From Chromatiales bacterium (GTDB taxonomy: Bacteria; Pseudomonadota; Gammaproteobacteria; SZUA-152): a stretch of DNA of 43,340 nucleotides. The position numbers and the translations under genes were made by a program. The DNA is taken from assembly GCA_026982475.1 (NCBI GenBank), contig JALSHB010000201.1, forward strand, positions 1 through 43,340. Direction: 5' to 3'. The notes under the pieces are model-generated. The model was not told where the DNA came from. It did no database searches and worked only from the letters and a program-made list of their open reading frames with translations. The stretch's first letter is position 1, and every line of letters starts with the position of its first letter. Shown piece by piece: positions 1 to 43,340 of this stretch.

Positions 1-140
1 CGGCGCAGCTCGGCGCTGATCCACTCGTAAGCGGCCTCTCGGGCCGGGGTCTCGAAGCCGAGGGCCTGGGTGCCTTCCAGGAAGGCGCGGATTTCCTCCA
101 GAGTCTGGAGCCCTTGGGTCTTTAGGGGCACGATCATCAT
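1..140 (-). CDS. DDE transposase/integrase N-terminus, cut by window edge
   Basis: Reading from 140 leftward, the minus strand gives an open frame of 46 codons that runs off the window. It starts MMIVPLKTQGLQTLEE and continues with FLEG, GFETP, AAYEWI and ELRR. From memory this resembles the N-terminal segment of integrase-core (DDE, rve-type) transposases that begin with a TLxEIxxFLEG motif and move insertion sequences; the catalytic domain is outside the window. GGAGG lies directly before the first ATG, so the GTG at 131 or the second ATG at 137 may be the true start. Doubled terminal-type repeats just upstream (171-228) support its being the 5' end of an insertion sequence. The IS family is not determined. 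Confidence 0.6.
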   Translation of the reverse strand, partial: MMIVPLKTQGLQTLEEIRAFLEGTQALGFETPAREAAYEWISAELR

Positions 141-170
141 CCTCCGATGATGCCCGTTCCCGGACCCGCC

Positions 171-228
171 TTCAGGCTCATGTCACGTTGGAATCACGCG
201 CCCCTTTCAGGCTCATGTGTCATTGGAA
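171..228. repeat. Two 23-bp direct repeats at the insertion-sequence end
   Basis: The 13-mer TTCAGGCTCATGT, then four variable bases, then TTGGAA, occurs at 171-193 and again at 206-228, 35 bp apart. Paired copies immediately upstream of a transposase start are typical of terminal plus subterminal transposase-binding sites. If so, the outer copy (206-228) marks the end of the element, about 90 bp before the tRNA. The exact junction is not visible because the other end lies outside the window. Confidence 0.55.
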
Positions 229-319
229 GAGGCTGAGAGTTGACAACGATCGAGCAGGCCGGTAAAGTTCGCGCGCAGTTGTGAAGGCCGCTTCTCTGGC
301 CAGTCCGCAGCAATCACCT

Positions 320-406
320 GCCGAGGTGGTGAAATTGGTAGACACGCTAGCTTCAGGTGCTAGTGGGGGAAACCCCGTGGAGGTTCAAGTCCTCTCCTCG
401 GCACCA
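320..406 (+). tRNA. tRNA-Leu (anticodon CAG)
   Basis: An 87-nt class II tRNA with a long variable arm. The 7-bp acceptor stem pairs GCCGAGG (320-326) with CCTCGGC (396-402), followed by discriminator A and an encoded CCA (404-406). The anticodon arm has a CTAGC/GCTAG stem around loop TTCAGGT, which gives anticodon CAG and decodes CUG. The T arm contains GGTTCAAGTCC. The layout matches E. coli tRNA-Leu genes. No tRNA fragment is repeated nearby, so there is no sign that this gene served as an attachment site within the window. Confidence 0.97.
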
Positions 407-646
407 ATTCATTTTGTTACCCCCCCTCTGTCAACAACAGCGTTCCGCAACACGCAAAGGCATTGAGGGCGCTGAGCGCCGGTTTCCCGCACCGTCCCGT
501 AAACGCCATCAACCCCCCTTTCAACAATCAATAACCCGCAAGCTAAAGTGGGGAAATTCAGGATCTGAAGGTATCGCCAGAGAAACGCCTATCCGCATTT
601 TTCAGCCAGGCTAATTCGGTGCTCACCGCTCGCGGCACGAAAATAA

Positions 647-1063
647 CTACTTAGGGCGGGTCTCACGTCCCATCAGATTCCCCCGCACAAACACGGCAAT
701 GCCGATCCATACCAGGGATCGTGCCGACATGGCGATCACGGTACGCTGTTCATAGTCCCCGCCGAAAAGTATGTGCGCCCCAAAGGCGCCGAACACGAGG
801 ATCGTCAGCACAGCAATCGACACCGCCAACACCACCCCCGCGCGACGCCGCCGGAGAATGCACACCCCAGCAAGGATATAAAAAAAACCCGCAATGAAAT
901 TGAACCAGAGCACGAAGGGCACATAGTGACCCGCTGCCGCCGCGTATTGCGGCGGGCCGAACAGGGTCAGGCCGCCTTCCTTGAGGGTCAGCAGGCCGAA
1001 GGCGATGGCGACCAGGCCGGCGCCCCAAATGCCCATGGTTCGTTTGCCTTCGAGAGTTTTCAT
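647..1063 (-). CDS. Small four-helix membrane protein downstream of RND pump
   Basis: A 138-residue protein with about four hydrophobic segments (roughly residues 11-30, 45-68, 76-98 and 107-127) and an RRRR cluster between the second and third, which suggests a cytoplasmic loop. I do not recognise a named family. AGGAG sits 6 nt before the ATG, so the start is well supported. It lies 26 bp after the RND transporter stop on the same strand and is probably the last gene of that operon, so an inner-membrane role linked to the pump is possible but unproven. A later Met at residue 10 is an alternative start. Confidence 0.7.
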   Translation of the reverse strand: MKTLEGKRTMGIWGAGLVAIAFGLLTLKEGGLTLFGPPQYAAAAGHYVPFVLWFNFIAGFFYILAGVCILRRRRAGVVLAVSIAVLTILVFGAFGAHILFGGDYEQRTVIAMSARSLVWIGIAVFVRGNLMGRETRPK

Positions 1064-1089
1064 GCTCGTCTCCTGGTTGGCCGATGGAA

Positions 1090-4000
1090 TCAGGGTGTTT
1101 CCGTGGCGAGGGTTTTGTCTTTTTCGGCGGTGCGCCTCTCCAGCAACAGAAAGATCACCGGGATCACGATCAGGGTCAGAAAGGTGGCCGCCAGAACGCC
1201 ACCGATGACCACTGTGGCCAGGGGCGAGAAACGCTCTGAGCCGACGGCCATTTCCAGCGCCAGAGGCAGCATGCCGGCGACATCCGATAACGCCGTCATC
1301 ATGATGGGCCGATAACGCACTGATACCGATTCGATAATCGCCTTGCGCAGCTCGATGCCTTCACGGCGGCGTTGCAGGATGTAGTCGATGAGCACGATGC
1401 TGTTGTTCACCACCGTGCCGGTGAGCAGGATGATGCCCAGCATGGCCGGCATGGAGAGATACTTGCCGGCTATCAGCAGCGCCGCGGCGACGCCGACGAA
1501 TTGCAGCGGGATGGCCACCATGATGGTGATCGGATGTTTGAAGGAACGGAACTGGGCCACCAACACCAAATAGACGGCAAGGATGCCCAATGCCAGGGCT
1601 CGCACCATGCGCGTCTTCGCCTCGTCGAAGTCACGCTGCTCGCCGGTGATGTCGATGTGATAGCCGCGCGGCAGTTCGAGCCCATCCAGTTCCGCGCGGA
1701 TATCCGCAATCACCTCCGACAACGGCCGGCCGACGTGAAAGGCCAGCACATCCTGGGTCTGCACCAGATCCTCGCGGGTAACGATACGCGGCCCGAAGCT
1801 GGACACCAGCGTCGCCACCTCGCGCAGGGGAACCTGACGGCCGTCTGCGCCGGTGATGACCACGTCATTGAGGTCGGACAGGTGTACGCGCTCTGTGGCG
1901 GCATAGCGCAGATAGACATCGAGATCGCGGTTTTCCGCCTGCCGGTACGGCGTCACCACCCGGCCTTCGAGGGCCTGGTAGACCACCCCTGCGATGTCAC
2001 GGCCGTTCAGACCCAGTTCGCTGGCGCGCGCGTGGTCGATCTCCACCCGCGTCTCCGGCGTATCCAGGGACCAGTTCTTGTAGGGGCTGCGCACGCCGGG
2101 CACCCGTTGCAGGATCGCCAGCACCTCGCTGCCGAGGCGGTCCAGCTCCGCCACATCCGCGCCGCTGATGCGCACGTCGATGGGGGCACTGGTGGTGGCG
2201 CGCGCCGTGCCGCCCTTCTCCTTCGCCACCGCCAGGCTCAGGCCCGGGATGGTCGCCGCCTCGTCCTCGATGGCCCGCATCACGTCCCAGATGGTGTCGT
2301 CACGCTGCGTGCGTGGCGACAGGTTGACGGTGATGCTCGCCTGGTTGACATCCAGCGCGCCGCGGTCACCGAGAAAGCGGGCGCCGGCCTCGAAGCCGGC
2401 CTGGGTGCTTACCGCCACCACGGCCTCGTGCTGCAAGAGGGATTCCTCCAGCCGCGAGACGGCGTCCATGGTCTGCGCCAGCGGCGTCCCCGGCAGGGTA
2501 TCGAGGCTCAACTGGAAATTGCCCGAATCGAAACGCGGCAACATCTCGCTGCCGATGAACACCATGGTGCGCACGCTCACCAACAGCAGGACGATGGCCG
2601 TCAGCAGGGTCTTTTTCGGGTTGTCCAGGGCCCACTGCAACAGGGCCATGTAACCCTCACGCAGGCCTTCCATGAAGGTCGTGAACGGCGCCACCAGTTT
2701 TTCCGCGCGCCCTGCCCGGGTCTCGTGGTGCGGCCGCAACCAGAGGGCGGATAGCAACGGGATCAGCGTCACCGAAACAATGAACGACGAACTCAGGGCA
2801 AAGCCTAGGGTAAAGGCCAGCGGGGAAAACAGCTTGCCGACAAAGCCGCCGAGGAACATCAGCGGGATCAGCACCGAGAGGGTGGTCACGGTGCCGGCCA
2901 GGTCGGCGAGAAAGATCTCCTCGGTGCCCTCGATGGCCGCCTGGGCCGGGCGCTTGCCCGGCATCTCCAGGTGCCGGTGGACGTTCTCCAGTACCACGAT
3001 GCTGTCATCCACCAGCAAACCAATAGAGAGGATGATGGCCGACATGGTGATCATGTTGAGGTCGATGCCCGCCAGCCACATGAGCGAAAAGGTCATCAGA
3101 AACGACACGGGAATGGAAATGGCGATGATCCCCGCCTGGCGCAGGTTGGCCAGAAACAGAAACACCACGCCGATGGTCAGAGCGATGGCCAGCACAATGG
3201 AAGTGGTCATGTTGCTGATCACCAGCTCGGTGAAGATGGAATCGTCGTCGGCGACGGCAAATTCGACCTGCGGGAACTGTTGCGCCAGATCGTCCATTGA
3301 CTGGCGCACCCGATGCGCCACATCGACGGTATTGGCCTCCTGGCGCTTGAGCACCTGCACGGCGATGGCCGGGGCATTGTTGAAGCGGTAGGCGGAACGT
3401 GGCTCCTGCTCGGTCTCGCTCACCGTCGCCAAGTCAGACAGGCGCACCACCCGGTCGCCCTGGCGCAGAATCACCAGTCGCGCCGCGTCCTCCGCGCTGT
3501 TCAGGGGCGCGTCGAAACGCACCACCGTCTCGCGCGCGCCCAGATCGATACGCCCGCCAGACTCGGTCAGGTTCCAGCCGTCCAGGGCCCGCGAGACCTG
3601 CGCCATAGTAATACCGAAGTCACGCAGGCGGTCACGGTGAACCGCCACTTCCAGTTGGCGGCGATGGGCGCCGAACACATCCACCGTGGCCACGCCGGCA
3701 ATCAGTTGCAGCCGATCGCGGATATCGTTGTCCGCCAGCTCGCGCACCTGTTGCAGCGACAGCGTGTCGCTGCGCAGGGCGAGAGTGAGGATGGGCTTGT
3801 CCGAGGAGGAAAACTGCATCACCTGTGGCTCGCGCATGGTCGCCGGCAGGCGCTCACGGATGCGGGTGATGGCGTTCTGCACGTCAACCGCCGCCTCTTC
3901 CACGCGTCGCTCGAAGTGGAACTGTACCTTGACCACGGACAGTCCGGTCTGACTGATGGAGCTGACCCGCGCCACGCCGTCGATGCCGGCAAACTCCTCC

Positions 4001-4203
4001 TCCATGGGCTTGCTCAGGTTCTTGCTCACATCGCGGGCGGCCACCCCGGGATAGGCGGTGATGACCGTGACCACCGGCGGATCGGTGTCCGGAAACAGGC
4101 GCACCGGTAGCGAAAAGCGCGCCACCATGCCGATCACGATGACGCCGATGAGCAGGGCGAAGATGGTGTAGCGGTATTCGATGGAAAAACGCGGCCAGCT
4201 CAT
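1090..4203 (-). CDS. RND efflux transporter, AcrB-like hydrophobe/drug type
   Basis: A 1,037-residue inner-membrane proton/drug antiporter of the resistance-nodulation-division superfamily. The length matches the family (about 1,030-1,050). The N-terminal helix is followed by the FPDTDPP-type start of the first periplasmic domain. The fourth-helix motif GLLVDDSIVVLEN holds the paired aspartates of the proton relay, which indicates a drug (HAE-like) rather than a heavy-metal pump. The C-terminal half repeats the fold (GTVVNNSIVLIDY). Its ATG overlaps the adaptor stop as ATGA (4200-4203), so the two are translationally coupled. No outer-membrane factor gene is present in this operon, so it probably borrows a TolC-like protein encoded elsewhere. 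The substrate cannot be inferred. Confidence 0.93.
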   Translation of the reverse strand: MSWPRFSIEYRYTIFALLIGVIVIGMVARFSLPVRLFPDTDPPVVTVITAYPGVAARDVSKNLSKPMEEEFAGIDGVARVSSISQTGLSVVKVQFHFERRVEEAAVDVQNAITRIRERLPATMREPQVMQFSSSDKPILTLALRSDTLSLQQVRELADNDIRDRLQLIAGVATVDVFGAHRRQLEVAVHRDRLRDFGITMAQVSRALDGWNLTESGGRIDLGARETVVRFDAPLNSAEDAARLVILRQGDRVVRLSDLATVSETEQEPRSAYRFNNAPAIAVQVLKRQEANTVDVAHRVRQSMDDLAQQFPQVEFAVADDDSIFTELVISNMTTSIVLAIALTIGVVFLFLANLRQAGIIAISIPVSFLMTFSLMWLAGIDLNMITMSAIILSIGLLVDDSIVVLENVHRHLEMPGKRPAQAAIEGTEEIFLADLAGTVTTLSVLIPLMFLGGFVGKLFSPLAFTLGFALSSSFIVSVTLIPLLSALWLRPHHETRAGRAEKLVAPFTTFMEGLREGYMALLQWALDNPKKTLLTAIVLLLVSVRTMVFIGSEMLPRFDSGNFQLSLDTLPGTPLAQTMDAVSRLEESLLQHEAVVAVSTQAGFEAGARFLGDRGALDVNQASITVNLSPRTQRDDTIWDVMRAIEDEAATIPGLSLAVAKEKGGTARATTSAPIDVRISGADVAELDRLGSEVLAILQRVPGVRSPYKNWSLDTPETRVEIDHARASELGLNGRDIAGVVYQALEGRVVTPYRQAENRDLDVYLRYAATERVHLSDLNDVVITGADGRQVPLREVATLVSSFGPRIVTREDLVQTQDVLAFHVGRPLSEVIADIRAELDGLELPRGYHIDITGEQRDFDEAKTRMVRALALGILAVYLVLVAQFRSFKHPITIMVAIPLQFVGVAAALLIAGKYLSMPAMLGIILLTGTVVNNSIVLIDYILQRRREGIELRKAIIESVSVRYRPIMMTALSDVAGMLPLALEMAVGSERFSPLATVVIGGVLAATFLTLIVIPVIFLLLERRTAEKDKTLATETP

Positions 4204-5342
4204 GGCAACATCCCGCCCGCCGCCGGAACAGTCACGGCGAGGCCATCCCGCAGGCGGGAGTCCGGCGTGACGATGAGCCGCTCTCCGGCCTTCAGGCCCG
4301 AGCGGATCAAGACGCGGCCAGCCTCCACGGCGCCAGTCCGCACCACGCGCCAGCGGGCCAAGCCGTCCTCGAACAGGAACACCCCGTGTTCCTCCCCGTG
4401 ATGCCGCAGGGCATGTTGCGGGATGCTCAGTGCCTCATCATATCGGGCCAGCGTCACCGTCGCCGATAGTGCCATGCCGGCGTACAGGCCCTCGGGCCGC
4501 GTCTCCGGCCCACAAGCCAGACAGGTCTCGAAGGTGGCATTGCGCGTCACCGGATCCAGCTGGGGATAGACCTTTTCGATGCGGCGCGCCAGGCGCAGAT
4601 TCGCCGCCGGGATGTCGATCTCCACCGCAAGCCCGCGGCTCAACCGGACAAGATCCACCTGAGGCACAGAAACCACCGCCTTCATGTCATCCAGTGATAC
4701 CAGTTCGAGCAGCGGCTTGCTTAAAGGCACCGCCACATCGCCCACCTCCGTCATCAGCCGCCCGATCCGGCCGGCAAAGGGCGCGCGGATCTGCGTGTAA
4801 CCCAGACGAATCTGCGCATTGGCCAGGGCCTCGGCATTTTCGCGCAACGACGCCTGCAAACTGTCCACCCAGCGCCGGCTTTCATCGAGCTGACTCTCCG
4901 GGATAACCTTTTGCTGGCGCAGCGTGACATTGCGGCGATTCTGCCGCTGCCAGTAGTCGAGATCGCCGCGCAGGCGCTGCTCAATGGCGCGCAGGCGCCG
5001 GATTTCGTTATCCAGCTCGCGGTCATCGAGGCGGATCAGCACGTCCCCCTGATCGACCCGATCACCTTCGCGGTACTCGACCGCCATCACCCGCGCCCCC
5101 ACCTGGGCCGGAATCTGCGCTAACTGCCCGGCCGCCACACTACCCACATAGCGGACACGGACATTGAACGGTGCCGGTCGCAGGGTCAGGGTCTCCACCG
5201 CCAACGGCGCAGGGACCTCCACCTGTACTGGCTGCAAGCGTTGCTGCACGCGCTGAACCGCGAAGAACAGCGCCACCCCGAGCAGTATCAGCAACAGGAA
5301 GGCCGCCCCCCGCTTTCGATTTAACGCCAATCTGTTCAGCAT
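4200..5342 (-). CDS. RND periplasmic adaptor (membrane fusion protein)
   Basis: A 380-residue adaptor that links the RND pump to an outer-membrane channel. It has an N-terminal membrane anchor (hydrophobic run LLLILLGVALFF), a lipoyl half-motif, a coiled-coil hairpin (RLRAIEQRLRG to SLRENAEALANAQIRL), the returning lipoyl segment YTQIRAPFAGRIG, and C-terminal beta-barrel and membrane-proximal domains. I chose the ATG at 5342 because AGAGGGGG lies about 9 nt upstream. A GTG at 5384 would add 14 residues without a good ribosome site. It is the first gene of the pump operon, followed by the transporter with a 4-bp overlap. Confidence 0.9.
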   Translation of the reverse strand: MLNRLALNRKRGAAFLLLILLGVALFFAVQRVQQRLQPVQVEVPAPLAVETLTLRPAPFNVRVRYVGSVAAGQLAQIPAQVGARVMAVEYREGDRVDQGDVLIRLDDRELDNEIRRLRAIEQRLRGDLDYWQRQNRRNVTLRQQKVIPESQLDESRRWVDSLQASLRENAEALANAQIRLGYTQIRAPFAGRIGRLMTEVGDVAVPLSKPLLELVSLDDMKAVVSVPQVDLVRLSRGLAVEIDIPAANLRLARRIEKVYPQLDPVTRNATFETCLACGPETRPEGLYAGMALSATVTLARYDEALSIPQHALRHHGEEHGVFLFEDGLARWRVVRTGAVEAGRVLIRSGLKAGERLIVTPDSRLRDGLAVTVPAAGGMLP

Positions 5343-5714
5343 CTTGCCCGACCCCCTCTTGAATCCGCCGGCGGCCTGTTTCACTCGCTTGGAAACAGCT
5401 CAGCCATCTACTTTCGCCTACCTTTCCACGGAAAAGGACGCGGCGCGCACCACGTATGTGATCAGTTACTCACGTTTCGCCTCAAAAAATACCGGGCAAT
5501 GACACCCCGGCGCATAAGTGAGTAATTGATTACAATCATAGCCGGATATTTTCCTTTCGCAAGTCCCAGTGCACGCAAGGCGCCTGGCTCAGGTGAAACC
5601 GGCATGAAGCACCGAGAATCAGGGGTTGACCGGAAAAACAGCCGGCCGGGGCGCAGTCCGTGCCCATCACGGCATGCATGGCATTCCACAGCAATTACTG
5701 ACAAAATCGCCGCC
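5343..5714. promoter_or_regulatory. Divergent intergenic region with a 13-bp interrupted palindrome
   Basis: This 372-bp gap separates the RND operon (minus) from jetABCD (plus). At 5461-5473 lies ATCAGTTACTCAC and at 5518-5530 GTGAGTAATTGAT, an inverted repeat matching at 12 of 13 positions with 44 bp between the arms. Such paired arms suit a dimeric repressor binding at two half-sites, possibly with looping, but no regulator gene is adjacent. Between the arms, on the minus strand, a CCGGG/CCCGG stem is followed by TATTTTTT, so a weak terminator or attenuator ahead of the pump is possible. For jetA, TTGATT (5526-5531) with TATTTT (5547-5552) is a poor promoter candidate with a 15-bp spacer. 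Promoter assignments here are weak. Confidence 0.45.
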
Positions 5715-7181
5715 ATGTTTTTCACTGACAACCGCAGCCATTTCTTCCGCCCCTTCGCCGGCAAATACCGCGAACAGGTGGTGGAATGCCTGCGCAGCCT
5801 GCACGCCCATCTCTACGGCTCATTGGCCGACTACAGGCGCGCCTTCACCCGTGAGCAGGTGCTGGAGGCCTTTACCGAGGCCATCACCCGCACCCCCGTG
5901 CTGGACGAGGAAGAAGAGGATTTTTCCGCCCCCGCGCGTGGCGAGCGCGAGCAGGCCAACTGGATTCTCAACCTGCTGCTGGAGCATGGCTGGGTGGAGC
6001 GCCACGCCGACGAGGCCACCCTGCAAAGCAGCTACGCCTTCAGCCGCGTCGGCCGCCTGTTCACCCAGCCCATGGTGGAGACCGCCGGCGGCGGCTTCCG
6101 CACCCGCCATCGCAATACCCGCAACACCCGCAACGCCCTGCAATCCTTCCTCGAACGCGGCGAGGCCTATGACCTGCTCGATGCCTATGAATACTCCGAA
6201 CGCATCATCAGTGACTTCAGCGACGTGATCGCCGAGCTGGACGAACGCAAGCGCCTGCTGGTGCGCGAGGTGGAGGCGCAGCAGGTCATTCAACAGGCCA
6301 GCGACGAATTCTTCGATTTCATGGAAAAGCGCTTCATGCCGGACCTTTCCGTGCGTCTGTCGGCAGACAGCGTGGAAAAATACCGCGATGAAATCCAGTC
6401 GCTGCTGCGCAAGGCCAAGCGCAAACAGAAGGCATTCAAGGCCGGCGCCGAGCGGGAGCTGCGCAAGCTGGCGCCGGAACTGCTGCACGACCGCCAGGCC
6501 TCGCTCTACTACCACATCCTCGACAGCATCGAGTCCCGCATCCACAGCGCCAGCGACATCATGCTGCCGGCGCTGCGCAACGCCCTGCACAGCTTCACCC
6601 GCCGCGCCGACATCATCATCCGCCAGCTCAGCTACACCCTCGGCGGCGAACAGGGCGACCTGCTCAATCTCTGTCAGCAGCTGGGCGCGCAGCCGAAGGA
6701 CAAACAGCCGGCGGCGCTGGACGCCGTCGCCGACGCCATGGCCAGCCTCGACCTGGGCGTGACCGACCCCGCCGCCCTGCGCCTGCACGCCGGGCGGCAA
6801 CGGCGGGTGGTGAACAGCAGCGTCGAGGCGCACGCGCCCATGGACAAGGCCGCGCGCCGCGAGCTGTTCATCCAGCAATCGCTGCAAAAGGCCTTCGTGG
6901 TCAACAACCAACAAATGGGGCAATTCATCATCGACGCCCTCAGAAACGGCCACCGCATCCACAGCAATCAGCTGCCGGTGCACAGCGCCCGCGATCTGCT
7001 GATGGCCGCCCACGCCATCGAGGCCGGCGCCGCCGGGCGCGACTCCAGCGAATTCCGCTTCCGCGTGCAGCCCACCGGCCAGCGGGTACAGACCGATTAT
7101 TATCAAATGACCGACGACTTCATCATCGAACTGGTGGAGCATGGCCAGCAAACCCCTGTGGAAAACCACCATGCTGACTGA
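5715..7181 (+). CDS. jetA: Wadjet defence protein JetA / condensin kleisin MksF-like
   Basis: A 488-residue protein matching the JetA/MksF family as I remember it: opening MFFTDNRSHFFRPFAGKYREQVVECLR, then EYSERIISDFSDVI and MEKRFMPDLSVRLS. JetA is the kleisin that closes the SMC ring of the Wadjet complex by joining the heads and necks of JetC dimers and holding JetB. The opening and body resemble the MksF-like branch rather than the DUF3375 JetA branch, but I cannot verify this without a profile search. The ATG at 5715 matches where homologues start; upstream in-frame codons look like extension, and no strong ribosome site is visible. It overlaps jetB by 11 bp. Cytoplasmic; first gene of the operon. 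Confidence 0.9.
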   Translation: MFFTDNRSHFFRPFAGKYREQVVECLRSLHAHLYGSLADYRRAFTREQVLEAFTEAITRTPVLDEEEEDFSAPARGEREQANWILNLLLEHGWVERHADEATLQSSYAFSRVGRLFTQPMVETAGGGFRTRHRNTRNTRNALQSFLERGEAYDLLDAYEYSERIISDFSDVIAELDERKRLLVREVEAQQVIQQASDEFFDFMEKRFMPDLSVRLSADSVEKYRDEIQSLLRKAKRKQKAFKAGAERELRKLAPELLHDRQASLYYHILDSIESRIHSASDIMLPALRNALHSFTRRADIIIRQLSYTLGGEQGDLLNLCQQLGAQPKDKQPAALDAVADAMASLDLGVTDPAALRLHAGRQRRVVNSSVEAHAPMDKAARRELFIQQSLQKAFVVNNQQMGQFIIDALRNGHRIHSNQLPVHSARDLLMAAHAIEAGAAGRDSSEFRFRVQPTGQRVQTDYYQMTDDFIIELVEHGQQTPVENHHAD

Positions 7182-7851
7182 TGCCCTGAGCCAACGGCTC
7201 GAGCGGGAAAACCTGAGCCTCGACGAGTTCCGCGAACTCATCATCCGCCTGCTCAATTATGGCGTGCTGTGCCGCGACGAAAGCCAGACCGAGCAACAGC
7301 TCTACGACCGCTACCTGCGCATCGCCGACCTGGTGCAGGATTACCTGCAGGTCATGGACATCAGCGTCTTTCACGAGCGGCGCTTCGAATACCTGCGCCT
7401 CTACCCGCCGGGCAGTCAGACGCCGGGCAGGGACGAGGCCGACGCCTCGGCCTTCGCCGGCAGCCTGCGCAAACGCCTGTCACAATCGGAAGTGGCCATG
7501 GTGCTGGTGCTGCGCCTGCAATACGACAAGGCCCTGCGCGAAGGCCAGGTGGACGACAAGGGCTACGTCACCGAATCCATCGAGGCCCTCGGCATCGCCA
7601 TGAAAAACATCCTCGCGCGCAACCTGCCGGAAAAACTCACCGAGCGGAAACAGCTGTTCACCCACCTGCGCCGCCTGCGCCTGATCGCGTTTCGCAGCGA
7701 AGACGACCTGCTCAGCGGCGAGGCCTGGCTGAAGATCCATCCCATGATCGTCAGCTTCGTCAACGACGCGGCGGTACAGGCGCTGTCCTCGGCGACGGCC
7801 GCGGAAAGCCGGGACACGGCCGAATCCACCACCGAAACACACGCGGATTGA
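7171..7851 (+). CDS. jetB: Wadjet defence protein JetB / MksE-like (DUF4194)
   Basis: A 226-residue JetB family protein (KITE-type winged-helix dimer partner of the kleisin). Recognisable segments are RLLNYGVLCRDESQ, YLRLYPPGSQTPG, VLRLQYDKALREGQVD and LTERKQLFTHLRRLRLI. It bridges kleisin and SMC in the complex and probably helps hold DNA. I prefer the ATG at 7171 (MLTDALS) because family members begin this way; an in-frame ATG at 7141 has GGTGGAG one base away and would add ten residues. It overlaps the jetA end by 11 bp and is followed after 6 bp by jetC, so co-translation is likely. The C-terminal 20 residues are low-complexity and acidic. Confidence 0.9.
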   Translation: MLTDALSQRLERENLSLDEFRELIIRLLNYGVLCRDESQTEQQLYDRYLRIADLVQDYLQVMDISVFHERRFEYLRLYPPGSQTPGRDEADASAFAGSLRKRLSQSEVAMVLVLRLQYDKALREGQVDDKGYVTESIEALGIAMKNILARNLPEKLTERKQLFTHLRRLRLIAFRSEDDLLSGEAWLKIHPMIVSFVNDAAVQALSSATAAESRDTAESTTETHAD

Positions 7852-7857
7852 CCCTTC

Positions 7858-10800
7858 ATGTTTCTGAAAAAATTCATCTTCGTGAACTGGGGCAACATCC
7901 CGCAGCTGGAATTCGAACTGGGCCCCATCAACCTGTTGTCGGGCGGCAACGGCTCGGGCAAGACCACGGCGGCGGACGCCATCCAGACCATCATGACCGC
8001 CGCCCACGAAAACCTGTTCCAGTACAACCCGGGACAGGACGAAACCACCCAGCGCGGCCGCGGCGGCAAGCGCGTGCGCACCCTGGCCTCCTATGTGCTC
8101 GGCTGCGACGACGGCAGCTATGCACGCCTCGACCCCACCGACGGCTACCTCGCCGCCGTGTTCCACCCCACCCGGGGCGAGACGGCGGAACCCTTCACCG
8201 CCGTCATCGGCGTGCGCGCCTGGCTGGACACCACCGGCGGGCAACAGGTGGCGCGGCAGGACGACCTGCTGTTCCTGATCCTCCCCGGCGAGGAGCTGAC
8301 GCTGGCCCATTTCGTCCGCGAGGATAAAGTGGCTGGCAAAAAACTCGGCCAATACATCACCCCCCTGGACAAGCTGCAGAACCTGCTGATCCGCGAATTC
8401 GGCCAGCGCCATGTGCAGAAATACGACACCAAGAAGACCTACCTGCGCCGCCTCTACGCCGCCCTGCGCGGCCAGCACGACAGCGTCTCCGAGGCCGAGG
8501 CCACCGCCGCCGCACGCGCCTTTTCCCGCTTCATGGCCTACAAGCCGGTGCGCAGCATCAACGACTTCGTCGCCCGCGAGATCCTCGAAAGGAAAGATCT
8601 CGGCGAGGCCATCCGCGCCATTTCCGGCCAGCTCAAGACCATCCACGGCATGGAACGCGACGCCGCCCAGTTGGTGGAATCCATCGGCATCCTGGAACAC
8701 GCCGAGCAACAGGCCAGCCACTACATCCAGCAATGGATCGAACTCAACAGCCTCGACTTCACCCTCGCCCAGTACGACTACCTGCAACGCCAGCGCGACT
8801 ACCTCAAGGCCAAGCAACAGCAGAGCGATTACCAGCGCCGGCTGCAGGAAAACGAAGCCGAAACGACGCTGACCGAACAACGCCTGCAACAAGTCATTGA
8901 TCAGCGCGTGCAGCTGGAGGCCCAGCGCCTGGGCATCGACGCCCTGCAACAGAAAGACGAACTGGAACAGCAACGCGAACAACAACAGACCCGGCTCACG
9001 GACATCGCCCGCCAGCTGCTGGAACAGGACAACTCGCTGCACAACAACCTGCAAGCCACCCAAGCCATCGAAAGGGATCTGCAAGACGCCGAACTGATGG
9101 ACGCCCTGCCCCAGCTGGCCGATCTGCAAATCCGCCAACTGGCGCGCCGCGTGCTGCAGGAAGGCGCGCGCGGTGAACTGGACATCCCCGCCCTGCTGCA
9201 AAAGGATCTGACCAACGACCTGTCGCCACTGGAGCTACACCTGGATCAGGCGCGCGCCGCCCAGCGCCTGCACAATCAGTGGCAACAGCAATGGCATGTG
9301 CACGACGAGGCCACGGACACCCCCTCCCTGCACGATCAGCTGGCGAAACTGGCGCATAAACGCGAGGCCCGCTATGAACAGCTGAAAGGCCAGCGCCGGC
9401 AAAAACAGCAGGACATCGAACGCCTGCAGGCACAGCAGGTCACCTACCCACTTCATGTTACGCGGGCGCTGCAGGCCATCCGCCGCGACTGCCCGCAGGC
9501 CGATCCGCGCGTGCTGTGCGATCACGTCGAGGTCAGCGACCCGCGCTGGCAGATGGCCATCGAGGGCTACCTGGGCATGGCGCGCTTTTCCATCATCGTC
9601 GCCGCCGACTTCGAGGCCGAGGCGATCCGCATCGTGCGCCAGCTGCCGGGGCGCGACAACCGCGCGCGCATCATCCAGGGCGGCAAGGCGCAGCGCGACG
9701 CCGAACGCAGCACGCTGCCGGCCGATTCCATCATCCACCTGCTGTCCTTCAGCCACGCCACGGCGAAACACTACCTGACCGCCAGTTACGGCACCGTGGT
9801 GCAGGTGGCCTCGGCCGAGGCGCTGCGCCAGACCCGCCGCGGCCTGACCGCCGACGGCATGGGCGCCGGCGGCTACAGCATGTTCCGCTGCGACCTGCCC
9901 GACAGCGAGCTGGTGTTCGGCGTCGCCGCCCGCGAGCGGGCCCTGAAGGCCACCCAACAGGAACTGGCGCGCCTCGACGAGGAATGGCAACAGGCCAACG
10001 ACCGCATGCAACAGGTCGGCCGCCTGCTCGACAACGTCCGCAAACTGCGGCCGCTGGACTACGCCGACGCCATCACCCGCATGCTGGAAATCCACCGTGA
10101 ACTGCAAAGGCTGGAAAACCTGCTGGCGCAGCTGGACCTGTCGGAACACCGCGACCTGGAAGACAAACTGGCCAGCCTGCGCGAACAGGAACAACAGCTG
10201 CGCCAGCAACAGGGCAGTCTCAAGGAAGGCAAGGGCGAGCTGCAGGAAAAGATGCGCAAGACCGCCAAGCGCTGCGAGGCGCTGGCCGACGAACAGGAGG
10301 CCACCCAGCAGGTGGTCGAAGACTGCGAACGGAACCTGCTGGCCATCGCCACCGTGTGGCCCGGGTTCGACGCCGACGCCCGCCTGGCCACGGCGGAAAA
10401 GGAGGCCGCGGCCATGGGCGCCGAGGCGGCCGCCAGCGCCGCCAATTACCGTCAGGAAATCGAGCGCAACCTGCACAGCCTGGAGCGCAAGATGGACGAG
10501 GCGATCCAGCAACACAATCAGCATTGTCTGCCCGGCGACGCCATCGTCCATCACAGCTTCAACGGCGACTACGATGACGCCCTGTTCCGCGCCATCTGCG
10601 GCCTGCAGCGCGAGCTGGACCGGGTCTTCAATCGCCTGAAAAACAACATCCTGGTGGAAAGACACGACGAGCTGCGGCAGCTCAAGGACAGCTTCAACAA
10701 CGCCTTCGTCACCCACTTCTGCCACACCATTCATCAGGCCATCAACGACGGCAAGCGCCAGATCGCGCAGCTCAACAAGGAATTGCAGCATCACCGCTTT

Positions 10801-11529
10801 GGCGACGACCGCGAGGGCTTCCGCTTCGACAGCGACTGGATCCCCGAATTTCGTGACTACGCCCGCTTCTTCGAGGAGGTCATCCGTCAGCCCGGTGTCG
10901 GTGACGAGGTCGACCTGTTCAGGATGGAACTGTCGCCAAGGTCACAAAAGGTCCGCGAGGAACTGATGCAGATGCTGCTCGACGAAGACGAGCACAAGGC
11001 GCTGCGGGAACTGGATCGCATCGGCGATTACCGCAATTACCGCAAATACGAAATCTACAAGGAAGTGGCCGGCAAGGAGCCCATCGCCCTGAGCGAATAC
11101 GGCACCGGCAGCGGCGGCCAGCTGGAGACCCCCGCCTACATCATCCGTTCCGCGGCCATCACCTCCGCGTTTCGCTTCGCCGAGGGTAACAGCCACCTGC
11201 GCATGGTGCTGGTGGACGAGGCCTTTTCAAAGATGGACGAAACCCGCTCGCGGGAAGTCATCGACTACCTGACCCGCGCCCTCGGCCTGCAACTGATCTT
11301 CATCATGCCCACCAGCAAGTGCGGGCCGTTCATGGATTTGATCAGCAATGAATTCGTGTTCGCCAAATGCCCCAGCGAACAGCCCCGCGGCCAGCTCCAC
11401 ACCCGGGTGCTGGTGGACCGCAAGCAATGCAACACGGAAAAGATCCAGCAACTGTGGGCCAACCACAAACGCACCGTCTACCAGCAGGCCGAGCTGGACT
11501 TCATGGACGAGGTGCTGGCGGCGGAATGA
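7858..11529 (+). CDS. jetC: Wadjet SMC-like ATPase JetC / MksB
   Basis: A 1,223-residue SMC/MukB-type ATPase, the motor that extrudes DNA loops in Wadjet. Walker A is GGNGSGKTT at residues 29-37 (K35). Two long glutamine- and arginine-rich coiled coils (about 270-500 and 680-860) flank a globular hinge-like region around 510-680 (LCDHVEVSDPRWQMAIEGYL). The ABC signature SGGQ is at about 1085-1088 and Walker B VLVDEAFSKMDE at about 1117-1128 (D1120, E1121). All catalytic motifs look intact, so the gene should be functional. No strong ribosome site is visible before the ATG, 6 bp after jetB. Its stop overlaps the jetD start as ATGA. Confidence 0.95.
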   Translation: MFLKKFIFVNWGNIPQLEFELGPINLLSGGNGSGKTTAADAIQTIMTAAHENLFQYNPGQDETTQRGRGGKRVRTLASYVLGCDDGSYARLDPTDGYLAAVFHPTRGETAEPFTAVIGVRAWLDTTGGQQVARQDDLLFLILPGEELTLAHFVREDKVAGKKLGQYITPLDKLQNLLIREFGQRHVQKYDTKKTYLRRLYAALRGQHDSVSEAEATAAARAFSRFMAYKPVRSINDFVAREILERKDLGEAIRAISGQLKTIHGMERDAAQLVESIGILEHAEQQASHYIQQWIELNSLDFTLAQYDYLQRQRDYLKAKQQQSDYQRRLQENEAETTLTEQRLQQVIDQRVQLEAQRLGIDALQQKDELEQQREQQQTRLTDIARQLLEQDNSLHNNLQATQAIERDLQDAELMDALPQLADLQIRQLARRVLQEGARGELDIPALLQKDLTNDLSPLELHLDQARAAQRLHNQWQQQWHVHDEATDTPSLHDQLAKLAHKREARYEQLKGQRRQKQQDIERLQAQQVTYPLHVTRALQAIRRDCPQADPRVLCDHVEVSDPRWQMAIEGYLGMARFSIIVAADFEAEAIRIVRQLPGRDNRARIIQGGKAQRDAERSTLPADSIIHLLSFSHATAKHYLTASYGTVVQVASAEALRQTRRGLTADGMGAGGYSMFRCDLPDSELVFGVAARERALKATQQELARLDEEWQQANDRMQQVGRLLDNVRKLRPLDYADAITRMLEIHRELQRLENLLAQLDLSEHRDLEDKLASLREQEQQLRQQQGSLKEGKGELQEKMRKTAKRCEALADEQEATQQVVEDCERNLLAIATVWPGFDADARLATAEKEAAAMGAEAAASAANYRQEIERNLHSLERKMDEAIQQHNQHCLPGDAIVHHSFNGDYDDALFRAICGLQRELDRVFNRLKNNILVERHDELRQLKDSFNNAFVTHFCHTIHQAINDGKRQIAQLNKELQHHRFGDDREGFRFDSDWIPEFRDYARFFEEVIRQPGVGDEVDLFRMELSPRSQKVREELMQMLLDEDEHKALRELDRIGDYRNYRKYEIYKEVAGKEPIALSEYGTGSGGQLETPAYIIRSAAITSAFRFAEGNSHLRMVLVDEAFSKMDETRSREVIDYLTRALGLQLIFIMPTSKCGPFMDLISNEFVFAKCPSEQPRGQLHTRVLVDRKQCNTEKIQQLWANHKRTVYQQAELDFMDEVLAAE

Positions 11530-12686
11530 AGGACGCACCCGCCTGGCTGAGCGAAAGCGCCGCTATCGCCGGCCTGCTCACGCAGTTCATCGACCGGCTG
11601 GACAAGCAACCGGCCGCCGATCGCCAGCGGCCGGTGGCCATCACCCTGAATGAAAAGACCCTCCCCGCCCTGTTTCACCAGGGCGCCGAAGCGGATCACC
11701 TGTGGGACCTGATTCAAAGCCTGCAACAGGACCACGCCGTGATTCGCATTAGCCCCAACAAGCGGCGCGATCCCTACGCGCCCGAGTACGCCCAGGCCAG
11801 GCTCACGCTGCAGGCCGACGGCGAGGCAACCCTGCGCCACTGGCTGCAACGGCCGCAAGGACCGCCGGCCCTGCAGTGCTGGCGCAAGGCGGTGGCGGCA
11901 AGGCGCCCGCAGTTTCCAGGCGACACGGAAAAACTGGCCGCCCATCACATCACCGCGCCCGGCCAGGATGACGACGCAGTGATCGACGCCTTCATCCAGC
12001 TCGGCGACTACGCGCAAAAAAACCTGAGCCTGCGCCAACTGAGCAGCCGCTGCTTCTGGGGCGATTCCAAATTTCTCGACAGCCGCGAAGAGCTGATCCG
12101 CGAACTCTATCCCGAATGCGTCATCCGGGCGCGGCCGGTGATGGTCAGCATCTTCATCCCCCGATGTGTCGAAAAGATCGAAGGCATCCTGTTCATCGAA
12201 AACCAGGACAGCTATACCAGCGCCGTCACCGGCAATCCCTCCATCTGCAAAGACCTGATCCTGGTCTACGCGGCCGGATTCAAGGGCAGTGCAAGCAGAA
12301 TCAGACAAGCCGACGGCGTCAGCCTGCACTATCACGGCAAGGCCGACGAACGGGCACAACAGCAACTGGAAGACTGGTGGTTCAAGCGGCGGCCCTGCGG
12401 CTGGCCGGTCTGGTTCTGGGGCGATCTGGACCTGGCCGGCATGGCGATCCTCAAGGCGCTGAAACAACGCTTCAGCGAAATCCGCGCCTGGCCGCCCGGC
12501 TATCGACCCATGCTGGAATCATTGCGACAGCAAAAAGGCCACAGCCCGTCGACGGCCGGCAAGCAGGCACAGCAGGACCCGGGCGTCACCGGCTGTGAAT
12601 TCGCAGACGACGTGTTGCTGCCCGCCCTGCGCCGGCACCAGGCGTACATTGATCAGGAGAGCGTGTTTGAGGTTCCGCGGGGGTAA
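11526..12686 (+). CDS. jetD: Wadjet nuclease subunit JetD / MksG (DUF3322-DUF2220)
   Basis: A 386-residue JetD protein. The N-terminal half (about 1-190) is the arm and helical DUF3322-type region. The C-terminal half is a TOPRIM-type DUF2220 nuclease with E225 (ILFIENQDSYTS) and D300/D302 (WFWGDLDLAGM), the acidic metal-binding set expected for cleavage, and a terminal DQES box near 376-379. In characterised Wadjet systems JetD cuts closed-circular DNA once JetABC has extruded it. The ATG overlaps the jetC stop by 4 bp; a longer upstream frame inside jetC is not needed. Cytoplasmic; last gene of the operon, followed by a palindromic repeat. Confidence 0.93.
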   Translation: MKDAPAWLSESAAIAGLLTQFIDRLDKQPAADRQRPVAITLNEKTLPALFHQGAEADHLWDLIQSLQQDHAVIRISPNKRRDPYAPEYAQARLTLQADGEATLRHWLQRPQGPPALQCWRKAVAARRPQFPGDTEKLAAHHITAPGQDDDAVIDAFIQLGDYAQKNLSLRQLSSRCFWGDSKFLDSREELIRELYPECVIRARPVMVSIFIPRCVEKIEGILFIENQDSYTSAVTGNPSICKDLILVYAAGFKGSASRIRQADGVSLHYHGKADERAQQQLEDWWFKRRPCGWPVWFWGDLDLAGMAILKALKQRFSEIRAWPPGYRPMLESLRQQKGHSPSTAGKQAQQDPGVTGCEFADDVLLPALRRHQAYIDQESVFEVPRG

Positions 12687-12735
12687 CTGCTCTCCCCTCG
12701 GATGGCCCCCTCGGATGGCGGCGATGGTCGCCCTA

Positions 12736-12814
12736 CGTCATTCGCGCAGGGTGTAAGCGGGATTCCCGTGGTTTTAACGACATGGATGCCGGCCAAAATC
12801 GTGCCGGAATGACG
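12736..12814. repeat. REP-like palindromic intergenic element
   Basis: CGTCATTC at 12736-12743 and GAATGACG at 12807-12814 form an inverted repeat enclosing GGGATTCCCG and GGATGCCGGC. The pattern (GTCATTC...GGATTCC and its mirror) is the one I know from dispersed extragenic palindromes in many proteobacteria. It lies between the end of jetD and the end of the convergent chemoreceptor gene, where it may act as an mRNA-stabilising or transcription-blocking structure. No second copy of this exact element was seen in the window. Confidence 0.5.
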
Positions 12815-12883
12815 GGCATCCAAGGGCGTGAGTAGATACCCACGAGGCTGGTCCCCCGTCACCGCCGAGCCTGTTCGGCGCCA

Positions 12884-14470
12884 TCAGGTACGCCGCTTGT
12901 CCCAGAACTGCGCCGCCAGCATCTTCATTTCCTGCGCCTTGGCGGCCATGGCATTGCTGGCCTCCTCACTGCTGTGAATGCCGGTGACGCTCATTTCCGA
13001 TGACTGCTGGATATTGACGACGTTCTGGTCGACCTCCTGGGCCACGGCGGTCTGTTCCTTTACCGCCAGGGCGATCTGGGCGCTCATGTCGTTGATGGCG
13101 GCCACGGCGTCGGTAATGGCATTGAGGGAGGTCACCGCCTCTTCACCGCGCTCGACGCTGCTGTCGGCCTGCTGGCGGCTCTTTTGCATCACGTCCACGG
13201 CGCGGCTGGCGCCCTCCTGGAGGTGTTCGATCATCGCCTGAATTTCGCGGGTGGAGTCATGGGTGCGATTGGCCAGGGTGCGGACCTCATCGGCGACCAC
13301 GGCAAAACCACGCCCCTGCTCGCCGGCGCGCGCGGCCTCGATGGCGGCATTCAGCGCCAGCAGGTTGGTCTGTTCGGCAATGCCGCTGATGACACTGACC
13401 ACACTGCTGATCTTGTCGCTGTCCTCGTTCAGTTTGCGGATCACTTCGCTGGCCTGCGCCACGTCATCCGCAAGGGTGTGGATGGCGTCCATGGTGCGGC
13501 TCACGACCGCCTTGCTGTTGTTCACCTCGGCGTTGGCCTGGGTGGCCGATTCCGAGGTCAATTGCGCATTGTTGGCGACCTCCTGGATGCTGGCGGACAT
13601 CTCCGTCACCGCGGTGGCCACCATCTCCGTCTCCGCGTGCTGGTTGTCGATGCTGACCTTGTTCATTTCGATGGAGTTCATCAGCCTGTCGGCATGGCTG
13701 GAAATATCCGACGATGAATCGGCAATGCGACCGACGATGCCGCCGGTTTCCTTTTCCAGGTACTTCAGCGCCAGCATGACCTGTCCGGCCTCGTCCTGAC
13801 GGCCGGTAAAGACATGGCGGGCGAGCGGATTGGCGAACACGGTGCGTGCCTTGGCGAAGACCCGGCACAGGGGGCGAACCGCGTGGACGTGGAAGATCCC
13901 CATCACCGCAAGCCCCGGCAACAGACTGAGCAGCGCGATGCCGAGGTCCAGCCCGCCCATGGCGGCGGGAATCGCCAGGGTGGCGAGCTGCACCAGCAGG
14001 AAGGCGAGAATCAGCTTGTGGCGAAAGGCCAGCGGCGCGCGTTTCAGCCAGCGAGGCTGCCTGCCGGCATTGATGCGCGCGTAGAGCTTTTCCGCGCGCT
14101 CGATCTCCTCGGCGCTGGCCTTGCTGCGGATGGATTGGTATTCGACGACCTGGCCGTCCTTGATGATCGGCGTAACGTAGGCATTGACCCAGTAGTGGTC
14201 GCCGTTCTTGCAGCGGTTCTTGACGATACCCATCCACGAGTGACCCGACTTGATCGTCTTCCACAAGTCCTCGAAGGCCGCCGACGGCATGTCGGGATGG
14301 CGCACGACATTATGGTTCTTGCCGATCAGTTCGCTTTCGTCGAAGCCGCTGATCTCGATGAAGTCGGGATTGACGTAGGTGATCGCCCCTTTCAGGTCGG
14401 TGGTGGAAAGGATGTTGGCGGCATCACTGAAGTCCTTTTCGACATGGGTAACGGGCAGGTTTTTCTTCAT
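12884..14470 (-). CDS. Methyl-accepting chemotaxis protein, Aer-like with PAS domain
   Basis: A 528-residue chemoreceptor. Residues about 10-115 form a PAS domain of the Aer type ([29 protein letters not shown], then [13 protein letters not shown]), which in Aer binds FAD and senses redox or oxygen. A membrane segment pair lies at about 155-200 with no periplasmic domain, as in Aer. A HAMP-like stretch and a signalling coiled coil follow, whose tip [20 protein letters not shown] contacts CheA/CheW. The ATG at 14470 (MKKNLPVTH) is chosen because this family starts just before the PAS fold; upstream in-frame residues look non-coding. It is convergent with jetABCD and probably unrelated to it. 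Confidence 0.92.
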
Positions 14471-14772
14471 TGTTGACTCGCTGCTGATCAGGCCATCTCC
14501 ACGCTGGGCCTGTATCGTTGAAGGGTATTTGTCGGATGTCCATTCCGCTCGACAAGACAGCGGCACGCCGGCGCAAAACTTTATCCCGAATCCGCAGGTT
14601 CAGGCCTGTGGAAACTGAACTGGCCTGCCGGCGAGGCGCCTGTGGCATTGAGAACAGGAGGATGGGGTGGAGGATCATGCAATGCAAGCACGAGATTGCA
14701 CATGCCTGACGGCGGCGTGGTGAAAACGATCAGCAGACGAAATTACTCGGGGAGGGCCCAGATGGGCGCGGG
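14471..14772. other. Intergenic region between chemoreceptor and fur
   Basis: 302 bp upstream of the chemoreceptor and downstream of fur, which lies on the same strand. No gene or clear terminator is seen. It carries GAATCCGCAGGTTCA (14588-14602), one base different from the motif that forms an inverted repeat at 26934-27092. A promoter for the chemoreceptor must lie here but I could not pick one convincingly. Confidence 0.5.
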
Positions 14773-15195
14773 CTAAACGCCTTCCTTTTTCTGACAGTCG
14801 GCACAGACCCCGTAGATATAGAGGCAGTGTCCGGTCATGGTATAGCCGGCCCTTTCGGCGATATCACGCTGGCGCTGCTCGATGATCTCATCGACAAATT
14901 CCTCGACCTTGCCGCACTTGACACACAGGATGTGGTCGTGATGCTCGCCCTGGTTGAGTTCGAACACCGACTGTCCACCCTCGAAGTTGTGGCGCTCCAC
15001 CAGGCCGGCACCCTCGAACTGGGTCAGCACGCGATACACCGTCGCCAGGCCCACGTCTTCCCCGGTCTCCAGCAGCAGCCGGTAGACGTCTTCAGCGGTC
15101 AGATGCTCGCCGGCCTTGGATTCCAGCACTTCCAGTATTTTCCGCCGCGGCACCGTCGCCTTCAGACCTGCGGCCCTGAGATCTTCGCTCGTCAC
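14773..15195 (-). CDS. fur: Ferric uptake regulator Fur
   Basis: A 140-residue Fur protein, the Fe2+-dependent repressor of iron uptake. The N-terminal winged helix (about 1-80) includes LKATVPRRKILEVLE and the recognition segment GLATVYRVLTQFE. The C-terminal dimerisation and metal domain has HHDHILCVKCGKVEEF and the second Cys pair CADC, which fits true Fur rather than Zur or PerR. The start is GTG (15195) with AGGAG about 8 nt upstream. It is divergent from bamE, a common gammaproteobacterial arrangement. A likely target, feoABC with a Fur box, lies 6 kb away in this window. Confidence 0.96.
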   Translation of the reverse strand: MTSEDLRAAGLKATVPRRKILEVLESKAGEHLTAEDVYRLLLETGEDVGLATVYRVLTQFEGAGLVERHNFEGGQSVFELNQGEHHDHILCVKCGKVEEFVDEIIEQRQRDIAERAGYTMTGHCLYIYGVCADCQKKEGV

Positions 15196-15282
15196 CTGTT
15201 CTTCTCCTGCCTCTCGGTACCAACACAGTCGTGAATCAGGTAAGATTCAGCGCCTGTCCGGTCTTCTTTTTCATTGGGTAAT

Positions 15283-15639
15283 ATGCGCCGATCCATCCTT
15301 CTTCTCGTGGCCCTTTCCGGCCTCTCGCTGGCTGCCTGCTCGGTGCACAAGATCGACATTCAACAAGGCAATGTTATCACCCGGGAGATGGTGGAAACAC
15401 TGACGCCGGGAATGGACAAACGCCGCGTGCAACTGGCCATCGGCTCGCCGATGATCCGCGACCCGTTTCACCCCGACCGCTGGGATTATGTGTACACTTT
15501 CAAGGCCGGCATGCGCGACCAGGAGCAGTCAGCGCACGTCGTGCTGTATTTCGACGGCGACACCCTCAGCCGCATCGATGTGGTCAAGGCGCCGCCCGCC
15601 GAGAAGGACATCCTGAAGCCGGCCCTGCGCGGGCGCTAG
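15283..15639 (+). CDS. bamE: Outer-membrane assembly lipoprotein BamE (SmpA/OmlA)
   Basis: A 118-residue lipoprotein of the BAM complex, which folds beta-barrel proteins into the outer membrane. The signal peptide ends in lipobox LAAC with lipidated Cys19. The mature part has the BamE fold markers GNVITREMVETLTPGMDKRRVQLAIGSP and DRWDYVYTF. The length matches short BamE proteins. The ATG at 15283 is preferred over a TTG at 15274 because it begins the basic MRRS signal. It is divergent from fur. Its stop codon overlaps the end of the convergent rnfH-like gene by 4 bp, so read-through between the two is possible. Confidence 0.95.
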   Translation: MRRSILLLVALSGLSLAACSVHKIDIQQGNVITREMVETLTPGMDKRRVQLAIGSPMIRDPFHPDRWDYVYTFKAGMRDQEQSAHVVLYFDGDTLSRIDVVKAPPAEKDILKPALRGR

Positions 15640-16049
15640 GCCTTTTCCGTCTTTTCCGCCTCGCCGCCGCCCTTCTTCATCTTCTTGCCCTGCGCCGCGC
15701 GTTCCTTGCGCACCTTTTTCGGATCGGCAATCAACGGGCGATAGATCTCCACCCGGTCATGCTCGCGCAGCACCGTGTCGCGCTTGCTGAGCTTGCTGAA
15801 GATGCCCACCTTGTTGACGCCGAGGTCGATCTCCGGAAACTGCTCGGTGATGCCGGACAACGCCACGGCCTGCTCCAGGGTGGTGCCGGGCGCAACCTCC
15901 AGGGGAATGATCACCTGCCGGTCCGGGAGCGCATAGGCGACCTCGACGTGGATGCTTTTTGGCGCCGCCGTGTCTTCGCCCACCGGATTCCCGGCCGCAT
16001 CCCCTGCCGGGGCCGCTTCCGCCCCGGGCTTGTCTGTTGTGCTGTTCAT
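15636..16049 (-). CDS. rnfH: RnfH-family ubiquitin-like protein
   Basis: A 137-residue member of the RnfH/UPF0125 family, a beta-grasp (ubiquitin-like) protein of unclear biochemical role, often encoded next to the RatA gene. The core (about 33-105) shows VEVAYALPDRQVIIPLEVAPGTTLEQAVALSG and VGIFSKLSKRDTVLREHDRVEIYRPL. Unusual features are a 30-residue alanine/proline-rich N-terminal extension and a lysine-rich tail (GKKMKKGGGEAEKTEKA); the typical family member is about 95-105 residues. It follows ratA by 15 bp on the same strand and is convergent with bamE. Confidence 0.92.
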   Translation of the reverse strand: MNSTTDKPGAEAAPAGDAAGNPVGEDTAAPKSIHVEVAYALPDRQVIIPLEVAPGTTLEQAVALSGITEQFPEIDLGVNKVGIFSKLSKRDTVLREHDRVEIYRPLIADPKKVRKERAAQGKKMKKGGGEAEKTEKA

Positions 16050-16064
16050 CGCCTCCCCCTCTGT

Positions 16065-16502
16065 TCAGGCTTTTCCATAGACTACCTCGGCACGCTTGCA
16101 AAAGGCATCCATCATGCTGTTGGCGATCTGACTGAACACCGGCCCCAGCGTCAGACTGAGCAGTCGGTTGGAAAACTCGTATTCCATGTCCAGCGAGACC
16201 TTGCAGGCCCTTTCATCCAGCGCCTCGAAGCGCCAGAAACCGTGCAGGTGCTTGAAGGGGCCGTCCACCAGCGATATCTCGATCATCTTGTTCTTCTGCA
16301 GGCGGTTGAGGGTGGTAAAGGATTTCTGGATCGCGCCATAGGCGATATCCACACGGGCGCGTACCTCATCGTCCGAGCGCGACAGCTCCTCACTGCCGCC
16401 GCACCAGGGCAGAAACTCGGGATAGGCGCGGACGTCATCCACCAAGCGGTACATCTCGGCGGCGCTGTAGGGAACCAGGGCGGTTTTACTGATCGTGGGC
16501 AA
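16065..16502 (-). CDS. ratA: RatA/COQ10-like START-domain protein
   Basis: A 145-residue SRPBCC (START-like) protein of the RatA/Coq10 family. Members bind ubiquinone-like lipids; E. coli RatA is reported to block 70S ribosome assembly. Seen here: PTISKTALVPYSAAEMYRLVDDV, YPEFLPWCGGSEEL and a C-terminal FSQIANSMMDAFCKRAEVVYG. I set the start at the TTG at 16502 because homologues begin MPTISK at this point and AAAGAG lies about 8 nt upstream. A GTG or ATG-type start further up (16559) would add 19 residues and overlap the symporter gene. It forms an operon with rnfH. Confidence 0.9.
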   Translation of the reverse strand: MPTISKTALVPYSAAEMYRLVDDVRAYPEFLPWCGGSEELSRSDDEVRARVDIAYGAIQKSFTTLNRLQKNKMIEISLVDGPFKHLHGFWRFEALDERACKVSLDMEYEFSNRLLSLTLGPVFSQIANSMMDAFCKRAEVVYGKA

Positions 16503-16545
16503 GGTAAAGACTCTTTGCGTTTGAGGGAATGAGGGGCTCGGCGTC

Positions 16546-18084
16546 TCAGCCGCGGCCAACTTCGCGGTCCAGCTCGCCGCTCTTCAGGCGCGCCATGTAT
16601 TCATCCAGCGCCTGGCGCACGCGACCGCTGAGGATATACAGGCCGATGAGATTGGGAAAGGCCATGGACAGCAGCATCAGGTCACTGAAGTCGAGGATGT
16701 TCGAGGCGCTGGTCATGGAGCCAACCACCACGAAGGCGACGAAGATGACCCGAAACGCCATGGAAAAACGCTCGCCGAACAGATAGGTCCAGCAGCGCTC
16801 GCCGTAGTACGACCACGAGATCATGGTGCTGTAGGCGAACAGCACCACGGACAGCGACAGAACCAGTGGGAACCACGAGATCACCGACCCGAAGGCCACC
16901 GAGGTCAGCGCCGCGCCGTGATTGTCCTGCACCAGCGGCGCGTATTCCGGGTTCAGGTAGACGCCGGTGATGACGATCACCAGCGCGGTCATGGTACAGA
17001 TCACCACCGTGTCGATGAAGGGTTCCAGCAGCGCCACCATGCCCTGGCGGACCGGGTATGGCGTGCGCGCCGTGGAATGGGCGATGGCCGCCGAGCCGAT
17101 GCCGGCCTCACTGGAAAAGGCGGCGCGCTTGAAGCCCTGCACCAGCACGCCGATGAGGCCGCCGACACCGGCATCCAGGGTGAAGGCCTCGTGCACGATC
17201 AGGCCCAGCGCCGCCGGCACCTCGCTGGCATGGGAGCCGATCACCCACAGGCAGGCGAGCAGGTAGATGATCACCATGGTGGGCACGATGGCCTCGGCGG
17301 TGTGGGCGATGCGGCGGATGCCGCCGATGATGACCACACCCACCAGCGCCGCCATGATCAGGCCAAACAGCCAAGGCTGGGCCTCGAAGAACGGCACCGA
17401 CTGCTTGACCGCATTCAGCGACTGACTGACCTGAAAGGCATTGCCGCCACCCAGCGAGGCGCCGATGGCCAGCACGCAGAACAGCATCGCCAGCACCTTG
17501 CCGGAGCGCGCCCAGCCCTTCTCCGCCAGGCCGCGCGACAGATATTCCATGGCGCCGCCCATGATGTGGCCGTCGGGGCGCACCTCGCGGTACATCTGCG
17601 CCAGGGTGGCCTCGGTGAACTTCACCGTCATGCCCAGCAGGCCGGCGATGATCATCCACAGGGTCGCGCCGGGGCCGCCGATGCTGACGGCGATGGCCAC
17701 GCCGGCGATGTTGCCGAGGCCGACGGTGGCCGACAGCGCGGTGGTCAGGGCCTGAAACGGGCTCACCTCGCCGACATCGTCCGGGCGGCTGTAGCGGCCA
17801 CGCAGGATGGCGATGGAATGATGAAACACGCGCACATTGATGAAGCCCATGCGCAGGGTCAGGTAGACCGCGCCGGCGATCAGCCAGGCGACGATGAAGG
17901 GAAAGTTCACGTCGTCCATGAAGAACAGGATATTGAAGAAGAACACCGCCGCGAGGTAGCCGTTGAGCACGCCGAACCAGTCGTTGAGGGTGCGCGTGGC
18001 CTCGCCATCGGCGAAAGCGAGGCTGCTGAACAGCATCAGACAGACAACAAGCAAGGCCGTGACGGCCTTTGGGGATCGTGGCAT
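16546..18084 (-). CDS. Na+/alanine (AGCS family) symporter
   Basis: A 512-residue inner-membrane transporter of the alanine/glycine:cation symporter family, which imports small amino acids with Na+ or H+. It has about 11 hydrophobic segments, the family motif LSATVGLGNIAGVA near residues 110-124, and GGGNAFQ. The N-terminus MPRSPKAVTALLVVCLMLFSSLAFA looks like a cleavable signal peptide, seen in longer AGCS members. The ATG at 18084 has GGAG 6 nt upstream. It sits between ratA and feoC, inside what is usually a compact ratA-smpB neighbourhood, and so may be a later arrival. Substrate not certain. Confidence 0.92.
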   Translation of the reverse strand: MPRSPKAVTALLVVCLMLFSSLAFADGEATRTLNDWFGVLNGYLAAVFFFNILFFMDDVNFPFIVAWLIAGAVYLTLRMGFINVRVFHHSIAILRGRYSRPDDVGEVSPFQALTTALSATVGLGNIAGVAIAVSIGGPGATLWMIIAGLLGMTVKFTEATLAQMYREVRPDGHIMGGAMEYLSRGLAEKGWARSGKVLAMLFCVLAIGASLGGGNAFQVSQSLNAVKQSVPFFEAQPWLFGLIMAALVGVVIIGGIRRIAHTAEAIVPTMVIIYLLACLWVIGSHASEVPAALGLIVHEAFTLDAGVGGLIGVLVQGFKRAAFSSEAGIGSAAIAHSTARTPYPVRQGMVALLEPFIDTVVICTMTALVIVITGVYLNPEYAPLVQDNHGAALTSVAFGSVISWFPLVLSLSVVLFAYSTMISWSYYGERCWTYLFGERFSMAFRVIFVAFVVVGSMTSASNILDFSDLMLLSMAFPNLIGLYILSGRVRQALDEYMARLKSGELDREVGRG

Positions 18085-18453
18085 TGTGGCTCCGTGGCGG
18101 GGATTGCGATTCAGCGGGCTATTATTGGACATTCGGCCGTAATGGCCAAGGAAACAGCAAAGAAATCTGCCCAAGACCCGGCTCTGCCTGGCGTTTTCAC
18201 CCTCACAGACCACACGATGTTCTTCTCTGCAGGGTCGACACGCCCACCCTGCTTTCGATCACGACCGGACGCCCCCCGCAAGACCTGTAGGGCGTCTTCA
18301 GGCGCGACAGTCGTCCCTGGCGCTTCGCGGCCAAAGCCGCCCCCCCTCGAACAGCGCTGCAGGGTGGAGGCCACGCACCATCTTTCGGCTTCCGCCCGGC
18401 GGGCAGTGCCCACCCTGCGGTCTTGAGGATAAAGAGGGCGTTGTACGCAGCAA
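18085..18453. repeat. Intergenic region with GCAGGGTGG/CCACCCTGC hairpin repeats
   Basis: 369 bp without a convincing gene, between the symporter start and the feoC end. GCAGGGT at 18229-18235 pairs with ACCCTGC at 18246-18252. A second pair, GCAGGGTGG near 18359 and CCACCCTGC near 18410, encloses a longer loop. The arms match the stronger inverted repeat at 21504-21570, so these appear to be copies of one dispersed palindromic element family. They may serve as transcription or mRNA-decay boundaries after feoC. Confidence 0.5.
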
Positions 18454-18672
18454 CTACCGCCAGCGATAGATCTCCGTGCTCGCCACATCGCACTTGTTGC
18501 AGCCGCTGCCGCAGGCGGGCATCAGGGTCGAACGCTCTACCCTGCCCTTGCGCACCCACACCTCCAGCATGCCGCGCACGGCCTCGGGATCGCTGTCGAA
18601 GTGCAGTGCGATGTCGCCCAGCGTGGCCTGCCCGCGCGCTCGCAGGTAGTCCCGCACCTCGGAGAGAATCAT
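18454..18672 (-). CDS. feoC: FeoC-like winged-helix protein
   Basis: A 72-residue FeoC-family protein. The N-terminal winged helix is ILSEVRDYLRARGQATLGDIALHFDSDPEAVRGMLEVWVRKGRV. The C-terminal cysteines CGSGCNKCD (three Cys, plus none further) are of the kind that bind an Fe-S cluster or metal in FeoC. Proposed roles are stabilising or regulating FeoB. It overlaps feoB by 4 bp (ATGA, 18669-18672) as the last gene of the operon. Confidence 0.9.
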   Translation of the reverse strand: MILSEVRDYLRARGQATLGDIALHFDSDPEAVRGMLEVWVRKGRVERSTLMPACGSGCNKCDVASTEIYRWR

Positions 18673-21050
18673 GCGTCCGCTCCGGCCGCCACCGCGCGTC
18701 CGGCGCGGCCCCAGCGCATCAAACCAGCCAGCACGGCCGCCACCAGGGCCAGCATCAGGCCGATGAGCAGTGCCGACGAGGCCGGGTGCTGCAGGAAGGT
18801 CGCCGCCTGATAGAACACGCTGGCCACCACGTAGGCCAGCACCGTGGTCCAGGCCACCACGAAGGCCGCCCAGGGCTTGCCGGCCTCGCGGGCGATGGCG
18901 CCGATGGTGGCCACACAGGGCGAATAGAGCAGGATGAACAGCATGTAGGCAAAGGCCCCGGCCTGGCCGTCGAAGCGCGTGGCCATGGCGCCGAAGGTAC
19001 TCACATCCACCGCCTGCGCCTCGGCGGCGGCGCGGGTGTCGCTGATGTCGCCCACATCCAGCCCTATCGGGTCGCGGAAGGCATCGCCCAGGGCGGCGAG
19101 ATTCGCCGGCACGGTGGCGGCGCTCGCGCGGATGGCGCCCCAGAAGTCGAAGGCCTGTTCGGTCGGCGCAACCCCGGCATCTTCGTTGGCAAGGCGCGAG
19201 TAGAGGGTATCCAGGGTGCCCACCACCACCTCCTTGGCCAGCACGCCGCTGAAGATGCCGACCGTGGCGGGCCAGTTGTCTTCGTGCAGGCCCATGGGCG
19301 CGAAGGCCGGGGTCAGCTGCTGGCTGATAACGCTGAGTACCGAATGCTCGGTATCCTCGTTGCCGAAGGAGCCGTCGGTGCCGATGGAGTTGAGCACGTT
19401 GATGATGGCCACCATGACGATGATCACCTGCCCCGCCTCTTTCAAAAACAACCGCACCCGATCCCAGGTGCGCAGCAGCACACCCTTCAGGGTCGGCCGG
19501 TGATAGGTCGGCAGCTCCATCATGAAGCCGTCGGACTCGCCGTGCAGCAGGGTACGCTTCATCACCAGCCCGGTGAGCACGGCGGCGGCGATGCCGATGA
19601 GATACAGCAGGAAGACGATGTTCTGGCCGTTGGTGGGAAAGAAGGCGGCGACGAACAGGGCGTACACCGGCAGGCGCGCACCGCAGGACATGAAGGGGTT
19701 CATGAGGATGGTCAGCTTGCGCTCGCGCTCACTCTCCAGGGTGCGCGTGGCCATCACTGCCGGCACGTTGCAGCCGAAGCCGACGATGAGCGGCACGAAG
19801 GCCTTGCCGGGCAGGCCGATGGCGCGCATGAAGCGGTCCATGACGAAGGCGGCGCGGGCCATGTAGCCGCTGTCCTCCAGAGCCGACATGAACAGGTAGA
19901 GGGCGGCGATAATGGGAATGAAGGTGGCGACGATGGTCAGCCCGCCACCGATGCCGTCGGCCAGCAGCACGGTAAGGAAGGCTGGCATCCAGCCCTCGAT
20001 GAGTGTCTTGAAGCCATCGACGAAGATGGCATTGCCCAACCCATCGAAGAAATCCACGAAGGCGCCGCCGAGGTTGATGGTGAACATGAACATCAGGTAC
20101 ATCACCAGCAGAAACACCGGCACGCCGAACCAGCGGTGCAGCACCACGGCATCGATGCGGTCGGAGACGGTCTTGCCCAGCCTGCCGCGCCGGCGCAGCA
20201 CAGTCTGCGTCAGACCGTGGGCGTGACCGAAACGGCTGTCCGGCAGATAGATGTCCATGTCTTCGCCGACGCGCTGCTCGATGCCGTGGCGCAGCGCGTC
20301 GATGCGCGCACGCAACGCCTCATCGGCCAGCGCCAGGGCCTGCGGGTCACCCTCCAGCATCTTCAGCGCCAGCCAGTGGGCGTTGTGCGGATGCCGGCTG
20401 TCGCCCTGCGCGGCGGGCAGGGCCTCGACGGCCGGCAGCAGCTCGCCGATGGCCTCTTCCACCACCTCGTCATGGGCCAGACGGAAGCCGCCGGTGGCCT
20501 TGCCCGCGCGCACCGAGAGGATGGCCGCCTTGAGTTCCTCCAGCCCCTCGCCACGCGGCGCCACCACCGCCACCACCGGGCAGCCCAGTTCCTCGCTGAG
20601 GCGCGCGATGTCGATGTCCATGCCCTGCTTGCGCGCCACATCCATCATGTTCAACGCCAGCACCATGGGCACGCCCATCTCCAGCAGTTGCACGGTAAAG
20701 TAGAGATTGCGCTCCAGATTGGCGGCATCGACGACATTGATGATGAGGTCGGCATCACCGGAGAGCAGATACTGGCGGGTGACCTCCTCGTCGGGCGAGG
20801 CGCTGTCGAGGGAATAGGTGCCGGGCAGGTCGATAACGGTGGCGGTCTGGCCATCCAGCTCGAAATGGCCCTCCTTGCGATCCACCGTCACCCCGGGCCA
20901 GTTGCCGGTCTTCTGGCGGATGCCGGTCAGGGCGTTGAACAGCGCCGACTTGCCGCAGTTGGGATTGCCCGCCAGGGCCAAGGTCAAGGCAGCGCCAGAG
21001 CCCTCGGCGGCAAGTGGCCGGGGATCCTGCGAGGACTCACAGCAGCCCAT
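18669..21050 (-). CDS. feoB: Ferrous iron permease FeoB
   Basis: A 793-residue FeoB, which imports Fe2+ across the inner membrane under low-oxygen or reducing conditions. The N-terminal G domain has G1 GNPNCGKS at residues 28-35, G2 TGNWPGVTVDRKEG, G3 DLPGTYSLD and G4 LNMMDVA. The central and C-terminal parts hold two Gate motifs, with GFGCNVPAVMATRTLES and, later, SPCVATIGAIAREAG, plus about 8-10 membrane helices. The N-terminus MGCCESSQDP is unusually cysteine-rich and may bind metal or be lipid-modified; that is speculative. It is preceded by feoA (2-bp gap) and overlaps feoC. Confidence 0.97.
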   Translation of the reverse strand: MGCCESSQDPRPLAAEGSGAALTLALAGNPNCGKSALFNALTGIRQKTGNWPGVTVDRKEGHFELDGQTATVIDLPGTYSLDSASPDEEVTRQYLLSGDADLIINVVDAANLERNLYFTVQLLEMGVPMVLALNMMDVARKQGMDIDIARLSEELGCPVVAVVAPRGEGLEELKAAILSVRAGKATGGFRLAHDEVVEEAIGELLPAVEALPAAQGDSRHPHNAHWLALKMLEGDPQALALADEALRARIDALRHGIEQRVGEDMDIYLPDSRFGHAHGLTQTVLRRRGRLGKTVSDRIDAVVLHRWFGVPVFLLVMYLMFMFTINLGGAFVDFFDGLGNAIFVDGFKTLIEGWMPAFLTVLLADGIGGGLTIVATFIPIIAALYLFMSALEDSGYMARAAFVMDRFMRAIGLPGKAFVPLIVGFGCNVPAVMATRTLESERERKLTILMNPFMSCGARLPVYALFVAAFFPTNGQNIVFLLYLIGIAAAVLTGLVMKRTLLHGESDGFMMELPTYHRPTLKGVLLRTWDRVRLFLKEAGQVIIVMVAIINVLNSIGTDGSFGNEDTEHSVLSVISQQLTPAFAPMGLHEDNWPATVGIFSGVLAKEVVVGTLDTLYSRLANEDAGVAPTEQAFDFWGAIRASAATVPANLAALGDAFRDPIGLDVGDISDTRAAAEAQAVDVSTFGAMATRFDGQAGAFAYMLFILLYSPCVATIGAIAREAGKPWAAFVVAWTTVLAYVVASVFYQAATFLQHPASSALLIGLMLALVAAVLAGLMRWGRAGRAVAAGADA

Positions 21051-21052
21051 TA

Positions 21053-21331
21053 TTAAGAAAGGCTCTCGACCTGCAAGTGCCGTGCAATGGCCCCGCCCAG
21101 GGCGATGCGGTTGCCGGTGCTGGTGATGACCACATCCTGACCGCGCTGTTGCAGCACGCGGATCTCAGAGCCGATGCGCACGCCCAGCCCCATCAGGCGA
21201 TTGATCAGCGCCCGGTCGCCGTCAATGCCCACCAGCCGGCAGGTCTCGCCCGGCCGGCAATCACAGAGCGGATGACGGCAGACCGCCGACCGGGGCGCCG
21301 GGGGAGAGACGGATAAAAGGGATTGAGACAT
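21053..21331 (-). CDS. feoA: FeoA, SH3-like cytosolic partner of FeoB
   Basis: A 92-residue FeoA protein with the SH3-like core CRPGETCRLVGIDGDRALINRLMGLGVRIGSEIRVLQQ and a C-terminal GGAIARHLQV strand. It is needed for full FeoB activity and probably contacts the FeoB G domain. An N-terminal extension of about 25 residues carries CRHPLCDC, three extra cysteines. It is the first gene of feoABC; the ATG at 21331 lies about 20 bp downstream of a Fur box, so iron repression is expected. Confidence 0.94.
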   Translation of the reverse strand: MSQSLLSVSPPAPRSAVCRHPLCDCRPGETCRLVGIDGDRALINRLMGLGVRIGSEIRVLQQRGQDVVITSTGNRIALGGAIARHLQVESLS

Positions 21332-21351
21332 GGATAACTACCGCGAATACC

Positions 21352-21371
21352 AAATGAGAATGGTTCTCGTT
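21352..21371. promoter_or_regulatory. Fur box upstream of feoABC
   Basis: AATGAGAATGGTTCTCGTT contains the inverted arms GAGAA and TTCTC and fits the NAT-trimer pattern of Fur operators (GATAATGATAATCATTATC). It lies directly downstream of the -10 element, over the expected transcription start, a classic repression position. fur is present in the same window. Confidence 0.85.
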
Positions 21372-21374
21372 AAG

Positions 21375-21403
21375 AATATATAAGCGATCCCGGTCGAATT
21401 CAA
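21375..21403 (-). promoter_or_regulatory. Sigma70-type promoter of feoABC
   Basis: On the minus strand TTGAAT (21398-21403) and TATATT (21375-21380) are separated by exactly 17 bp, giving 4/6 and 5/6 matches to the consensus boxes. Transcription would start near 21368, inside the Fur box. Confidence 0.75.
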
Positions 21404-21503
21404 GCCCATCAAAGAAATCAGGCTATTTTATTTGCCGACAACCTGAATCCGTCGGCGAAAGACAATGGGTTGCATGCATCTAAACAATTCCCAGATTTCC
21501 GAT

Positions 21504-21570
21504 GTAGGGTGGGCATTGCCCACCAGTTGCGCCCTGCCCAAGCAGCGATGGTGGGCAATGCCCACCCTGC
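21504..21570. repeat. Inverted repeat, 22-bp arms (TAGGGTGGGCATTGCCCACC type)
   Basis: GTAGGGTGGGCATTGCCCACCA type arms occur at 21504-21525 and, inverted, at 21549-21570, matching at 21 of 22 positions. Each arm is also internally palindromic (GGGCATTGCCC). This is a dispersed intergenic repeat pattern familiar from gammaproteobacteria; related shorter copies are at 18229-18252 and about 18359-18418. It lies between the feo promoter and smpB. Confidence 0.75.
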
Positions 21571-21615
21571 AACGAAGAGAATTCTGTGTTGGCAACACAC
21601 GTCTCAAGCCGAGAA

Positions 21616-21642
21616 TTGTTTAAAGGCATAATTGGTTATAAT
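21616..21642 (+). promoter_or_regulatory. Candidate smpB promoter (perfect TATAAT)
   Basis: A perfect TATAAT lies at 21637-21642, only 6 bp before the smpB ATG. The best -35 candidate is TTGTTT (21616-21621) with a short 15-bp spacer. Transcription from this -10 would begin at or next to the ATG, giving a leaderless or nearly leaderless mRNA, consistent with no Shine-Dalgarno sequence before smpB. Confidence 0.45.
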
Positions 21643-21648
21643 GCCCGG

Positions 21649-22140
21649 ATGGCCAAACACTCCACAAAAAAATCCAAAAAGAAAACCAATACCGGCAGCA
21701 CCATCGCCCTGAACAAGAAGGCGCGCCACGACTACTTCATCGAGGACCGCTTCGAGGCCGGCATCGCCCTGCAGGGCTGGGAGGTCAAGAGCCTGCGCGA
21801 GGGCCGTGCGCAGATCGCCGACAGCCACGTCATCATCAAGAATGGCGAGGCCTTCCTGCTCGGCGCGCTGATCACCCCCCTGCTCTCCGCCTCCACCCAC
21901 ATTCACCCGGACCCCACCCGCACGCGCAAGCTGCTGCTGCACCGCGCCGAGCTGAGCAAGCTCATCGGCGCCGTGGAACGCAAGGGCTACACCCTGGTGC
22001 CGCTGGCCCTGTACTGGAAACACGGCCTGGCCAAGTTGGAGATCGGCCTCGCCAAGGGCAAGCAGAAGCAGGACAAACGCGCCACCGAGCGCGACCGCGA
22101 ATGGAACCGCGACAAACAGCGCCTGCTGAAACGAGGCTAG
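21649..22140 (+). CDS. smpB: SsrA-binding protein SmpB
   Basis: A 163-residue SmpB, the partner that carries tmRNA to stalled ribosomes in trans-translation. The OB-fold core has [35 protein letters not shown] and [12 protein letters not shown]. The C-terminal basic tail [22 protein letters not shown] inserts in the decoding centre. The length matches E. coli SmpB (160). The ATG at 21649 ([12 protein letters not shown]) is chosen because family members begin this way; a GTG/TTG-type extension to 21586 is unlikely. ssrA follows 43 bp downstream, so the two parts of the system are adjacent. Confidence 0.97.
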
Positions 22141-22183
22141 CCGGGAACTTTGCATTCCAGTACACTGTCTACTGTTTTACTTT

Positions 22184-22546
22184 GGGGGCGACCTGGCTTC
22201 GACGTGGGTCACAAAACCTGAGGTGCATGCCGAGGTGCAGATAACCTCGTAAATCCATCTGCAAAACTTATAGTTGCCAACGACGACAACTACGCACTCG
22301 CCGCCTAAACACCGGTAGGGTGCCCTCTGACCGAAGCCGTGTCTGTGCGTTCGGATTCCAGGGGTCGACTCTCACAGAATCGCGATGAAGCTTGTTCAGG
22401 GCGGATTCGCTAAAACCTCACTGAACTCGCTGTACGTCTTCCCCGTCTGCCGGGTAGCGTGCAGTTAAATCAAAAGGCAGACTAAGCATGTAGATCCGAG
22501 GGCGGAGGATTTACGGACGCGGGTTCGATTCCCGCCGCCTCCACCA
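22184..22546 (+). ncRNA. ssrA: Transfer-messenger RNA (tmRNA)
   Basis: A 363-nt one-piece tmRNA. The acceptor stem pairs GGGGGCG (22184-22190) with CGCCTCC (22536-22542), then ACCA. The tag frame begins at GCC 22276 and ends at TAA 22306-22308, encoding ANDDNYALAA, one residue from E. coli ANDENYALAA. Conserved blocks are AGGTGCATGCCGAGG near the 5' end, GACTAAGCATGTAG and the T-arm GGGTTCGATTCCC. It rescues stalled ribosomes with SmpB. Its last 16 bases are part of a 21-bp direct repeat found again at 27174-27194, so the gene has served as an integration site. Confidence 0.98.
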
Positions 22547-22551
22547 AACAC
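22531..22551. repeat. attL-like copy of the 21-bp direct repeat (ssrA end)
   Basis: Left copy of the exact 21-bp repeat; it spans the last 16 bases of ssrA including CCA and five flanking bases. Confidence 0.75.
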
Positions 22552-22554
22552 AGA

Positions 22555-22585
22555 AAGGCCAACCCGTTCGGGTTGGCCTTTTTTT
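22555..22585 (+). terminator. Rho-independent terminator of ssrA
   Basis: AAGGCCAACCC (22555-22565), loop GTTC, GGGTTGGCCTT (22570-22580) form an 11-bp perfect stem followed by a run of seven T. Confidence 0.95.
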
Positions 22586-22684
22586 CGTTGCGGAAGACGC
22601 TGTATTCCTCCGTGTATTGGAGGAATCCCTGGCTGCCCTTCAGCCCCGAGGCACTGGCCTGTTGAGCGGCTGCCTGGGAATACC

Positions 22685-25600
22685 CTACCCCATGGCCGAC
22701 GGTTGGCACGCAGCACGCCGGCGCCGCCAGCTCCAGGCCAGGAGGCAAAGGAACGACAGGCCCGCCACCACGGGATGAGCGATGGCCAGCACCAGGGGCG
22801 TCAAGGCCCAGCGGGTTAGGCTGCGCAGGGCCTCATGATGGCGGATGACATGGGCGATGGGCGGTGAGTAACGGTAGTACTGGGCCACCAGCCAGCGCCC
22901 CGGGGCGTTGCCGAGCAGGTAACGGTCACGGAACTCGCGCAGTACGACCACCTCATCGGCCAGGTAGCTGCCGTAGGCGGCGGTGGCGATGAAGCAGGCG
23001 CCGCCGTCGCCTCCCCCGCCAGTCCCAGCCCCAGTTCCATCTCCTCCCGTGGCGCCCGCGGTCCAGGCGGGAGCGCCGTCGTCACTGATGCTGCCATCGG
23101 CGCTGAGGTCATCGTCACCCCGCCCGCCGTCCACCAGGTGCAGGGTAATGCGATCCCCCTCGATCACGGCCCCCGTGGTGCCATCGTGGTCGAAGGCGTA
23201 CCAGTGGGGATCGGGTGCGTCCGGCGTCGCGCCATATTTGTAGTAGCCGTCGGGCGCGCTGCCCGCGGGGAGGACGATCTCCACTTGCGTGGCGGCGCCC
23301 GCCCCCATGCCGGTGATGCGGAAGCGGTAGAACCCGGCGGGAAACCCGGCCTCGGCCGGGGCGTCGCCGGGCGAGGGGTTGGCCACGGCCTGCACCCCCT
23401 CCAGCCGGGTGCCGGCGGGGCTGGCGAGGGTGACGTAGTAGGCGCCGTCCTGGCTGTGCAACGAGGCGACGTTGGCCTGCTCGCCATCGGGGATGCCGTC
23501 TCCGTTGCCATCGTAGTCCGGATCGTCACCCTGCGGCCCCTGTTCCTCGCTGTCGGGCACGCCGTCACCGTCCCTCTCGGGCGCCGCCCAGCGGCGCAGG
23601 TAGACATCGGTGGCATCATTGGTATCGCGCAGATCGGGTAACAGATTGCCCGCGAAGGAGTTGAAGGCGATGACGTCACCACCGGCGCTCATGGCCAGCG
23701 GGCCTCCGCTGTCGGCATTGCCGCATTTGCCATCATCCCCGCAGCCGCAGCGGCTCGCCAGGGCCAGGCTGCCTTCTACCCGGTCATAGCGGAACACGTC
23801 CGCGACGCCGTTGGTGTCCTCGGCGAGGAGGTTGCCGGCCGCCGAGTAGAAGGCCAGCCAACGGCCGTTGGCACTGAGTACGGGCGTACCGCTGTGGCCG
23901 TCGGCCTGGTCTCCGTTGGGGGCCAGGCTGACCCGCTCGGTAGCGCCGGTTTCGCGATCGTGGACGAAGACGTCTAGGCAGGGCCCGCTGATGGGCACGA
24001 TGACAACCCCTCCGCCACCACCGGGCGGCGGATTGGGGGAGAGGGGCGGCGCGCTGCACTGGTTGGTCTTGCCCGGTACCAGGTTCCCGGCGCTGGAGAC
24101 GAAGGCCACCACGCGCCCGTCGGCGCTGATGGCCGGCTGGTCGCTGGGGCCGTCGGCCTGGTCGCCGTTGGAACGGATGCTGACCCGCTCGGTGGTGCCG
24201 GTCTCCCGGTCGTAGACGAAGACGTCCGGGGCGTCGTTGGTGTCGTTGCGCACCAGATTGTCGGCCCGCGAGACGAAGGCCACATAGCGGCCATCACCGC
24301 TGATGGCCGGCTGATCGCTGGCGCCGTTGGCCTCGGCCCCGCCGCGCCCGCGGGAGACTCGTTCCATCGCCTCCGTCTGACGATCGAAGACGAAAATATC
24401 GCTCACGCCGTTGCTGTCGCCCGCCACCAGGTTGTCGGCCCTGGAGACGAAGGCCACGTAACGGCCGTCGGCGCTGAGGGCCGGCCGATTGCTGTGCCCG
24501 CTGGCCTGGTCGCCGGTGGTGCTGCGGCTCACCCGTAGGGTGGTGTTGTCTTCCCGGTCACGCAGGAAGATCGTGTCCCACCCCCCGTAGCGGTGGAGAT
24601 GATGCGCCACGAAGGCCACGTAACGCCCATCGGCACTGATGGCGGGCGGCTCATGGCTGTCGACGAGGATGCCGCGCTCATAGAGTTCCCGGGGATCTTG
24701 GCCGCTGAAGTCGCCATCCGCCACCAGGCTTATGGGGCGGGTGCTGCCGGCCACCGTGTCGCGCACCAAAGCGATGGGGACGACCAGGCCTCCCGTCACC
24801 TGGTCGGCGTCGGAGAGGAAGGCCACATGGCGACCGTCGCCACTGATGCCTCCCAAGGTATTGAGGAGCGGGACCCCTTCCAGCTGGGCATTCGAGAAGG
24901 TGAGCTGGCTCTCGTCATCGGCCAGACTGGCACGCAGCATGTCGTTGCCACAGGGCTGGCCTGGCCTGGTACGCACGCGGTCTTCCAGGGCCGTTTCGCT
25001 CCAGTTGCCGGCCGCGTCGCCGGCGAAGACGCGGAAGCGATAGGCATGGTCGGGCAGCAGGCAGCTAAGTTCATGGCGGGTGACGTCGCCATTCACCACG
25101 ATCAGGGTCTCCCACTGGTCCGGGGCGCGCTCGACTTCCAGGCGGTATCCGCTCACCCCCACGTTGTCCGTGGCCGCGTCCCAGAACAGGGTCAGGGCGT
25201 AGGCCCCGATATCCGTGGCGAAGAGATCGGCGCCGGCGGGCCACTGGGGTGACGTGACATCACGGGTACGCACCCAGAGCACGGGATCACCGCTGCTGGT
25301 ATGCCCCCCGTCATCCACCGCCTGCACACGGAAACGGTACTGCACGTCGAATTCCAGGCCCGTCACCACATAGGTCTGCACGGCGGCGTCGAGCTGGGCG
25401 ATGAGCTGCTCGTCACTGCCGCCCATTCTCTGCTGGAAGAGGTTGTAGCGCACCACGCGGCCATCGGGATCCTCGGCGGCGGTCCATTGCAGGGTGACAC
25501 TGTCTTCGCTGACCTGACTGGCGGTGAGGGAACTGCCCTGGGGCCACTCGGGGGGCACAAAGAAGAAGTCGCACACGTCACCGATGCCGTTGCCGTCGCT

Positions 25601-26911
25601 GTCGGCCTGGTCCGGGTTGAACTGGTCGGGGCAGTTGTCCACGGTATTGGGCACGCCATCGTTGTCACTGTCCCAAACCTCGCAGGCATCGCCGATCCCG
25701 TCGCCGTCCGTGTCGGTCTGGTCGGCATTGGCCACGCCGCGACAGTTGTCGACGAGGTCGGGCACACCGTCGCCATCGCTGTCATCGCAGGCATCCCCCA
25801 CCCCATTGCCGTTGCTGTCGGCCTGATCGGGGTTGGCGGTGTTGGGGCAGTTGTCGTCGGCATCGGCGACCCCATCGCCGTCGGCGTCCGCAATGCTGGG
25901 GCAGGCCGCGATGGCAGTGTTCTGCAGTGACCTGCCGGCCAGATCAAGGAAGGGCGCGTAGCTGCCATCGTTGTAGTGCACCTGGTGAATGCCGTCGGCC
26001 TCGATCCAGTTGTAGCCGCGGCCACTGCTGTTCAGCGTGCCGGCCCAGGCCAGGGGAGCGCCGGCGGCGCTCAGGGTGGGGTAGACCTCGATGAGACCGG
26101 TGGCATCGTAGGCGAAACCGAACAGATCGCCGCAGGGGCTGAAATACCAGGCGGCCGTGCCCTGGATGTTGTTGACGGCCAGCACCGTCTGCTGCGTCTG
26201 CAGGTTCACCACGCGCAGGAAGGCGGCCGTGGCGGTGTTGTCGAGGCTGGCCCAGACGAAGGTGGCATCCTCGGCGTCGGGGCTGAAACCCCAGCCGGCC
26301 ACCTGCACCTCGGCAGGGGGGGCGGAGACCAGGGTGCCGCCGGGGTTGTAGGTCACGCCGCTGCGGGCGTCCACCACCTCCAGGATCAGATAACCGCCGC
26401 CCAGCCCCGCCCGCAGCAGGTAGCGGCCATGGGGGCTGAAGCCGAGCGAGGCGCTGGAAAAGCTGCCGGGGGCAAGGCTGGCCACCTCCTCGGCGGGGAC
26501 ATCGCTGCCGGGCTGGGGATCCAGGTTGATAAGTGTGGCCCAGTGGCGGCCGCCCGTGTCGGTACCGTGGAAGACGAAGCGGTGGTCGTCGGGGCTGAAG
26601 GCGAAGCCCCCGTTGCCGATGTCGCTGTTCTGGTAGACGACGTAATTCGTCGCCTGGCGGGTGATGGTGATGCCATACTTCCCATTGCTGAAGGTGGCCT
26701 GGTAGCGGTAGATGTCATGGGGCGACGTGCCGGTGAGCGACGGTGACTTGGGCACCGCCACCTTGGCGGGGGACTTCCAGTGACCCGATGCCGTGCAGCC
26801 GCACTCGATGCCGGTGCGGGCCTGCGCCAGGCCCGACATCACCCCGGCCAGAAGAAGCAGACCAGTCAACCACAGATAGCGGGGTAGATATCCCTTTGCG
26901 CTGCCAGCCAT
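22685..26911 (-). CDS. Large exported Ca-repeat/FnIII/PD40 protein with CFI-box C-terminus
   Basis: A 1,408-residue secreted or surface protein of unknown function. A signal peptide (about 1-31) is followed by a beta-propeller-like region with [12 protein letters not shown] repeats (95-280), thrombospondin type 3 calcium repeats (338-450; [13 protein letters not shown] and relatives), and two fibronectin III domains (455-550, 556-650). Next come seven PD40-like repeats (690-1105; [17 protein letters not shown]...[10 protein letters not shown]), another short TSP3 unit (1113-1145), a choice-of-anchor-like domain (1150-1280) and a glycine-rich linker. The C-terminal segment (about 1306-1408) starts [11 protein letters not shown] and ends with one hydrophobic helix and RRRR, the CFI-box sorting-type tail. 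The ATG at 26911 has GGAGGT 6 nt upstream. It is the only clear gene of the tmRNA island. Confidence 0.85.
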
Positions 26912-26933
26912 CACCGCACCTCCTAGCTCTAAC

Positions 26934-27092
26934 CTGAATCCGTAGGTTCATGACGGCGAATCGCACAACTCATTGATCCGTCTCGCTATATGAAAAATCT
27001 CGGCAATAGTCCCCTCTATTCCCTCGATCTTTCATTACGCGATACGCATCAAGCCGTTGCTCGCTTCATCCGCCCTGAACCTACGGATTCAG
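26934..27092. repeat. 159-bp unit bounded by perfect 17-bp inverted repeats
   Basis: CTGAATCCGTAGGTTCA (26934-26950) and its exact complement TGAACCTACGGATTCAG (27076-27092) enclose 125 bp without a gene. The size and ends fit a MITE-like miniature element or a two-site regulatory module just upstream of the large island gene. Related motifs occur at 14588-14602 (14 of 15 bases) and 21440-21452 (13 bases). The remaining space between 26912 and 27498 holds the right att-like copy, a terminator-like hairpin and a weak promoter. Confidence 0.65.
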
Positions 27093-27173
27093 CTCTAAAA
27101 CTAGATATAGGAAAAAACATGCCCCGGTTCAATAAAGCCGGATAGTCAACTTTTTTATCCGCCCTACCGCCTC

Positions 27174-27194
27174 CCCGCCGCCTCCACCAAACAC
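27174..27194. repeat. attR-like copy of the 21-bp ssrA end repeat
   Basis: Right copy of the repeat, identical over 21 bp to 22531-22551. The sequence to its left is unrelated to ssrA, so it is a fragment of the tmRNA 3' end and not a second gene. Confidence 0.75.
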
Positions 27195-27198
27195 CACG

Positions 27199-27228
27199 AG
27201 GCCAGCCTGTCCGGGTTGGCCTTTTTTC
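27199..27228 (+). terminator. Duplicated ssrA-type terminator
   Basis: AGGCCAGCC, loop TGTCCG, GGTTGGCCT with one G-T wobble, then TTTTT. It resembles the ssrA terminator at 22555-22585, including the CGTTGCG just downstream. It is probably the original chromosomal ssrA terminator displaced by integration. Confidence 0.75.
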
Positions 27229-27498
27229 GTTGCGACCTGAACCAGTGCGGACATGCTGAACGTGCGCAGGGTATGCATGGTTTATCCGCCATGTTTCCGG
27301 GCAGATCGGAATGGCCTTCGTGGCCGCCGGCGGGCGGATATCGAGCAACCCTTTCCCCTTTAACTTTCCCCCTGCCAGACGATATAAAATACCGTCGACA
27401 GAGAAATTACGCCGGCATTGATTTCAATCAACGCGAGGACGCATCATGCGCGTTCACTCTGCCTGCCGGCACTGGAAATCACACGGAGGTACATAGGC

Positions 27499-28029
27499 AT
27501 GTCTGTTTTTTCCAAATGGTTTGGGAAGAAAACCGCCACTGGCGATGTGCCCGTGTCAGATGCCAAGCCGGTCTTCGCCCCGAATACCCGCATCCCCTAT
27601 CACAGCGACCTGATCGATGGCCTGAAGCGTGATCACCAACAATTGGGGGTCATTTTTGCTGGTTTGGTCAGCGCCGTCGGCGCCGGGAAATCGAAGGAAG
27701 CCAAGGCCGCGCTGGATGATTTTGAAGCCCTGCTCTACGACCATCTGCTGAAGGAGAAGACGAGTTTTTACATCTACCTCCGTGGCATTTTTTCCCGCGA
27801 TGAGGAAACCCTCGAACTGGTGAATCACTTTTCCCGGGAAATGGATGGCATCCAGCGGGAGGTGGTGAAGTTCCTGAAAAAGTACAAGGCGTCCACCCTG
27901 TCGCCCGAGGCACTTCGGGAAATGAACGATGAGCTGGGCGACTTGGGCAAGGCCCTGACCGATCGCATCCAGCGGGAGGAGTCACAGCTATACCCTCTTT
28001 ACATGCCGCCTCCGCCGGCCGACGAATAA
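27499..28029 (+). CDS. Hemerythrin-like (HHE) domain protein
   Basis: A 176-residue cytoplasmic protein with a four-helix HHE-type fold: IDGLKRDHQQL (about residues 38-48), LYDHLLKEKTSFY (80-92) and a final REESQLYPLY. These offer histidine and acidic ligands for a di-iron centre that in hemerythrins binds oxygen or nitric oxide. The ligand set looks incomplete compared with true hemerythrins, so the metal state is uncertain; an Rsd-like helical regulator is an alternative. GGAGGT lies 8 nt before the ATG, and a weak promoter TTTAAC-18-TATAAA is at 27359-27388. It is the first gene right of the tmRNA island. Confidence 0.75.
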   Translation: MSVFSKWFGKKTATGDVPVSDAKPVFAPNTRIPYHSDLIDGLKRDHQQLGVIFAGLVSAVGAGKSKEAKAALDDFEALLYDHLLKEKTSFYIYLRGIFSRDEETLELVNHFSREMDGIQREVVKFLKKYKASTLSPEALREMNDELGDLGKALTDRIQREESQLYPLYMPPPPADE

Positions 28030-28057
28030 GTTATCGTCTGAAGGCCAGCTGCCCGAT

Positions 28058-28360
28058 CTACAAGTGCCCGCAGGCCAGCACCGGCGTCAGCCAGTAGTGG
28101 ATGCCGCTGTCGCCGAAGTCCCGCTTCAGTTCCGCCACCAGTGACTGCGCCTGTGTCGCCGGCAGGTGCAGCTGAAACAGCACCTGCCGGCGACGGCCGG
28201 AGACCTGCTCGGCGAGGCTCATGGCGTGCGCGGAGCTGCCGTGGCCGTTGACGGCGGCGCTGGTGAAGCCGGGCACTTCATCGTGCGCCAGCAGCCAGTC
28301 CACCAGGGTGTCCTCCACCAGCGGGGAGACGACGAGGGAAAGCAGGGTCTGGTCGGTCAT
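28058..28360 (-). CDS. DUF3240 family protein of metal RND operon
   Basis: A 100-residue protein resembling DUF3240, a small ferredoxin-like or PII-like family often encoded after CzcA/CusA-type pumps. Seen: LLSLVVSPLVEDTLVDWLLAHDEVPGFTSAAVNGHG and RRQVLFQLHLPATQAQSLVAELKRDF. It has no signal peptide and two histidines near GHG/CGHL. The function is not established; a cytosolic metal-sensing or regulatory role is possible. It starts 1 bp after the transporter stop, so it is the last gene of the operon. Confidence 0.8.
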   Translation of the reverse strand: MTDQTLLSLVVSPLVEDTLVDWLLAHDEVPGFTSAAVNGHGSSAHAMSLAEQVSGRRRQVLFQLHLPATQAQSLVAELKRDFGDSGIHYWLTPVLACGHL

Positions 28361-28361
28361 G

Positions 28362-31300
28362 TCAGGTTTCCTGGGGCTTGGCGGCGGGTTTGGCCGTGGT
28401 ATCGACCACCGGCTCGACGCCGAAGCGGCGATAGAGGATGGGCAGCAGGATCAGGGTCAGCAGGGTGGAGCTGACCAGCCCGCCGATCACCACGATGGCC
28501 AGTGGACGCTGGATCTCGGAGCCGGGGCCGGTGGCAAACAGCAACGGCACCAGGCCGAAGGCGGCGATGGTGGCGGTCATCATCACCGGCCGCAGTCTCC
28601 GCCGCGCGCCTTCGATGACCACCTCGCCAATGTCTTTCCCCAGCGCCAGCAGCTGGTTGAAGTAGGTCACCATCACCACGCCGTTGAGCACCGCGATGCC
28701 CAGCAGGGCGATGAAGCCCACCGAGGCCGGCACGGACAGGTATTCACCGGTGAGCCACAGCGCCACCACGCCGCCGATCATGGCGAAGGGGATGTTGGAC
28801 AGCACCAGCACCGCCTGGCGCAGGGAGCGGAAGGTGGTGAACAGGATCAGGAAGATCAGCCCCAGCGCCACCGGCACCACGATGGCCAGGCGATTGGCGG
28901 CGCGCTGCTGGTTCTCGAACTGGCCGCCCCACTCCAGGTAGTAGCCGGTGGGCAGCTTGACCTCGCTGCCGACGCGCGCCTTGGCCTCCTCGACAAAGCC
29001 CACCAGGTCACGCCCGGAGACACTGGCCACCACCACCGCCATGCGCTTGGCACGCTCGCGCTTGACCATCACCGGGCCCTCGGTGCGCTCGATGTGGACG
29101 ATGTCGGCCAGGCGCACGCGACGGCCATCGGCGAGCACGATATGCTGGCCGGCAAAGCCGGTGGGCGAATCGCGCAGGCTCTGCGCACCGCGGATCACCA
29201 GCGGAATGCGGCGGATGCCCTGATACACCGTGCCCACTTTCATGCCCTCGATCTGGGTGCGCAGCAGGTCTTCCAGCGCATCCACGCTGAGGCCGAGACG
29301 GCCGGCGGCGAGGCGGTCCACCACCAGTCGGTAGTACTGCGCGCCCTCGTTGCGCGGCGTGTAGACCTCTTCGGTGCCGCTGATGCCCTGCACCACCTGG
29401 ACGATGGCGTCGGCGGTGCGGTTGAGGTCGCCCTGGTCCTCGCCGAAGATCTTGATGGCCAGGTCGCCGCGCACGCCGGTGAGCATCTCGTCGACGCGCA
29501 TCTCGATGGGCTGGGTGAAGGCGAAGGTGACGCCGGGGAAGTCGGCCATCACGGCACGGATATTATCCATCAGCGCCGCCTTGTCCGGCACCGTCCATTG
29601 CTCCCGCGGCTTGAGGATCAGGAAGCTGTCGGTGTCGTTGAGGCCCATGGGGTCGAGGCCCAGCTCGTCGGAGCCGGTGCGCGACACCACGCCCACCACC
29701 TCCGGCACCCGATTCATCAGCGCCTGCTGAAAGCGGGTATCGATGGCAATGGACTCCTCCAGGCTGATGGACGGTAGCTTCTCCAGCTGCACGATCATGT
29801 TGCCCTCGTCCATGGTGGGCATGAAGGTCTTGCCCACCTGGGTATACAGGCCGGCAGCCGCCAGCATCGCCAGCAGGGCGACGGCAAACACGCTGCGACT
29901 GTGACGGAAGGACCAGTCCAGCACCGGCATGTAGAGTTTCAGCATCTGCCGCACCAGCCACGGGTCGCCGTGGGCGGCCTTGCCGAGCAGGAAGGAGGCC
30001 AGCACCGGAATCACCGTCAGCGACAGCAGCAGCGAGGCCGACAGGGCGAAGACGATGGTCATGGCCACCGGCGAGAACAGCTTGCCCTCCAGGCCCTGCA
30101 AGGTCAGCAGGGGCAGGAAGACGATGATGATGATGGTGATGCCCGAGGCCATGGGCACGGACACCTCGCGCACCGCGCGATAGATCAGGTGCAGGCGCGG
30201 CAGGCGGCTGCCCTTTTCGCGCGACAGGTGGCTGACCACGTTCTCCACCACCACCACCGCGGCATCCACCAGCATGCCGATGGCGATGGCCAGGCCGCCC
30301 AGGGACATGAGATTGGCCGACATGCCGAAGAAATACATGAGAATGAAGGTGGCCAGCGCCGCCAGCGGCAGCACCAGGGCCACGGTGAGGGCCGCGCGCA
30401 GGTCGCCGAGAAACAGCACCAGCAGGATCAGCACCAGCACGATGGCCTCGCCCAGGGCGCCGGTAACGGTGCCCACGGCACGGTCCACCAGACGGCCGCG
30501 GTCGTAGAACACGTTCACCTCCACGCCCGGCGGCAGGCCCGGGCGCAGCTCGTCCAGCTTGGCGTGGATGCCCGCCACCAGATCGCGGGCGTTGGCGCCG
30601 CGCAGGCCCAGCACCAGGCCCTGCACCACCTCGCCCTTGCCGTCGTGGGTCACGGCGCCGTAACGGGTCAGCGAGCCGATGCGCACCTCGGCCACATCGG
30701 CCACCCGCACCGGCTCCTGCATGTCGGCGCGCACGACGATGGCGCGCACGTCGTCGAGGGTCTGGATGGCGCCCTCGGTGCGCACCAGCAGCACCTCCTC
30801 GCCATCGTTGAGACGACCGGCGCCATCGTTGCGATTGTTGTCACGCAGGGCCTGCTGCAATTCCAGGGTGCTGATGCCGCGCGCCAGCAGGCGGGCCTTG
30901 TCCGGCACCACCTCGTAGGTGCGCGCCTTGCCGCCCAGGGCATTGACATCGGCCACCCCCGGCACGGTGCGCAGGGCGGGACGCAACACCCAGTCGAGCA
31001 GATCGCGGTGCTCGATGAGCGACAGCCCGCCGCCCTCGATGGTGAACATGAACATCTCGCCCAGCGGCGTGGTCATGGGCGCCATGCCACCGCTGACACC
31101 CGCGGGCAGCTCGGCCCAGATGGCGCCGAGGCGCTCCGCCACCTGCTGGCGCGCCCAGTAGATATCGGTGCCTTCCTCGAAGTCGACGGTGATATCGGTG
31201 AGGGCGTACTTGGCCACCGAGCGCAGCATAACCATGTGCGGGATGCCCAGCATCTCCACCTCCACCGGCGCGGTGATGCGCGCCTCCACCTCTTCCGGCG

Positions 31301-31469
31301 TCATGCCGGCGGCCTTGATGATGACCTTTACCTGGGTGCTGGAGACGTCGGGGAAGGCGTCGATGGGGGTCTTCTGGAAGGCCGTCCAGCCGCCGCCGAT
31401 CAGCAGTACGGCGGCCAGCAGCATCAGCAGGCGCTGGGTGAGGGCGAGCTGGATCAGGCGCGCCAGCAT
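28362..31469 (-). CDS. Heavy-metal efflux RND transporter (CzcA/CusA family)
   Basis: A 1,035-residue inner-membrane pump of the heavy-metal efflux RND branch. N-terminal FQKTPIDAFPDVSSTQVKV and AGMTPEEVEARIT are HME hallmarks. The fourth-helix motif is VDAAVVVVEN (401-410, D402), as in the copper/silver CusA type. The periplasmic segment TGVRGDLAIKIFGED, however, is CzcA-like, and the CusA methionine ladder is not evident. The metal is therefore unresolved. The ATG overlaps the adaptor stop by one base (TGATG). Its operon order is outer-membrane factor, adaptor, pump, DUF3240. Confidence 0.95.
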   Translation of the reverse strand: MLARLIQLALTQRLLMLLAAVLLIGGGWTAFQKTPIDAFPDVSSTQVKVIIKAAGMTPEEVEARITAPVEVEMLGIPHMVMLRSVAKYALTDITVDFEEGTDIYWARQQVAERLGAIWAELPAGVSGGMAPMTTPLGEMFMFTIEGGGLSLIEHRDLLDWVLRPALRTVPGVADVNALGGKARTYEVVPDKARLLARGISTLELQQALRDNNRNDGAGRLNDGEEVLLVRTEGAIQTLDDVRAIVVRADMQEPVRVADVAEVRIGSLTRYGAVTHDGKGEVVQGLVLGLRGANARDLVAGIHAKLDELRPGLPPGVEVNVFYDRGRLVDRAVGTVTGALGEAIVLVLILLVLFLGDLRAALTVALVLPLAALATFILMYFFGMSANLMSLGGLAIAIGMLVDAAVVVVENVVSHLSREKGSRLPRLHLIYRAVREVSVPMASGITIIIIVFLPLLTLQGLEGKLFSPVAMTIVFALSASLLLSLTVIPVLASFLLGKAAHGDPWLVRQMLKLYMPVLDWSFRHSRSVFAVALLAMLAAAGLYTQVGKTFMPTMDEGNMIVQLEKLPSISLEESIAIDTRFQQALMNRVPEVVGVVSRTGSDELGLDPMGLNDTDSFLILKPREQWTVPDKAALMDNIRAVMADFPGVTFAFTQPIEMRVDEMLTGVRGDLAIKIFGEDQGDLNRTADAIVQVVQGISGTEEVYTPRNEGAQYYRLVVDRLAAGRLGLSVDALEDLLRTQIEGMKVGTVYQGIRRIPLVIRGAQSLRDSPTGFAGQHIVLADGRRVRLADIVHIERTEGPVMVKRERAKRMAVVVASVSGRDLVGFVEEAKARVGSEVKLPTGYYLEWGGQFENQQRAANRLAIVVPVALGLIFLILFTTFRSLRQAVLVLSNIPFAMIGGVVALWLTGEYLSVPASVGFIALLGIAVLNGVVMVTYFNQLLALGKDIGEVVIEGARRRLRPVMMTATIAAFGLVPLLFATGPGSEIQRPLAIVVIGGLVSSTLLTLILLPILYRRFGVEPVVDTTAKPAAKPQET

Positions 31470-32584
31470 CAGTCAGCCCCTTCCAGCCAGGCCGCCTTGA
31501 GGGCGGCGGTGCCGCTCATCACCACCTGGTCACCCGGCTTGAGATCGGCGCTGACCACCACCGAATCGCTCTCCTCGGCGTGGATCACCACCGGCACCAC
31601 GAGGAAGCCCGACGCCCGGGCGACGAACACCCAGGTCTTGGCGCCCTGGCGCACCAGGGCGCCAAGGGGGATGCGGTAATTGCGCGCGGCGCGACCCGTG
31701 GCCAGCTCCACCTCGACGTACTGTCCCGGGTGCAGGCGTTCCGCGCCCTCCGTGACCTCGGCGCGCACCAGCACGCCCTGGTCGGCACCGTGCACCATGC
31801 GGCCAATGGTGATCACCTTGCCATCCACTCTCGGCTTCATCACGCGCACCGTGCTGCCCACGTCGATCTGCGACAGATGGTCCAGGGGCACGTGGATCTC
31901 CAGCCACAGCGGCTGCAGACGCCCGATGCGGTACAGGGGATCGAGGGCATTGAGGCGCTGGCCCGGCGTCGCCAGGCGCTCCAGCACCACGCCATCGAGG
32001 GGCGAGCGCACCGTCAGGGTGCCGGAGAGCTGGCGCTCCTCGGCGAGGCGCTTGAGGGCGTCGCGATCCATTCCCGCCAGTTGCAGGGTCTGCCGGCCCT
32101 GCTCCACCTCGGTGCGCACCTGCACGTAGTGGGCATGGGTGGTCTGGTAGCGACGTTCAGCGATGATGCCCTCCTCCAGCAGCTGGCGGTCACGCTCCCA
32201 GTCGGAACGCGCCAGATCCAGGCGACTGAGGGCCTGCAAATAGCTGCGTTGCAGGCTGAGCAGTTCCGGGCTGAGGATGAAGGCCAGCTTCTGGCCCTTT
32301 TTCACCGCGTCGCCCTCGGCCACCAGCAGGCTCTCGAGCAAACCGCTCAGCGGCGTACTGACCACCCGCAGCTGGGCGGTGGGCACCTGCACCTGGGCCG
32401 GATAGGCGACGCTCCACGACTCGGTCGCCAGCGCCACCGGCGCGGTGCGTATGCCCATGGCCTGGCGCTGCTGCTGACTCATGGGGATCAGATCCGCGGC
32501 CAGCAGGGGGCCACAGCCCAGCACCATGACCACGGCCAGCATGGCCGTGCGCCACAGGGTTGCCATTGATTGTTCGGGTGTCAT
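31469..32584 (-). CDS. Heavy-metal RND periplasmic adaptor (CzcB/CusB-like)
   Basis: A 371-residue membrane fusion protein. A signal sequence (about 7-30, ending LLAADL) is followed by an HLYD/CusB-type layout: lipoyl part (TPLSGLLESLLVAEGDAVKKGQKLAFI), alpha-hairpin (LLSLQRSYLQALSRLDLARSDWERD to REGRQTLQ-type helix), second lipoyl strand VRSPLDGVVLERL, beta-barrel (PLWLEIHVPLDHLSQI) and membrane-proximal domain. No N-terminal metal-binding methionine cluster like that of CusB is obvious apart from MSQQQRQAMGI. It overlaps the outer-membrane factor by 4 bp (ATGA) and the pump by 1 bp. Confidence 0.93.
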   Translation of the reverse strand: MTPEQSMATLWRTAMLAVVMVLGCGPLLAADLIPMSQQQRQAMGIRTAPVALATESWSVAYPAQVQVPTAQLRVVSTPLSGLLESLLVAEGDAVKKGQKLAFILSPELLSLQRSYLQALSRLDLARSDWERDRQLLEEGIIAERRYQTTHAHYVQVRTEVEQGRQTLQLAGMDRDALKRLAEERQLSGTLTVRSPLDGVVLERLATPGQRLNALDPLYRIGRLQPLWLEIHVPLDHLSQIDVGSTVRVMKPRVDGKVITIGRMVHGADQGVLVRAEVTEGAERLHPGQYVEVELATGRAARNYRIPLGALVRQGAKTWVFVARASGFLVVPVVIHAEESDSVVVSADLKPGDQVVMSGTAALKAAWLEGAD

Positions 32585-33792
32585 TGCGGAATCTCTCCCA
32601 AAAGGTGGTTGTAGCGGCTCACGGCGCGCTGATATTCGATACGGGTACGGGTCAGGTTACGCGCCGCGGCGGCGGCCTGGCTGCGCGCCTGCAGCAACAG
32701 GAACAGATCGCTTTCACCCAGGTCGAAGGCGCGCTGGTTCATGTTCATGCGCGCATCGGCCAGCTGGTTCTGCCGCTTGGCCAGGGCCAGGGCCGTTTTG
32801 CTGCGCGCCAGTTCCTGCTCGATCCGCACCCGTTTCAATTCGAGATCCCGCCTGGCCGACGCCAGTCCCATGCGTGCCTGGGCCAGCGCCGCCTCGGCCT
32901 CCGCCACCTGGGGCGCGGTGCTGAATTTGCTGCCGAAAGGCAGGCTGATCTCGGCGCCGACGGAATTGCCGAAGGGGTCCAGCGCCGAGCCACGATCACG
33001 CCTGGCGTAAAGGGTGACCTGGGGCGCCGACTGGCGCCAGCGGCGGCGATCATCGCGGCGCGCCGTCAGCTGCGCGACGCGCAACTGTTCACGCCGCAGC
33101 AGGGGGTGGGAGATGTCCAGGTCCTTCTCCAGCCGGGGCTGACCGGCCGGCAGCACCGGCACTTCGCTGAGGCCGGTATAGGCCTGCCAGGTGGCCATGG
33201 CCGATTCCAGCGCCATGCGGGCGTTCTCGTGATCCACCTCGCGGGTCAGGGTATCCTGCTGCACCATCAGCAGATCGGCGCGCGCCAGCTCGCCCGCCTG
33301 GACACGCCGCTCGACCGCCTTTTCCAGTTGGCGCGCCGAGGCCCACTGGGCGTCCGCCAGCTCCTCGTCGCTCGCCACCAGGCGCAGGGACCAGATCAGC
33401 TCCAGCACCTCGCCGGCCACCCGCCAGCGCAGCAGGGCCATGCTGGCGTCGGCCTGATCGCCGATGGCGCGCGCCAGATTCTGTCTCGCATCGCGCTGGC
33501 CGGGCATCCACAGCGGCAGGGACACCCCGGCCTCCATTTCCCGATAGCCGTAATCGCTGCCGATCTGATCGGAGTAATAGCTCAGGCTGGCGGAGGGATC
33601 GCCGCCCAGCCAGCTGCCGGCCTGCCGCTCATAGCCCTTGCCCAGGGCGCGCTCGGCGGCGGCCTGCGGCAACTGGGGGTGCCGCTGTACGGCGGCCTGG
33701 ATCGCTTCACCCAGGTTGGGCGCGGCCAGCACTGGCGGAGCCGCGCCCAGCAGGGCCGCCAGCAGGAGGGGGATCAAGGGAAATTTGCGCAT
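32581..33792 (-). CDS. TolC-family outer-membrane factor of metal RND operon
   Basis: A 403-residue outer-membrane channel of the TolC/CzcC family. The signal peptide LLLAALLGAAPPVLA is followed by the two repeated OEP units: the first with LGEAIQAAVQRHPQLPQA and the second with FGNSVGAEISLPF and long helices (LELKRVRIEQELARSKTALALAKRQNQL). It trimerises with the adaptor and pump to span the envelope. It is the first gene of the operon; an inverted repeat at 33848-33873 upstream may be its operator. Confidence 0.92.
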   Translation of the reverse strand: MRKFPLIPLLLAALLGAAPPVLAAPNLGEAIQAAVQRHPQLPQAAAERALGKGYERQAGSWLGGDPSASLSYYSDQIGSDYGYREMEAGVSLPLWMPGQRDARQNLARAIGDQADASMALLRWRVAGEVLELIWSLRLVASDEELADAQWASARQLEKAVERRVQAGELARADLLMVQQDTLTREVDHENARMALESAMATWQAYTGLSEVPVLPAGQPRLEKDLDISHPLLRREQLRVAQLTARRDDRRRWRQSAPQVTLYARRDRGSALDPFGNSVGAEISLPFGSKFSTAPQVAEAEAALAQARMGLASARRDLELKRVRIEQELARSKTALALAKRQNQLADARMNMNQRAFDLGESDLFLLLQARSQAAAAARNLTRTRIEYQRAVSRYNHLLGEIPQ

Positions 33793-33847
33793 GGTTCTCG
33801 TCTGATGGTTAGAAGCGGTTCTACGGCGAGAAGGATAGGTGCCGAAT

Positions 33848-33873
33848 CTGAAGCAAAACTTAAGCGGCTTCAG
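33848..33873. promoter_or_regulatory. Candidate operator upstream of metal efflux operon
   Basis: CTGAAGC (33848-33854) and GCTTCAG (33867-33873) are perfect inverted 7-mers 12 bp apart, with ACTTAAGC between them. They lie 56 bp upstream of the first operon gene. A metal-responsive regulator binding here is plausible, but none is encoded in the window. Confidence 0.4.
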
Positions 33874-33932
33874 GCTCTACCTTGCGGCGATGACAGGAAG
33901 CACGAGGAAATGCGTGGCCTCAGCGTCTGCCA

Positions 33933-34559
33933 TCACAAGCCGGCGAATACACTGACATCCCCCAGCCCCTCGCGCAACACCACCGGCGTCTCGCCGGTCA
34001 GATCCACCACCGTGGTCGGCTCGAAGCCGCAGTAGCCGCCGTCGATGACCAGGTCGAGGCTGTGCTCCAGGGTGTCGCGGATGTCGTAGGGATCCGTGAG
34101 CGGCATGTCGTCGCCGGGCAGGATCAGGGTGGAACTCATCAGGGGTTCGCCCAGGCGCTCCAGCAGGGACTGGGCGATGCGATTGTCCGGTACCCGCAGG
34201 CCAATGGTCTTGCGCTTGGGATTCTGCAGGCGGCGCGGCACCTCACGGGTGGCGACCAGGATGAAGGTATAGGGGCCGGGAGTGAGATTCTTGATCAGTC
34301 GGTAGGCGCTGTTGTCCACCTTGGCGTAGGTCGCCAGCTCGGAGAGATCGCGGCACACCAGGGTAAAATTGTGCTTCTCGTCCACCTGGCGGATGCGACG
34401 GATGCGCTCCTGGGCGTTCTTGTCGCCAAGGTGGCAGCCCAGGGCATAACCGGAATCGGTGGGATAGGCGATGACCCCGCCCTGGCGGATGATCTCCACG
34501 GCCTTGTCGATCAGGCGCGGCTGCGGATTGTCGGGATGGATCTGGAAAAACTGGCTCAT
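33933..34559 (-). CDS. yciO: YciO, Sua5/YrdC-family protein
   Basis: A 208-residue protein of the Sua5/YrdC/YciO superfamily, which makes threonylcarbamoyl-AMP for tRNA t6A. Motifs are QGGVIAYPTDSGYALGC (nucleotide pocket), KHNFTLVCRDLSELATY, TPGPYTFIL and GLRVPDNRI. In E. coli YciO does not replace TsaC well, so its exact role is open. The ATG at 34559 (MSQFFQIHPDN) overlaps the rnm stop by 4 bp; a longer upstream frame is unlike the family. The pair with rnm mirrors the E. coli order. Confidence 0.94.
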   Translation of the reverse strand: MSQFFQIHPDNPQPRLIDKAVEIIRQGGVIAYPTDSGYALGCHLGDKNAQERIRRIRQVDEKHNFTLVCRDLSELATYAKVDNSAYRLIKNLTPGPYTFILVATREVPRRLQNPKRKTIGLRVPDNRIAQSLLERLGEPLMSSTLILPGDDMPLTDPYDIRDTLEHSLDLVIDGGYCGFEPTTVVDLTGETPVVLREGLGDVSVFAGL

Positions 34560-35410
34560 GCGCTTGCTCTCTGTTGCGTGTCCCAGCGTGTCCACAGCGG
34601 TGTGCAACCCGCCGGCAGGGGCGGCATCCGCCCCAGTTCCAGCCAGGACTGTTCGGGTCCATGATAGTCCGAGCCCTGCGAGGCGAGCAGACCGTAGCGC
34701 CGCGCATACTGGGCCATGCCCTGCACGTCGCCCGCCGAGTGACTGCCGGAGACCACTTCCAGCGCCTCGCCACCGCAGTCGATGAATGCCTCCATGAGGG
34801 CGCGCAGGCGGGTGGCGCTGAGGCGGTAACGCGCCGGGTGGGCGATCACCGCCTGGCCACCGGCGCCGCGGATCCAGCCCACCGCCTCCGCCAGCGTCGC
34901 CCACTCACCGGGCACATAACCGGGACGGTTGTGGGTGAGGAACTTGCCGAAGACCTTGCGCATGTCCTTGGCATGGCCCTGCTCGACGAGGAAACGGGCA
35001 AAGTGCGTGCGACTGAGGATCTGCCCGTTGCTGAAGGCCTGCGCCCCTTCCAGGGCGCCGCAGATGCCCTTCTTCTCCAGCCGGCGGGCGATCTCCTCGC
35101 CGCGCCAGGCGCGGAATTCTCTCAGCCTGGCCAGCCCGGCCTGCAGGCCGGCATCGGCCGGGTCGAAATTCAGGCCGACGACATGAAGGGTGACGCCATG
35201 CCAGGTCACGGAGATCTCCACGCCGTTGATCAGCCGCAGCCCCGCGGTCTGCGCCGCCCGGCGCGCCTCGTCGAGGCCGTCGGTGACATCGTGGTCCGTC
35301 AGCGCCAGCACGTCGACACCTTGCCGCCGCGCGCGCTCGACCAGCGCCGTGGGGGTCAGTGTGCCGTCGGAGGCGGTGGAGTGACTGTGCAAATCATGAA
35401 GAAGGGACAT
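34556..35410 (-). CDS. rnm: PHP-domain nuclease RNase AM (Rnm/YciV)
   Basis: A 284-residue PHP-family phosphoesterase. In E. coli Rnm (YciV) is a 5'-3' exonuclease that matures rRNA 5' ends and degrades pAp-type nucleotides. Metal ligand motifs are DLHSHSTASDG (7-17), ALTDHDVTDG (37-46), GVEISV (62-67), RTHFARFL, VIAHPARY and QGSDYHGPE near the C-terminus. The length is typical. It is divergent from yciB with an 84-bp gap, and overlaps yciO by 4 bp. Activity on 3'-phosphorylated nucleotides rather than RNA is an alternative. Confidence 0.94.
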   Translation of the reverse strand: MSLLHDLHSHSTASDGTLTPTALVERARRQGVDVLALTDHDVTDGLDEARRAAQTAGLRLINGVEISVTWHGVTLHVVGLNFDPADAGLQAGLARLREFRAWRGEEIARRLEKKGICGALEGAQAFSNGQILSRTHFARFLVEQGHAKDMRKVFGKFLTHNRPGYVPGEWATLAEAVGWIRGAGGQAVIAHPARYRLSATRLRALMEAFIDCGGEALEVVSGSHSAGDVQGMAQYARRYGLLASQGSDYHGPEQSWLELGRMPPLPAGCTPLWTRWDTQQRASA

Positions 35411-35494
35411 AGGCGCAGTTTATCAGACCCGCCTGCGACAAACGTCGTCAATGTGGTAAATTAGCAGGCTGTTATCCAGCGGCCCGAGACTGCC

Positions 35495-36049
35495 ATGAAA
35501 TTCCTCTTCGATTTTTTCCCCATCCTGCTGTTCTTCATCGCCTACAAGCTGTACGGCATCTATGCTGCCACGGTGGTGGCCATCGTCGCCAGTTTCGCGC
35601 AGGTGAGCTGGTACTGGCTGCAGCACCGGCGTTTTGAAAACATGCACCTGATCACCCTCGCCCTGCTGGTGGTGTTCGGCGGCCTGACCCTGTTCCTGCA
35701 GGACGAGGCCTTCATCAAGTGGAAACCCACGGTGATCAACTGGCTGTTCGGACTGGTCTTCCTCGGCAGCCAGTTCATCGGCAGGAAAACCCTCGTCGAA
35801 CGCATGATGGGCGCCGCCATCGAGCTGCCCGCCAGCCTCTGGCCACGTCTCAACCTGGCCTGGGCAGCGTTCTTTCTTTTCCTGGGCCTCGCCAATCTGT
35901 ACGTGATGTACAACTTCGATACCGACACCTGGGTGAACTTCAAGCTGTTCGGCATGACCGGCCTCACCCTGGCCTTCGTGCTCGGCCAGGGCCTGTACCT
36001 GGTGCGCTACATGAAGAACGTGCCGGCCGCCGAAAGCGAAAGGGAGTGA
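35495..36049 (+). CDS. yciB: Inner-membrane septation protein YciB (IspZ/IspA)
   Basis: A 184-residue protein with five hydrophobic segments and the family start [26 protein letters not shown], plus [15 protein letters not shown] and [20 protein letters not shown]. It belongs to the intracellular septation protein A family, involved in envelope integrity and cell division. The length matches E. coli YciB (179). yciI follows 7 bp later and bolA overlaps yciI, so these form a compact operon. Confidence 0.96.
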
Positions 36050-36056
36050 CCACGCC

Positions 36057-36359
36057 ATGCTGTACGCCATCATCGGTGAGGACGTGGACGACAGTTTGCA
36101 GCAACGCCAGCAGGCCCGCCCCGCGCATCTCGAACGCCTCAAGGCGCTGCAGCATGAGGGGCGGCTGGTGCTGGCCGGCCCGCACCCGGCCATCGACAGC
36201 GAAGACCCCGGCGCGGCCGGTTTCAGCGGCAGCCTGATCGTCGCCGAATTCGATTCTCTGCAAGACGCGCGTGACTGGGCCGATGCCGACCCCTATGTCG
36301 AGGCCGGCGTCTACGCCCGGGTCACCGTCAAACCCTTCAAACAGGTATTTCCCCAATGA
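36057..36359 (+). CDS. yciI: YciI family protein
   Basis: A 100-residue ferredoxin-like protein of the YciI family. It starts [29 protein letters not shown], has the conserved H24 (HLERL) and [10 protein letters not shown], and ends [10 protein letters not shown]. Members resemble muconolactone isomerase-type folds, but the biological reaction is not established. The stop overlaps bolA by 4 bp (36356-36359). Confidence 0.95.
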
Positions 36360-36616
36360 ATGATCGTGTCGAACAGATCCGCGCCAGGCTGAGCGCGGCG
36401 CTGTCCCCAGTCTCACTGGAAATAGAGGACGACAGCCACCTCCATGCCGGCCACGCCGGGGCGCGCGGCGGCGGTGGCCACTTTACCGTGCACATCGTCT
36501 CCGCGGCCTTCGAGGGCAAGCCGCCGCTGGCACGCCATCGCCTGGTCTTCGACGCCCTTGGCGACATGATGCAGAAAGAGATTCACGCCCTCAGCATCAA
36601 GGCCTCCACACCCTGA
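36356..36616 (+). CDS. BolA family protein
   Basis: An 86-residue BolA-like protein. It has [38 protein letters not shown], and later [21 protein letters not shown] and the invariant histidine in EIHALSI. BolA proteins pair with monothiol glutaredoxins to handle Fe-S clusters and affect cell shape and stress responses. HAGHAG with HLHAGH indicates the class that ligands a [2Fe-2S] cluster. It overlaps yciI by 4 bp. Confidence 0.95.
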
Positions 36617-36659
36617 CCACAACCAGCCATCCCTACAGCCACACACGGAATCCACGCAC

Positions 36660-37481
36660 ATGCACCCGACGACCAAAGCCCTTTCCACCCTCCTGCTGGG
36701 CGGCCTGCTGACGCTGCCCCTCGCCACGCCAGCCGCGCCCATCGGCGAGCCGGGAAAGCCGGCGCGCACCGTCGCCACCGTCAACGGCACGCCGATCACT
36801 GAATGGACCCTGCAACGCTACGCCCAGCAACGCGGCCTGCCGCCCGAGGCGGTCAAGGGGCCGCAGCGCGACGCCCTCATCGAGGAACTCATCAACCGCG
36901 AACTGATCTACCAGAACGCCGTCAGCATCGGCGTCGACAAGACCCCGGCGATACAGAAAGAGATCGAGCATGTGCGCATCAACATCATTGCCGGCGCCAT
37001 GCTGAACCGTTCCTCGGATCGCTTTGCCGTCGATGACGCCGAAATGAAAAAGGAATACGAAAACCGCAAGGCCGAATTGAGCGGCACCGAATACAAGGCG
37101 CGCCACATCCTCGTCGCCTCCGAGGACGAGGCCAAGGCCATCATCGAGGAACTGAACCAGGGCGCCGATTTCTCCCAGCTGGCCAAGGAACACTCCACCG
37201 GACCCAGCGCCGCCAGCGGTGGCGACCTGGGCTGGTTCCGCGCCGAGCAGATGATGGAACCGTTCGGCGAGACCGTGGAAAAAATGCAAAAGGGCAGCTA
37301 CACCAAGACACCGGTAAAGACCGACTTCGGCTGGCACGTCATCCTGCTGGACGACGAGCGCAGCGTCGCCCCGCCGCCCTTCGATTCCATCAAGGAACAG
37401 ATCCGCGTCGGCCTGCAGAATCGACTGATGCAGAACTACATCGCGGACCTGCGCAAAGAGGCGAAGATCGAAAGGCCGTGA
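36660..37481 (+). CDS. Periplasmic parvulin-type peptidyl-prolyl isomerase
   Basis: A 273-residue exported chaperone/isomerase. A signal peptide (about 1-25) is followed by a SurA/PrsA-type N-domain (VATVNGTPITEWTLQRYAQQRG, LIEELINRELIYQNA). A single parvulin domain spans about 138-232: YKARHILVASEDEAKAIIEEL, FSQLAKEHSTGPSAASGGDLGWF and TDFGWHVILLDD. It helps fold envelope proteins, perhaps outer-membrane proteins with BamE's complex. It is the fourth gene of the yciB operon, 43 bp after bolA. A hairpin over its stop may terminate it. Confidence 0.94.
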   Translation: MHPTTKALSTLLLGGLLTLPLATPAAPIGEPGKPARTVATVNGTPITEWTLQRYAQQRGLPPEAVKGPQRDALIEELINRELIYQNAVSIGVDKTPAIQKEIEHVRINIIAGAMLNRSSDRFAVDDAEMKKEYENRKAELSGTEYKARHILVASEDEAKAIIEELNQGADFSQLAKEHSTGPSAASGGDLGWFRAEQMMEPFGETVEKMQKGSYTKTPVKTDFGWHVILLDDERSVAPPPFDSIKEQIRVGLQNRLMQNYIADLRKEAKIERP

Positions 37482-37507
37482 TTCTGCCGCCTATGGGCGA
37501 CAGAATC
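37480..37507. terminator. Bidirectional hairpin between convergent genes
   Basis: GATTCTG (37480-37486) pairs with CAGAATC (37501-37507), and CGCC (37488-37491) with GGCG (37496-37499), around loop TATG, with one mismatch. It covers the stop codons of both convergent genes. No T-run follows on either strand, so it is a weak or mRNA-protecting terminator. Confidence 0.55.
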
Positions 37508-40253
37508 AGTCTGTCGCGCCAGCGCCCAGCCACTCGTCGAGCGGCGCCGGGCGGGCGATGGCGTAGCCCTGGGCATAGTCCGTGCCCAATTCACGCAATC
37601 TCTCCAGCAAGGCCTCGTTTTCCACGTATTCGGCAATGGTCTTGATGCCCAGGGTGTGGGCGATGCGGTTGATGCATTGCACCATCGCCTCATCGACCGG
37701 CTGGTGCAATAAATCACGAATGAAGCTGCCGTCGATCTTCACGTAATCGAGCGGCAGCTTTTTGAGATAGGAAAAGGAGCTGACGCCGGTGCCGAAATCG
37801 TCCAGCGCAAAGCGGCAGCCACGCGCGCGCATTTTCTGAATGAAGGCCAGCGCCACGTCAAGATTGACAATGGCCGACGATTCCGTGACCTCGAAACATA
37901 CCGCCTCGGCCGGCACCTGGTAGGCGTTCATCAGACGATCGACGTATTCGTAGAAACTCTCGTCGCCCAGCGACTGCCCGGAAAGATTGATGCCGCACAA
38001 CACGCGCTGGCCCTTGTTGGCCGCGAAACGGGCCAGCTCGGTAATCCGCGGCAACGCCGCACTGACCACCCAGCGGTCGATATCCGGCATCAGGTTGAAG
38101 CGCTCGGCGGCGGGAATAAAGGCCTCCGGCGAACTCAGTTCACCGTTTTCATCCTCACGGCGCATCAGCAGTTCGCAATGAAACAGCCCCGGCTCGGCGG
38201 CGCCAACGGGCTTGATGGTCTGGTAGTAAAGACGGAACTGCTTGTTTTCCAGGGCCTCGCCGATACGCGTCGCCCAGCGCATTTCGCCACGACGCTTTTC
38301 CAGCTCCGGGCTGTCCGCCTGGTAGACGAAGACCTGGTTGCGGCCCTTGGACTTGGCGGCATAGCAGGCGATGTCAGCGGCACGCAGCACATCGGTGGTG
38401 GTGCCACTATTTTCCGTTACCGGCACCACGCCGATGCCGAAACCAACATCGAAACGCTTGCCCTGCCAGATGAAACGGAAGCTCTTGACCACATCGCGCA
38501 GGGACTCGGCCTTGTTGGCCGCCAGCTCGAGTGGACAATCCATCAACAGCACGGCAAATTCGTCGCCGCCGAGGCGGGCAAGAATGTCCGTGTCGCGCAC
38601 CGTGGCCATCAGCAGGGCCGAGAGTTGCACCAGGAGTTCATCACCCGCGGCATGGCCGCAGGCGTCATTGACCACCTTGAACTGATCCAGGTCCATGTAA
38701 CACAGGGCGTGCTGGCGCCCTGATGTCTTTGCGCTGTGCAGGGCGGCGCTGAGCTGGCGCTCGAATTCACCCCGGTCGAGCAGGCCGGTCAGGGCGTCAT
38801 GGCTGGCCTGGTAGGCCAGCTGATCCTCCATCTGACGTTCCTTGCTGACATCGTGAAAGACCAGCACCGCGCCGATGATCCGTCCCTCGCGGTCACGAAT
38901 CGGCGAGGCACTGGCGCGGATGAGGGCTTCTTCCCCCTGTCTGCCGCGCACCACGACCGCCTCGACAAGGCGCGCCGTGCGGCCCTCGCGAATACACTCC
39001 GCGACGGGATTGGGCACCATGCCGTGCGTATGCTCGTCCGTAAGCGGCAGCACCCGGGAGATCTCTTGGCCGCGCGCCTGCGCCAGCGACCAGCCCGTGA
39101 CCTGCTCCGCGGTGGCGTTCATGTGTTCCACCCGGCCTTCGGTGTCGGTGGTGATCACCGCGTCGGCAATCGCATGCAGGGTGATTTCCGCCTGTTCCTG
39201 CTGCTGGAACAGGATGTCCCGGTTGCGTTCGCGCTCGATGACGAAACGCCGCCGCATGTACAGCAACATGATCAGCAACAAGGAAAAAATGCCGATGCCG
39301 AGCAGCATGCCGGGGCGAAAGACCTCCGCGCCCAACTGCTTTCTGATCACCAGGAGAAAGGGCTGGCCATCACCATTGAGCATCTTGCGGAATTCCAGCC
39401 GCGGCAGCATCCAGCGCAGCACGGGGCTGACCCGATGGGGGGATTCGATGCGGGACAGCTGCCGTGAAACATCCGCCTGGTAGCTGAGTTCGATGCTGGC
39501 ATCGGACACCAGCAGATCGCTGCTGGCCAACAGATAGTCGGCCTTCACCAGCAGGGACACCAGGCGCCGCGCGCGGGAAAACTTCTGCGCATCGTCGCCG
39601 GGAACATCAGGACCGGAATAGACCACCTTGAACAGCGTATAGGCCCGCTGGCCGTCGCCCAGTTCGAACGGCGCCGAGGCGCTGACGCCGCCGCTGTCGA
39701 TGGCCTTGTCGATGGCGCGGCGCAGAGCCGCATCGGAGTAGACATCGTAGCCCAGCATCTGCGCCCGCCCTGATTCCAGCGGTTCGATGAAGACGATGGG
39801 GTAATAGAAGGGACGCTCGGCCACCGGCCGGCGACGGGCTTGCCGCCATTCCCAGATGTGATAGGACAGATACCCTTCCGCCTGCCGTGCGTGCTCGAAC
39901 GCCGCGGCCTCGCGGCCAGGCACCCTTTCCTGATAGTCGATGTAGGCAATGTGCGGATAGCGGCCCAGCATCTCACTGGCATAGAGACCGAGCTGGTCGC
40001 GGCCGACGTCATCGAGCGCGTAATACAGGGCCGCCAGTCCGCTGAGCACCGCCTCGCTTTCGCTCAGGCGGCGCGACATCCGGTCATGGGTCGCCAATGA
40101 TTCACGCTCGAAGCGGTGCGTGGCGTCGGTGACCTCCCACCACACCGCCCCCCCCAGCAGCAACGTGGTGACGACGATGCCAAGCAGGATCAGGCGCAGC
40201 AGATAGCGCACCGAAGGCCGATTGTCGGATTTTCCGGCGACGGAGCCGCTCAC
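37506..40253 (-). CDS. CHASE-PAS-GGDEF-EAL cyclic-di-GMP protein
   Basis: A 915-residue inner-membrane signalling protein. A membrane helix (17-40) is followed by a periplasmic CHASE-type domain (about 70-260), a second helix (316-334), a PAS domain (355-465), GGDEF (475-640) and EAL (655-905). GGDEF residues 562-566 are intact, with an I-site-like RDTD at 553-556. In the EAL domain the signature is ELL (694-696) instead of EAL, but E694, N756, E788, D818/D819, K839, E875 and Q895 are kept, so both c-di-GMP synthesis and hydrolysis remain possible. The start is GTG with AGGGG 6 nt upstream. It is convergent with the parvulin gene. Confidence 0.92.
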   Translation of the reverse strand: MSGSVAGKSDNRPSVRYLLRLILLGIVVTTLLLGGAVWWEVTDATHRFERESLATHDRMSRRLSESEAVLSGLAALYYALDDVGRDQLGLYASEMLGRYPHIAYIDYQERVPGREAAAFEHARQAEGYLSYHIWEWRQARRRPVAERPFYYPIVFIEPLESGRAQMLGYDVYSDAALRRAIDKAIDSGGVSASAPFELGDGQRAYTLFKVVYSGPDVPGDDAQKFSRARRLVSLLVKADYLLASSDLLVSDASIELSYQADVSRQLSRIESPHRVSPVLRWMLPRLEFRKMLNGDGQPFLLVIRKQLGAEVFRPGMLLGIGIFSLLLIMLLYMRRRFVIERERNRDILFQQQEQAEITLHAIADAVITTDTEGRVEHMNATAEQVTGWSLAQARGQEISRVLPLTDEHTHGMVPNPVAECIREGRTARLVEAVVVRGRQGEEALIRASASPIRDREGRIIGAVLVFHDVSKERQMEDQLAYQASHDALTGLLDRGEFERQLSAALHSAKTSGRQHALCYMDLDQFKVVNDACGHAAGDELLVQLSALLMATVRDTDILARLGGDEFAVLLMDCPLELAANKAESLRDVVKSFRFIWQGKRFDVGFGIGVVPVTENSGTTTDVLRAADIACYAAKSKGRNQVFVYQADSPELEKRRGEMRWATRIGEALENKQFRLYYQTIKPVGAAEPGLFHCELLMRREDENGELSSPEAFIPAAERFNLMPDIDRWVVSAALPRITELARFAANKGQRVLCGINLSGQSLGDESFYEYVDRLMNAYQVPAEAVCFEVTESSAIVNLDVALAFIQKMRARGCRFALDDFGTGVSSFSYLKKLPLDYVKIDGSFIRDLLHQPVDEAMVQCINRIAHTLGIKTIAEYVENEALLERLRELGTDYAQGYAIARPAPLDEWLGAGATD

Positions 40254-40418
40254 CGGCAGCCCCTGGCCTTGGGCCGCCGCGCAGGCGGCAATTGGGGCGG
40301 GTGCCTGCGCAGCATGGCGGCGTTCACCCTTCGGCCCTGGCCGGCCCGGGGTGGCGCTTGACCGCCGCGCCAGCCGCCGCCATGCCGCGCAAGATCAGCC
40401 GCCGTGTCCGCATACGCA
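40254..40418. other. Short intergenic space with a 31-codon frame after ligA
   Basis: On the minus strand an ATG at 40419-40417 overlaps the ligA stop (TGATG) and opens a 31-codon frame ending at 40324, beginning MRMRTRRLILRGM and alanine-rich. It reads like the head of a twin-arginine-type signal peptide but stops at once. It may be a gene remnant or a random frame; no other gene is seen before the next start at 40253. Confidence 0.25.
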
Positions 40419-43009
<2,591 letters not shown>

Positions 43010-43038
43010 AAACAGATTCCTTGAACAGATACGGATAA

Positions 43039-43340
43039 ATGCCGAAGACAACTTCACTACCGACAGGCGCACAGTCTATCAAGATCCGCTGGCTGGCGGG
43101 GCTGCTGATGGCCATTTTCTGGGCCTCGGCCACGGCCGCCAACAACGAGGACGAGGACGGCGCCCGCTGGTACCAGGTCGAGCTGATCCTGTTCGCCCAC
43201 AACAACCCGCAGGCGCTGGACGCCGAGCAGTGGCCGGAGATCATCGGCGTCGATCTGCCGCTGGAGGAACTGGTGGAGCTGCAACTGCCCGCGACGGCCG
43301 GGCAGCAGACAGGGGACGAAACCGGCGCGGGAATGGCCAT
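43039..43340 (+). CDS. CsiV-like exported protein, 5' part only
   Basis: An open frame of 100 codons running off the right edge. It starts MPKTTSLPTGAQSIKIR, has a signal-like segment WLAGLLMAIFWASATAA, then ARWYQVELILFAHNNP, which matches the opening of the CsiV/PF10972 family (WYQVELIVF). CsiV is an envelope, peptidoglycan-linked protein in gammaproteobacteria. It is divergent from def with a 29-bp gap; the promoters must overlap. Confidence 0.75.
   Translation, partial: MPKTTSLPTGAQSIKIRWLAGLLMAIFWASATAANNEDEDGARWYQVELILFAHNNPQALDAEQWPEIIGVDLPLEELVELQLPATAGQQTGDETGAGMA

What the first reader, a model, noticed from the sequence alone, without database searches (positions are those of the whole stretch)
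5715..12686. Complete Wadjet (JetABCD) plasmid-defence operon
All four subunits are intact: Walker A, SGGQ and Walker B in JetC, and E225/D300/D302 in JetD, with overlapping or near-touching genes. Composition looks like the neighbours, so it has been resident for long. The kleisin looks like the MksF-type branch. It is a known system but a functional copy matters for plasmid uptake in this host.
Basis: partly seen in the sequence, partly recalled or inferred. Interest (0 to 1): 0.6.

Follow-up and report, generated by a model that had tools for sequence, protein, structure and literature searches.

The report
Type I Wadjet anti-plasmid operon
This is an ordinary, complete four-gene bacterial defence operon of a known kind (type I Wadjet, JetABCD), which most likely finds small circular DNA with a condensin-like motor and cuts it with a dedicated nuclease.

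Summary
Four co-directional, translationally coupled genes, jetA 5715-7181, jetB 7171-7851, jetC 7858-11529 and jetD 11526-12686 (+), are intact. In PADLOC every subunit's best match is the type I model (JetA1, JetB1, JetC1, JetD1), most of them over nearly full length. The JetD model aligns over 249-263 residues with two solved Wadjet nucleases, P. aeruginosa JetD and C. glutamicum MksG. The genome also has a canonical SMC and ScpA, so this is not the housekeeping condensin.

Composition matches the neighbours. In congeneric genomes, intact genes or a decayed jetA lie at the same RND-efflux/chemoreceptor site, which supports long residence. Relatives occur patchily across Gammaproteobacteria.

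It is a new member of a known kind. Plasmid restriction is inferred, not shown. Two side observations: this branch of type I has no recognisable sequence match in the PDB; and JetD evolves faster than JetABC and is physically detached from jetABC in several relatives (for example 308 kb away on one contig), although not here.

The parts
5715..7181 (+). jetA, kleisin subunit, 488 aa (type I)
   Evidence: PADLOC JetA1 PDLC00445 E=2.5e-216 over residues 1-478; Pfam PF18982 JetA 109.7 bits, cut-off 26.2
7171..7851 (+). jetB, KITE (MukE-like) subunit, 226 aa; start ATG at 7171, overlapping jetA by 11 nt
   Evidence: PADLOC JetB1 PDLC00482 E=2.4e-99; Pfam DUF4194 PF13835; start supported by alignment of 10 relatives
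7858..11529 (+). jetC, SMC-like ATPase, 1223 aa, with Walker A, SGGQ signature and Walker B
   Evidence: PADLOC JetC1 PDLC00515 E=0, 1858.5 bits, residues 1-1219; Pfam SbcC_Walker_B and AAA_29; motifs invariant in 11 relatives
11526..12686 (+). jetD, Toprim nuclease subunit, 386 aa; ATGA overlap with jetC; E225, D300, D302 and the conserved DQE motif (376-378)
   Evidence: PADLOC JetD1 PDLC00527 E=2e-114, residues 2-380; Pfam JetD_C over cut-off; residues invariant; model aligns with 7til (263 residues) and 8b7f (249 residues)

Best explanation
A complete type I Wadjet (JetABCD, also called MksBEFG or EptABCD) operon. JetC dimers with the JetA kleisin and JetB KITE dimers form an SMC motor that extrudes DNA loops using ATP. 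On a small circular DNA the motor runs out of DNA to extrude. That state is thought to release the autoinhibited JetD dimer, whose Toprim site (E225, D300, D302 with a divalent metal) makes a double-strand cut in the plasmid. Shown here: gene content, type, intact catalytic motifs, coupled gene order, and a JetD model consistent with the Wadjet nuclease fold. Inferred from studied type I systems (PMC10586767, PMC10123090): loop extrusion, sensing of circular DNA, plasmid cleavage, and any effect in this host.
For: All four subunits match type I PADLOC models best, with E from 2.4e-99 to 0. Pfam assigns JetA, DUF4194, SbcC_Walker_B/AAA_29 and JetD_C, all over cut-off. Catalytic residues are invariant in relatives. 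The JetD model aligns across its length only with Wadjet nucleases among the rows shown, 8b7f and 7til; the other rows cover only the N-terminal winged-helix part. A canonical SMC and ScpA are encoded elsewhere in the genome. The PF09983 search rings in C. glutamicum, which has a studied MksBEFG system, and in none of the other 13 control genomes.
Against: No activity data exist. JetA, JetB, JetC and JetD profiles of this branch find no significant sequence match to any Wadjet chain in the PDB, so transfer of mechanism rests on profile families and on the JetD fold. Structural support for JetD is modest: mean pLDDT 73.4, pTM 0.43, Z 6.2-6.7 with rmsd about 14 A over two flexibly linked domains. 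The literal IFDR motif reported at the JetB N-terminus in a studied system (PMC10586767) is absent here.
Confidence: 0.93

Rival explanations
1. A housekeeping or auxiliary condensin (MukBEF or MksBEF-like) that organises the chromosome, with JetD an accessory protein.
For: JetABC is homologous to MukFEB (PMC10123090). JetA and JetC are strongly conserved (83-91% identity across two genera), and jetD is physically detached in some relatives.
Against: No MukB, MukF or MukE family match. Canonical SMC and ScpA are present. Presence is patchy: 12 of 24 family genomes have JetD and 19 of 369 class genomes have a JetC match. An intact Toprim nuclease is coupled to jetC.
Confidence: 0.04
2. An intact-looking but inactive or repurposed Wadjet, for example acting on other circular DNA such as phage replication intermediates rather than plasmids.
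For: No functional data; the branch is distant in sequence from the solved systems; there is a decayed jetA remnant at the same site in congener G001.
Against: All motifs and reading frames are intact, and the JetD catalytic residues are invariant from congeners down to a relative with 39% JetD identity.
Confidence: 0.08

Closest known systems
Type I Wadjet JetABCD (E. coli GF4-3, P. aeruginosa PA14)
   Same: Same four subunits in the same order, type I models for all, Toprim nuclease with conserved acidic residues; the JetD model aligns with PA14 JetD 7til over 263 residues.
   Different: A distant branch: no significant sequence match to a Wadjet PDB chain even with profiles; no literal IFDR motif at the JetB N-terminus.
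MksBEFG of Corynebacterium glutamicum (Wadjet type I)
   Same: Subunit composition; the JetD model aligns with MksG 8b7f over 249 residues; PF09983 rings in this control genome.
   Different: 14% identity in the JetD structural alignment; the active-site tyrosine proposed for MksG (PMC10123090) was not tested here.
MukBEF / Smc-ScpAB condensins
   Same: SMC ATPase, kleisin and KITE architecture.
   Different: No nuclease subunit in those; this genome has Smc and ScpA separately.

Membership tests
Wadjet type I (JetABCD) | Four adjacent genes encoding kleisin, KITE, SMC ATPase and Toprim nuclease | tested here: met
   jetA-B-C-D in order, overlapping or 6 nt apart
Wadjet type I (JetABCD) | Subunits score best with type I rather than type II or III profiles | tested here: met
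   best models JetA1, JetB1, JetC1, JetD1; the best type II or III hit is far weaker (JetC2 57.4 against 1858.5 bits; JetD3 29.9 against 380.7 bits)
Wadjet type I (JetABCD) | Functional ABC ATPase motifs in JetC | tested here: met
   GSGKTT 32-37, SGGQ 1085-1088 and D1120/E1121 invariant
Wadjet type I (JetABCD) | JetD Toprim metal-binding acids and JetD fold | tested here: met
   E225, D300, D302 invariant; 7til and 8b7f among matches spanning residues 11-343
Wadjet type I (JetABCD) | JetB N-terminal IFDR motif contacting JetD | tested here: inconclusive
   Literal IFDR absent; an invariant LYDR stretch (44-47) lies further in; no reference JetB sequence could be aligned
Wadjet type I (JetABCD) | Restriction and cleavage of small circular plasmids, ATP-dependent | not testable with these tools
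   Needs an experiment
MukBEF / housekeeping condensin | MukB/MukF family match and sole chromosomal condensin | tested here: not met
   No MukB or MukF match; canonical SMC and ScpA elsewhere in the genome

The most novel reading that the evidence does not exclude
This branch of type I Wadjet may recruit JetD differently from the studied systems: JetD is the fast-evolving subunit, is encoded in trans in several relatives, and the published JetB docking motif is not recognisable. JetABC might then carry out loop extrusion independently of JetD, with the nuclease as an exchangeable module.
Probability: 0.12. Interest if true: 0.45.

Novelty: new member of a known kind. Interest (0 to 1): 0.15.

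Why it matters
It marks an intact plasmid-restriction system in an uncultured gammaproteobacterial lineage. That would limit small-plasmid uptake there and would matter for anyone trying to make relatives genetically tractable. Detached jetD genes in relatives also mean that operon-based searches would call such genomes 'incomplete Wadjet' although both parts are present.

Tried and rejected
Sequence searches of the PDB with single proteins and with profiles found no Wadjet chain; a different JetC from family member G007 found none either. The JetA structure model was too poor to use (mean pLDDT 54.7). I considered that JetABC in the sister genus had been recently transferred because it is more alike (83-86%) than LigA (72-73%). 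Fourfold-degenerate sites were only moderately more alike (JetC 0.50-0.65 against LigA 0.44-0.51), with differing GC3, so I do not claim a transfer. The G008 JetC row (61 aligned residues) is an artefact of how I took that locus and is ignored; tblastn on L091 gives 63% over the whole length. I looked for an alternative effector replacing JetD after jetC in L083, L090 and L023 and saw only ordinary unrelated genes. A literature search for Wadjet without JetD found nothing on point.

Full report
Observation. The only correction is the jetB start, best set at ATG 7171 rather than the longest-ORF start 7141. The profile match begins two residues after that ATG, and ten relatives align from there. 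The genes overlap by 11 nt (A/B), are separated by 6 nt (B/C) and overlap by 4 nt (C/D), which fits one coupled operon. The nearest genes, an RND efflux adaptor on the upstream side and a chemoreceptor on the downstream side, are on the opposite strand.

Identity. PADLOC places every subunit with the type I models: JetA1 717 bits, JetB1 330 bits, JetC1 1858 bits, JetD1 381 bits. Type II and III models score far lower. Pfam gives Wadjet JetA (PF18982), DUF4194, SbcC_Walker_B with AAA_29, and JetD_C, all over cut-off. JetC carries Walker A, the SGGQ signature and Walker B, invariant in 11 relatives.

JetD structure. An AlphaFold2 model of moderate quality (mean pLDDT 73.4) was compared with solved structures. 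Among the rows shown, the two alignments that run through most of the model are the C. glutamicum MksG nuclease (8b7f, 249 residues, model 13-342) and P. aeruginosa JetD (7til, 263 residues, model 11-343). The other rows cover the N-terminal winged-helix region only. Z is 6.2-6.7 and rmsd about 14 A, perhaps because the two domains sit differently, so this supports the assignment but does not prove it. Foldseek's best hits are topoisomerase VI A subunits, the known structural relatives of JetD (PMC10586767), but with no E-value below 0.001.

Not the housekeeping condensin. The genome encodes a full-length canonical SMC (1171 bits, over cut-off) and a ScpA.

Residence and relatives. GC, GC3 and codon usage lie within the range of neighbouring genes. 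Within the genus, G004 has the same RND-jetA junction, G003 has jetD followed by the orthologous chemoreceptor, and G001 has a decayed jetA fragment at the RND junction besides genes elsewhere. G006 (98% complete) has no jet genes detected, and no jet sequence lies in the 2.6 kb before its RND adaptor. G002 carries the operon on another contig, and its RND site shows no jet genes. This pattern fits an old resident at this site that has decayed or been lost in some species and sits elsewhere in others. JetC relatives at 61-66% identity are scattered over other gammaproteobacterial families, and 19 of 369 class genomes match at all. Record titles of the closest relatives are gammaproteobacterial MAGs, several labelled Chromatiales or Ectothiorhodospiraceae. 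On plasmids only distant relatives (34% or less over most of the protein) were found, and in phages a single weak match.

Mechanism. From studied type I systems (PMC10586767, PMC10123090), JetABC is an ATP-driven SMC complex that distinguishes small circular DNA, and JetD is an autoinhibited Toprim nuclease that then cuts it. Nothing in the sequence argues against this here, but loop extrusion, circular-DNA sensing, cutting and any effect on plasmid uptake in this host are inferred.

Side observations. (a) JetD is always the least conserved subunit, about 13-25 points below JetA and JetC in the relatives compared. (b) In several relatives jetD has left the operon. In G298 jetABC lies at 403 kb and the only jetD at 95 kb of one contig. 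In G018 jetC is followed by other genes, including a hemL-like gene identified by eye from its translation, and jetD is on another contig. In G012 a match to the last residues of JetC lies at the very start of contig C9 and jetD about 3.5 kb further on. No jetABC lies near the detached copies. (c) Profiles of this branch do not reach any Wadjet chain in the PDB by sequence, so it is distant from the solved systems. These points make the branch mildly interesting, but they do not change the verdict for the window: a complete, ordinary type I Wadjet operon.

Noticed in passing
L083/L096 (G298:C7), L067/L098 (G018:C27), L097 (G012:C9): In relatives jetD is detached from jetABC: 308 kb apart on one contig in G298, on a different contig in G018, about 3.5 kb downstream in G012. 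No jetABC lies near the detached copies, and the G018 copy keeps its catalytic acids.
   Followed up: partly
L024 9443-10000, L030 5899-6231, L031 13658-13835, L022 4217-4344: Short intergenic repeats, several with inverted copies, sit in the jetB-jetC and jetC-jetD gaps of sister genomes; L030 also has a partial duplicate of the jetB 3' end. The window's operon is free of them.
   Followed up: partly
L099 (G001:C484): A decayed jetA fragment at the RND junction in a congener that also has jetA, jetB, jetC and jetD sequence elsewhere, suggesting decay of an old copy and a second acquisition or move.
   Followed up: partly
window 11526-12686 compared with relatives: JetD is consistently less conserved than JetA, JetB and JetC (for example 62% against 86-89% in the sister genus), also at fourfold-degenerate sites (0.33-0.41 against 0.57-0.67).
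   Followed up: partly
window 22184-22546: tmRNA gene with tag ANDDNYALAA, and a tRNA-Leu(cag) at 320-406; the Wadjet operon is not next to either.
   Followed up: no
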